Of a DNA stretch of 64,000 nucleotides, positions 1 through 64,000 are shown piece after piece. Below the pieces are notes generated by a model. The model made no database searches. It saw only the letters and a program-made list of their open reading frames with translations, and was not told the origin of the DNA. The stretch's first letter is position 1; each line of letters starts with the position of its first letter. The position numbers and the translations under genes were made by a program. Origin of the DNA: Protonemura montana (Eukaryota; Arthropoda; Insecta; Plecoptera; Nemouridae); contig OX387603.1 of assembly GCA_947568835.1 (NCBI GenBank), positions 3,759,701-3,823,700 of the forward strand, read 5' to 3'.

Positions 1-682
1 TAGCCAGGAGCAAAAGTCAAGGAGCAGGAGCAAGGACTTCTGTCAGTATAAAAACAGCTGTCAGGGACTGAGACAGCTGACAGTGTTCTCATTGATCATC
101 TATCAACTGTCATATTACATTTAACCAATATTGATTTATCAGATTTCTGCTGGATTATTTATTTACCTATGACAAGTATTCAGCATACATGGCAAGGTAT
201 CAAACCTCTATGATTATAACAGTCAGTTTAAAAACAAAATTAGGGAATAAATATTTTCTTGCTTTAACTGTTTTGAATTTGAACCTAGACTTCCTTCCAT
301 CATACTTTCTGATTTCTTAATACATCTATTCCGAAATACTTGTCCGAAATGTTAATTCTTGTCACTCTGAAATACGGCGTTTGCGACGAGATAAAAATTT
401 GCCTGAGGAAACGCAGACAAACTTTAAATCGGTTTGCACAGTAAATCAGGCCGAGTAAAAACGATTTGGAAAGTGTGCTGACGAGTGCTCAGTTTAGAAT
501 CAATCTGAATTAGCATCAACCAAATCATATAACTGACAGGTGAATAGGTTCAATCAAACAAAACCTTCCTCTCTTGCTGCTTTTATTCTAACAACAGACT
601 TATGGTACACCGAGTGGCTTTCAAGTGCCACTGAACATTGCCGTGCTGAGACGTGAGAAAGTTCTTAGTATTCGAGCGCCAC
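1..682. other. 3' flank of the STIL-like gene, no gene seen
   Basis: I see no coding region with splice support here. The first 100 bases have a purine-rich stretch with repeated GGAGCA-type words. The interval near 580 probably contains the end of the STIL-like transcript, which reads leftward. The rest is ordinary AT-rich intergenic sequence. Confidence 0.4.
582..587 (-). terminator. Polyadenylation signal of the STIL-like gene
   Basis: AATAAA on the minus strand lies about 95 nt past the proposed stop codon at 683. That is a suitable distance for a short 3' UTR. This is a position and motif inference; no transcript evidence is available. Confidence 0.4.
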
Positions 683-3600
683 TCACTTCTTGGAGGCGGC
701 CAGCACGGAGTCTGTCTCGCACGTGCTCACCCCAAGCCTACGCAGCTGCTGCATCGTAGCGACTCTCACTAACCCAGAGTCAAGGGTAGGAACCTCTCGC
801 TCTGAAGACACCCACTCATCACAAGCCTGGGGAGAAGACACACATTGTATATTGTACCCAAAATTCATCAAAGTATGCAGAGAATGACAGATCCAGTGCA
901 ACTTTGCCATCTTTGTTTGCAACTATTAAGGGTGTTACATAGCGTGTAAGCTTTATCTGTGCAAGCTTTATCTGTGACAGTTTTTGCCCCCTAAGGATGG
1001 AATATCTGTGCAAGCTTTATCTGTGGTAGTATTTGCCCCATAAGGATGGAATATCTGTGCAAGCTTTATCTGTAGTAGTCTTTGCCCTATAAGGCTATCT
1101 GTGCAAGCTTAATCTGTGATAGGCTGATAGCTTTTGCCCTATAAGGATGGAATATCTGTGTAAGCTGTCCATGACTCACCTTCTTACGACCGTAGAGCAT
1201 TCCCCCTCGGTCCACTACTTCAGCCTGCTCCCGGTAACGATCCTCGTCTGCCTCCCTTCCGCTTACGTGGCGGTAATTCCGTTGGTTCTCGTCCACGTTT
1301 CGGCCATAAGTGTGCCTCCCGTTATCACGACCGTTTTCGTATCGGTTTTCGTGCCGGTCATTCCTAACTTGGTTTCCATTCATTCTGTGAAGAAAACATT
1401 CATCAGCAATGTTTTGCTAGATACAACCATTCTACCACAGCGCTAATGTTAAACTATCTTTTTCAAGTCAGCCACCTAATAACAACATTACCATCAAATG
1501 TGGAGGATGCTACTAGGTGGTGTCACCGTAGTTTCGAATAAGAAATTTAATTTCGTTACTTCTCGAAAGATTACACGCATTTACGACTAATTTAGAGTAA
1601 ATTTACTGTTATTAATGCTAACCTCAATAATTTATAAACATGTGTCAATATTTTGAGAAAAAATGATTTAATTGTAGAGGTTTATTGTTTGCAAGCTTAT
1701 TTATTATAGCTTATTTTGGCAAGAACCCTAATAACTTTTGACCCCCATAGTTATTTTACTTGTATACCAAATTGGACCCAGGCTTCCTGGGTGGTCATAT
1801 ACCCAACTCACAAGTTTCACTCTCTAGGAAATATTTCAAGAAATCATGCACGTAAATCTTTAGACAGCCAACGTCGTTTGTTTTCGAAATTGTCATCGTG
1901 GTCAGTTTGGAATTCACAGAGTTTCCACAATGCAGTGACCACGAGTGACATAAGCGGCAAATTTCATAAAAAATGAACGGGGGTACTGTATGGTATTGCA
2001 TGGTTCTTTTGGTTGTGGTCCCATTTCAACCAAAATGCCCACTCCCTCAAAATCTCAAGCGGCCGTAGGCAGCGGGTTCTGCTAGTTTTTTCAATAAATA
2101 CAGATTTGTTTCCCACCTCGTGTTTCCTCTCCCAGCGTTTGGTCGCATGGCGTCGTAATGTTCTTTGAGTTCTAAGTCTTGGTCTGTCCTGTCGTCGTCT
2201 CCCACGCTACAAGGCCTTGCAGAGTCTGACTGGTTCAAAGATTCAAACATGTCTTGGCCCTCATCTGGACCAGCATGGAGCATATCATTCACCTGGCCCT
2301 GAAGAAGGGAAGGGAGAATAAGTGGTGGCCATCCTTGGTGCTGTTAGACAGGAGCAGCCAACACAGTATGTCAAAGGGACAAGGCTAAGCGATGGCCAGT
2401 CCTTGGTGCTGTTGGACAGGAGCAGCCAACACAGTGTGTCAAAGTGACAAGGCTAAGCGGTGGCTGGTCCTTGGTGCTGTTGGACAAGAGCAGCCATCAT
2501 AGTATTTTTACGCACCACCATGTTGTGGTAGAAGGTCCAGCCGACTCGAGGGGGGTCCTCCTCCGCTGATGAGCTGCTGCTGCTGCTGCCGGAGCGGAAG
2601 TTAAGAACGTCGACGTGCACGGATGCGTTTGGGCTGTGTTCGGGTTCACGAGCAGTTGGCATGGTAACTCCGCCGAGCGTCATGGAGTCATCGTCATCAA
2701 GATGCCTGCGCAACGAGAAAGTGAATTTTTACTGGTTTTACGACACCCATTTTGTGGTTCAATTTTTTTGTGATAATACACATAGGTGTTTAAGTGAATT
2801 TTCTATTTGTTGATTATTTTTTAAATACTGTTCGTTAGACATCTAACACAGAAAAAAAAATCATGTCTAAATTCAGTCAAAGCAAAGCCTGGATCAAGCT
2901 CCATAGGAAGCATGCTTCCAGCGCAGTAGCAAGTAAAGAATTTGAAACTCAAACCAACCGTCAATGTTCTTATTTGATAAGAAACAGAAGAATATCACAT
3001 GAAATCACGCAACTGTTGTGGTAAAGTTTCGTGACATGCTTCATCTGCAAATCAAACCTTAACTGTTGACATTTGGGTCGGTCAATAAAGCAGATTCCTG
3101 TTTCACAGCAATTCTCTCACACACTCACCCTTACAACACCGATTTTAAAAGTGGGCAAACGTATTCCCAACGGCCACGACACGGGTTTGACAGCCAGGTA
3201 CAAGTGGACTGATGGTTAAGTGGCCTGGATTTGTGGCAAGCTATGATTGGAACAAGTGTGGAATCAGAAATAAATACTTATTACTTATCTTCATTCCTTT
3301 TAACCGTCCAATGGCAAATGCTGTTAGCGTAGTTAAGGACAGCGAGTGAATTTGCTTCGTTTAGAGTCATGTCACTCCAATAGCTACTCTCTTTCCGTGA
3401 TCCTATAATTCACTTTTCAGAAAAAAGTTTACCTTTTTTTACCAAAATTGCAGAGATGTGAAATACATCAAAATTAAGTAGTTCCAAAGTTTTTGAGCCC
3501 GCATTTGCTTTCTTTCTCCTTAAGTCACAAGTTTCTGACTTCATTTTGTGAATTTGGTCTGTTTTGCTTTGATCTATACAATAGATCAGCGTTTTATGTT

Positions 3601-6357
3601 ATCATCCCATAATATTACTCAAGTTGCGCTCAAGACCAAGTTACTTTCGTCTCAAGTATCAACGAAGATTGTCCCCTGCACTGGTTCAGTGTTTGGTTAG
3701 TGAATCTAAACGGACAGGAATCTCATACTCACGAGCCACCAGTCTTGCGGTCCTGACAGTTACACTGGGTGTTGCCTCTCAGAGGGTTCGTCCGCTTCAT
3801 GCAAGTCTCTCCATCGCTTCCTCGATCTGCCACCAGGGAGCTTGCGCCCTTCCCGGCCGTCGCTTGGCGTAGAAGAGCGTTTGGCTTCGGAGCTCTCCGT
3901 TCTACCTGCAAAGACAGTAGAAGGAGTTAGCCTGGCACACAGCCTGCTCCTGTCCAACGGTACCAAGGACCGGCCACCGCTTAGCCTTGTCCCTTTGACA
4001 CACTGTGTTGGCTGCTCCTGTCCAACAGCACCAAGGACCGGCCACCACTTAGCCTTGTTCCTTTGACACACTGTGTTGGCTGCTCCTGTCCAACTGCATC
4101 AAGGACCGGCCTACGCTTAGCCTTGTCACTTTGACACACTTTGTTGACTGCTCCTGTCCAACAGCACCAAGGACCGGCCACCGCTTAGCCTTGTTCCTTT
4201 GACACACTGTGTTGGCTGCTCCTGTCCAACTGCATCAAGGACCGGCCAACGCTTAGCCTTGTCACTTTGACACACTGTGTTGGCTGCTCCTGTCGAACAG
4301 CACCAAGGACCGGCCACCACTTAGCCTTGTTCCTTTGACACACTGTGTTGGCTGCTCCTGTCGAACAGCACCAAGGACCGGCCACCACTTAGCCTTGTCA
4401 CTTTGACACGCTGTGCTGGCTGCTCCTGTCCAACAGCACCAAGGACAAGCGCAGTTTCTCCTCACCGGTCTTTGGTAGAAAACGTTCTGGTCGACAAAGC
4501 TGGTCATGACTCCGATGGAGACTTGCTGCACCATGGTTTGGTGCTGGCTTCTCATTGGTCGGTTTGTATCGGTATTGCTTGCGGAAGCAACGCCTTCGTT
4601 TGCAGCTCCGTTTTGTTGGTTGCTCACGTTTCTTTGAGTCCATTCTTTGGTGCTTGCTTGGTTTGTGTTCTCGTCCCACTCTTGAGGTGCCCACATATTT
4701 TTTGTTTGTTTATCGTTGTCTGAAATTTGAGGGAAAAGTCAATTTTATTTTGTTACTGGTAGCTTACTGGTTTCAAGTTTTTTTGAGATTGTATTAACGT
4801 ACCGATTTCATTTCGACCGCACATTCGTGTGTCATCGCATTCATTGACGTGCTGAGAGTGCCTTCCACCATTCTGTCCATTTAGCAGATTCGGTAAAGCA
4901 TTATCGCGGACATTTTCTAGACCACCCTTTCTTGTACTCCTGCTCAATTGTTGTTCATCTTGTCTCCCATGCCCCGTTTGACAGTTGGAGTTAAGACCTA
5001 GTCCTTGTCCTTGTATGGTATGAGTTATTTCTCGAACATCTCGACAGTTGTTTTGGTTTAGAAGTCCTTGGACTTGGGCCTGGTAATTAAAATAAAATAA
5101 GGACAAAGTGTTTTTTTTCTTTCTTGTCAGTGTTGATCCGTATTTTAGAACTTTTAAAAATATTATAATAACCTGTTAGTTTCTAGTTTATTCTATAGCC
5201 TACCTTGAGACCAAGAATTTCTTCGTTCTGCATCTGAATAAGTCGATACAAATCAGCGACAGATACTTGATGGTCTGGCCGTTTATCCGTTTGAACAATT
5301 CCAGCAAAACAATCTCCTTCACCTCTGTGATTGGTTGAATCAGAGTTGAATCTTTCTGAACCTTGGACGCGTGCATTACTAGTCAAACTGTTGTTCGGAA
5401 ACTGTCTCGTGTAAATTTCATTGCAGTAAAGGTTTCTGTTGCTGGGAGGCATCTCAGGTCCAATTAGATTTTCCCGATTAAAGAGACTGTGTGGTGCATC
5501 GTTAAAATTTGTGTTCCGAAGTTGTGACTGAACACAATTACCAGGCAGTTGCATTGGGTGACTCTGAAGGAAATTTTGATGAGATAAATTCTGTTGAAAA
5601 CATTGAAATGGCTGAGGGGATTGCTGGTACAAATGCTCATAAGGCTGCTGAGAAGGATTTGAGCCTCGACAATTTGATGAAGGAAAATTGGTTGGTGATC
5701 TTAGATATGTTTCTGGTAATGTTTTTGCAGTTTGATATTTTGGATCATATTGAGCTTGTGCATTATTAAAATCCTGTCTCATTTCCTGGTTGATAGCTGG
5801 AGAAACATATCTTCTGTCTGCAGGTGGATCACTCTTTAGTAACTGGCGCGAGTCCCATTGTAAATTATCACGACTTAGTTCATACGTCATCGGTTGCTGA
5901 GAAGACATTTGCAGACCATTTTCCTGTTGACCTACGCTTGTTTTAGCAGGTATTACACCATTGGTATATCTTGGAGATGTAGTGTAGTATTTGAATCTTG
6001 GTGAAGATTCATCGGAACTTTTTAGATTATTGTGCCGCCAGGCATTGTAAGATTCGAAATGCTCAGAGCTTGGTGTTTGTTCAGTTTGAGGAGTGTCAAC
6101 AATCGCTTGGTTTTTGGTGCTGTGAAGAACCAGTGAAACGTCGGGTACGACAGATTTGAAAGGTGCCTGAAAGAAATTTAGATTTATATAATTAATTTTG
6201 GTGAAAATAGAGATAACTGACAGCAAGTAAACAGTATATTGCACGCAGCCAAAAAGAGCGGGAAAATGATTACGTGAGAAAACGGTGCAGGCGTAGGTCG
6301 CAGATTCGTTCTTGGTTGTAATTCTTCAGAAGAATTACACTCTTCGTCGGAGTACAT
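683..6357 (-). CDS. STIL/Ana2-like centriole duplication protein, nine coding exons
   Basis: STIL/Ana2 proteins recruit SAS-6 and bind PLK4 to start procentriole assembly. Exons in transcript order: 6357-6274, 6166-5204, 5079-4803, 4719-4466, 3905-3733, 2705-2516, 2298-2117, 1384-1180, 826-683. Every junction has GT donor and AG acceptor and the phases agree (0,0,1,0,2,0,2,0), giving about 823 aa. Seen: an acidic start (MYSDEEC), a long Gln/Asn/Ser-rich region, then a short coiled coil spanning exons 2 and 3 (LYRLIQMQNEEILGLK joined to AQVQGLLNQ) like the STIL coiled coil that binds PLK4. The C-terminal 230 residues hold GWTFYHNMV joined to GQVNDML and a final VRVATMQQLRRLGV, resembling the STAN motif. 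The start is the first Met with an open phase-0 exon and could be extended by an unseen exon. Identity is from remembered family motifs. The gene structure is firmer than the name. Confidence 0.66.
940..1165. repeat. 49-bp minisatellite filling the last intron of the STIL-like gene
   Basis: About four to five units with period 49 (GGATGG starts at 994 and 1043), each containing AAGGATGGAATATCTGTGCA and AAGCTTTATCTGTG. The array takes up most of intron 827-1179. The same unit, also plus-oriented, fills an F-box gene intron at 22712-22943. Confidence 0.8.
2330..2510 (+). repeat. 68-bp minisatellite, about 2.5 units, filling a STIL-like intron
   Basis: The units read GTGCTGTTGGACAGGAGCAG, CCAACACAGTGTGTCAAAG, ACAAGGCTAAGCGGTGGC. 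The array extends to within a few bases of the exon 2516-2705 donor and so makes up nearly all of intron 2299-2515. It is the reverse complement of the array at 3930-4447. Confidence 0.8.
3930..4447 (-). repeat. 68-bp minisatellite, about 7.5 units, filling a STIL-like intron
   Basis: Units start with GGCTGCTCCTGTCCAACAGC at 4010, 4078 and so on (period 68). The array occupies almost all of intron 3906-4465, leaving only short caps for the donor (GTGAGG) and the acceptor (TCTTTGCAG). ORFs through it on the minus strand are repeat shadows. Confidence 0.85.
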
Positions 6358-6712
6358 GTTAGTTTGGAGTTGTAATACAATATATAATACGAAATTCAAA
6401 AAACAGTTTCACGCTCAACGGTATGATAAAGAAAATGCCGCCATTGCCATGTCTGTACTACTGTCAAGTAAAAACATGTGTTCTATGAAACAGATGACCC
6501 ATTTTCAAGGTTATTTGTAATGGCTAGACCAGGCTAGACTAGGCAAGACGGCGTTAGTCTGAGTCAGTTTCGCAGTTTTCATAAATAAGTAATTTATTGT
6601 AGTTAGTTAGATTCTATTTTGACCTATTGATAGGTATTTGTGTTAGAATAATCAAGAAGTGGTACAAGTTAGTCATCAGACAGCAGGAATAGCCTAGCTG
6701 TTTAAAACCCAG
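6358..6712. promoter_or_regulatory. Divergent promoter and 5' UTR exon between STIL-like and F-box genes
   Basis: The STIL-like start codon (6357, leftward) and the F-box gene's 5' non-coding exon (ending at the donor CCCAG/GTAAAT after 6712, rightward) are only a few hundred bases apart. A GCCGCCATTGCCATG word near 6435 resembles a YY1-type site. The F-box transcript start is probably near 6500-6560. This is inferred from gene orientation and one splice donor; no TATA box is obvious. Confidence 0.5.
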
Positions 6713-6986
6713 GTAAATCATTTGGAATGAAGTCCACTGGCTTCTACAATGTGAATCACAGTGAAATGCTCACTCGTTTTTGTTTACGGGAAAATCATGT
6801 TTATGTTTGCAATATTTGTAACTTGAAAGGTAGAGACTTGCCAAGGGATTTATGTGTGAGCCAGAAGCCACTACTGACACTCTTTCAATCGTTCTTTGTC
6901 ACACATTTTACATAATATATTTATTGTTGTTTGTGTTAACATATTACTGAATGTTTGGTTTTTGTTTGTTTATTTCAGTCCCGGCC

Positions 6987-9900
6987 ATGGACAAATCTGA
7001 CGTAGTTAGTGCCTCTTCAGGAGATGAGGCTGAAGAAACTGATCATCCTGAAGGGTTGAAGATGGGTCACATGGGAGACTCCGAAATCGCAACGACAGGC
7101 CCATTTCTCTTGGACTTATCAGACGATGTCTTGCTCATCATTCTTTCATTCCTGTCGCAAATTGATTTAATAATGTTGGGGCAGTAAGTAGATGTCTTAT
7201 TTAGTCTTTGTTAGGTATTTTATCCCAAGCATCACAATTACACCCTTGAATTAAAGCCGTAAATTGGCTCAACCCGGGTGACGGCTAGTCTGTCCCCTTG
7301 TGCAGTCATTGGTATTTTAAACATTCAGCTTGAGCAGCGCAGTTATAGCGTATCAACTGGATGGGCAGCTAGTTCACATGTACCCAATGCACTTGGGAAT
7401 AATATCCTAGGTCTGCAAAACTAATAATATTCCAGGTCTCCACAACTAGGAAATCTCTCAATCATGGTCAAACTGTATTAATTAGATTAAGAGCAAAAAG
7501 CTCATATGTAAGTAAATATGTTAGTGTGGCCTGAAACTCTGAAAAGGTGCAAAGCAGCATGAACCTGTGTATTTCTAGTGCTTGTCAAATAACATCAGTT
7601 TGTGCTATATGCCATATCTTTCTGCCTTGCTAGCCTACATGATTACTTCAAATGTTGTCATGCCTGAGGTAATACCTGAAGTTCGTAGACGGATGACCAA
7701 ATGGTGCAGACATAGTTCATAGCATTAAGCTTTAGTTTTTGCTCATCTACGCGGTCATCATCAGCTCATTTCGAATCTCATCACTCTAACGTTGTGTTGA
7801 ATTAGAAAAGGGAGAAGAGGCACAGCGTACCGCAGTTAAATAATAGCGTCGTGTGGTAAACATGTCGAGGTTTCTTCCATGTCATGTTCTTACTTGCCGA
7901 GGGCCCTTGTTGTTGTTGCGCTTGTATCGGATGGAGGGGTAGTGTGATGAAGTTGGTGTCGTGGGGGGGGGGGGGGTGATGGTGCTAGGTGGGTGCTTAC
8001 TCTAAACCTGAATAAATGCAAAAGGAGGTAACACTTAAATGTTAGAGCAAATTGCAATAACATCTTTTTGCCACTGGTACCATTGAGTGTGCAGGTTCTA
8101 GGTAGAGGCAGAACGTTGATGTTAAACCGTTGAGTGTGCAGGTTCTATGTAGAGGCAGAACGTTAATGTTAAACTTTCTGCGCGAAAGATGGGCGCCAAA
8201 TGACTACTTAACTGACAAAAATGCTGAGTACCGGAACACCTCATTTAGTGAAGCCACTGTCGTATGAAATTTAATTTCGATATTTCTTGTGTGCTTACTC
8301 GCTTTTGAGACTTTTCATGCTCAAAAGATCTCCATCAATGTTCACCTCAACGATTGACTTACGCGTAACGATATTCAAAAGTGAGTAATCTACGACAAAT
8401 ATGGAAATTAAATTTCATACGACAGTGGCTCCACTTAACGGGGTGTTCCGGTACTCTGTATTTTTGTCGGTAAGGTAGTCATTTGGCGGCCATCTTTCAG
8501 GCAGAAAGTTTAACATAAACGTTTTGCCTCTACCTAGAACCTACGCACTCAACGATTTAACATTAACGTTCTGCCTCTACCTAGAACCTGCACACTCAAC
8601 GGTTTAACATTAACGTTCTGTCTCTACCTAGAACCTGCACACTCAATGGTTTAACATTAACGTTCTGTCTCTACCTAGAACCTGCACACTCAACGATTTA
8701 ACATCAACGTTCTGTCTCTACCTAGAACCTGCACACTCAACGGTTTAACATCAACGTTCTGTCTCTACCTAGAACCTGCACACTCAACGGTTTAACATTA
8801 ACCTTCTGCCTCTACCTAGAACCTGCACACTCAACGGTTTAACATTAACGTTCTGCCTCTACCTAGAACCTGGACACTCTACGCTGGTACCATAATCACA
8901 AACAACACCGACAGGTTCTTAACACTCCACCAATCAAGCCATGGTGTGTTAACTTGATTCCCTGATTCCGTGTTAACTTGTCTATCAAACTCCAACTCAT
9001 ACCATGCGTAAGCCAGGCTCGAAAGTGGATGAGAAAGCTTTATCGTAGTATGTTTTCTGCTAAGCATCATCACTATCACTCTTTAACAGTCTTTTGCTTT
9101 ACCAGCCTCAAGCAATCATTTCAATTTCTTCAGCACATACATTTCTCCAGTTTTACTGAGAATGTTACCTTTAAAATCAGGTCACTATTCTAGCATCACT
9201 CATGCGCATGCCCCTCACTTACATCACTCGTCCCAGCTGCCAACGTAGCATCACTCATGCGCATGCCCCTCACTTACATCACTCGTCCCAGCTGCCAACG
9301 TAGCATCACTCTCATCGCTTTGTTTACTCACGTCAATTCTTTTGCCGATATAATAAATACCTACTTGAACACCACTGAATCCATTTTTGTAACATTATTA
9401 TTTTTTCTTATGACAACCCCCAACAGGGTTAATTAATTGTATTCCAGCCGAATATAGGACATGAATAATTCAATCAATGAATCCCTTCTATTGCAGCACC
9501 TGCTCTCGCCTGGAGACCCTGACCGTGGACCGCACGTTGTGGCTGAACGTGGACTGCCGTGGCCGTTCCCTTGCCGAGTCCACGTTCCGCCGCGCCCTGT
9601 CCAGCCTGCTTCCAACAACGCGGTCACTAGCCCTGGACCTCGGTCGCGTCACAACAGTCGCGGCAGACAAAGAGGAGGACAGCTCGCTGGCTGAGCTGGC
9701 CGTGTCTCAGGCACGGCACTGTCTGGACCTGCGAGCTCTCACTCTGGAGAATGCAAGGATAGACGCATGTCGGGTGCGTTATACATTCATTGTCCATGTG
9801 CGGAAGATTGGAAAGTCAAGGCGGCCGGTGACCGTTGAATTCAATGTGTCACTGAACTAGTGTTTGTGCTCATTGCTATGTCAATTGTCGGTAGACCCTT

Positions 9901-12900
9901 ATCGTGCCTGCTCGGAACGATTTTTTTTTTTTATTGCCCTGGCAGCATGGCAATCGCTTCACATTACATCACCTCTGCCTCGTACTACCAAAGATTGTGT
10001 TGCCAGCAAGAGGAATCTCTGATCTGCGGACATGCAAGGATTTATGCAACGATCAACTATGTCGTGAAGGTAGAATGCATTGTTCAGCTTTTCAGCTGGT
10101 GTAATGCTATCATGCTTGGTAGTTAGTTGGTTTGACATTCCAAGATGGAATCGAGAAGAGAGAAAAGGGCAGTAAAAAGACCGACACGAAAGAAAGATTG
10201 CAAGGTCAAAAACCCTGCCGTGACATGCAGATAGAGAAGAGCAGGTTGCATTCTCACTAGAAGTAAGTTTGCTAAATCTGCGATAGGGCTGTCAATTAGT
10301 CTACGTGGGAGTAGGAATTGAAGTAGGGAATGAACTCATACAAACTGGGTTTTAAGAAGTGGGCAAGTCTCACTTTATAGATGGCAGCACTTGATGTAAT
10401 GTTCTGTCAACGTATGTTTGTTTCCAGCTCCAGATTACAGGGTTCCCGTCACACCTCACTTACTGGTCGCTGAAGGGCAGCACCGTCGAGGACTTGCCCT
10501 TTGAGCGCTCGTACTTCATGGACCTTCATCGACACATGCCCAACCTGCAGGCAAGTACCTCAACAATGGGTCCGCAGTAATTCGTTCTTCACAACGAGGC
10601 GGTTCTGTTATTTTGCTTGATTATTGTCGACATCTATAAAACATGTTGGAATCGGCCAACTAGTGTTGGAGACATGACCTTCCAAAGTCGGGCTCTTTTA
10701 GCGGTTCACGCTTGCGAAGTTCCGTATCATAACCGATATCTAAAAAACTATTCAAGTTATAGACTTGCGGTTTACAGCGCTAGAAAGAGAATTAAAAACT
10801 TAGTCGAAAACAGTCTCACAATTTTGAAAAAATCCGAACAGATTGTTACATATGTTTTCTACAAGCAGCAACAATAAAAAAAATCTTTTCACAATTCCAT
10901 GCTCTCACTACAACTGAGGAGCAACACAACTTTTATTGGTCTTCGTAGTAAAAGACGGCAAGTCAGGGATCGGTTCCCTGACTTGCCAGCAAAACAATTC
11001 CTTATTTTCAATGTGTTCATCATGCCGCATGTCCATAAGGGAGCACTGACTTTGAAAACATGGGGACAAAACGTTATCTCGGTTCAAATGAGAGGGAAAT
11101 AAATGTTTTGTAAGCTTGAGAACATTGTTAATAATCGAACGACGGTCTGTGTGCTTCCTGCAGGTGCTGGTGCTGTCGGAGTGCCCCTGGTTCCAAGCGC
11201 ACAGTCTCATGGCGATCGCAAAGTGTCCGCTGTTGCGGGAGCTGCGTCTTGACGGCTGTGTTCATCTCGGGAACTGCATGGCCTACTGCAGCATGTCCGC
11301 TCGCTTTGCTTTCAAGTCGCTACAGGTACGTCCAATAGGGAAATCTCCTTAAGATTATTATTTAATTATTATCATTGTGTTCAAATACGCGTTTAAAATA
11401 AAATCTGACGTATTTTTTCTTTTTATAATCCGATCATAACTTTTCTATTTCTATTTGTTTTAAGAATGGCTAAAATATAAATTCTCGTGACGGGATGAAA
11501 ACGGGCTGTGACGTCAGAAATTCTGTTCTGACGTCATTTTGGGTCTCCTTTGTGTTCGCTACTGTTTCTTAACGTTTTTTGACGTCATACTGACGTCAGA
11601 TATCACTATACGTCACAAAAAATGGCGACCCTTTGTTTTCGTACGAGATTGAAACGCAAACATTTTAAACAGGTATATTTTATTCAAAATTGGATTTAGA
11701 AGAAAATAAAAAAATACGTGTTCATTATTTTCTCACAAAAAAAAAAAAAAAATAGTTTCAAATTTAAAGAGATTTTGTCTGCTGCAATATGTCTTGGTGG
11801 CTGGGTGTGCGTCATGTTGATGAGCATAGCGAGCAAAGGAGGATCCTCGATTTCACATGCTCCAGAAAAAAATTGAGAAAAATCGGTCAGATGATTGTGA
11901 AATTGTTGAAAATGTACAGATAATTTTCCTGTTTTAAAAAATTAACTTTTCCAAGTACTCATTTTTGAAATTTGCAGAAGCAGTTTTCATTTATTTATTT
12001 ATTTGTTTGTTTGTTTATCAATGGGTCATTCCATGTGTAATCACTCACTTTTAATTAAATTTCACTTTGACCGACCCAGATTTTGATGAAAATTGGTATA
12101 CTTGTTAAGTTTGTTGACTTAGGGGCTATTTTTTTTTTTTTTTTTTTTTGGTCCAACCGTTCGGATATTACAAGGGGGGGAAGTTGGGGTCATTTTGCCC
12201 CCCGGGCGTGTAGTGACCACCCTTTCTACGCAATATCTAGGGTTCTATGGGAGCTACAGAGCTGGGAAAAAAATCATCTGAAAGGTAATTTCATACCCTA
12301 CCTGAATATGGAAACAAAAATGACGATATGTTAATACGAATTTAATTGTGATTTTACACATCTGCATTTTCCAAAATGACCATATCGCTGATGAGTCATT
12401 TTTGATTTGCCTGATTTTTTTTCTATATATACAGAACATACATATGATCATGTGTTCCAAAAATCAAGATGGGTGTTTTACCACTTTCCAAGAAAAAAAA
12501 TTTTTTCTATAAAAAAGTGCCTTTTTGCCAGTAGAACAGCATTTTGATCACAATTATTGTGATCAGAGCACTGGCATATATTTTATATTAAAGTTGATTT
12601 TTGTTTGCACAGTTGCATGTTCTTGAAATGTTATTCTCTACAATACAAATCGATTGTTTGCCATATTCCTGTAAATCATGGATCAAGTTGAAACAGTTCA
12701 TAGAAGTCAAAAGTTTGTTCATTTCTTGTCTGGACTTGCATCTACAAGAATCTTAAAATGGTATTCCCTAGAATACAACTATAGATTGTTTGTCATGCTC
12801 CTGAATCATGGATCAAGTTGTAACAGGTTACAAGTAAAAAGTTTGGTAATTTCTTGTCTGGACTAAAGCAATCAGTCTCTGGCCTCATGTTGATGAGGAT

Positions 12901-15900
12901 AGAAGCTAATTTGCTCTCAAGCACCTTTTATTTAGAGATTCATAATGTGCTCAATTGGACTGTTCTTTGAAGAAGAATGTGGACCCATCGAAGATCTAGC
13001 GATTAAAAGCATTGAAAGTTTCAATAGTGACCAGCAGTTATCATTAGCTCTGCGTACTAAGTGTGATAATGTGAAGACCGTGTGTCATTTACATGAAAAG
13101 AAATTCCTTCGTCTGTATAGCTGTCACCACAAGTTATGCTGCGATCCGTTTCAGGCTCACTGTGGAATAGTGAAAGTTAATGGGTTAAGAGAAATTAATG
13201 CAGCATCCAGGACGAAATACTTGGAGATTGCCGACCTCATCCCTGGAAAGAAATTATGCTCAACTTGCCGTAAGCTGCTCTCGCTCAGGCTGAAGGAACT
13301 AACAACCGTTTCTGTTCTAACGCCAACTAAATCCACTGAACTTGACCTACCTTTCGTGGACATACCCTGTGAAGCAGATGCCGTGAATCAGTCTTTAGCT
13401 GCATTTGGTGTGTCACCTATTAATACCACCAAACTAAAGGGTAAATCTATGTTTTATTCGAAAAGAAAGTTCAGCGAAATAACACAAGGTGTAAAGAAGA
13501 GATTGGAACTAGTATCTCCCAGTAATGAAGAAATCAGCAAAGAAGATTTGACATCTTCAGAGGAGTGCAAGGACAGCATCCGTGATGGGTCAGAGATAAT
13601 AGCACAACTGAAAGAAAAGTTTAAGACGAGTACCAGAAGCGAGAAAATAACAATTTTATCTGTGCTTCCAAAAAGTTGGAGCATTAAGAGAATAATGCAA
13701 GAGTTCAATGCATCTAACCATTTGGTACGTAAAACCAAACAACTAGTAAAGGCCCAAGGGATACTGCCATCTGCAAATCAAAAAGCAGGAAAAACTCTTT
13801 CCCCTGATTGCATTCAACTGATTGAAGAGTTTTATGAAAATGATGATGTAAGCCGTGTCATGCCGGGTAAAAAAGATTTTGTCTCGGTTAAAGTGGGTGA
13901 CAATCGAGTTCACCGCCAGAAGAGACTAGTGTTAAGCAACTTAAGTGAAGTGTATCGCAGCTTCAAAGATAAATATCCTGACATCAAGGTTGGATTCTCG
14001 AAGTTTGCAGAGCTCAGACCCAAACATTGTGTTCTGGCAGGAGCAGCTGGGACACATTCTGTCTGTGTCTGTACGATACACCAAAACGTTAAGTTGATGG
14101 CTTTGGGAGCAAAGCTGCCTTTGCTTTCAGACGGTACCATCAAATCATACCAACACTGCCTTGCCAGCCTCATGTGCAACCCCCCGCTTCTCAACTGCTT
14201 TGTAGGAAAGTGTGGCAATTGTCCGGGAACCGATGAACTTCGTGAATGGCTAGAAATCTCATTCAGTGAAAATTTCATAGACTCTGTGACTTATAAACAG
14301 TGGCTGTCAACAGACAGATGTACCCTAGAGACAATTACGAAACCTACAGATGAGTTTGTTGACTGTTTTATTGAAAAATGCATTTTATTAAGAAATCATG
14401 ATTTTATTGCACGGCAGCAAGCGGCATTCATGCAGGAGAAGAAAGCCAACCTTAAACCAGGGGAAGTTTTAGTAGTGGGCGACTTCGCTGAGAATTATTC
14501 TTTTGTGCTCCAGGATGCTGCACAAGGTTACCATTGGAATAACAGCCAATGCACCCTTCACCCATTTGTGTGTTACTTTAAGCCTGAAGATCGAGACATA
14601 CAACATTTAAGTTACGTTGTCATTTCTGACTCGCTAACTCATGACACCGTTACTGTGCACACTTTCCAAAAGCACCTGATAAGACACCTGAAACAAAACA
14701 TTTCGGATGTATCCCATTTAATTTACTTTTCTGATGGAGCGGCAGCCCAATATAAGAATAAGAAGAATTTTTCCAACTTGTGCCATCATGAAGTTGACTT
14801 CGAACTAACTGCTGAGTGGCATTTTTTTGCCACATCCCACGGTAAAGGACCATGCGATGGAGTTGGTGGGACTGTAAAACGAAATGCAGCACGGGCAAGT
14901 TTACAGAAACCATATGCCGACCAAATAATGACGCCGATAGACTTTTACCGGTGGGCAACAGAAAATGTGTGGACTGTAAATTTTGTGTTTGTAGCCAATG
15001 AAGAGATTACAGCAAATGGCATCAAACTTAAAGAACGATTCAAAGAATTAAAAACTATCGTAGGCACAAGAAGCTTTCATGCGTTCTACCCAAAATCGCT
15101 AACTTCCTTACATGTGAAACACTTTTCTCTTTCTGAAGAAATCAACATTGTGAAGATTGTTGAGAAAAATGAAGAAGGAGAAGAAGAAGAAGAAGAAGAA
15201 GAGGAGGAAGCAACAGCAGCAGAAATACCCGAGTTTGAGTTCAAAGACGTGGGCAGTTTCATCACTGTAGCATACAACGAAGACTGGTGGCTAGCGTGTG
15301 TTCTTGAAAAATCATCACAGTCTCTTGAACTTCAAGTCAACTTTCTACACCCTCATGGACCAGCTCCATCATATTTTTATCCCAGTGTACAAGACAAACT
15401 AATTGTAGCTTTTGCTGATGTTTTAACACTGGCCGACCCCAACACGGCAACTGGTCGAACATACTTTTTGTCGGCTACAGACACCAACAGGGCAACAGCA
15501 GGGCTTATAAAATATGTACCTCAATAAGGTAAACTACATCTCTCTTAAGATATGCAAATTTGTACTTCATAGTAGCTATGATTGTAAGTAATGATCATTT
15601 TCTTGAATGTTGTCTTAAATTCAGTTCATATTAATTTATATTATGAATGAATTTGCAGAAAACATTTTTTTTTCTTGGAAAGTAGTAGAACACCCATCTT
15701 GATTTTTGGAACACATGATCATATGTATGTTCTGTACATATAGAAAAAAAATCAGGCAAATCAAAAATGACTCATCAGCGATATGGTCATTTTGGAAAAT
15801 GCAGATGTGTAAAATCACAATTAAATTCGTATTAACATATCGTCATTTTTGTTTCCATATTCAGGTAGGGTATGAAATTACCTTTCAGATGATTTTTTTC

Positions 15901-18900
15901 CCAGCTCTGTAGCTCCCATAGAACCCTAGATATTGCGTAGAAAGGGTGGTCACTACACGCGCGGGGGGCAAAATGACCCCAACTTCCCCCCCTTGTAATA
16001 TCCGAACGGTTGGACCAAAAAAAAAAAAATTAAAAAATAGCCCCTAAGTCAACAAACTTAACAAGTATACCAATTTTCATCAAAATCTGGGTCGGTCAAA
16101 GTTTGAGGTGAGTGATTACACATGGAATGACCCCAATAGCTTTGGTATAACAATAATTACCTGAGGCTAATAGAATTACGATAATGTTTATAGAATTTAA
16201 AATATAATTACATAGAATTTTGTGGTAAGTTTATAAAAATACAGTGGTATTTCACATTTTTTGGAAATTGTTCATGACAACAGATATGTTTAAATTTCGT
16301 TAACCCTTTTATGTAGATTCATGATAATTTCCTTGGCTATTCCGACAATGGTTACATGTGGAGATCGGGGTTCGAGTCCCCGTTTGATACGCCAATTTTT
16401 GAGAGGTTATTAGTGTTTCTTTGATAATAAAATGACTGTGGTGTCTTTGTACGCCAGACCCTGGACGTACGGCGAACGCGACTGAGTGACTCCGAGATCG
16501 GATGCTTCAATCGGGTGACGACATTGAGGCACCTCCTGGTAGAGAGCCACGCAGACTCCGACAGAGTGGAGCTTGCCGAGGAAGTCCCCGACGACTCGGT
16601 CACCTGCCGAGTGCTGCCGTCCCGCTGCATGATAGTCCTGGATCGCGTCAACAACGAGTACATCGTTAATAGACAGGTAGACTCACATAACCTCACTCTT
16701 GTGAGACATCAGAAGTCAACAGCTGATCTGTCAGATGTGGTAGACTGCTGGACAGGGTTCAATACCAGAACTAGGGGACTAGCTATGCTATCTTTTTTTT
16801 ATTTAGATGAAATTTTTATTTAAATTGCAAACGCTTGCAATGCGTGGGGTATTTTATTATTATCAACACTATAACCGTCTCAAAAATTGATGCCCAAACG
16901 GGGACTCGAACCCCGATCTCCACCTATCGCTGGTGTTGCTCTAGCCCATTGAGCTACATGGAAACTGGCTTTTTGAGACGATTTTAGTGTATTTGGGCAT
17001 ACATTTTTGAGATGCTTTTTTTTTATTATTTATTTATTTATTGATTTCTAACTTAGGTACAATTATACCAGTGGTTAGTACTAGTAGGCAATCTAGCCTA
17101 TGCTGGTTCCTAGGTCTAAGGTGTATTTTTGGCACCACGTATGATTACAAAATAAAGTTACACAAAATAAAATAAGTGTAATATAATTAATAATAATAAT
17201 AATTTTTTTAAATTTTCTAAATTCATAAATTTCCACAGAACATGAATACGCTTCTCTACGTGTTACTTACTAAGCACTGGTAGGGTGGTCTACCCCTTGT
17301 CTTGACAGCTCTCTTCTAATTGTTGCTTGCCACTGACTTCTGCCGCAGGTTGTTCTGCGGCCGGACATCCACGAAGACGAGATCAACCACATCATACGCA
17401 ATGTAGACTCAATGGACAGGTAAAAAAAAATGCCAATATTTTTATCTTGACAAAAATTTAATTTGACATCACCACAAAACTGATTTAGCTTGTGTGAAAG
17501 TTTCTTGATGGGATTCCTGCCAGTTATTTTGATGAAAATTAATTTATCTCAAGTACCTTAGTTTTTGCATGTAAATGTGCTTTCAAATTCCCTATTGGTC
17601 CTGTTTTAAGGTTGTATTGCCTCCTTTTTCTGGGGGATCCAGGGAAAAAATCCTATTGGGATTGGTGAAAAGTGAAAACTGTTTCATTAACTAGAAAAAT
17701 CACTTTCAGGGCACATTTTCCAGGAAAACCATTTTAAAGATATGTGTTAAAAACTGGATACAGCCAATAAGGGAGGATTTTTTTTATTTTCTATTATTAT
17801 TTTTTATTTATTATTTTGTATTGTTATTATTACTATTATGTGTAGTTTGGTAAAGTTAACAGATGGATGAAATTTATGATCCGCAGCTGCTACAAAAACT
17901 CTGATTTTTTTCCCCCAAAAAACACCACAAAAACTCCTTAAACCTCTCAGGTCGTTTAGTTGTATGCAGTAAACCTAGATATAGACCCGAGTAAGCTCCC
18001 TTCCAATAGACCTGAGTAAGCTCCCACTCCAATAGACCTGAGTAAGCTCCCACTCCAATAGACCTGAGTAAGCTCCCACTCCAATAGACCTGAGTTAGCT
18101 ACCACTCCAATAGACCTGAGTAAGCTCCCTCTCCAAAAGACCTGAGTAAGCTCCCACTCCAATAGACCTGAGTAAGCTCCCACTCCAATAGACCTGAGTA
18201 AGCTCCCACTCCAATAGACCTTAGTAAACTTGTGTGATCTTGGTCATGAAACTTTCAGGAGTACTTCATATAAAACTGAACACAATTTGAAATATTTTTT
18301 TGTTAAATTTTTCACCAAACTGAATCTTGCATCAGGTTTATCGACCAGGGCAGAGCCTGCGTGGAGGGCGCCGCTCCGAACCACGTTGAGATCCACTACA
18401 GCAACCGTCGCAACATCTACATCGACATCGACATGTCTGGCCGACGGGCTGTCGCTAGGCAGGGTTCCCATGACGACCAGGACGCGGCTGGGCCCTCGAG
18501 GGAACCACAACCACTCGGTGAAGGCCCGCAGAACTCGGTAGGTCACTCTGTCACTCCCCAAATACCTCCGCAATCTGGAAAATCTGATTTAAATTGCAAA
18601 TGCTTGTAATGTGCACATTATTTTATTATCAGGAACACTAATAACTAGAGCCACGATTATATGGTGATGCGCGAAATTGCGAATTGTTCTTATCTCTTGT
18701 TTTTCTTACAAATGAGTGCGATTCATTGAATTCCCAACTCAAATATGTAAGAAGCTCATCGCGACATAACGCGAAATTCACGAAAAATCATCCATAACAC
18801 CGAAATCAACTATTTCCCGCGAAATCATCGCGAAATGAGCTTTTTACCATCCAATTATCTTAAATTTCAGATAATCTGCTTTTTTTTTCTTTTTTATCAA

Positions 18901-21900
18901 ATCATATTTCACCGAAAATAAATAAACAAACAAGAATTTCTATTTTGCGATAAATGCTAAATTGAGAGATAATGAAGCTATTTCACTAAAATGTGTGTTG
19001 TATTTTGTGAAATAGCCACTAATTTCCATACAAAAAAAATGTAAATGTTTATTTTATCTCTCTAAACACGCATTTCCATGAATTTGTCATATTATTTCCC
19101 CCAGTCATGTTGTCAGGTCTGTTTCTCATCAAATGCTGTCAACATTCCTAATTGAAAAACCTTGCGCACAATCTTTTGCCACATAAGTTGCGCACAAGGT
19201 TTTAGCACATTTTTCTGATTTACACGGTAAAAACCTTGCGCACATTTATGTGGGAAAAGATGTTGGAAAAAGTTTTTAGAAAAATGTGTCCGTGTAATTC
19301 AGGCTTTAGGGGGTAGAAGTAGTGGGGCAAAATGTTTGCTGTAGTAAACCATTGCCATTGGTTGGCTGAATCTTCCCCTCCTTGCCATGTGAGTACCAGC
19401 ACCTTAGAGAAAATAATACGTATTTTCTCTAAGCCAGCACCACATGCATTCAGTCTATATAGAGATTAGCTGGGATTTCAAATTTCAATGGGGTGTAAAA
19501 CATTTTTGACTTCTGAGGATCAAACAAAGCAACACTTTGTGAGTGATGGATATATTTTGATGTGTGGAATCTGGAACACCCGACTTGTCTGGGAGAAAAA
19601 AGTAAATCTTGCAAAGTATGTCGTCAGTACCAGGCAGTGGGTCTAATTCAAATTCTCATGGACATAAAAATTTCAAACCCCTCATTTGCAGTCCTGACTT
19701 TACAAACTATTTGAGCCCCAGTGAACAGTGTTGATGCAGAGAGGTTTTTTAGTCAATAAAACCTTGTGCTGACTGACAAAGGAACAAGAATGAAGGAAGC
19801 TACTAAATATTTGCTTTATTGTTATTATTATTGATCACTTTTTTATTAGAGATCCCAGTGCTTGCCCAAAATCTTCATTCCTTTCGAATGTAGATTGCAA
19901 AAGCCCTTTTTTCTATTTTGCAATGAACGCTAAAATTCAATTAATTAGCACTACGTATCTTCTTTTTTTCGTCACCTATGTCTGAAATCTGCTATTGACA
20001 TGAAATTCTGTACTTTTTCCATAACACCGCCATAACACCGAAATCCAAAAAGCTTACCACGAAATTATCGAAATCATAACACCATAAAATCTTGGCTCTA
20101 CTAATAACCTCCAAAAATTTATGTTCAATGTTTACAAATCATTTTTGTAACACCGAGAACGCAACGGTAATATGTCGTTCGATGTCAAATCAAGACAAAA
20201 AGTTACCTGACCAAATGTTAGTCATAAAAACTGTATGCATATAAATGAAGTAGACCTAGGACGGAAAAAAACTCAATTTTACCTCCCTATTGTTTATGCG
20301 CAGTAGCCGTCTGATCTCTAGCACATTCAAGTGTTATTATGGTGCATCTTCTGAAATCTTTGGGCTTATAGCTAACGTCCCTCTAAAGATGACGAAAAAA
20401 TAAACACACAATTTAGAAGCTGAGAAAATGTGGGTTAGTTGCATCAGGGGTGACAAAAATGTGTGAAAACATTAAAATTAAATGCGTGGGATTGATCCCA
20501 TGCTTAGAATTTAAAAAAAATTTATATTTCTGAAATGTGTCTAGTAGTTATGCAAAGCTCTCCAGAAAAGTGCTTCGTGTACCCTCGCTACACTGGTGAC
20601 TTAAGTATCAAATAACGATTACCGGTTTTGGTTCCTCGAAATATTTATATTTTTTTGGTTCTGGTCCCCGTTTGGAGTCTGGTTATTAGTGTTCCTAATG
20701 ACAAAATACTTTGCCTATTGCAAGCATTTGCAATTGAAATCAGATTTCACAAAACAACTCCCCATGAGTCACCTGGCATTAACCGCTCTTTGTTTACTTT
20801 CCAGCCCAAGATGCAGAAGCAGGAGTCAGACTCGGAAGACGACGCTCCCCCGCCCGTACCCGCCGAGCCTGCTCACGAGGAGAACGAAGACGCCGGCCCG
20901 AGGATGGCTCATTACTCAATCAACGACGGCCCATACAGACCAACCGGCTTCACGGGACCCAACTTTGTCGTCTGGAGTTCTCCGCCACGAGGGAGCAGTC
21001 CTCCGTGTTACATTCCTCAAGCACCAGAAGCTTTGAGCCATAATATAGATGCAGTCCGAGCTTTGAGCCCAAATGCAAATACAGTCAAAGCTTCAAGTTC
21101 CTCGGCCAATTTTGTAGGGATGAATGAGGCTCTAGAAAAACCAAATGGCAAGCCGTGCCCAGAGGATGCTGGCGCTAGCATGGACGAGGCAGTTTCTCCT
21201 CTGCGACCGTTGCGGGGAGCTGTGAAACGCAAGACGGAGGACAGCGCCGGGCCGTCGGGGCTCAGCAAAGTCCAGCGCCGGAGCTTGGACGCCGTTCAGG
21301 GCGGTGCTAAAGAAGACAAGAATCAACTAGCGGAGCAATGCATGGAGTCGGCTGTGAAGAGCCAGGGCTTGGTGGCCTTCTTGCCGGAGATCACGCTGAC
21401 TAACTGGGCCGATGGCACGCAACGACCGGCAGACAACGACGTGAAACAAGACCACAACGGAGATCCGATGAAAAGCGACGTCCAGATCTCGAAACACGTC
21501 CACGCTGAAGCTGAGACTTCGAACAAGTTGCATCACTCGGAAGATGCTTGCAGCGACGACGAAGAGAAGCAATTCGTGTCTGCCTCAAACAACGAGGACG
21601 GGAAACACGACGCGTCCATTGAGGACAACGAGATGGACGACAGCTCAGGCGAGAGCGACTCCGATTCGGATGAGACACAAGCGGCGACGTCTAACTTCGT
21701 TGGCGGCAGACTCCTATGTTGCCATTACCGTAGCCGGCGACGCCCACGAAGGAGGAGGGGCTTGGACAGCAACGTGGACCGAGCTGTCGCTGACGACAAC
21801 GCAGTAAACATCGCGGTTGGCCCGACGCAGTCCAACGGACGCCATGGCGACTGGAGGAGAATCCTCAGGGAGCGAGCAAAGTGCGGGGAAAATGGGGACG

Positions 21901-24900
21901 GAGCGGACCAGGGACAGCCTAGCGGAGCCGAAAACCAGGTGAGATACCATGCCCTATACCATGGCGCATATGTCCCTGGGTCCCATTGAAGATGCCAACC
22001 TAGCTGTACACATCCATGCTTGTACCATACCCTATACCTTGGCACACATGTCCCTGGCTCCCTTTGAAGATGCCAACCCAGCTGTACACATCCATACTTG
22101 CACCATGCCCTATACCTTGGCACACATGTCCCTGGCTCCCATTGAAGATACCAACCTAGCTGTACACATCCATGCTTGCACCATGCCCTATACCTTGACA
22201 CGCATGTCCCTGGCTCCCATTAAAGATGTCTACCCAGCTGTACACATCCATGCTTGCACCATGCCCTATACCTTGGCACACATGTCCCTGGCTCCCATTG
22301 AAGATGCCAACCTAGCTGTACACATCCATGCTTGCACCATGCCCTATACCTTGACACACATGTCCCTGGCTCCCATTGAAGATACCAACCTAGCTGTACA
22401 CATCCATACTTGTACCATGTCCTATACCTAGGCACACATGTCCCTTGTTTCAGAACGCCGAGTCCCAACGGCTGGGCTTGCGTGTGGCTGGAACGTCGCG
22501 GGCTGCCGCTAAGAAGGCCCTGTCTCGACTTGGGGAACGCTGGGACGTGCAGTCGTCCTCTGATGAAGACGTTGCTGAGCAGGTGGGTGTGGCAAGAGTC
22601 GGTAGGTTTAGTGAAGCGACCTTACAAAATTTGAACTGGCCAATAAGCCGTGTGAGCTAGCCAAACTAGAAACTGAATATCATTCATTAAGTTTTCAAGT
22701 TGCTAAGTTTTCCAAGGATGGAATATCTGTGCAAGCTTTATCTGTGCTAGTCTTTACCTCATAAGGATGGAAGTTCTGTGCAAGCTTTATCTGTGCTAGT
22801 CTTTGCCTCATAAGGATGGAAGTTCTGTGCAAGCTTTATCTGTGCTAGTCTTTGCCTCATAAGGATGGAAGTTCTGTGCAAGCTTTATCTGTGGTAGTCT
22901 TTACCCCATAAGGATGGAAGTTCTGTGCAAGCTTTATAGCTGGTATTCCAAGTATTGCAAGTGCCTGGAACTGTGCCTGGTCTGTTCTATAGGCCCGGCT
23001 GGAGATGTTGGTTAGGTGTGCCAAGAAGTCGAGGTTGTCGGGAGATCCTGTGTCCGGAGGCCCGGCAGCAGATGCCGGACCCAGTGGAGGAGGTCCGGAT
23101 GGGCCCGTCAAGGTCTTGCCCGGACAGTGTAACGGTGAAGGACCCAGCACGGCGGGGCCCAGCACTGCCTCCAGGGACGACGGTCCACAAGCAAATGTCA
23201 GGGGGTGAGTTGCCGACTTCCCTCGGCTTGCGTTTGTCTCCGACCAACGGTCACGTACTTTTAAACATCGAAATTTTATCTGAAACAGATTTGTACATTT
23301 TGCACCGTATCTGAGTAACATTTTAACATTAATTACAATTTCCAAAAATCGTTTGCATTGTTCATCGCTTGTTCATTCATTACAATAATCCCATTCCACT
23401 CTTAACGGCCTCTTTTTATTATTCCAATCCCTTGCTTTCATAATCTTCTTCTCATTCACTTGTATTCATGTTAATTTTTACCTATAATATTTGCCTTGTT
23501 CAATCAATCCCCTATCTCTTACCTTGCCTTCCGTCATACGTCACTGTAATCGTGTTGTATCCTGCAGTTCATTCCACGTTTGGTTTTTTCTCCAAATAAT
23601 GAAACGATGCAGCTTGGAAAGCTAGAAACCCCGATCATCGTAATAACCCGGAAATTAATCGGCACTGTGCTGGGTCAGGTATTGGTTAGGTGACCATCAT
23701 ACTCATAAGTCATGACCAACTCTGTGTGGGAGAGAGATCCAAATAAGTGGTGTTGGGCTAAAGTTTCATTCGTCTTTTGAATCGACCTCTCGAAAGCATG
23801 GAACAGTGGAAAGGAAGGGACGTTATGTATAAAAGGTAGACCAGTAATGTAATATTTTTAGCTTTTTGGGAAAAATTGCTAGTTCAGCATAACAATTGTT
23901 CAAACCACTCCAAATTGTCACTTTTAAATCTTTTCAATCTCGTGTGTTGAGTCTGCTGGCTATTTAAATATATGAACCAGATCTCCACAGCTGAACTCTG
24001 ATGGTTTTATGGGATCTTCTAATAACTGTGTACAAGTTATAAATTCGTAAAATAAATGTACTTTTAAGAACTAGACAGTAGATGACAATTACCAATTAAA
24101 AATCAGCAAAGTAAAATTTGCAAAGTAGGTGATGCAAAGCTGCATTATTGTTTGTTGTGAGGATAAAACTGTGTTAATGTGGGGTACGGTTGGCTGCTTG
24201 CAGGGATGGACGCTGTCATCGAGATCCTCGTCGTCCCCGCCCTGCCTCGAGCTGTGTTCGCTTCTTGGTTCCGCCTGCATCTCGTCTCGTCACCGACGTC
24301 GCTGTTCAAAACCTGTTCGCGGGTGACGCTGATTGGCCGTACATGGTGCGCATCGCCGTAGAACCAGTTCCCGTAAGTCTATTTCAGTCCGTTTTAGGTT
24401 ATATTGAAGTAAAATACATGATTACAGTAAGCTTGACACAGAATTCTACATTTAATTTTACTTGGTGCTAATTCCACAAAGTAGCGGTGAGGTAGCGATA
24501 GTTTTTGACCATCCCTACGGACACATAATCTAAAAAGAGAGCACTCGACAATGCGCAGCTTTGCCAGTCGACAAAGAACGTGCGCCATGTTTGTTAAAAT
24601 ATTGCTCTGTGATTGGTTGACTTGAGCACAGCACTCGATGAGTTGGATTCTTGGAACATTGTTAAATGCTAAGCATGTTGTGTTGATTGTGTGCAGTCCC
24701 ATATGATAACCAAGTTTTAAGATCCTTGTGTGCTATGCTTGAGCTTATTGCTATGTCAAATGTGTGTAGTCCCATATGATAACCAAGTTTTAAGATCCTT
24801 GTACATGTTCTTGTGCTAATGCTAGTGTTTGTGCTTCAACTAGTGCTAGAGCTTGTATTAGTGTTTGTGCTTGTGCTTGTGCTAGTGCTTGTGCTAGTGC

Positions 24901-25207
24901 TTGTATTAGTGTTTGTGCTTGTGCTAGTGCAATTATGGGTCGTACTTCATAGCTCGACAAGTTCATCTCTGTTTCCGCATGCAAGTACCGCATCTCACGT
25001 TGACTCGTTATGTGTTTACAGCGGAGTCGTCTGGAGACGTTAGTTCTCCGTGGGTTCCCGGGAGTAACAGACCTGACCCTGCGTGTGCTGGCCTCGGTGC
25101 CCACCCTGCGCACCCTGGACGTCACTGGCACCGGTGTCACAGCTGACGGAGTTGCCACCTTCCGAGCCTTGCGCCCAGAGGTTCGGCTGCTGGCCAGCTT
25201 CGAATGA
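6987..25207 (+). CDS. F-box/leucine-rich-repeat protein, twelve coding exons
   Basis: Probably a substrate adaptor of an SCF (Skp1-Cul1-F-box) ubiquitin ligase. Exons: 6987-7183, 9497-9773, 10428-10550, 11164-11325, 16458-16676, 17349-17419, 18336-18537, 20805-21938, 22454-22582, 22993-23204, 24204-24372, 25022-25207; a 5' UTR exon ends at 6712 and splices to 6979. Phases agree at all junctions and give about 1026 aa. An F-box lies at residues about 40-85 (LSDDVLLIILSFLSQIDLIM, then CSRLETL). Leucine-rich segments follow in exons 2-5 (PLLRELRLDGCVHLGN). Exon 8 is a 378-codon low-complexity acidic, Ser-rich insert. Final LRRs (SRLETLVLRGFPGVTDLTLR) close the protein, which ends LLASFE. The intron after exon 3 starts with GC (CAG/GCAAGT). 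I do not recognise a specific family member. Intron 4 houses an intact transposon. Confidence 0.78.
7184..8082. other. First part of F-box gene intron 1
   Basis: No coding signal is seen. The stretch contains a run of about 15 G residues near 7964-7978 and otherwise unremarkable intronic sequence leading to the foldback element. Confidence 0.4.
8083..8883. mobile_element. Foldback-type element with minisatellite arms
   Basis: The two arms are inverted copies: 8083-8290 matches the reverse complement of about 8400-8883, separated by about 100 bp. The outer arms are built of 47-bp units (ACCTAGAACCTGCACACTCA, then GGTTTAACATTAACGTTCTG); the right arm has about eight units and the left arm two. 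CTGGTACCAT flanks both sides (8074 and 8884) and could be a 9-10-bp target duplication, as in foldback and Mutator-like elements. TGGTACCA is itself palindromic, so it could instead be terminal sequence. No transposase is present. Confidence 0.75.
9191..9300. repeat. 55-bp tandem duplication
   Basis: Two near-identical 55-bp units start at 9191 and 9246 with TAGCATCACTCATGCGCATG. They are intronic, about 200 bp upstream of F-box exon 2. No coding potential is visible. Confidence 0.85.
11509..11598. promoter_or_regulatory. Cluster of four TGACGTCA (CRE-type) sites
   Basis: Perfect palindromic TGACGTCA octamers occur at 11509, 11529, 11580 and 11591 inside F-box gene intron 4. This octamer is the consensus bound by CREB/ATF bZIP factors. 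Four perfect copies in 90 bp is far above chance, but the segment could be a piece of a repeat rather than an enhancer. Confidence 0.5.
12023..12502 (+). repeat. Left terminal inverted repeat of the 4.1-kb transposon
   Basis: About 480 bp matching the reverse complement of 15655-16133. It includes a long T run, a run of Gs and a GCCCCCCGGGCGTG-type segment. Homology stops just before the A/T-rich stretch near 12503. Confidence 0.85.
12945..15527 (+). CDS. Putative transposase, 860 aa, intact, with D-D-D/E-like core
   Basis: Single-exon ORF inside the terminal inverted repeats. The N-terminal 110 residues are Cys/His rich (VCHLHEKKF with C47, CCDPF at C65-C66, LCSTC at C105 and C108), suggesting a zinc-binding DNA-binding module. 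A helix-turn-helix-like stretch (SIKRIMQEFNASNHLVRKTK) follows. The likely RNase H-fold catalytic core has VVGDFAENYSF (D513), YFSDGAAAQYKN (D597) and SHGKGPCDGVGGTVKR (D638 as third acidic candidate, unusual if the usual residue is Glu). A Glu-rich tract lies near residues 742-757. The C-terminal 110 residues (ITVAYNEDWWLACVLE, VNFLHPHGP) look like an SH3/Tudor-type barrel. The function is inferred from context and motif shape. No frameshift or stop is present. The first Met after the left repeat was taken as start. Confidence 0.82.
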   Translation: MCSIGLFFEEECGPIEDLAIKSIESFNSDQQLSLALRTKCDNVKTVCHLHEKKFLRLYSCHHKLCCDPFQAHCGIVKVNGLREINAASRTKYLEIADLIPGKKLCSTCRKLLSLRLKELTTVSVLTPTKSTELDLPFVDIPCEADAVNQSLAAFGVSPINTTKLKGKSMFYSKRKFSEITQGVKKRLELVSPSNEEISKEDLTSSEECKDSIRDGSEIIAQLKEKFKTSTRSEKITILSVLPKSWSIKRIMQEFNASNHLVRKTKQLVKAQGILPSANQKAGKTLSPDCIQLIEEFYENDDVSRVMPGKKDFVSVKVGDNRVHRQKRLVLSNLSEVYRSFKDKYPDIKVGFSKFAELRPKHCVLAGAAGTHSVCVCTIHQNVKLMALGAKLPLLSDGTIKSYQHCLASLMCNPPLLNCFVGKCGNCPGTDELREWLEISFSENFIDSVTYKQWLSTDRCTLETITKPTDEFVDCFIEKCILLRNHDFIARQQAAFMQEKKANLKPGEVLVVGDFAENYSFVLQDAAQGYHWNNSQCTLHPFVCYFKPEDRDIQHLSYVVISDSLTHDTVTVHTFQKHLIRHLKQNISDVSHLIYFSDGAAAQYKNKKNFSNLCHHEVDFELTAEWHFFATSHGKGPCDGVGGTVKRNAARASLQKPYADQIMTPIDFYRWATENVWTVNFVFVANEEITANGIKLKERFKELKTIVGTRSFHAFYPKSLTSLHVKHFSLSEEINIVKIVEKNEEGEEEEEEEEEEATAAEIPEFEFKDVGSFITVAYNEDWWLACVLEKSSQSLELQVNFLHPHGPAPSYFYPSVQDKLIVAFADVLTLADPNTATGRTYFLSATDTNRATAGLIKYVPQ
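15655..16133 (-). repeat. Right terminal inverted repeat of the 4.1-kb transposon
   Basis: Reverse complement of 12023-12502 with only scattered substitutions and a shorter A/T homopolymer. It begins about 130 bp after the transposase stop codon, so the transposase terminator lies in or just before it. Confidence 0.85.
16340..16440 (+). mobile_element. tRNA-derived SINE fragment
   Basis: Contains the B-box-like GGGGTTCGAGTCCCCG inside a tRNA-like T-arm, then the family tail GAGAGGTTATTAGTGTTTCT. The head is partly lost. It ends 17 bp before F-box exon 5. Confidence 0.7.
16805..16975 (-). mobile_element. tRNA-derived SINE, nearly complete
   Basis: On the minus strand it has an A-box-like TAGCTCAATGGGCTAGAGCA and a B-box GGTTCGAGTCC, then the tail ending in the GCAAGCGTTTGCAATTTAAA word. 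It lies downstream of F-box exon 5 and is inverted relative to the copy at 16340. It is not a functional tRNA: there is no good acceptor stem pairing and it is fused to the tail. Confidence 0.75.
17985..18226. repeat. 26-bp minisatellite
   Basis: About nine units of TAGACCTGAGTAAGCTCCCA plus CTCCAA in F-box intron 6, ending about 110 bp before exon 7. Confidence 0.88.
18646..20100 (+). mobile_element. Decayed hAT-family element, 1455 bp
   Basis: An 8-bp duplication CTAATAAC lies at 18638-18645 and 20101-20108. The inverted ends are TAGAGCCA...TGGCTCTA, with about 21 bp of near match (GATTATATGGTG against GATTTTATGGTG). The 8-bp duplication and TAGAG-type ends are hAT hallmarks. It retains a remnant of the transposase C-terminus but no open frame. 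Confidence 0.88.
19724..19820 (+). pseudogene. hAT transposase C-terminal remnant
   Basis: The frame starting AAC at 19724 reads NSVDAERFFSQ, a stop codon, then NLVLTDKGTRMKEATKYLL. This resembles the hAT dimerisation region (N-A-D-A-E-R-x-F-S...L-x-T-D-K-R-x-R). The in-frame TAA and surrounding decay show it is dead. Confidence 0.75.
20640..20770 (+). mobile_element. tRNA-derived SINE 3' part
   Basis: GGTCCCCGTTTGGAGTCTGG, then GGTTATTAGTGTTCCTAATG and a GCAAGCATTTGCAATTGAAA-type tail. The tail ends about 40 bp before F-box exon 8. Confidence 0.65.
21949..22440 (+). repeat. 78-bp minisatellite filling F-box intron 8
   Basis: About six units of period 78 (TGTCCCTGGC at 21971 and 22049), with words TGCACCATGCCCTATACCTT and AGCTGTACACATCCATGCTT. 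It starts about 10 bp after the exon 8 donor and runs to the acceptor, where a unit's CATGTCCCTGGCTCCC has become CATGTCCCTTGTTTCAG. Because 78 is divisible by 3, a 160-codon ORF runs through it. It is out of frame with exon 8 and not a gene. Confidence 0.88.
22712..22943 (+). repeat. 49-bp minisatellite in F-box intron 9
   Basis: About five units (period 49, for example 22763 and 22812) containing AAGGATGGAAGTTCTGTGCA and AAGCTTTATCTGTGCTAG. It makes up more than half of intron 22583-22992 and is clearly the same family as 940-1165. Confidence 0.88.
23640..23830 (+). mobile_element. Old 5S-derived SINE relic
   Basis: CACTGTGCTGGGTCAGGTAT and a GTGACC segment match the 3' half of the 5S-derived heads at 51370 and 53480. 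They are followed by the same ATCATAC...GACCA...GGGAGAGAG body and GGAAGGGACGTTA tail word. It is diverged and truncated. Confidence 0.65.
24475..24815 (-). mobile_element. Dispersed non-autonomous repeat (five-copy family in window)
   Basis: Shares TCCACAAAGTAG, GACACATAATCTAAAAA, GCTCTGTGATTGG, ACATTGTTAAATGCT and CCCATATGATAACCAAGTTT with copies at 32795, 37395, 40575 and 61870. One segment (CCCATATGATAACCAAGTTT) is locally duplicated. No ORF. The class is unknown, probably a MITE or SINE-like family. Confidence 0.7.
24813..24930 (+). repeat. GTGCTN hexamer microsatellite
   Basis: Imperfect repeats of GTGCTT/GTGCTA attached to the end of the dispersed repeat. The same combination occurs at 62330-62720. 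It lies about 90 bp upstream of the last F-box exon. Confidence 0.85.
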
Positions 25208-26375
25208 ACACAAGCTTCGAGTGAGCCAAGGCATTGTTGACTAACAATTCTCTATTGCCAGCAGAATTCGGATAACCTTGCATTGTAAGGTAGCAATCTA
25301 ACAGCCCTTTGAAGGTAGTTTGCTATCTGTTGTTTTTAAATCGTGGACTATTAAATGAACTGGGGATTGCCTCAGTAAATGTGTTGCAATCCATCTTCAG
25401 TAGACAATTTGTGCGTCTTTGTTTGATGCTGTGTCATTTGATGGTTTGTCATTCATCTCGCTGGTACCATGTCTTATGTGTAAGGTGACTCTCTGAATTG
25501 CCTGTTTTCAAGCCTAGTTAAGCAACGTTGCCCTGTGCCAGCTGTCGATGGGTGGCATGAGCTCTCCGCTACGGCAGTTCTCAAATCATAGTCATGAATG
25601 TTTCAGCAAAACTTGGTTTGTAGGAGTTTATTTCATGTCATCTTGTAAGGCGATAGTAATTTGTTCCATGGAGCAAAAATACAGTAAATTTGGTACCTTA
25701 CTATTTTTACAAGGACAGCTTCTAAGAGGCAATTAGCCGGCAGAAGCTAAAGCTTGATGGAAGAATCGCCTAGGGTGTTTCTCTTCCATTTTGAAATATG
25801 AATGTTTTCTGTGAACGAGCTGGTGCTTGTTTCAGTAGGTACAGGCAAGAGATGTTGCTGACATTGTCCCCAGCAGTGAACTGTCAAGGGAGGAAAATAC
25901 CAAATTACACACATTGCTCTGTGCTTTACATTTCACTGTGCTTTCACATGTTGATCTCGAGGTGTTTATTATTCAGAATCAATCAATGACATTGGTTATC
26001 CTGCTGTTTAGATTAGGCCCTTTTCAATTGTCATACTCTGGCATACTTCTGAGATAAGACTTATAATTGAGATGTGTTTACCATTATGTTTTGATTTCAA
26101 GTCAATTTAAATCATACTTGCCATTTGTATAGGCAAGTAATCATTTATGTAACTGATTATTTGAGTAGTTACCTATCACAATTTGTACATCTAGTGTAGA
26201 ATAATTCTTTGTGTATCTTTACACTCTACAGGTATGGAAAATTGTTATGGATGAATATGGGATGAGTTATTTGGATTAAGATATGCTTTATTATGTGAAT
26301 TGTGTTGAATGTAGCACGCATGGTCGTAACACCGCAGGATGAGTGTTTCATAAATAAATAAACAAAAACAAAGTG
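25208..26375 (+). terminator. F-box gene 3' UTR and polyadenylation region
   Basis: No coding exon is seen after the TGA at 25205-25207. Overlapping AATAAA hexamers lie at 26353-26362 and are followed by A/C-rich then GT-rich sequence, typical of a cleavage site. A 1.15-kb 3' UTR is inferred. Confidence 0.55.
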
Positions 26376-26786
26376 GAGCTGTCGGTTCGTAGTGTCAGTT
26401 TGAATCTTTTAGTTTAGACTTTGTGGACAGATGGCACTGCCCAGCGTGTGCATTGTTTGAATGTAGACGCGGCAGGTTGGCTTGCTTACTGACTACATGA
26501 ATACGGGATGTCGCCAGCAAAAGGCGCGATCCTCTGTCCTTTTGTGCATTATTCATTTTCATCTCATTTCTGCACGCAGCATGATGAAAATTTATCAATC
26601 CATACCCGCTCAAACTAGATTCGCACCTTATCGGATACGTTATAAATAGCCAAGTGCAGCTAGTCTCGCTCTGGGTACCAAACAACGACGCCGTATCATA
26701 ATCGGCTTAGTTGATGTCGTCATGCCTGTATCTGTAATGAACAAAGTCTTAATCCGACAGAACCACCTACAAACTCTGTGCTAAAA
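26376..26786 (+). promoter_or_regulatory. Probable promoter and 5' UTR of the Su(s)/ZC3H4-like gene
   Basis: Short gap between the F-box polyadenylation signals and the proposed ATG at 26787. No TATA box is obvious. This is inferred from position only. Confidence 0.35.
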
Positions 26787-29700
26787 ATGGGGTAAGATTA
26801 CCGAAATATGAGCCTAGTTACATCCGCAACTCAAACTCCCGTCTGTGTATTTACTGTTTCAACGGTCAGACCAGTGTCAGACAGTCTCAAACAGGGTTCA
26901 ATGGTCCAAAATGTGCCCAATGCTCTTTTGGCATACTCTACAATGAACAGGAAGTGTGGTCTGTAAAAACATTTAATAATACCCGCTGTGCGAGGCTAAA
27001 TCGGCCAGTTCTAGGGGCGAAACAGGGACCTGAGCGGTAATACTAATTCCAATAACATCAAGCTCAAAATAGTAGTCGAGAAGTTATTGTAGCTAAAAGC
27101 AAAAGTACCTAATAGTATTTGACCTGTCGTATGAATGTATTTCGGAATGTTTTGCACTGGCAGCCGTTGTGGTCTGACCGGAGAGATCGGGTGTGTAAGT
27201 GGGCCAACAGGTCGGATGTTTGTTGGCAAGGTTGTAGAGTGGCCGACGAGGCGCGGCCTAGCTCACAGATCCGTCGACTGCGCCGCGCTGCGAAGGGCAT
27301 AAACCGAGCAGAAGTGACTGAGGCAACTACGACTACAATTTCTCGAAACGACGAATCCCTTTTATAACATTGAGATTTCAGTCCCAGCAGCATCGTCTGC
27401 TAAATACGTGTGATTTTATACAGAATATAATTACTTAAGATAGTCGTGATAATCTCCTAGCTTGTATACTATTTATACGGGTCTTTGCAAGCAAAGTAAA
27501 ATTTAATTCCGTATCTGGGAAGATTATTGATCTTTTACTATTCTCTCCCTGCACACGTATGATTGCGTACAATCATATGTATGAGAGATTGAGATTAATT
27601 TCTTCCCTAGGTAGTTTTTGGAATTACGTAATGCTCGATAAGTGATAACAAATGATTTTTTGGTGATAACTTGCATCCAAAAAAGAGCTCTGAAAGGACC
27701 GTACACCGAATGCAATAGATGTTCGGTGTGATACATGATGGCCCTTCTTCTACAGAACGACAGTGAGAATGTTACCCCAACGGAAAATCGTCAAAGGTTT
27801 GCTAAATTTCTAAAAAAAAACGGATTCAAATTTCCAAATTCCCAACATTTTTATAGTAATTCTAGTTTTTCATTAAACAAAATTATGTTTCGAAATAGTA
27901 ATTCTAGTTTCCTAAAGTTCAGTTCGCTCGAAGCCTGGCAGTGATTCATTTGTTTATGGTGACGTATACGCTTTATAAATCGATAGGACTCCATTTTGGT
28001 ACTCCGCGGTAGGTACTTAGTACAGTTCCCTCCAAAATGCAAGGAGGTACATATCATTGGAAATTTTGTTTCCTCAATTTAGTTCTCTTTTTACTAACTT
28101 AATTGCATGAAAGCATTGTAAACATATTCAATATATCTTCTGTTAGTGATTGCCCAATTGCTCATCTGAAATTCAATATCTAAAGAACACAATTGACCAT
28201 TTCGAATCAATTTAACAATTTTTTGTGTACTACGTGCAAATGTATGCATCGTTAAAACATTTGCCGAGCTCGTATCAATTAACGCCGTGTGTTGGTACAG
28301 TTTGTCCTTCGTGGTATTTGCATAATAGTCGTTACGTCACAGAAACAGAATGTGGAATTTTTTTCTGAATTGACTGTACATGGAAGCTGATAGGCCATTG
28401 CATTGATTAGATAAGAGCGCCTAAGGGCAGGGCTTCTACGCGTTAGCTCGTTAATGCTATTTTTGTACCAGGCACTGACAAGACCGAACCATCTGCCTTT
28501 TCGCTAGGAATTGATTGAAGGGGGAAAGGGAAAAACGTTGGTTGAGCTATTATTGGAATTCTAAATCTATCAAACAAATAACATTATTCTAAAATAGGGT
28601 CGATTGTTAATAGTTTATTTGATAGTGAAAAATAAAATTATCTGCCAGTTTGACAACTGAATTTTAGGACTAGCATTGCAAAAATTACCTTGCGTCACTT
28701 CATTCATGTGACGAAACAATTTCGTATTGCTAGGGTAAACATTTTTTGGAAAGAGAAATGCGTATGCGCGCTCTAGTAGGTAAATTGGAACTAAGACCGG
28801 AATTTGATTATTTATTTGAAAGTAACCACAAATTACAATTATTGATTTAAAAGCTATGGAATCAATTGACTCTAGTTAACTAAAAAAAATTATCCTTTCA
28901 AGTATGAAAGGGTACAGTGTGGTCATAGTGAATATTGTAAATTCATTGCTTTTGGAAGTGACGTCACTATTCACGATCACGGGCGAAACAGCTGATTCGG
29001 TTTTATGCTATCAAGACCCATTGCATGCATTGCCTATCGGTACTATCAGTTCTTCTTGTAGCTAGTTGTGTTTGAGGAACTTGGACAAACAAGGAGTTCA
29101 ATTAATTTTGGCGTACAATGTACGTTACTGAAGCGTATTTGACAAGCTGCCACCGACCATAAAGATGATGGTCTATGAATCTAATATGCCCATTGCCGAG
29201 ATGTTAGTATTTTTAACTTTGCCAAGGTTATCGAAACGATCCACTCGAAATCATACCATATTTGTTTGCAGCATATCTTTGCTCAACAAAAACTAGGTTT
29301 ACATATCTAAATTGAGGTCATTATCCAGATACCGGAAAATGGGAAAGTCGTTTGTTAAAACAAATTGTTAGATTTTGTAACTGTCAATTAGTGGGCGTTG
29401 TCCATGTTGCGTCTAACGTAACCCAACTTCTTAAAGAGAGATCCTTGAATAGGAAACAAAGAACACCAGTGAAAAATTTGTGGGCACTTTGTCCAGCAAC
29501 GAATTTTTTTATTATATATTTCCACAAGTACCTATTTTATTTTTTTTGCTTATGATGAATTCTTGTGTAGTGAACAAGAATGGACAAAAGAAAAATGTGG
29601 TCCTGCCACGAAAGAGGGAATTTACGGCCACACATCTATATTCTCAAAGCGACAAATATACTATTGGGCTTTACAATTTAGACAAATGACCCAAACATTA

Positions 29701-32700
29701 ACACAAGCTAGGGCTAGCTTGTAAAGTAAAAGACAAATTTAATTTCAGCTCCAAAGAAGAGGAAATCGATCTGGAAGATGGCGAGATTGAGGATGACGAG
29801 GAAGAAATTTCAAAACCTACTGAAGCACCAAAACCAGTTCCTCCAAAGATCGAACCTCCTATAATCAAAGCCCCAGTCAAGGAGCCTGTACCTTTTGTTA
29901 GCGTAGATAAGACAAAGAAGAATGTGAAAAAGGTTGGTGTTGCCAAGCTAGGACAGAACGATGGTACTAGTGCCGGTGCTGAGGACGACTGGGCTGATAA
30001 TGTTGAAAAGGCAATTCGAGCAGCTATGGGAGGCGAGATTAAGGAAACTGATGAGAATGGTGATGTGGATGATGATGGAGAGGAGAAAAAGAAGAAGAAG
30101 AAGAGAAAAAAGCGACATAGACTCGAAGATGAAGGCGATGATAGGAAGGAATCAAAGGTACTACTTACTGTCATTCATTGTCAATCTTTTGATAGATATT
30201 AATATTTTTACCTAGAAAAAAAAGGATAAGTGAACTGACTGACTTGATCGATTTAAAAATGTTCAGGATTATATTTCGATGTCTGAACTTTTATATTTCA
30301 TTTAATATATTATATGAATTAATTTCTTAAAATAATTTTAAAACTAAGCAAGAGGACAAAAACCCGAGACACCCAAAAAATCCCGATGAAACCCAAAACT
30401 CCACTGAAACCTTATTGAAGGTCGGGTTCTAAAAACCTGGGTTTCTTCAACCCTGGTTGTAACTCTTCTACAATCATACAGAATGGATGTTTCCTAGAAC
30501 AAAACCAATTTAAAAAAGAGAGTGCGTTGGAGAAAATACTTATGCTCGAGAATATTCTCAAAAGAAAATGTTTGAGCGTTTTGTATCTTTAAACAAATCT
30601 CAAGGAGAAATTAAACCTGTCACTTATTAGACAGATCATGACATGTCTCCATACAATCGCCCTCTTCGTACACTAAATGTGACACTTTCATAGTGATTGT
30701 TAAGTTGGCACTTTCCTTCTAGTATTTTGCTGCTCTAATTGCCGGTGTAGTTCACAAAATGCGGTCGTGGATACCTAGCCACCCGTTTGTATCGATCTTA
30801 ACTCTAAAATCTCATTCAATTCCTGATGTCAGTTTCTTCTTCATAATGTTAAACTGAAACTTAAAGGCTGGACCTAAAGAAGATGGCAAAGAAAAAAAGT
30901 ACACTAGATACCATCTTGTGCTAACACGTGACTCAAAGAAAATGTCTGTGTTTTTCTCTCTCAGAGAAGAAAGAAGCATCATCGAAGTGCGGACGAGGAA
31001 GGTGATGACGACGAGATGCTTTTTGTGCGTGGTGCCAGCCCGATAATGCGGGAACATGATGGAGAAATCATGCCTCAGTACCAAGACGAATCGTACCATT
31101 ACGCTGATGGTAAGTTCCCAACTTGTCGCTACATACAAAATTTTAAGCTCAGTACTAGAGCGCTGGAGTGAGAAGAGCAGGCTCTGGTTTGTACGAGTCA
31201 ATCAAATGGGCTATCATTAATGTGCAGTGGGATTCTTCATGATTGCTTAATGGAATGGTCCTGGCTGGATTAATCCAAGTGGTAGACTCAACTATGTTAG
31301 GATTCATTGCTAAACATTTGCAAAACTGCTATGCAATACCTTAAGTTATTTACTTGTGATTTTTGGTCCCAAAAAAGATAGGCAGGGCTTACGGCACTGA
31401 AACTGTCTTTGCTTTGGACTGAAGTCCACAACTTTGAAGTGAACCGCTGTGCACATTTTAAAAGCTGCCGAGTCCCTAGGAGGTTGTTGGTGGTGGGAAG
31501 AGACAGAAATCACAAGTTTTCTTTACAACTTGTCACATAGAACCCCAGGAGAGCAAGCTAATGCATGCCACTGTCATGATGACCTGCTTTAAGCCTCGTT
31601 GTGAACACTTCTTCCCAATATTCAAATTGCTGTGCAACTTTGTTTGGGGGAAAAAAATCACCATTAAATGGTTAAAGAGCCATCCTTGGAATGTGATATG
31701 GGAAAAAATTGAAACACAATCTAGGAGCTTACTTTAGTCACGTATCATGCCAACGTGCGAGTCTCCCTTCCGATTTCAGAATCTAAAACAATATTTCCTT
31801 TGGCAGCTTCTCATTCTCGCAAAACCTTAGGTAGGTACTGCCAAAATTTACTGTTTGAATTCTAGATGTAATCCTAGATTTATTTTAACAGTAGAGTAAC
31901 ATGGTAAAACACACAAATTAAAAAGTGAAAAATAAGTAAACGCAACTTACAGCTTGGTAAAATGGCCGAGGGAGACAGATGAAGAGAGGTTCTAGTAGTC
32001 TTGATGTAGCCGCTCACTTCTCCAATTCATTTACAAGCCTTTGGCTCTTAAACATTTTATTTGCTAATACGATGATGTTTAAAAAGTTTGACAGTTTCTA
32101 GTACAATGTTTTTGTGTGAATTTCTTCATAATAAAAGTTTAAGCATGTAACATACCTGCATGAACTCTTAATAAGTGCGGTGACATCACCATAGGCGTAG
32201 TGACACATCAGGACTGTCGTTCAGCTTTCATGATTTTATTTTGAATTAAAAACTCAGAAGCCTTATTTGAACTCACAGCCAAAACTTGAGGCATCAAGTA
32301 TCTGTGAAGTTGTGCTTTACAACGAATGTGTGACCAGCAACCCCTCTCTATTCAAACCAACTGCCGTCTGCTAAACGTGTCATTGTCCAACTAGAACAGA
32401 GATCCAACTCGGACAAGAAGTGTGACTTTCTGCCAACTGTCGCTCTTGTTTCAGCAGACATGCGTCAGTTTGAAGACTACTCCTCGTACGACGACGAGAG
32501 CGACGATGACTTCATGGAGGGGGGCGGTGTGAGGGGTGGGCGGGGAAGGGGGCGGGGCCGAGGTATCCGCGGGGGTGGAAGGGGCGGCGGCCGCAAGATG
32601 GGGCGTGGCCGCGGGGACTCGATGAAGAAACGCAGGCAGCAGCGAGATCAACGGCAGGGACCAGACTCTGTCTGCATGTTCTTCATGCAGGGAAAGTGTC

Positions 32701-35700
32701 AGAAGGTTAGTCGATATAACTCCACCCAAGCAACCAAATCTCTGGCTGCACTTTCTCTAGATGCACTTTCTCTAGATGTGTAAATTTACTCGTTGACTAA
32801 TTCCATAAAGTAGCAGTGAGGTAGCGATGGTTTTTGATCATCTGAACGGACACATAATCTAAAAACAGAGCACTCAACGTCCGGCTTCGTCAGTCAGCCA
32901 AGATTATCTGCTATGCATGTTAAAATGATGCTCTGTGATTGGCTGACGAAAGCACAACGTACCAGGAGTTGGAATCTACCAACATTGTTAAATGCTATGC
33001 TTCTTTTGTCAATTGTGTGCAGTCCCAAATGATAATCAAGTTTTAAGATCCTTAGGCGCTTTGCTTATGTTTGTGCCTATTGCTAAGTCACCTGGTAGGA
33101 GACCTTCACATGAACTAGCCAATGTGGCCAGTACACGAGCTCGATTCTTTTCCCTCGAAATTGATTCCCAGCGATCGCTAGCCACGACCTGAATACTTAA
33201 GAAGAGGTTCGCATTCCAATCTGTTAACTGACATCTTCTCTGCAGGGAGATGAGTGTCCGTACTCGCACGATGCGTTGCCCCCTCGCAAGATGGAACTGT
33301 GCAAGTTCTACCTGATGGACTGCTGTGCCAAGAAGGACAAGTGTCTGTACATGCACCACGACTTCCCATGCAAGTACCACCACACCGGGCTCAAGTGCTT
33401 TGCTGGAGATCGCTGCAAGTTCAACCACGGGGTGCTCACGGAGGTGCTCAAGTCCATCCTGCTCAGGGTGAGTCCTGTCGCTTAATGGCGGAAGATACAG
33501 GGAGGTAGGGTTTTATTCTGTGAAATCTGATTTAAATTGCAAACGCCTGCAATGCGCAAAGTATATTTATTGTTAGGAACACTAATAATCTCTCAGAAGT
33601 TGGTGTTCAATTGTTAATCTGTTCTAGGAGATCTGTCATTCTCTTCAAACGCACTAAAATCCTCTCAAAAATGACATGTCCACGTACCTCAATAGGTTAG
33701 AGCAACAGATCGAGGTTCGAGTACTCGTTTGGGCACCAATTTTTGTTGGGGTATAAGTGTTCGTAATAATAAAATACCTTGCGCATTGCAACCGTTTGCA
33801 ATTTAAATCAGAACCCACAGAATGTGTGTCGGTGTTTGACCCTCCCTCTCCCGACAGCACCTCGAGACGGCTCCCAAGGAGATCCTGGGCGACTTCCCAA
33901 GATTGACCCGTGAAGGAGCGGCGCAGATGGTGCAGGATAAGAAGGCGCGTGAGACTGCCGTTGCCGCAGGCAACTCGGTCAACCCTGCACCTGCCACTAA
34001 GCCCATCCCCTCGCTGTTTGACATCGAGGTACCGATGCCAGCGTCCATGATGGACGGAAGTCCACGCCGGGACACGCCCATGCCCTCCGAGGAAGAGGGT
34101 GAGCACCAACCTAACTAGCAGACCTACGCTTATTTATTTATAATTTTAAGATGAATTGCTTTTCTATAGTCCGTGTGGCTCTAGTCTAATGGCGTCGGGG
34201 AATGAGTGCATGATGATGAACATAACGTAGTCGTAACCTAACCTAACTTTGGAGGGGAAACCCAATGACTGCAAAAATCCTGTCGAAGAGCATTATGGAG
34301 ACCACCGACTTAACGTTCCTTCCAAAGGACAGCACATCGCAAATAACAGGATTCCTCCACAAATCCATGCTGTCGAGAGGTTGATAAGCAAAGCTAGTGA
34401 AGTTGTTTTACTAACTTTCATCCCTCCAAACTTTCTCCCAAACAGAACTGGTCATGTGTATGATGGTCACCACTTCAGTACCTGACCCAGTGCAGTGTAG
34501 CTTAACGCATGAGATCTCACACATGCGTTGCTTTCAGCCGAGGCCGAGGTTCCGGGAGCTCCGATCGAGTCTCGGTCACCGTCGAAGCGTCACAAGAACC
34601 GCTGGGATGGCGGCGACGAGGTAGCAAACGCTGGTGACTCGATTGCCGGCAAGTTGTCACTGCGACAGGTTCACGAGGAAAAGAAGCTGCGTTGGGACGA
34701 GGAGATCAGGAAGCAGCTGGAAGAGACTAACAAGGCACAGCAAGGGGACAAGACTGAGGAGGGAGGTACGTACAAATTTAGACATTCAATTACTTGTTGC
34801 TAATGGCTGTCAAAGACACACGGTTACATTCTGGGTAGGCCTTTAGGAGTGATTCCAACTTCAACGAACGTTTGTTAACAACTTGGGATGGTCAGAAGCA
34901 TTAATCTAGTGTCATGTGCTTAGCGTAATAAGACCAAATAGCTGCAACTATACACTGCCCAGGTACAGTTGGCAATTGAATCCACTCTGCTGAATCACAT
35001 TGAAGTGTTCATTTGTGTATCTATCCCTTTTAATAGCTTTAAAATTGACAACAGATCAGAAATTAAAATTACGATTATAATGTTTAAGCTCATGTCTACT
35101 TTAACTAACCTTAGCACTAGTTTTTTTCACCCTTGAAGTGAGTTGCTTGTAAGCAAATTGATTTCTTGTTTTAGCAGGAGACGCAAAGAAGAAGCGGCGG
35201 GCGGAGAAAGAACGCGAGAAGTTGCGAAGAAGAGAGGAGAAGAAGCAACGCAGAGAGGATAGAGAGAGCCGGAAGGAGGGACGGGAGAGATTGCTGGCCT
35301 CCAGCCTCAGGTATGTTCGAAAATATGTATAAAGGTGTAATATGTAGGTATGTCCGAGGAATACCGAGTAAACTCCGACGGTGCTTGAGCTCGGTCTGAT
35401 GCCATCTTGTTCTCCAGCGGAAACCCGGCGGACGTTGACGGCAACGGAGACGTCTTCACACGGCAAGACTTCAGCCAGCAGCTGGACCAGATGCGACAGC
35501 GGCAGGAGACGGCAGAGTCGACTCAGAAGAGCAGGCTGTTGAAACTGGCTGGGTGAGTTGGTAGCATTGACGTCTGATTTCATCAACGTCAGGATGACTT
35601 GGTCAGAGATAGGTGGACAGGTTTAGTGAATTACTGGCACCGGCTCAGTACAATCATTCATACCTGACGTTTGCACTGACATTAAATTTAATTCTTTTAC

Positions 35701-38700
35701 TCAGTCTTGGGGCGTTCAATATTCATGCTGATCAATGATAATCGAGGATGTTCTCCTGTATCTTCCAATTCTACTTTTGTCATCTTTCATTTAGCTTTGT
35801 CATTTTAGCTTGACTTGGTCCAGGCTCAGTTAAAACATCCGATAGGTTTATACTGATTTTCAGATATTTTTTAAGGTTTGAAAGAAGATTATTGCCTTTA
35901 TTTATTTGCTCGATGTTCTCAAAATATCCTTCACTTGAGAAATATTTAAACTTGAGACGAAGCTTCTGCTGTTATTCGCGGCCGTTTTTTTTTTGTGCCG
36001 AAGACTAATGAGATTGCTGGTCGGTGTTGCAGCTACTCGGGAGAGGAGACTGTCGAGAGGCGGAGTCCAGATCGTGACGACAAAGATCGGCTGATGATGG
36101 ACGTGGACGATCGAGACACCGCGGACCGCAAGCAGTCGGTTGACGAGAGTGCGTTGGTCATCGACGCTCCCGACGAAGACGAGGAGAAGGAAGCAGCCAA
36201 GAAGGAGGACAAAACTGAAGGTCAGTCAGAATATTCCTCGTCTCTGTTTTGTTCCCTTGCTTCCAATGGGAGCTTGTTGCTTGGATCTATGGGAATACCT
36301 TCCGCCCGTATTGACATGGCGGGATTCAGCACACTAACCGAAGCCATCAATGTTCCTATGGTAATTTTGCATCGTAACATGATATGATACTGTTTATGAT
36401 AAAATTATGGCCTTCTAGTGCATCAAAAAGCCCAAGGTTTGATTCCAAGTATGTCTATCCTGCGCAGGCGCTGGCGATAGCGCTGGCGAGATTCCAGCGC
36501 ACCTGCCGCGCAAGCAACAGGAACTGTTCCTGCGCATCCAACAGCAACAGGCCCTGCGTGAAGAGAGCCTGAAGGCGGCGGCGGCGGAAACGGAGGCTGC
36601 TGCAGACAAGGACGACGAAGATTGGTGAGTTACCACTGTCACCCGAACTCGAGGAGAGGGTTTTAATTTCCTATTTAAATGCAGCTGTATCATATTTTAT
36701 ATTTGCAAAGAAGTGAGATTTGCACTGTAAAACCTGAATCAAATTGCAAGTGCCTGCCATGGACAATTTTGTATTATTATGAACACTAACAACCTCTGAA
36801 AGATTGGTGACCAAACCAATTCCAATTCTTGGAGATTGGTGTTGCTCTAACTAATTGAGCTACTTGGAAATGTCATTTTTGAGAGGATTCTAATGTATTT
36901 GATGAGAATGAGTGAAACAGTTCTCCAAGGAGTAGAACGAAGAGGCTGTGAATACTCACCGTCACTCTGATTCCAGTGACGCTATATACCACGTCACAAC
37001 CATTCAATCTCCAGTAACCCTAAATTGATGTCAGATATGATTTATTCTGTGGAAACTTATAAAAATGCAATTTTAATTTCTCCTCTGATTAAAGTTAGAT
37101 ATTAAGTATATTTCGAGAATCGAGTATATTGAACTACTTGGCATTACAAAACACCGTCATTCGCTTGCCAGGTATTCCAGCGACGATGACACCGAGCGAG
37201 CCAGCTTGTCTACCGTGCTTAGAAACCTCTCGACGGAACCAAGCGCCAACAACGAACTGAAGAAGAAGGTCGAGGACCTGACAAAAATCGCAGACGTTAG
37301 CGACGCTGTCAACAAACTGTTGTCGAGCATCGGCATGCGAGGAGAGACGGCCCTAGCGAGCCCACCACCGCCCTCGTGAGTCTATTCTGTCATTTTGTCT
37401 GGCTCTGTGGTAGCACCGCCTAATGGCACACAAATTACTTGAAAAATAAATGTGCACAAAGATCATAAAACTTTTAAGAAAAACTATTTGAACTGGGTTT
37501 TAAATGCTAAGTAAAGGGCTACTAAATTTCCCGACGTTTCGCAACATATACTAGTTACTTCTTCAGAGGTTTGAGCAGTCCAAATTCACAGTTGATCCTG
37601 TGATCAATGTGATCAACTTGAACTCCATCCAAGTTGGACTAAGTGCATAAATCAAGTAGACATGAATCTAAAAACCATCATCATAAAACTTGGTTATCAT
37701 ATGTGACTGCACACAATCAACACAACATGCTTAGCATTTAACAATGTTCGAAGAATTCATCTTGTGTTTTGTGCTTATGTTGACCAATCACAGAGCATTA
37801 TTTAACAAATATGGCGGACGATCTTGGCTGACTGATGAAGTGGGACATTGTTGAGTGCTCTGTTTTTAGATTATGTGTCCGTACAGATGGTCAAAAATCA
37901 TTGCTACCTCACTGCTACTTTAGGGAATTAGTCAATGAGTTAAATTAAACATAGAATTTTGTGGCAATCTTATTGTAAACATAAAATTCAAAATAACCTC
38001 CAATGGACTGTTTTGATAACACAAGTGACAGCTGAGCTAAAGTCTACTATGTCTAGTGCCAGACTAGAAACTTAAAGGTGGCTGGTTGCCGTTAAATTCG
38101 CTGTGTTGCTGTGCTATCTTTTGCTTATTGCTGTGTGAATTGTGGGTAGACATTTATCACGTTGTTCCACGCACTAGGGTTCCGCTAGGCCGGCTGGAGC
38201 TGCCTATGCCGCCGGCTCCGTTACCACGAGACCCACGTAGCGTTGCGGTTGCCGTGACAGCGAGGGATCCTCGGAAACGTCCGAGCTCGGATGCTCAGCG
38301 ATCTCCGTCACTCTACGACACTGCCAAGTGAGTTGCCGTGCACAAAATGTCGGTCGGAGCAAGAAATTGCCGTTGTATTTCAAATGAAAAGATCCCCGAC
38401 TGGTAGAAAGTCGGTCTCAGATTCCGAAAACCAAAAAAAAAGAGCTTTGTTCCTACACAATTTACCACTTGTCTGCAACACACTTGATTGCTTGCTTATC
38501 TACATTGACGCGACTGCCAAGAGACGACTGCAAAAGTTGTTCTGAAGTCGTACTGTAGAATAACAAATGTAGAATAAACGTTGAATAATGTGACGAAGAT
38601 ATGATGACTCAAAGAGAGAATCTTCAATTGCCACCCCCAAATGCATCGACAATTTACATCCAGTGCCCTTTGTCTTTCATTTACTCTATTTTAACCGCAT

Positions 38701-41579
38701 GGCTCAATCTGGAGGCGGTCGGTGATTAAGAACTAATTCACCAACATCACATGAACGTTCCCTAACCGCTGTCATTTCCTCCTCAGACCTCGTTCCGACC
38801 CTCGTTCTCGTACCGGTCGCAGAACGTCGAGTTCTGGGGCGAGCGGTTCTTCGGGTGCCGCGCCTAGCATCTACAGTTCCATCGTATTGCCCGACCTGGA
38901 GCCGCGGGTGCAGGACGTTGACCTGCGGCCCAAGGACATTGACCTGAGACCGAGCCTAAAGGACCTTGACCTTCGAACTCCGCAGACCTTCGGGGACTTG
39001 GACTTGCGGATACGACCGGGTGAGTTTTACACGCTCGGCTCTGGACTTACAATTGCTTTACAAGCTAGCTCCGGATTTGTCCCGCTGATCTCAAGTATTT
39101 ATTTTATTTTTTGTTTATTAATAGCTTTGGTATTACAATAATTACCTGAGGCTGATAGAATTACAATAGTGTTTATAGACTTTGAAACCAAGTCACTGAT
39201 GTTGAGGTATTGCCAACAATGGATCACCTGACTTTGATTTGAGATCAGCTGGTTGAACCCTAGTCTCCCAACCAAGCAAGTTCGTGTGCTCATCGAAGCG
39301 ATGGCTACGTTTTCAGACGGAGTTGCACCAGACCTGCGCCAGATGCTCGGTGGTCTGCCGTTCAAGCCAGTGCCGGCTCACGAGGCCGCAACAGAGATCG
39401 ACGCTGGGATTCACAGCCACCCGCCCATTGCCTACCGGGTGGCTGTCGTCTGCATCCCACCACCAGACTACTCCAAGCTCAGGCTCAGCACTGCAGAACC
39501 TATGGTAAGCATCCCAGCCTTGGCGTATTCGTATGTAATCCCAGGAAGGACATCAGCTCTGGATTGAAATCGCTTCTATTTTTGTGCAACTTGGACTTTA
39601 TGAACGCAATTTAAGTTGCGTTGTAGGTGAGGTTTGTCTTTCTTTTGGAAGTTATGTTTTCTTCAGTATTTTTGGTTCACCGAAGGTTATTTTTTATTTC
39701 ACAATGTTATGTGTTGTCATAAAAACTACCTAGGTATTTTGGTGTTTTTTACACACACAAAAAAAAACACTCAAAATAAGATTTTTCCTATTTTATTAGA
39801 ATTTTTCCTATTTTTCTACAAAAACTTCAGCTACTGGCAAAGCCTTTCCCTGAATGGTTGTCTTTTTTTATTCAAATGAAGTTAAAACCTTGAGAGTCGC
39901 TTTTGTATTGACAAGCATAACATTGGACGTCTGGTCTCCAAGTTGAGTTGAGTTCCAGCCCTGATTTGAACCTGACCACTTCTTTGCCCCACGCAGCCAT
40001 GATACCAACCCAACCGCTTTGCCCCTTGCAGGTCCGCACAGACCCTCGACTACGCCGCCTGTTCAACCTGTCAACATCGAGTCCAACGTCTCCACCACCC
40101 AGCTCGCCACCGCCTCCCTCCGCCCCCCGCGCCGACCCTCGCAGGCTGGCCAATCAGGCACGGGACGAGCCCGAGCCGGGACCTGGGTTCACACGCCCAG
40201 CGTTCCCGAGTCCTCTCGGACCAGGACAGTTTGCGCCGGGACCACTGGGGCCGGTCACTGGCTTGCTGGGACCTGGACCAGGCATGCCCGGGCCAGGAAT
40301 CATGTCCGGGCCAGGAATAATGTCTGGGTTTCAGGTGAGCAAAGCAGGCACATCTCTCGTTTACAACCCGAATTCTGTCGTAAATTGTGTGACCATTGAC
40401 ACAGCAAGAAGCACTAGAACAGCGACAGCAAATTTGGCCACCTTGATTTTAAGAATCTGGCATTGTACAAAGTAGGTTTTGTCTCAGCATTCGCTTGTTT
40501 TTTTTTACATTTTGGTCCATTTGAGGTTACCTTGGAAGTAAGATTTCCGCAAAGATTTTACAAAAAAATGTACTCGTTGACTAATTCCACAAAGAACCAG
40601 TGAGGTAGCAATAGTGTTTGACCATCTGTATGGGCATATATTTCTAAATGCAGAGCACTCAACAACGTCCAGCTTCGTCAGTCAGCCAAGATCATCAACC
40701 ATATTTTTTTTATTTTTTTTATATCACAGAGCACAAGAAGTTGGAATATTCAACATCGTTAAATGCGTATACGCCAAATAGTGGGCTTCGCCAAGGCTCC
40801 TGGTAGCAAGCTACGGAACGCTTTGGGGATCCTTCAATTCTGATTTTTGGGAACTGTGGGATTTTCGATTAGCTGATAGCTGTTCTGTGAGATTGGAAAC
40901 TCGCTGCTTAGATCAACTATTTGCCCCATGACATTTTTCAAAACCGATATCGAAAGATTGCATTTTATTTTGATCCCGATGATGGATTGAATAAATAACT
41001 GGCACTTTTAGCCCCACTTAACGTGCTTTGTGTACGTTACGTGCTGTCCCGTATGATTCCATCAGCTATTTGATGTGATAAATTGTGTACTTACAACTTT
41101 TAAGATGAGAACATTAGATGGGACTGATGGGATTTAGATGGGAGCTACGAGGTTATCAAGCATTTTGTTCTAGTGTCGTTGTTTAAATGTATCTTTATAA
41201 ATAAGTCTGAATCTTCAGTGGTCTAAACTGTCGCTCTCTGGCTGGAAACAAATGTCCCTTCAAAGAATGTCTCTCAACGACTGTCTTTCTGTGCATCCAG
41301 GGCTCGTCTCGGTTCGATGACGGTCCCGACACAGACCTGCGTCACTTCTACAACAACAAGATGCCGAACGAGTGGAACGAGCAGGCGCAGTGGGAAGCGC
41401 AACAGATGCGCATGCAGCAGGAGATGCACCAGATGCACCAGATGCAACAGATGGGACAGCAGCACCAACACCGCGGCGGGGGAAACCGTGGCTGGCGCGA
41501 GAACCGCCACGGCGGACGTAGGAATAACCGCAACGACCGCGGCGGCCACAGAAACCGCTCGTACACGCCGCCCATGTGA
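26787..41579 (+). CDS. su(s): Suppressor of sable/ZC3H4-like CCCH zinc-finger protein, seventeen coding exons
   Basis: Su(s)/ZC3H4 proteins work with WDR82 in the nucleus to end and destabilise unproductive transcripts. Coding exons: 26787-26791 (proposed), 29749-30157, 30965-31109, 32458-32705, 33246-33467, 33858-34098, 34538-34765, 35178-35310, 35418-35552, 36033-36220, 36468-36624, 37172-37375, 38178-38327, 38787-39019, 39317-39504, 40032-40334, 41301-41579. Phases agree throughout; about 1155 aa. Seen: an acidic start (EEEIDLEDGEIEDDEEEI), an RGG/GRGRG tract, three CCCH fingers (C259-H277, C288-H306, C311-H330, spacing C-x7/8-C-x5-C-x3-H, with the family words KMELCKFY and DFPCKYHH), a charged Arg/Glu coiled region, HLPRKQQELFLRIQQQQ, DxDLR repeats (DVDLRPKDIDLRP) and a Gln/Met-rich then Arg/Gly-rich C-terminus ending SYTPPM. 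The finger block fits this family well. The first exon is the least certain part. Confidence 0.85.
26792..29748 (+). other. Large first intron of the su(s)-like gene
   Basis: Bounded by ATGGG/GTAAGA and TTTAATTTCAG/C. No coding exon or recognisable repeat family was seen. The sequence is AT rich with a moderately GC-rich patch near 27170-27310. Short ORFs here have no splice or family support. Confidence 0.4.
32795..33070 (-). mobile_element. Dispersed non-autonomous repeat copy
   Basis: Same family as 24475-24815: TTCCATAAAGTAGCAGTGAG, GACACATAATCTAAAAA, GCTCTGTGATTGGCTGA, AACATTGTTAAATGCT, then AATGATAATCAAGTTTTAAG. Located in the intron between zinc-finger exons 32458-32705 and 33246-33467. 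Confidence 0.7.
33515..33640 (-). mobile_element. tRNA-derived SINE tail fragment
   Basis: AATCTGATTTAAATTGCAAA through GGAACACTAATAATCTCTCA, the minus-oriented tail of the SINE family. It begins about 50 bp after the donor at 33467 and faces the plus-oriented copy at 33655. Confidence 0.65.
33655..33815 (+). mobile_element. tRNA-derived SINE
   Basis: Diverged A-box region (CTCAATAGGTTAGAGCAACA), B-box GAGGTTCGAGTACTCG and a full tail to GCAACCGTTTGCAATTTAAA. It ends about 45 bp before the exon at 33858. Confidence 0.7.
36728..36905 (-). mobile_element. tRNA-derived SINE, diverged
   Basis: Tail words CAAATTGCAAGTGCCTGCCA and GAACACTAACAACCTCTGAA, followed by a degraded tRNA-like head (GTTGCTCTAACTAATTGAGC on the plus strand). 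Intronic in the su(s)-like gene. Confidence 0.65.
37395..37935 (+). mobile_element. Dispersed repeat copy split by a nested insertion
   Basis: Starts with GGTAGCACCGCCTAATGGCA, as the copy at 61880 does, and ends with the TTAGATTATGTGTCCGTAC and ACTGCTACTTTAGGGAATTA words. It is interrupted by the insertion at 37474-37679. Plus orientation; the copies at 24475 and 32795 are minus. Confidence 0.75.
37474..37679. mobile_element. Short retroposon nested in a dispersed repeat
   Basis: A 12-bp perfect duplication ATCATAAAACTT flanks it (37462-37473 and 37680-37691). About 206 bp with a CATC-type tail and a TTTCCCGACGTTTCGCAACA segment. A 12-bp duplication with a simple tail fits target-primed retroposition (SINE or truncated LINE). 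Confidence 0.75.
39095..39200 (-). mobile_element. LINE/retroposon 3'-end-like repeat, empty copy of the transposon target
   Basis: ATAGCTTTGGTATTACAATA and ATTACCTGAGGCTGATAGAA match the sequence right of the 4.1-kb transposon (16138 onward). The preceding TTTATTTT...GTTTAT matches its left flank. This copy is uninterrupted and shows what the target site looked like. Confidence 0.7.
40575..40800 (-). mobile_element. Dispersed repeat copy, diverged
   Basis: Minus-oriented remnant: ACTAATTCCACAAAGAACCA, GTGAGGTAGCAATAG, GAGCACTCAACAACGTCCAG, CATCGTTAAATGCG. The middle is degraded into a T-rich tract. Confidence 0.6.
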
Positions 41580-41990
41580 GGTTCTGCGGAAGGTCCGAGT
41601 GCGGTTATGTCGACTAAAGGTTGTGAATTTCCGGAATCCGGAGTCTTACCTCTGGCGAAGAAGAACGCTGACGAAATCGATGGCTTTATTTTTCTTCGGG
41701 CGTGATTTTTTTTTGACCGCCAGTTGTATTTTGGTTCTCTCTAGTAGTGGTGATTCAGGCTGGATGTTAAAGTTTTAGCTGGTTATCTGGTTGTTTTAAT
41801 CGGTGTCAAGTCAAAGACCTGGCGTGTTATTAGCTAAAAACTTTGTTAGCACCAGCCCTGGTGGAGTGTTATTTTTTCATCTCATCTGTCATCTCTCTAT
41901 GGCAGCTTTTACCTGTGACCTTGTACACCTATGAGGCTTACTCTCGCTTCCATGTACATTTAGTTCATAATCGTCGAGCAATAAATAATT
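41580..41990 (+). terminator. 3' UTR and polyadenylation signal of the su(s)-like gene
   Basis: After the TGA at 41577-41579 no coding exon follows. AATAAA lies at 41980-41985. The UTR is therefore about 400 nt if this signal is used. Confidence 0.55.
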
Positions 41991-43587
41991 ATCATCGTTG
42001 TAGATAGACTAGTGGGAAATATCTCAAGACTTGAATCAATATATGGCCATATTTTTCACTGTTGGCTGAATTTCTTTTCTCATGGTATCTTTTCTCATAG
42101 ATGTATCTCAAGTCTGATTTATAAAATAAGTACCTGATGATTATTTTATTTGCAATGTGGTGACATGAATATTGTACACAAATCCTTTTTTTTTTGTATT
42201 ACTGAGTTTATTATACTTTATGCGGATGTCGAGAGTAATTTATTTTTGAGGCAAGTGGTGCAATTGATACATTAAAATCCTTACAACGGTTTGTCGATGG
42301 AACGTGTGTTACAACCCTACTTTCCCTGCCTCAATATCTTTCTTGTTCGAGTCAACTTTTAATCAAGTCTCTAGTTTTTGTTGCCCCGAGCAACTGTTTG
42401 ACTATGTAGGACCCCTCGGGCGTTGCGTTTTGTTTGGAGAGGTTTGGACTTTTTTTTATTGTTTTATTATTTGATGGTGAGATTATTCAATGAAAACGTA
42501 ACAAACGAATATGCCGATCCAGGGACTCTTGGTTGGTTAGAAATGTGAAAATCACAAGCAATCCCAGGTGGCGCACGGATTCAAAACTGACTGCAAAGTA
42601 GTAATCACCTAAGCACTGGGACTTAATGATCAAACAGGTATTATAAAAATCCCAATTTATTTCCCAAATTGGTAAAATTACGTTGTGCCAGCATCCCGCC
42701 CCAAGATAGGTTCGAAAAAAGTGGCATTTCGTACCTAAAATAAATAAAATTTTAATATACTGGCTTTGCATCAATAGATTAAATCTTCCTTGCTCTCGTG
42801 ATGAGCATCCAAGTTGCTTTTAGCCAGAAAGTTCAAAAGACTACTCGTAAATGTATCGTCGATGACTCTTGCCAAGAACGCCCTCGGAATAGATTCTGGC
42901 AATATTGTTTTTCTGGGTTATCTGCAAATCACCAATAGCTAGAGATATTTTTGCATAAAGTACAGTTTATTACAACAGACCCGACTTAATAAATTACAGT
43001 TCCTAAAAGTAATTCTGGGAAAAGACATCTCGAGTTTGGACATGATTGGCAGACAGAAAAGAGACAAATAACCATGCGTAGAACCATGCGACTAGAAACG
43101 ATATTTCCAACAAATAAAACCGCTCGCTTCATATTTGAGCTTGGTCTGTGAAATTTTACTCATAGTTTACAGATCTTTGATTGGTCTGAGCGGGTTGAGC
43201 TGAGCCAACGAGTACGCTACCTTGTAGGAAAGTTTGTAACTAAAGAGCTGTCACGATGACAGCTGATATAAATTAATAATATTCAAAAGAGTAATTATAT
43301 GTGCAAATTAATGAAACTAAAATTCATTTTTTGAACACAGATTATTTAATTATTGTACCTCAATCACAATTTCAAGATGTGTTCATCAGAGTATTTGCCT
43401 TGAAGTTGGCAGTGCTACGCTACGTCATATGGGCGAAGGAATGCAACATGTCGGCATGCGATGATGTCCTGAATTGAGGAAGTCCTCCGTGGGACTTCTT
43501 TAAGAAGATTCCTGCGAGATTTAACACCTTACGGTCCAGCCAGTTCGACACCAACATCAAGAAAACACCCCCAAACAACAAAACATA
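41991..43587. other. Intergenic region and egalitarian promoter/5' UTR
   Basis: No gene is recognised. Short minus-strand ORFs near 42490-42770 lack splice or family support. The last roughly 150 bases before 43588 (ending AAACAAAACATA before the ATG) probably form the egalitarian 5' UTR, contiguous with its first coding exon. Confidence 0.4.
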
Positions 43588-46500
43588 ATGGACAGCACCG
43601 AATACGAACTGGTGAGGAATCTGACACTTCTCTTCTTCTTTGAAAGGCTGATGGATAAGGGAGGCCCTCGAACTTTACATGATCTAAGTTGTCAATTCGG
43701 CGCAAAAGGCTTCACAAAAGAAATGAGACAAATTGCCGGTGGATCCCAATCTGGACTCAGAAAATTCTTGGCTCAATATCCGTCTCTGTTTTCCTTGGAC
43801 GGTGACTACGTGTTTGTAAATGCTTTCTCCACTACCTCAACTTCTTCCGAAGACGATGAAACAACAGGAGCCACAAAGTATGTCAGTGGCAAGCGAGACT
43901 ATGCCCAGGAAGCCGTCGAGTATTTTTGTCACAAACTGCTACAGTACGGCGAAGGCACCGAAGTTCCAATCAAAAGTCTTCTCGGACATCGGTCTCAAGC
44001 TTCCCCCGAAGTTCGCCACATATCAGGTCAACATGTAAAAGAATTCCACGACTTCTTGTGCAGGTATCCAGACGCTTTTGTTGTTAAAGACGAGGCTGTT
44101 ATTTTAAAAGAATTTGAGGGTAAAGAACATCTACCGTTTCAAGAACTGGAAGAAGTGAAAATTAATTCAGAAGTTACGTCTCGATTACTCATTTATTTTA
44201 CTCAGTGCATCGACATCAAAGGACCAATGCTGGTTGATCAATTGTTCTCCATGGTGACAGCTAGGTTCTCGCAAGATGAATGGTCGTGCATCTTCAAAAC
44301 CCCATCAGATCTAGCCACTTTTTTGAAAATGAATTCAGACATCTTCAACGTTCAATCCAACTTGGTGACGTTGATCATGACAAGAAGAAACGATGTCAAC
44401 AATCGGTTGAACCAACAACACTCTCCTGCGAGAGAAACGAATAGATCTGCAATTATTTCCCCTCCGCCGCGAACACCCGACAATGAAATTGCCGACAACG
44501 CTAACAACAACCAAACAGTGCCTGCGACAAACAACCAGAGTTTGAAGCAACGTATCAACAACCTCGTAATGAAAACCTTGGCGGACAATACGGAAAAAGA
44601 TCGAAACTTGCACAGCAACGGTGTCGCCACTGGTGGTGAAACTTGGAAGCTGAAAGTATTACAGGTAAACAAAAGACAGTATTTTTATCCTAAGTGAAAC
44701 CTGGTTGAAACTTGGTCCAGACTAACATTTTATATTCTAATAATAAATGAAATTTTACAAAAATCAAGCAAATAAATCCAGACAAGGCACGTAAAAACAA
44801 GACCTTTAGTTTTAGCAACTTAAGGTTCAAAAGGGAATATTTTGTGATAAAGAAATAAGTTAGGGTTTTCTCTACCACTGTTTTCTTTGAATGTGATCAA
44901 AACCTCCAATTGATCTAGGTTCAAATTTTAAACATATATTAGCACAAGAAGAAAACATTGGCAGCTACAAAATAAATTTAGTTTGCATGTGGCAGAATAA
45001 ATACCAGATTTGAATGTAAATTAATTTACATATTTTTTGGGAATGTTTTAAATTATTCATTAGCCTTTCTACACATCAGAAAATCAGTAAAAATTAGGTT
45101 AGCTAAAAACCGAGTTTAGCTTGATGTTGGTGAAATCGGTCATCAACCCCGTATTATTTCACCGTATCTTAGTTAAAACCCGTTCGTAATTAAATCATTG
45201 GTTTATTTTTTTAAGATTTATTTTATACCTGCCGTTGTAAAAATGGTTGAATATAGTTGTGTTGTTTGAATATTGAGTAGAAAGAACTACTGAATAATCT
45301 AGTGGGATGTATACTTCCCACTGGTGCTCTGCAGTTGAACATATATACTTCCCACTGGTACTCTGCAGTTGAACATATATACTTCCCACTGATGCTTTGT
45401 AGTCGAACATATATACTTCCCACTGATGCTCTGTAGTTGAACATATATACTTCCCACTGATGCTCTGTAGTTGAACATATATACTTCCCACTGATGCTCT
45501 GTATTTGAACATATATACTTCCCACTGATGCTCTGTAGTTGAACATATATACTTCCCACTGATGCTCTGTAGTTGAACATATATACTTCCCACTGATGCT
45601 CTGTAGTTGAACATATATACTTCCCACTGATGCTCTGTAGTTGAACATATATACTTCCCACTGATGCTCTGTAGTTGAACATATATACTTCCCACTGATG
45701 CTCTGTAGTTGAACATATATACTTCCCACTGATGCTCTGTAGTTGAACATATATACTTCCCACTGATGCTCTGTAGTCGAACATATATACTTCCCACTGA
45801 TGCTCTGTAGTTGAACATATATACTTCCCACTGATGCTCTGTAGTTGAACATATATACTTCCCACTGATGCTCTGTAGTTGAACATATATACTTCCCACT
45901 GATGCTCTGTAGTTGAACATATATACTTCCCACTGATGCTCTGTAGTTGAACATATATACTTCCCACTGATGCTCTGTAGTTGAACATATATACTTCCCA
46001 CTGATGCTCTGTATTTGAACATATATACTTCCCACTGATGCTCTGTAGTTGAACATATATACTTCCCACTGATGCTCTGTAGTTGAACATATATACTTCC
46101 CACTGATGCTCTGTAGTTGAACATATATATTGTAATTGTAATTGTCTTTATTTGTCCGTTATCACAAGGTTTACATTCAGAGTGTAATAGGATGTGGACT
46201 CGTCCAAAAACAGAAACAAAGCGTATTTTAAAACACTAAAAACACAGGTGAGATAAATAAAATCAAATAACAACAGTCACACCTTTGTCCAATCCTTTGA
46301 GTCTAATTTATAAAATTCGTCAATACTATAAAAACCTTTGCATAATAACAATTCCTTTATAGTGCGTCTAAACTTAAAAGAATCCGCTATTGAGGCAATA
46401 TTGTCAGGAAGGCTATTAAACAGTTTAATACCAAGATAAAATATGCTGTCTTTAAAACTATCTAGTCTACTTCCCACTGATGCTCTGTAGTTGAACATAT

Positions 46501-49500
46501 ATACTTCCCACTGATGCTCTGTAGTTGAACATATATACTTCCCACTGATGCTCTGTAGTTGAACATATATACTTCCCACTGATGCTCTGTAGTTGAATGT
46601 ATATACTTCCCACTGATGCTCTGTAGTTGAATGTATATATATATCCCAGTAATGTTGCACAGCAATTTGAAAAGTGTGCTCAATAACATCTGCCAGTTAT
46701 GTTTCAGAAAGATTATATTACAGTACCACATAGTTGTCGGGTGTCTTTATTAAGTGGGTGTGAAACAAATTTGGTCGCGGTAGTTAGTCGACAATTAGTT
46801 TAATTACTCGGTACTTAGATTTGGTTAGTTGATATATTTTGATTTGAAATCTAGTTTAACTGGGTGTAGGTGCTGAATCCACCAGTTGAATGCCTAACTT
46901 TCTTGATGTACAAAATTGATTATCTAAGAAATGATTGAGATTCTGGTTTCCATTCCCAAAGATCAACATTCTCTATTATTAGGAACAATTCGGACCTAGA
47001 CTCGAACCCCGATCTCCACCTGTCGCGGGTGTTGCTCGAACCTTATTGAACCACTTGGGCAAATTTGAGTGCATTTCATGAGCTGTGAAAGCTCACAGTC
47101 ACACTGAACCCAGCGACCCTATACTGCGCCACAAACAACCATTCAATTTCGAGTAGCTCCAATTTGAGGTTGGATGCATTTAATGCTGTGAAATCTGATT
47201 TAAATTGCCGGTACTTGCAATGTGGGTTATCGTTTTATTATAAGAGACACTAAAAACCTCTCAAAAATGGCTGTCTATTGACAATTAGCAAATACATTGC
47301 CGATTGATTTGCTATTCAAACAATATTTCACATTACTCTCAATTTGCTGAATAGAAACAATTTTTTGTCAATCCACAATAATGAAATACTAGGGCTAGCC
47401 ATGCTGACAAGCAGAAAAACTGCTGTAAATAAATACACTGTAAAGTGAACTTTTATTGTCTCACAAATGATTAGCACCTTGCAACAGGTAAGAAGCCAGC
47501 TTGTTGGATCATAAACAAAGCCACTCCAGTTCGGAGTATCAAGATGTATGTGCACTTTTAGGGTTATTGTTTGCACACCTGACAGCCCAAGTGACATATT
47601 GTAAGCCTGGGAAGTCCTATAAGTAACCCAGCAAGCCACCCTGCTCCCTTCCCCTTGTGTTCAAAATAAGACAGCTGGCTTTAGCAACTACCTAGGGGGT
47701 GGAAAAAAGAGAAATATTGTCAACTGAAATCTTCTAAATCAGAATCATGTCCTCTCAATCTCTGAGGAGTTTGAAACTGTCAACAAAGTTGCCTTACATA
47801 CCCCGGTGTGTTAAGAGTCATAGGATTAACTTTCCAAACCGAAAAACTGTATCATAAATTACAAACAAAAACAACAAACTATATATTTTGAAAACATATT
47901 GATTTTAATGCTATGTAGGTGTGGGCATTTCATTCCCATTTTTCAAGTGTGTTATTTCCAGCATGTCTCTTCATGCGCTCACAACAATTGCCCAGCTTTT
48001 GAGGCAGTTAAAAAGTGTTGTACATAGTTCCCTACAAACTACTAAATAGTTGATTTAAACCCTCAATGCTCGTACAGCAGATAACATTATTTTACTATTA
48101 AATACATATATATTTATTTATTTGCCATTGCACAAACACGATAATACAGTTTAGATGGTAAAAGCACACTGCCTCATGGTAAAACCAGAGTTTTGGAAAT
48201 TGTCAGGTTCATTAAAATACAACTCACAATATACAACTCTGTCCTTCATTACATGTAGTTTATTTTCTCTAGATATTCTTTGACGCTATGGAATACGTGG
48301 TTTAGTTGGTAGTTATTTATTTTGCTTTTATACAAGTTCCTGCATATATCAAGTGTTTTGAGGTAGTTCGGGAGACCGCTATAGATGTGGAATCCAATTT
48401 TAGAGCGGTCTCTAGCTGTCACTGAGAGGAAGCTCATAGAATGATGTAGACCTTCACAAAATCTTGTGACCTTCTCATGAGTTTCACTGTTTTTCGAGAA
48501 TTATTTTGGGTTGTCTTTGATGCCCGGTGTTTCCAACCTCCAGCCCTGGTGCTTGTGTGTCCACAGAGTGCCCGGCTGGTTGCGTCCGTGAAGGAGGCAG
48601 CCCAGATCGTGGACGAGCTGGTGACAGCTGGACAGCCAGTGACCTTCGACTGTGAGGGCATCAACCTCGGCGTTAAGGGTCAGCTGACGCTGGTGCAGGT
48701 CGGAACTGCGGCCGGCACTGCCTACGTCTTCGATCTCGTCACGTGCCAGGCAGCCGCCACGCCACTCAAAGCTCTGCTGGAGTCGCAAGCAGTCGTCAAG
48801 GTAGGAGAACACCGATGCAGACGTGAAACAGAGCTAGAAAGGAAAAATGTGCGACCTAACTGCGATACGAACGCGGGACCTTCATATTGCCGGTGTGGCG
48901 CTCTACTAACTGAACTATCCGGGCACACCGATGTGGGATTCCGACAGAAATGTTTCATGTATGATTTTCATTTAATCTTCATTACAGACAGGTTCACGTA
49001 ATCACAGGTGCAATATAATTAAACAGACAATACAAACAACACATTAATCATTCCAATTGCAATACGATTGCAATACAATTTCCACATCATGACTTTAAAG
49101 TCTCTTTGCGTTGATTTTTCGATTGCAACGTTCCCTTGGCACATTGCATTATATGATGCCTGCATGCAGAGAATGCATCGCTCCTGCCGCAGCCAGGCTT
49201 CAGAGAGTCTTCGTTCCTGGTTCCTCTTGCAGGAACTCTACAAGTATTCATGTACCGCTTGAAGAGTAATCACGATATTCGTTTCGCAGACCATAAGGGA
49301 ATGTATCTCCTATTATGTTATTCCAGCCAGCTGATCTCAAATAAACTGGATAGAGCATAGAATCCAGCCAGCTGATCTCAAACAACCTGGATAGAGCATA
49401 GGATCCAGCCAGCTGATCTCAAATAACCTGGATAGAGCATAGGATCCAGCCAGCTGATCTCAAATAACCTAGATAGAGCATAGGATCCAGCCAGCTGATC

Positions 49501-52500
49501 TCAAATAACATGGATAGAGCATAGGATCCAGCCAGCTGATCTCAAATAACCTGGATAGAGCATAGGATCCAGCCAGCTGGTCTCAAACAACCTGGATAGA
49601 GCATAGGATCCAGCCAGCTGATCTCAAATAACCTGAATATTTATTTATTTATTCTTTTAATTTTACACAATTTTACAGGTATTTTAAACATATAGAATAT
49701 AAACGAAATTGAAGAAGTGAAAAATCCCACATAAGATAGTCTTGTGTGTGGGCTTGTCAAAAAAATATATATACATTTGTGCTACGAGCTAAACTATACT
49801 ATATTACTATACAGGTTACTATACTATATACTAATATTAATATCAAACAACATTAATTTATAGTTTATTAGAATAGAAAGGATGGAAAGGGTTGATCTTT
49901 TTTGATTATAAATTCAGTAATTTTGACTTTGTACTTGTTTAAGTCTTTATTATGGAGCATAGGATCCAGCCAGCTGATCTCAAATAACCTGGATAGAGCA
50001 TAGGATCCAGCCAGCTGATCTCAAATAACCTGAATAGAGCATAGCATCCAGCCACCTGATCTCAAATAACCTGGATAGAGCATAGGATCCAGCCAGCTGA
50101 TCTCAAATAACCTGGATAGAGCATAGGATCCAGCCAGCTAATCTCAAATAACCTGGATAAAGCATAGGATCCAGCCTGCTGATCTCAAATAACCTGGATA
50201 GAGCATAGGATCCAGCCAGCTAATCTCAAATAACCTGGATAGAACATAGGATCCAGCCAGCTGATCTCAAATAACCTGGATAGAGCATAGGATCCAGCCA
50301 GCTGATCTCAAATAACCTGGATAGGGCATAGGATCCAGCCAGCTGATCTCAAATAACCTGGATAGAGCATAGGATCCAGCCACCTGATCAACATCGAAGT
50401 CAGGCAATCCATCGTTGGCGACAGGTAGGAGTTCCTATGTTAGAGTTGTCCCTATGATTTCAATGCTGATTCTAGAGTTTTCGAAACCCGTTTTCAAGCA
50501 ATTTTGACCAATAATGTGGTGAAAACTACGAAAAGGCCCAAAACAACTAAAGAAAACACTTGATATTGAAAAAGACTATTGAATAAAACTCAAATCAGGG
50601 ACTCTCAAGATGGCGGCCTTTGCTTCAAAGTGTCTCTATTGCAAATGCAGTTCAGGTTATTTGAGATCAAAACTCTACCCGATATTTTTCACTCGGCACT
50701 GAAAGTATGGTTGCCCTGTCGCTTGCAATATTCACTTGCTTAGATGAGCCCCACGGGACCGTGGTGGGTATATTGGCTTGGCCACGGGATCATGGTAAGC
50801 TTCACTTGGACACTCGCATCGAAAAACTGGGACACCCTTTGCCATCTGGTACCAACTTGCCAAGACTTTGAAGTCATGTAGAATGGCGAACTGGCGCTCG
50901 AAGACTTTGATTCGATGTCGACTTGAATCTGCTATCAGAATCAAATCCAATTTTACTCATTATTTGACAAAAATCATATAATCACGAGTTAACTAATAAT
51001 TAAAGGTGGGTCAGGGTTCGCAAGTCACGACAGTTTACGATGTTATGATGGTAGGCTTATCAACATTAAGATAACTACAGAGCTGGGACTACAAAGCTTT
51101 GATTAGGTCTTAAAGCCTATTCGTCTTCTCTTTCCCTTTTCACTCTAAAATTTCCGATCTAATTTTGTGATTTTTTGCTTTGATCATTACAAAGGATCGG
51201 CTTTACATTTTTCATCCCAAAATATCGCTTGGCTCATCTTACAACGCAACTCGAATGATGTTCGCGAAACCCGAGTGATACAAAATGAGACACTTGAAGC
51301 TGTTGCTGATTCTGTGAAAAACGGTTTGTCGTGTTGGAACACCGATTCTCGTGAGATCACCGAATTTAAGCAACACTGCGCTGGGTCAGGTATTGGATGG
51401 GTGACCATCAAACACATGACCAGTTCTGTTCGGGAGAGAGGTTGGAGGGATGAAAGTTAAGCAACACTGCGCTGGGTCAGGTATTGGATGGGTGACCATC
51501 ATACACATGACCAGTTCTGTTCGGGAGAGAGGTTGGAGGGATGAAAGTTAAGCAACACTGCGCTGGGTCAGGTATTGGATGGGTGACCATCATACACATG
51601 ACCAGTCCTGTTCGGGAGAGAGGTTGGAGGGATGAAAGTTAAGCAACACTGCGCTGGGTCAGGTATTGGATGGGTGACCATCATACACATGACCAGTTCT
51701 GTTCGGGAGAGAGGTTGGAGGGATGAAAGTTCAGCAACACTGCGCTGGGTCAGGTATTGGATGGGTTACCATCATACACATGACCAGTTCTGTTCGGGAG
51801 AGAGGTTGGAGGGATGAAAGTTAAGCAACACTGCGCTGGGTCAGGTATTGGATGGGTGACCATCATACACATGACCAGTTCTGTTCGAGAGAGAGGTTGA
51901 AGGGATGAAAGTTAGTAAAACAACTTCACTAGCTGTACCTACCTGTACTTATCTGTACCTAACCTAACCTAACTTACCTGTACCCACCTGTACCCACCTG
52001 TACCCACCTGTATGCTAAAACTGCTTCTCCTATCTTTTATTTGTGCACTTCCTACCAGGGTGAGTCGGTAAACCTTCTTTTAAAGCTGAAAGAATATTTC
52101 CCGTTAGGCAAGACAAGACAGGTCAGGGCAAGGCGTGACAAGGCAAGACAGGGCAAGGCAATGCAAGGCAAGGCAAGACAAGACAGGGCAAGGCAAGGCA
52201 AGGCAAGACAGGACAGAGCAAGGCAAGACAGGGCAAGGCAAGGCAGGGCAAGGCAAGGCAAGGCAGGGCAAGGCAAGGCAGGGCAAGGCAAGACAGGGCA
52301 AGGCAAGACAGGGCAAGGAGAGGCACGGCAGGGTGAGACAAGGCAAGATAGGGCAGGGCAAAGGCAAGCAAAGGCAGGCAAAGGTAGGCTAGGCAGTGCA
52401 AGGAAAAGCTGGGCAGGTAAAGCAGACAAGGCAGTGCAAGGCATTGCAAGGCAAAGGTGGGCAGCGCAAGATAAGGCAGTGCAAGGAAAAGCTGGGCAGG

Positions 52501-55500
52501 TATGGCAGACAAGGCAGTGCAAGGCATTGCAAGGCAAAGGTGGGCAGCGCAAGATAAGGCAGTGCAAGACGGGGTTTCTTTCTCAGCCACCTCTCTAACT
52601 CCGAAGCAATATGCTCACTGGATAGCTTCCCTCATAAAGCTGCCAGATCCGCTAGCAAGGTGGTTGGTATATGGCGAGACGTTCCCATACTTTACACATC
52701 TCGGTTCTATTTTTCCTCATCCACAACCTGGAATCCAGTGCATTTCTCAGGGGCAGGGGCGCACTCCCTGGGCTCGCATGCCTCCCACGGGACCCTCCGC
52801 CCCTCCCCCTCACCCCTATCCCAATGCTTTTATCCCCTTCCAAGCACACTGTATATGGTCGTACTTAGGTCTACACCCTATTCACCCTCGAGATGCTCCG
52901 AGCTGCTGGCAAACAAACCATATTTCGTATAGATTCTCGCATGTTTCTCTATCAGCAAAGTTTGTCCAGACACGCTGAGTTCCAGGTAGCAGTGAGTTGA
53001 TCAGTGTTTGTGACGTTCAGCTACCTGCCACCTGTCACAATCTTGAAGGTAGCCGAGGCGGCGGTAAAACCCTCTGTGCATCTCAACATCCCACGCACTC
53101 TAGAACAGCTCGGCGCAATTTATTGCCACGCCAGTATTTTTCCGTACGCCACCGTTAAGTGGATACAAAATGTGAGACGGTGAATAAGTGAAGAGCGTGG
53201 AATTATTTAGATGGCCGCCTCTGGAGCGAATGCACCCGTAACTCGTGATCCCCTAGGGGTTGGATCGAGAGGAAGGGGTGGGGGGAGGGGGGGGGGGGGG
53301 GGGGACTAACACCTGCACGGGGTGCAAGTCCGCATTGAGCAATCGGTCCTAGGAGCCATGTCAGTTGTAGGTCTGGGTCTTCTCAATGTCTTCTCTGGAT
53401 GGCTGCGTTAGCAACTGGTTGTTGTTTGATAATCTAACCGAACGGTTTGGCGTGTTGGAAACACCAGTTTTTGTTAGATCACCGAAGTTAAACAACACTG
53501 CGCTGAGTCAGGTATTGGATGGGTGACCATCATACACATGACCAGTTATGTTCGGGAGAGAGGTTAGAGGGATGAAATTTAGTACAGCAACTTCATTCGG
53601 CTTGCTTATCAACCTCTCGACAGCATGGATTTGTGGAGGAATTCTGTTGTTCGTGTTGTACCGTCCTTCGGAAGGGACGTTAAGCCGGTGGTCCCCTTGG
53701 TGCTCTTCGACAGGAGTAGGCTACGTGCCGGCACTGGGTTTACCCTCCTCCCTTCTAGGCTTGGTTAAGTTCATCATCATCCTCGTCATCATTCGCTCAT
53801 GCACCGACGCCATTAGACCAGTGCCGCATGGCCAGATGTCAAAACAGCGCGTCGTTCAACCCCACAAATCTGTTAATCTGAGAATTGTTTCCTCTAGATG
53901 GCTGTGTTAGCAACTGGTTGGTGTGTGAGAACATCTCTTGTTTTTTTTTGATAGAATTTCACATTCATTTAGTTTTTTAGTTATTTTTAAATGTTTTATT
54001 ATGATTAAATCTTTCAAGCTTCTCTAATCTATGCCAGTTTGTTTCTGTAACATGCTCCAGTAACTCTTTGCTGAAAACGAGTTATCATAAACATTCTAAT
54101 TAATTGATGTATTACTCAATTAATTACATTGCTTCCGTCCATGCCTGCGGTAACACGATTTTACGCCTGGTTTCTTCTAAAACAGCTGGCATCACGGCTT
54201 GCGGTCGCTCGGTATTTGCCGTGAAAATCTGCGGAATGCACAGAAAGTCTCGCCAAAACGGCTGATTTTAACGCCCCTGTCTTTGAGAGCGTGGAAAGCT
54301 CGGGAAAATCCCATCTTGTGTTTTCCAGGCGCGGCGAGGAAAATCTCGACAAGATCTCGATGTCCTAAATGTTGCCACGAGTTGACGACGACCAGAATGA
54401 GTCGCTTTTCACGAGTTGACATTTCGGTGACATTAAATTAATGAGCGGCGAAAGGTTGGCGTCTGACATTTTAATAAAATTACAAAGCATCAATCAGTAG
54501 AGACGAGGAAGAGTGGTGCTTGCTAGGGTAGATGACCGGTGGTAATGGGGACGGGGGCCAGGACTTTGACAGTTGTTTCATTAATAGGTTGTAAATGCTC
54601 TGGTGGGTTGATGGCCAAGGGGCTATAACCCATCTACAGTCCCACTACACACTTACCGGCCACCACCCTCCTAGGCACCCTAATCAGAGAGGGTACTCCG
54701 AGACAAGCCAGCTGACCTGTCTCGCTGCAGTCGCTGCTGTCATGAAATTGGTGGCCCCGGAAGATGTAGAGGCCCGGGTGGTGGGTTTAAGACGTTGGAT
54801 CAATATCCCCATGATTTATTCGCTTGCGTGTCCCTAATTGTTCCGCGGCCAGCGTTTTATTGGTTAGAGTTTGTATCAGCCAGCAACAGGCTATTTTTAG
54901 CTTATTCACCTTATAACCAGCAATTATTTGACAATGTTGGTTTGCCTTTCTTCGGAACCAATTCTTCGGTGCTGCAAGCTGCTCTCAATTCTTAAAATCT
55001 AAAAGTATTTTAAATAATTTAATATACTTTTTGAAGACTTTGCTTACTTCAAGGTGGAAGCATTTCCATTTCTTTGCCCTAATTAACATCTCCTGTAATC
55101 TATGGTCTATTGTAAGTATTGGTTGCCGACGCCTAGGTTACCATGGGCAGGTCATCAAGGGTCATAACCCAGGCGTTCAATTAGTCCAACAAGCACCTGT
55201 ACCACAACCCTGACTTCTGTCTGGGACACAGTGAGTCCTGGTACCATCGTCCCTCTCTTACTTCCCACGATTGATCAAGTAGCCAAGAAACAACTTGCAA
55301 AGTCTTAGGTTAATTGCAGTTTCATCGTGTAATTTTTTTTTTTGCGAAAAGAAAACGAATTGTTTAGAGCATGCACGCAGTAGGTTTATTAAATTAGCTT
55401 CTCATTATGAGTCTGTTTTGTGAACGTCAATACTTGACAGAGTTAGCAATCACTGTCAACTGGATTTGCAAATCGAGATCCAGGTAGTATAATTCCTCGT

Positions 55501-58500
55501 GCAACGTGCGCCAGTGGAAACCGACAATGCTGCAGACAGTTTGAGACTCCGCGGTTGTCAGGAGGTATTTGGGTCAGAAAGGAAAGAAATCCAGCCAATA
55601 TCATTTATCGTTGACATACAAGTTTACATTATTGATCAAACAATATAAGTTTGCTTGACAACTGAGACCTCCTAATGCCTGTACAACTGAACAACAGGAG
55701 ATAAAACTGGAGCCTTGTGCAGAACTAATCGTCTGTCTAACATTAATTACTTCCTTCCTGTTTTGTCGCATCAATGATTACAGGTCACGCTCAGCTGCCT
55801 CTTTTATTAAACCACACACACACACACGTTTAGTCTTTCATTTTGGTGCATCTTCCGATTGCTTTTCGCTGCAATACTAAAATCAGGGCCCAGGTTTTGT
55901 AAATCTAGATTGCAACTCTTATTTGCAAAACGTTCCAATCATAATCCCAATTTAAAGATTAAAAAAAATATAATAATAATTGAAAATTCTAACTTTGTCG
56001 GTTTAAGAAAAAAAGCTCAGATTCCAATTCCGTTGGTTAGAAAATAAAAATTCTGGTTCCACGAAAAGTATAGATTACTTCGGGTTCTGGTTGGAACCAC
56101 TGCAACTAATCTATCTTATCTAAAGTCAATCAAGTGGAAAGATGTTATAGTTGTCATGCGATCACAACAGACACAGCTCGTTGAGTCCACAAGTATTTTG
56201 AATTAATAGCAGTTACCGAATGCACTCCCAAGATACTTGAGATGATGATGCAAGCTTGGGTAGATCTGGTGCCACCCAGCCATGCTGGTTTAGTCAAGTC
56301 TGGTGCCACCCAGCCATGCTGGTTTAGTCAGGTCTGGTGCCACCCAGCCATGCTGGTTTAGTCAAGTCTGGTGCCACTCAGCCATGCTGGTTTAGTCAAG
56401 TCTGGTGCCACTCAGCCATGCTGGTTTAGTCAAGTCTGGTGCCACCCAGCCATGCTGGTTTAGTCAGGTCTGGTGCCACTCAGCCATGCTGGTTTAGTCA
56501 AGTCTGGTGCCACCCAGCCATGCTGGTTTAGTCAAGTCTGGTGCCACCCAGCCATGCTGGTTTAGTCAAGTCTGGTGCCACCCAGCCATGCTGGTTTAGT
56601 CAAGTCTGGTGCCACCCAGCCATGCTGGTTTAGTCAGGTCTGGTGCCACTCAGCCATGCTGGTTTAGTCAAGTCTGGTGCCACCCAGCCATGCTGGTTTA
56701 GTCAAGTCTGGTGCCACCCAGCCATGCTGGTTTAGTCAAGTCTGGTGCCACCCAGCCATGCTGGTTTAGTCAAGTCTGGTGCCACCCAGCCATGCTGGTT
56801 TAGTCAAGTCTGGTGCCACCCAGCCATGCTGGTTTAGTCAGGTCTGGTGCCACTCAGCCATGCTGGTTTAGTCAGGTCTGGTGCCACCCAGCCATGCTGG
56901 TTTAGTCAAGTCTGGTGCCACCCAGCCATGCTGGTTTAGTCAAGTCTGGTGCCACCCAGCCATGCTGGTTTAGTCAAGTCTGGTGCCACTCAGCCATGCT
57001 GGTTTAGTCAAGTCTGGTGCCACCCAGCCATGCTGGTTTAGTCAAGTCTGGTGCCACCCAGCCATGCTGGTTTAGTCAAGTCTGGTGCCACCCAGCCATG
57101 CTGGTTTAGTCAAGTCTGGTGCCACCCAGCCATGCTGGTTTAGTCAAGTCTGGTGCCACCCAGCCATGCTGGTTTAGTCAAGTCTGGTGCCACCCAGCCA
57201 TGCTGGTTTAGTCAAGTCTGGTGCCACCCAGCCATGCTGGTTTAGTCAAGTCTGGTACCACCCAGCCATGCTGGTTTAGTCAAGTCTGGTGCCACCCAGC
57301 CATGCTGGTTTAGTCAAGTCTGGTGCCACCCAGCCATGCTGGTTTAGTCAAGTCTGGTGCCACCCAGCCATGCTGGTTTAGTCAAGTCTGGTGCCACCCA
57401 GCCATGCTGGTTTAGTCAGGTCTGGTGCCACTCAGCCATGCTGGTTTAGTCAAGTCTGGTGCCACCCAGCCATGCTGGTTTAGTCAAGTCTGGTGCCACC
57501 CAGCCATGCTGGTTTAGTCAAGTCTGGTGCCACTCAGCCATGCTGGTTTAGTCAGGTCTGGTGCCACCCAGCCATGCTGGTTTAGTCAAGTCTGGTGCCA
57601 CCCAGCCATGCTGGTTTAGTCAAGTCTGGTGCCACCCAGCCATGCTGGTTTAGTCAAGTCTGGTGCCACCCAGCCATGCTGGTTTAGTCAAGTCTGGTGC
57701 CACCCAGCCATGCTGGTTTAGTCAAGTCTGGTGCCACTCAGCCATGCTGGTTTAGTCAAGTCTGGTGCCACCCAGCCATGCTGGTTTAGTCAAGTCTGGT
57801 GCCACCCAGCCATGCTGGTTTAGTCAGGTCTGGTGCCACTCAGCCATGCTGGTTTAGTCAGGTCTGGTGCCACTCAGCCATGCTGGTTTAGTCAAGTCTG
57901 GTGCCACCCAGCCATGCTGGTTTAGTCAAGTCTGGTGCCACCCAGCCATGCTGGTTTAGTCAAGTCTGGTGCCACCCAGCCATGCTGGTTTAGTCAAGTC
58001 TGGTGCCACTCAGCCATGCTGGTTTAGTCAAGTCTGGTGCCACTCAGCCATGCTGGTTTAGTCAAGTCTGGTGCCACCCAGCCATGCTGGTTTAGTCAGG
58101 TCTGGTGCCACCCAGCCATGCTGGTTTAGTCAAGTCTGGTGCCACCCAGCCATGCTGGTTTAGTCAAGTCTGGTGCCACCCAGCCATGCTGGTTTAGTCA
58201 AGTCTGGTGCCACCCAGCCATGCTGGTTTAGTCAAGTCTGGTGCCACCCAGCCATGCTGGTTTAGTCAAGTCTGGTGCCACTCAGCCATGCTGGTTTAGT
58301 CAAGTCTGGTGCCACTCAGCCATGCTGGTTTAGTCAAGTCTGGTGCCACCCAGCCATGCTGGTTTAGTCAGGTCTGGTGCCACCCAGCCATGCTGGTTTA
58401 GTCAAGTCTGGTGCCACCCAGCCATGCTGGTTTAGTCAAGTCTGGTGCCACTCAGCCATGCTGGTTTAGTCAAGTCTGGTGCCACCCAGCCATGCTGGTT

Positions 58501-61500
58501 TAGTCAGGTCTGGTGCCACCCAGCCATGCTGGTTTAGTCAAGTCTGGTGCCACCCAGCCATGCTGGTTTAGTCAAGTCTGGTGCCACCCAGCCATGCTGG
58601 TTTAGTCAAGTCTGGTGCCACCCAGCCATGCTGGTTTAGTCAAGTCTGGTGCCACCCAGCCATGCTGGTTTAGTCAAGTCTGGTGCCACTCAGCCATGCT
58701 GGTTTAGTCAAGTCTGGTGCCACCCAGCCATGCTGGTTTAGTCAAGTCTGGTGCCACCCAGCCATGCTGGTATAGTCAAGTCTGGTGCCACCCAGCCATG
58801 CTGGTTTAGTCAGGTCTGGTAACTGAACAAAAATCGATCCAATTTTCAGTGGTTGCCCATACTTATAAATCAAAAGCAATATTTTAAGGCTCTCCACAGC
58901 GTTCCACGTCCGTATTCAAGCCAGTTTTTGAGATAAAAATCTTATGGCTCGATTTTGGCATTTTGCATAGAAGTCAGATTATCACATAATGTTATCTCCC
59001 GATCGGTCCTACTTTGAGGCGTTGCCTATGATTAAGACTCTGAAGCTATGTTTTGAAATAAGGTCTTGTTGTTCAAAAAAGCTCCCCAAAAAGTTTCACA
59101 TCAATGTTAACTCCAGTTTTTAGGATAGCACATCTGTTATCTCGATTACGTATACGTTTTGCATATCATGTAGGTATTGTTATCTCCCGGTCGGTCCAAT
59201 TTTCAGTAGTTGCCCATAATTATAATTTAAGAAATGTATTTTAGAATTGTGTCTTCTAGTTAGATAAAGCTCTCCAGAAAGTTTCATTGTAGTTTTCGCC
59301 AAACTTTACGAGATACAAGGTTTTCTGCGTTACAGTGCGATCTTACCAGCGCACACAATAGGCGCTTAGATCAACCTAGATGAAATATTTTTTATCTTAA
59401 ACACTTTCGTGAATCCCGACCAACAATTTTCTGGAGGTCCTTGTATAACTACAAGGCACATTTCTGAATTACAGTTTCTGAATTTAAAGGATGATCAACT
59501 TCTAAAAATTGGACCGATCAATATGAGCTAAGCTGATTAACTTCAAAATCCTACGTAAGCTTAATCGATTCTTTAATGACGTTCCGTTAAATTTTCGTGA
59601 AAAATTAAAATATGTGCATTTGATTTTTATGTATTTTTATTTAGGGGATGATTGTACATCAAGGGTAGTTTTTTTTTTAATTTGTATGCATTTTGTATAC
59701 CTTTCCTTCTCTGAAATTTTCTCAGCTTTCTAATGGTGCTTTTCATTTTTCGTTATCTTGAACGGGTCGTTAGCTATAAGCCCAAAAGTTGTGGAAATTC
59801 GCAAAAGTGCACCCAAAAGTGCTGAAGTTGAAACAGCAACTGCTCATGAATGGTACAAACCGATTTTGTTCAGTCCTAGTTCTACTTCATGCGCAAAAAT
59901 ACTATTTCTTTAGATAAAAAATTGTCGGGTTTTATTTAGTGTTGATTTGACCTTCAATGACCCTAGTGCAAAAGTGGTTAAATATAATTGTTTATATTTA
60001 TATTGAGCAGAACTGTTCAATAAACTAGTGGGATAAATACTTCAACTACAGAGCATCATTATGCTCTGAAGTTGAAACCAATAACGTTGCACATCGATCT
60101 GAAAATTGAGACAACATATTCCCACCGACTACGACTAGGGTTGAAAATTATGCACATTGCCTCGAATGTTTCATTTTTAAATAAGAACAGGTGATTAACA
60201 GGAAACACAGCAAAGGCTAAAGTGAAAGAATTGTAGAGTCTTCTTCCAACTGCGGACGCACTGTAACTGTATTAAGATGTTTGGTTGTCAGAGTAACCTT
60301 GTGCTGCCATCACGGTGTCTTTCTGTGTACTCAACAATGTTTTCCTTGTTGCAGGTGATCCACGACTGCCGCAACGACAGCGTCAACCTCTTCAACCAGT
60401 TTGGTATCACGCTGCAGAACGTATTCGATACACAGGTAACAAGCCAACTCATCAACACCTCATTAGATGATCACAGTGGGTGGAGACTTGATTTCACCAT
60501 CCAGGAAACAAATTCAACCTGTCATTTTGTGTTTGTTTGCACGCCTTGTTAACAAAGATAATCGAGATGAGCAAATATTGACGGGTTTGTGACCTTGCCC
60601 GCCTCCCCCCCCCCCTCTCTTTTAAAATCATTACTTATTTTCTACGCATCGTTTTGAGCTGAATTGTTCTGCCTTCAGAACTTTTTGAGCTCATACCATT
60701 TCCTAGCAAAACTAGTTTTAAAATGGGGGGCCAAGTTAATGCATAGCCCCCCCCCCCCCCCTATGCATCAGACCTACAGGAAACTGCATATAGGCATGCC
60801 CACTCCCGCTCGTTGCATCCATTCGATTTAAATTCTTCTATAGTAAATGAACTCAAATTAATATGTTTAGGAAATAGTTTTAAAAAATTGAAAAAAAAAG
60901 TTTAACATAACTTTCTGTTGGTTTTTTAGATAGATGCTTTAAACTTGAATTTATGGAATCTTTATTTATTCTGGATTTAGCATCTGATATGCTGGTTTGA
61001 AGTTTCTTTGCCTTGAAAAAAATCAGATGTAAAATTGGGTTTTCCAGATGGGTTTCCTAGCCCGACATATTCATAATGCGCACAGATTTTCTCATAAAAT
61101 ATCCTTAGAATGTTTTCTTTTTTTGAGGCGGAGAGGTAGCTACTCCCACCAAACCCCCTTTTTCTTCGACCACCCTTTACCATAATCGGGTTTTAGCTTT
61201 GCCCCGGCACCAAAATATCTCAACAGTCGTCACTGAATAAAAAATAAAAAAATGTATGTAACAGAACAATGCCATCATTTAAAAAATATCGGTAAAAATG
61301 AATAGACCCTTGAAACCAGGTTAAGCTTGATGTTGGTGAAATCCTCCGTCAGTCTTGCCCCTACTCCAAAGAGAGCACTGATATTGGTATGCAATAAGTA
61401 ACGCTGCTTCATGAATTCTGCAAGAATAATCGTTTATAATCTTTTTTGCATACCAATGACCAAAAAGTATGAGATATCATAAGAATTAGAAAAATTAGGG

Positions 61501-63148
61501 CGTTTTCCTAAGAATAATTTGAATCTAGGTTGGTTTTTTTAGCTTCTTGACTTTGTTTCTTCAGGCTGCCCATGCAGTGCTCCAGCTGCAAGAGACAGGC
61601 AAGCCGGTCTACAAGGTGAAGAACGTCTCGCTGAACGCACTGTGCGAACTCTACAACGCCCCCGCCAACCCACTTAAAGAACAACTCAAGAACGTGTACC
61701 GCCGTGACCAGCGCTACTGGGCACGCCGACCGCTGTCCAGGGACATGTTGGTCTACGCAGCTGCGGACGTGCTAGCGCTACCCCACATATACACAGAGAT
61801 GACCAGGTGCGTCACACATCTAATGACTACCGGTTTCATACCCACAATGACATAGCAATAACCACTGTGCTTCGTGGTAGCACCGCCTGATTGCACACAA
61901 ATTACTTAAAATAAGTGCGCACAATGATCTTAAGACTTGGTTATCATATGGGACTGCACATAATTGACATAGCAATAAGCACGAGCATAGCACACAATGA
62001 TCTTAAAACTTGGTTATCATATGGGACTGCACATAATTGACATAGCAATAAGCACGAGCATAGCACACAATGATCTTAAAACTTGGTTATCATATGGGAC
62101 TACACACAATTGACATAGCAATAAGCACAAGCATAGTGCACAAGAATCTTAAAACTTGGTTATCATATGAGACTGCACATAATCAACTCAACGTGCTTAG
62201 CATTTAACAATGTTCGAAGAATCCAACTCCTTGAGTGCTGTGTTTATGTCTACCAATCACAGAGCGTTATTTTAACAAACATGGCGCACGTTCTTGGCCG
62301 ACTGCCAAAGTGAGACGTTGTTGAGTGCTCTCCTGTGCCAGTGCTTGTGCTTGTGCCAGTGCCAGTGCCAGTGCTTGTGCTAGAGCCAGTGCCAGTGCTT
62401 GTGCTAGTGCTTGTGCTTGTGCTTGTGCTAGTGCTTGTGCCAGTGCTAGTGCTTGTGCTAGTGCTTGTGCCAGTGCCAAGGCTTGTGCTAGTGCTTGTGC
62501 TTGTGCTTGCGCTAGTGCTAGTACCTGTGCAAGGGCTAGATCTTGTGGCTGTGGTAGTGCTTGTGCTTGTGCTAGTGCTTGTGCCAGTGCTAGTGCTTGT
62601 GCCAGTGCCAAGGCTTGTGCTAGTGCTTGTGCTTGTGCTTGCGCTAGTGCTAGTACCTGTGCAAGGGCTAGATCTTGTGGCTGTGCTAGTGCTTTTGCTT
62701 GTGCTAGTGCTTGTGCTAATTGGTATGCCGATTGCAGATAGACCTCAAGCCAATGCCTGCCTTTCCTCTGTCAAGAGAAGGTTTGTCAGTTAAGGTGCAG
62801 ATAACTGGTATCAAGCTACCTTTGAAGCAAAAAGAGGTTGAATTTGATTCTGGAATATATGTGCCTAGAATATAAATCCCTGGAATAGAACCAACGCTGA
62901 TAGAGACACTTTTAGGTTATGACAGCACGTGACATTCTGTTTGTTGCCAGGCGACTGAGCCGCGACCTTGGCGTGCTGCTCTCCGAGCTGTGCTATGAGC
63001 AGGTGATGATGCACGTCAGCCCCGTAGACGTCAAGCAGCGCAAGAAGCAGCGCAAGGTCGAGACCGAGGTCACTGACCTTCGGTGCAAACTCTCGCTCAG
63101 TGTCGGCAAGAACCTGGTGCTCAGCAACCGCGAGATACGCCTGCTCAG
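43588..63148 (+). CDS. egl: Egalitarian, 3'-incomplete at the window edge
   Basis: Egalitarian binds localised mRNAs, BicaudalD and dynein light chain, linking cargo RNA to dynein. Exons: 43588-44664, 48567-48800, 60355-60435, 61565-61806, 62951-63148; phases 0,0,0,2 and an open phase 2 at 63148, so more exons lie beyond 64000. Exon 1 gives the conserved N-terminus ([40 protein letters not shown]) and a Gln/Asn-rich linker. Exons 2-4 form the DnaQ-like 3'-5' exonuclease domain with apparent DEDDy residues: D387 and E389 in [11 protein letters not shown]445 in IHDCRND, Y528 and D532 in YAAADVLAL. Exon 5 carries [15 protein letters not shown] and [12 protein letters not shown], also conserved. 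At least 610 aa are present. The start is the only Met that opens the conserved N-terminus. Intron 2 is about 11.5 kb and packed with satellites. Confidence 0.93.
45240..46670. repeat. 34-bp minisatellite array within a larger repeated element
   Basis: About 24 units of ATATATACTTCCCACTGATG plus CTCTGTAGTTGAAC (45310-46130), a LINE insertion, then about four more units (46469-46640). The left flank (TATTGAGTAGAAAGAACTAC, ATAATCTAGTGGGAT) and the right flank (AGTAATGTTGCACA) recur near 60000 without the array. It lies in egl intron 1. Three long minus-strand ORFs here are products of a 34-bp unit with no stop codons. Confidence 0.88.
46131..46468 (-). mobile_element. 5'-truncated LINE inserted in the 34-bp array
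   Basis: The minus strand encodes a reverse-transcriptase-ORF C-terminus ([26 protein letters not shown]) ending with a stop at 46277, then a short 3' UTR and an AATTACAATTACAATA tail. This is typical of non-LTR retrotransposon 3' ends. Array units flank it on both sides. Confidence 0.75.
46965..47275 (-). mobile_element. tRNA-derived SINE copies, partly rearranged
   Basis: CGGACCTAGACTCGAACCCCG and CCACCTGTCGCGGGTGTTGC give the tRNA-like head on the minus strand. A second tail-like part near 47185-47270 (AATCTGATTTAAATTGCCGG, GAGACACTAAAAACCTCTCA) follows. Probably two fragments or an internally rearranged copy. Confidence 0.65.
48245..48440 (-). mobile_element. LINE 3'-end fragment (second family)
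   Basis: The minus-strand frame reads [18 protein letters not shown] and [16 protein letters not shown] before a stop, matching the usual C-terminal pattern of non-LTR RT ORFs (I-x-x-Y-x-x-L-P...F-x-S-V-x-E-Y/F). It ends about 130 bp before egl exon 2. Confidence 0.65.
48845..48935 (-). mobile_element. tRNA-derived SINE fragment (second family)
   Basis: The minus strand has CCCGGATAGTTCAGTTAGTA then GAGCG (A-box region) and GGTCCCGCGTTCGTATC (B-box region), followed by GCACATTTTTCC. The head differs from the 16340/16805 family. Not a working tRNA: anticodon and acceptor arms do not fold properly. Confidence 0.6.
49325..50620. mobile_element. Element with 41-bp internal minisatellite, copy A
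   Basis: About 18-20 units of GGATCCAGCCAGCTGATCTC plus AAATAACCTGGATAGAGCATA, then a unique segment (GAAGTCAGGCAATCCATCG, TTTTCGAAACCCGTTTTCAA, AATCAGGGACTCTCAAGATG). The same array-plus-segment order occurs at 63149-63900, so the whole unit is a dispersed element. About 310 bp of AT-rich unrelated sequence is inserted near 49637-49950. Confidence 0.85.
51320..51915 (+). repeat. 5S-rRNA-derived SINE expanded into a 91-bp tandem array
   Basis: The first unit has a longer 5S-like head (TTGGAACACCGATTCTCGTG, AGATCACCGAA). Six units of period 91 follow (GCAACACTGCG at 51370, 51461, 51552, 51643, 51734, 51825), each with AAGTTAAGCAACACTGCGCT and GGATGGGTGACC. These match the 5S gene internal control region (box A, intermediate element, box C). 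Not functional 5S genes: the 5' third is absent from the repeated units. Confidence 0.85.
51925..52018 (+). repeat. Short TACCTG and CCTAA repeats
   Basis: Degenerate CTGTACCTACC and TACCCACCTG repeats surround a CCTAACCTAACCTAACTT run resembling the arthropod TTAGG telomere motif on its C-rich strand. It is too short to call a true interstitial telomere. Confidence 0.5.
52108..52570 (+). repeat. AGGCA pentamer purine-rich tract
   Basis: About 460 bp of imperfect GGCAA/GACAG pentamers, almost free of T on the plus strand. It ends in a duplicated segment (GGCATTGCAAGGCAAAGGTG at two sites). ORFs on both strands are low-complexity artefacts. Confidence 0.85.
53255..53308 (+). other. G-run tract with G-quadruplex potential
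   Basis: GAGAGGAAGGGGTGGGGGGA is followed by a run of about 22 G residues. It may form a quadruplex and is prone to assembly error. Intronic in egl. Confidence 0.6.
53440..53850 (+). mobile_element. 5S-rRNA-derived SINE, long copy
   Basis: The head matches 5S rRNA (AACACCAGTTTTTGTTAGAT, CACCGAAGTTAAACAACACT, GGATGGGTGACC). The body has ACACATGACCAGTTATGTTC, GGAAGGGACGTTAAGCCGGT and GTAGGCTACGTGCCGGCACT. A trinucleotide tail ATCATCATCCTCGTCATCAT ends the recognisable part. This is the SINE3 type (5S-promoted). It helps explain the array at 51320. Confidence 0.8.
54150..54445. other. CpG-rich unique segment in egl intron 2
   Basis: Richer in CG dinucleotides than the surrounding intron (CTTGCGGTCGCTCGG, CAGGCGCGGCGAGG). 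ORFs of about 65-80 codons are open on both strands here but show no splice or family support. It may be a regulatory island, an old element or an unrecognised ncRNA promoter. Confidence 0.35.
54446..56244. other. Unannotated part of egl intron 2
   Basis: A GC-rich stretch at 54530-54830 has no supported gene. The remainder is ordinary AT-rich sequence with a short CA repeat near 55815. Nothing else is recognised. Confidence 0.35.
56245..58820 (+). repeat. 34-bp satellite, about 75 units, phase-perfect
   Basis: Units of TCTGGTGCCACCCAGCCATG plus CTGGTTTAGTCAAG. CATGCTGG occurs at 56281, 57301 and 58321, exactly 30 units of 34 bp apart each time, so there is no net indel over 2 kb. Variation is almost only CCC/CTC and CAAG/CAGG. 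The homogeneity suggests recent expansion or conversion. Intronic in egl, with no ORF of interest. Confidence 0.95.
58821..59960. other. Diverged direct repeats after the satellite
   Basis: CCAATTTTCAGTGGTTGCCC near 58837, CCGATCGGTCC near 58999 and GGTCGGTCCAATTTTCAGTA near 59190 are diverged copies of one segment. AAAGCTCTCCAGAAA near 59267 also matches 20557. This looks like an old element; no coding signal is seen. Confidence 0.45.
59960..60110 (+). mobile_element. Solo copy of the element that carries the 34-bp array at 45240
   Basis: GTGGTTAAATATAATTG, TATTGAGCAGAACTGTTCAA, TAAACTAGTGGGATAAATAC and AATAACGTTGCACA match the two flanks of the 45240-46670 array, but only about one array-like unit lies between them. 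Confidence 0.65.
60436..61564 (+). other. egl intron 3
   Basis: GT-AG intron. It contains two C-runs (near 60605 and 60750) and a TTAAGCTTGATGTTGGTGAA segment also found near 45116. Nothing coding is seen; the minus-strand ORF at 60977-61183 has no support. Confidence 0.45.
61870..62330 (+). mobile_element. Dispersed repeat copy with internal duplications
   Basis: Starts GGTAGCACCGCCTGATTGCA. A unit of about 71 bp (GATCTTAAAACTTGGTTATC, ATATGGGACTGCACATAATT, GACATAGCAATAAGCA) is repeated about four times, then the shared AACAATGTTCGAAGAATCCA and ATCACAGAGCGTTATTTTAA body follows. Plus orientation in egl intron 4. Confidence 0.75.
62330..62722 (+). repeat. GTGCTN hexamer microsatellite
   Basis: About 390 bp of GTGCTT/GTGCTA/GTGCCA hexamers with a longer 126-bp-scale internal duplication (GCTAGTACCTGTGCAAGGGC occurs twice). 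It directly follows the dispersed repeat, as at 24813. Repeat ORFs such as alternating Ala/Cys/Ser are artefacts. Confidence 0.9.
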
Positions 63149-63900
63149 GTTCGTGATAGAGCATAGGATCCAGCCAGCTGATCTCAAATAACCTGCATAG
63201 AGCATAGAATCCAGCCAGCTGATCTCAAATAACTGGGATAGAGCATAGGATCCAGCCAGCTGATCTCAAATAACATGGATAGCGCATAGGATCCAGCCAG
63301 CTGATCTCAAATAACTGGGATAGAGCATAGGATCCAGCCAGCTGATCTCAAATAACCTGGATAGAGCATAGGATCCAGCTAGCTGATCTCAAATAACCTG
63401 GATAGAGCATAGGATCCAGCCAGCTGATCTCAAATAACCTGGATAGAGCATAGGATCCAGCCAGCTGATCTCAAATAACCTGGATAGAGCATAGGATCCA
63501 GCCAGCTGATCTCATATAACCTGGATAGAGCATAGGATCCAGCCAGCTGATCTCAAATAACCTGGATAGAGCATAGGATCCAGCCAGCTGATCTCAAATA
63601 AACTGGATAGAGCATAGGATCCAGCCAGCTGATCTCAAATAATCTGGATAGAACATAAGATCCAGCAAGCTGATCAAAATTGAAGTCAGGCAATCCATTT
63701 TTGGCAACAGGTGCCTAATTCTGAGATGTCTGTATGTTTTCAATGCTAGTTTTAGAGTTTTTGAAACTTGTTTTCAACAAATTTTTACCACGGTATGAAA
63801 ACCACAAAAAAACTATTTAAGAAAACAATTAGTATACTACGGGTTCTTTGAGAGAACTCAAAATCAGGGACTCCCAAGGTGGTCTCCAGGTTACTGGAGA
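63149..63900. mobile_element. Element with 41-bp internal minisatellite, copy B
   Basis: About 12-13 units of the same 41-bp repeat as 49325, then the same non-repeat segment (GAAGTCAGGCAATCCATTTT, TTTTGAAACTTGTTTTCAAC, AATCAGGGACTCCCAAGGTG). The first unit begins within 10 bp of the egl exon 5 donor (CTCAG/GTTCGTG). Confidence 0.88.
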
Positions 63901-64000
63901 TTAGTGCAACAAACGTATTGCCAAATACAAAATGCAAAATCTGGCTTTCACATCCGAAACTATTGTGATGCCATGTTGCATTAGGAGTGGTTGTGAGCGC

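Follow-up and report, generated by a model that had tools for sequence, protein, structure and literature searches.

The Sola superfamily of transposons, as outlined in one account, is characterized by a DDD transposase, 4-bp target-site duplications, a length of mostly 2 to 9 kb, and repeats of 11 to 1124 bp (PMC10741241). A second account gives the Sola2 type AT-rich 4-bp duplications and reports one Sola2 transposase of 888 amino acids (PMC3627910). A further process that bears on the locus described here is hybrid-element insertion, in which the ends of two copies serve as one transposon (PMC2775673). Sola transposons are known but have received little study, and our searches of the open-licence PMC literature turned up no paper dissecting an intact, freshly amplified Sola-type element. 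Here, we describe an element in a 64,000-nucleotide stretch of the genome of the plecopteran Protonemura montana (contig OX387603.1, positions 3,759,701 to 3,823,700), referred to below as the window. The element is very probably an autonomous cut-and-paste DNA transposon, probably of the Sola2 type, with a putative DDD transposase, a recent burst of copies, and a composite locus probably formed through hybrid ends.

The element occupies window positions 12023 to 16133 (4,111 bp), with ends GGGTCATTCC...GGAATGACCC at 12023 and 16133 and termini that read GGG...CCC. It is flanked by the target-site duplication CAAT, at 12019 to 12022 on the left and at 16134 to 16137 on the right. The left 26-bp terminal inverted repeat (12023 to 12048, forward strand) pairs with the right one (16108 to 16133, reverse strand) with 100% complementarity. 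A short unlike stretch separates these perfect ends from long inverted arms, of which the left (12064 to 12506, forward strand; 443 nt) is 98% complementary to the right (15660 to 16102, reverse strand); altogether, the inverted repeats come to about 480 bp. Among the open reading frames (ORFs) of the window, only one long frame lies within the element. It spans 12945 to 15527 on the forward strand and encodes 860 amino acids, free of stops and with no need for an intron. An earlier note on this DNA had proposed an intact element with a CAAT duplication and an uninterrupted 860-amino-acid ORF, all of which we found again at the same place. Its long, near-identical arms were borne out as well, and its perfect inverted ends are present at a length of 26 bp rather than the 10 bp that it gave.

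Copies were counted over the 258-Mb assembly (34 contigs). The exact 26-bp end occurs 164 times in forward and 164 times in reverse orientation, a number well above what chance would give, and a reversed control pattern does not occur at all. Allowing up to three mismatches brought the counts to 167 and 167; because this adds only three ends in each orientation, there are almost no older copies bearing these ends. Of the 328 end places, 100 were listed; a composite locus discussed below accounts for 4 of these, and the remaining 96 form 48 pairs. Forty-six of these pairs are exactly 4,111 bp apart, with the other two at 4,110 and 4,112 bp, and no short derivatives with the element's 26-bp ends were found among the same 100 places. 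At the protein level, each of the 53 matches that were scored, out of 581 first-look candidates, is 100% identical and free of stops, and the full 863-codon frame (stop to stop) is present in 87 of the 90 window-family copies listed in a search limited to 150 matches.

We then compared 49 copies, including that of the window and setting aside L015 (the truncated half of the composite) and the partial loci L001 to L008. Thirty-four of them equal the window element base for base, and the remaining 15 carry one or two changes. The whole frame is kept in 47 of the 49; codon 5 of L042 is a stop, L045 has a frameshift, and L051 and L052 have one missense change each. The differences between the two arms of the window element are conserved in 42 of the 49 copies, and arm identity therefore cannot date the burst. 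In the other 7 copies, the opposite arm's base is found at three variable sites (position 183 in four copies, position 407 in one, and positions 4008-4009 in two), a pattern that points to conversion between the arms. Besides these arm-swap sites, the 49 × 4,111 bases contain two indels of a single base and seven different substitutions, the latter corresponding to about 3.5 per 100,000 bases. At an assumed rate of 3 changes per billion bases in each generation, the age of the burst would be of the order of ten thousand generations, or less if some of the changes are sequencing errors. It is the identity between copies that speaks for a recent burst. Recent activity, which the earlier note had read from the near-identical arms and the open frame, is well supported by this comparison of copy sequences, whereas the arms themselves do not serve as a clock. 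These data are best explained by a single, very recent burst that raised the element to about 164 full-length, near-identical copies. Such a burst could reflect the reactivation of an old resident family rather than a new arrival. Since the same genome houses related families with similar ends, we consider reactivation a serious possibility without favoring it; copies that carry this family's ends in degenerate form are nearly absent, with three in each orientation at one to three mismatches.

The related families take several forms. A 14-base end occurs 326 and 332 times genome-wide, compared with once in the control, which is about twice the window family's own share. Six elements of 2.4 to 2.6 kb (L059, L061, and L063 to L066) have arms of about 1 kb and 4-bp duplications in all six cases. 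Five of these L059-type elements retain a remnant of the transposase N terminus with 55 to 57% identity over amino acids 48 to 191, and the remnant in L065 is 39% identical over amino acids 1 to 191. L060 is a near-complete 2,063-bp palindrome with a 4-bp duplication, and L062 is a 591-bp relative of L060 without one. The L067 family includes an autonomous-looking 3,780-bp form (C1:4694075-4697854), and its 702-codon open frame is found in at least 47 copies. Members of this family also form inverted dimers: the 79 top-scoring core matches, taken from the best 150 of 331, consist of 36 pairs (72 matches) and 7 unpaired matches. Every one of the 36 pairs among the matches listed runs minus then plus, and the pairs listed fall into seven spacing classes of 12, 9, 6, 6, 1, 1, and 1 copies. 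Because two of these classes are only 4 bp apart, we count at least five junction types. The dimer cores all have one score, suggesting that the dimers, too, are young.

In the window family, the spacing between the tip and a shared subterminal motif is not the same at the two ends, the difference being exactly 10 bp. All six L059-type elements and L060 show the same difference, and L062 shows one of 9 bp. An obligatory 10-bp (12/23-like) end asymmetry was nevertheless rejected, as its prediction failed for an L067 element: the left tip was predicted at C1:13773938 and was found at 13773948, which makes the ends symmetric. Other elements of the L067 family likewise have the same tip at both ends. 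These symmetric tips indicate that end asymmetry is no rule of the transposon group.

The composite lies at C1:22022459-22030684 and consists, in order, of a flank, an inverted right tip, element positions 1 to 4026, a complete inverted element, and a second flank. The outer flanks share ATAT, and the inner junctions, with a left end at one and a right end at the other, duplicate the right-arm site CTAA. If two sister elements contributed one end each, a left end from the first and a right end from the second, and these inserted together into the first element's own right arm, exactly this composite would result in one step. The junctions, which can be read directly, are therefore exactly explained by a hybrid-end insertion, with sister chromatids as the presumptive partners. 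An aberrant transposition related to hybrid-element insertion has reportedly been found in maize (PMC8225341). Alternatively, one copy might have inserted into another in the ordinary nested way, with gene conversion or recombination between the inverted arms later reshaping the locus. Conversion between arms does seem to occur, as three sites in 7 of the 49 copies have the other arm's base. We find this route doubtful, however, as it also requires about 85 bp to have been inverted, with the inverted stretch ending exactly at the tip, whereas hybrid-end insertion yields the inner CTAA, the outer ATAT, and one left and one right end in a single step.

Hybrid-end insertion as proposed for the composite resembles three described cases. 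In hybrid insertion of P elements, ends on sister chromatids or homologues jointly form one transposon (PMC2775673); here, by contrast, the element's own arm served as the target, and the product is an inverted dimer at a single locus. The Foldback-like element Galileo shares very long inverted repeats, some of which are more than 99% identical within a copy, but it belongs to the P superfamily and has 7-bp target sequences, compared with 4 bp here (PMC2775673). Suicidal autointegration of Sleeping Beauty and piggyBac is also a self-insertion of an element (PMC3952818). In that process, an excised element re-enters itself, whereas the junctions of the composite suggest that the ends of two copies were used. 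As a further difference, the composite product survived with target duplications.

The composite could represent the start of palindromes such as those seen in the related families, although it is arranged tail-to-tail and the L067 dimers are arranged head-to-head. Going further, we suggest very tentatively that hybrid-end insertions and arm-to-arm copying might together be a regular source of foldback elements in this transposon group, and that dimers with two inverted core frames might amplify themselves. The genome would then contain every stage side by side, from the intact element through the fresh composite to amplified palindromes with several types of junction.

Sequence searches of Pfam, NCBIfam, PHROGs, and PDB gave no meaningful match to the 860-amino-acid protein. 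The best profile match was to PF24478, a doublecortin model (E value of 0.003), and fell in L067's row of an alignment with the window protein; a PHROGs integrase match at amino acids 496 to 585 was not significant (E value of 0.18). All of the following segments are encoded on the forward strand. Toward the N terminus, a Cys/His-rich segment (amino acids 47 to 108; 13083 to 13268) is conserved in L059-type elements and is putatively zinc binding. A C-terminal segment (15240 to 15434), called SH3/Tudor-like in the earlier note, has no family match in Pfam. The candidate catalytic core comprises amino acids 496 to 703 (14430 to 15053). Over a region that includes it (amino acids 370 to 743), the reading frame of L067, from the same genome, is 51% identical to the window protein, with a pN of 0.34 and a pS of 0.91 (saturated). 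Nonsynonymous differences are thus far fewer than synonymous ones, indicating that the core has been under purifying selection, and the residues D513, D597, and D638 are all identical between the two families.

In DDE/D transposases, one aspartate follows strand 1 of the catalytic core, another follows strand 4, and the helix that comes after strand 5 holds the third catalytic residue. AlphaFold2 modeling gave a pLDDT of 42 for amino acids 370 to 743 and a pLDDT of 53 and pTM of 0.52 for amino acids 496 to 703; the core model was built from two sequences and is of low confidence, with four of the five models below a pLDDT of 38. Its elements are in the order strand-strand-strand-helix-strand-helices-strand-helix. 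The putative catalytic residues D513 (codon at 14481 to 14483) and D597 (14733 to 14735) come directly after strands 1 and 4, respectively, and D638 (14856 to 14858), the putative third, is in the helix following strand 5. With low confidence, then, the core is predicted to adopt an RNase H fold with the three aspartates in the expected places, as the earlier note had envisaged. The note's view of the locus as an intact transposon with a single-ORF transposase gains support from the ORF, the copies, their duplications, and this RNase H-like core.

A perfect 4-bp duplication is present at 47 of the 49 copies, and none of the 47 extends to 5 bp. The copies without one are L016, which is part of the composite, and L029. 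Further copies with duplications of this size thus accompany the 164 and 164 exact ends, in keeping with a transposon that inserts at 4-bp targets. The 47 duplications comprise 31 different sequences, and 163 of their 188 bases are A or T, compared with 1,027 of 1,504 in the flanks. Palindromy of the target over the inner 18 positions is 0.86, versus 0.29 (standard deviation [SD], 0.06) in random sets, with the AT-rich duplication contributing part of this value. Outside the duplication only, it is 0.32 versus 0.00 (SD, 0.03), and none of 2,000 random sets was as high. The target is AT-rich and weakly palindromic, with a Y-WWWW-R core.

These properties can be set against the superfamily descriptions. 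The 4-bp duplication at 47 of 49 copies, the length of 4,111 bp, and the repeats (26 bp perfect, about 480 bp overall) agree with Sola (PMC10741241), and the AT-richness of the duplications (163 of 188 bases) agrees with Sola2 (PMC3627910). Size and arm length are within the published range (PMC3627910, PMC10741241). Both have a single large transposase, of 860 amino acids here and 888 in the Dictyostelium fasciculatum element, and a DDD-type core may be common to both, given that D513, D597, and D638 are the same in two families and occupy RNase H positions in the model with a pLDDT of 53. The Sola2 elements of one of these papers (PMC3627910 or PMC10741241) carry a Fanzor1 protein, whereas the 860-amino-acid ORF is the sole long frame here. 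The earlier note's statement that the element fits no named superfamily is not upheld, as its duplications, size, and arm length match the Sola and Sola2 descriptions. We consider it likely that the element belongs to the Sola superfamily and to its Sola2 type, an assignment made from printed descriptions.

Membership in another or an undescribed DDE/D superfamily, with the likeness to Sola2 limited to target duplication and size, appears unlikely. Several superfamilies make 4-bp duplications, and Pfam, NCBIfam, and PHROGs gave no meaningful profile match. Against this, the Sola2 and Sola descriptions agree with the AT-rich 4-bp duplications, the length of the transposase, and the range of the arms, and specific candidates could be rejected. 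Kolobok and piggyBac follow a TTAA target rule (PMC9587614), and TTAA accounts for none of the 47 duplications. Chapaev (CMC) elements have 5′-CAC ... GTG-3′ termini (PMC4079192), rather than GGG...CCC. Mutator-like elements follow a rule of 7 to 12 bp (PMC10741241), compared with 4-bp duplications here, none of which (0 of 47) reaches 5 bp. Protein and end-pattern scans of viral contigs, genome contigs, plasmids, and phages, collections with few or no animal genomes, found no relatives beyond this genome. Literature searches with the protein's motif words found no relevant paper, and among the 20 papers listed, of 65 that contain the 10-base end, none was about a transposon by title or abstract.

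One site shows insertion at a 4-bp target directly. Copy L027 sits within a repeat, and a paralogue of its insertion site that contains no element lies at positions 11330 to 11775 of the window (forward strand), outside the element described here, with a match of 93.5% over 447 bp. The paralogue is uninterrupted across the junction, with a single TATT. This empty site is direct evidence of precise insertion with a 4-bp duplication. Segmental duplication or an artefact of assembly, rather than transposition, is hardly credible as the source of the copies, even though 34 of 49 (window's included) are identical base for base to the window element: 47 of 49 have differing flanks with a 4-bp duplication of their own, and an unoccupied site exists.

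We propose that the 860-amino-acid protein acts as a DDD transposase, binding to the 26-bp ends and to arm sequence close to them and excising the element, with catalysis by D513, D597, and D638. Both 3′ ends would then be joined to the two strands of the target at positions 4 bp apart, giving rise to the 4-bp duplications, and copy number would probably increase via replication or templated repair. With one intact ORF, about 164 copies, and defined ends and target site, the element is a candidate for biochemical study of its group. Through the composite and the palindromic relatives, ideas on how foldback elements originate could be put to the test.

The distance from tip to subterminal motif differs by 10 bp between the two tips of the transposon (window 12023-12080 versus 16076-16133). 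The same inequality was found at the ends of the related elements L059-L066, where the difference is also 10 bp except in L062, a 591-bp relative of the palindrome L060, in which it is 9 bp. Six of these elements (L059, L061, and L063-L066) form one nonautonomous family of 2.4 to 2.6 kb with arms of about 1 kb; they retain the N-terminal Cys-rich segment and are flanked by 4-bp duplications.

At the composite locus L015/L016 (C1:22022459-22030684), two elements are joined tail-to-tail, with an outer ATAT and an inner CTAA duplication. Its right flank seems to encode a TFIIS-like exon.

To the right of the window element, a tRNA-Ser (cga) was called at 16889-16964, about 750 bp away. Reading of the sequence also revealed a tRNA-like stretch around window 16350-16390, which may be a tRNA-derived repeat. 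On the minus strand, window 45195-46235 holds a tandem-looking array with three frames open, whose unit is similar to a 34-residue protein sequence.

Comparison of element ends revealed no unequal tip-to-motif spacing in another related family, that of L067. L067, the element at C1:2860663-2863966 and others are inverted dimers carrying two transposase-core frames head-to-head, each of 231 to 401 aa. These dimers have been amplified, with at least five junction types.
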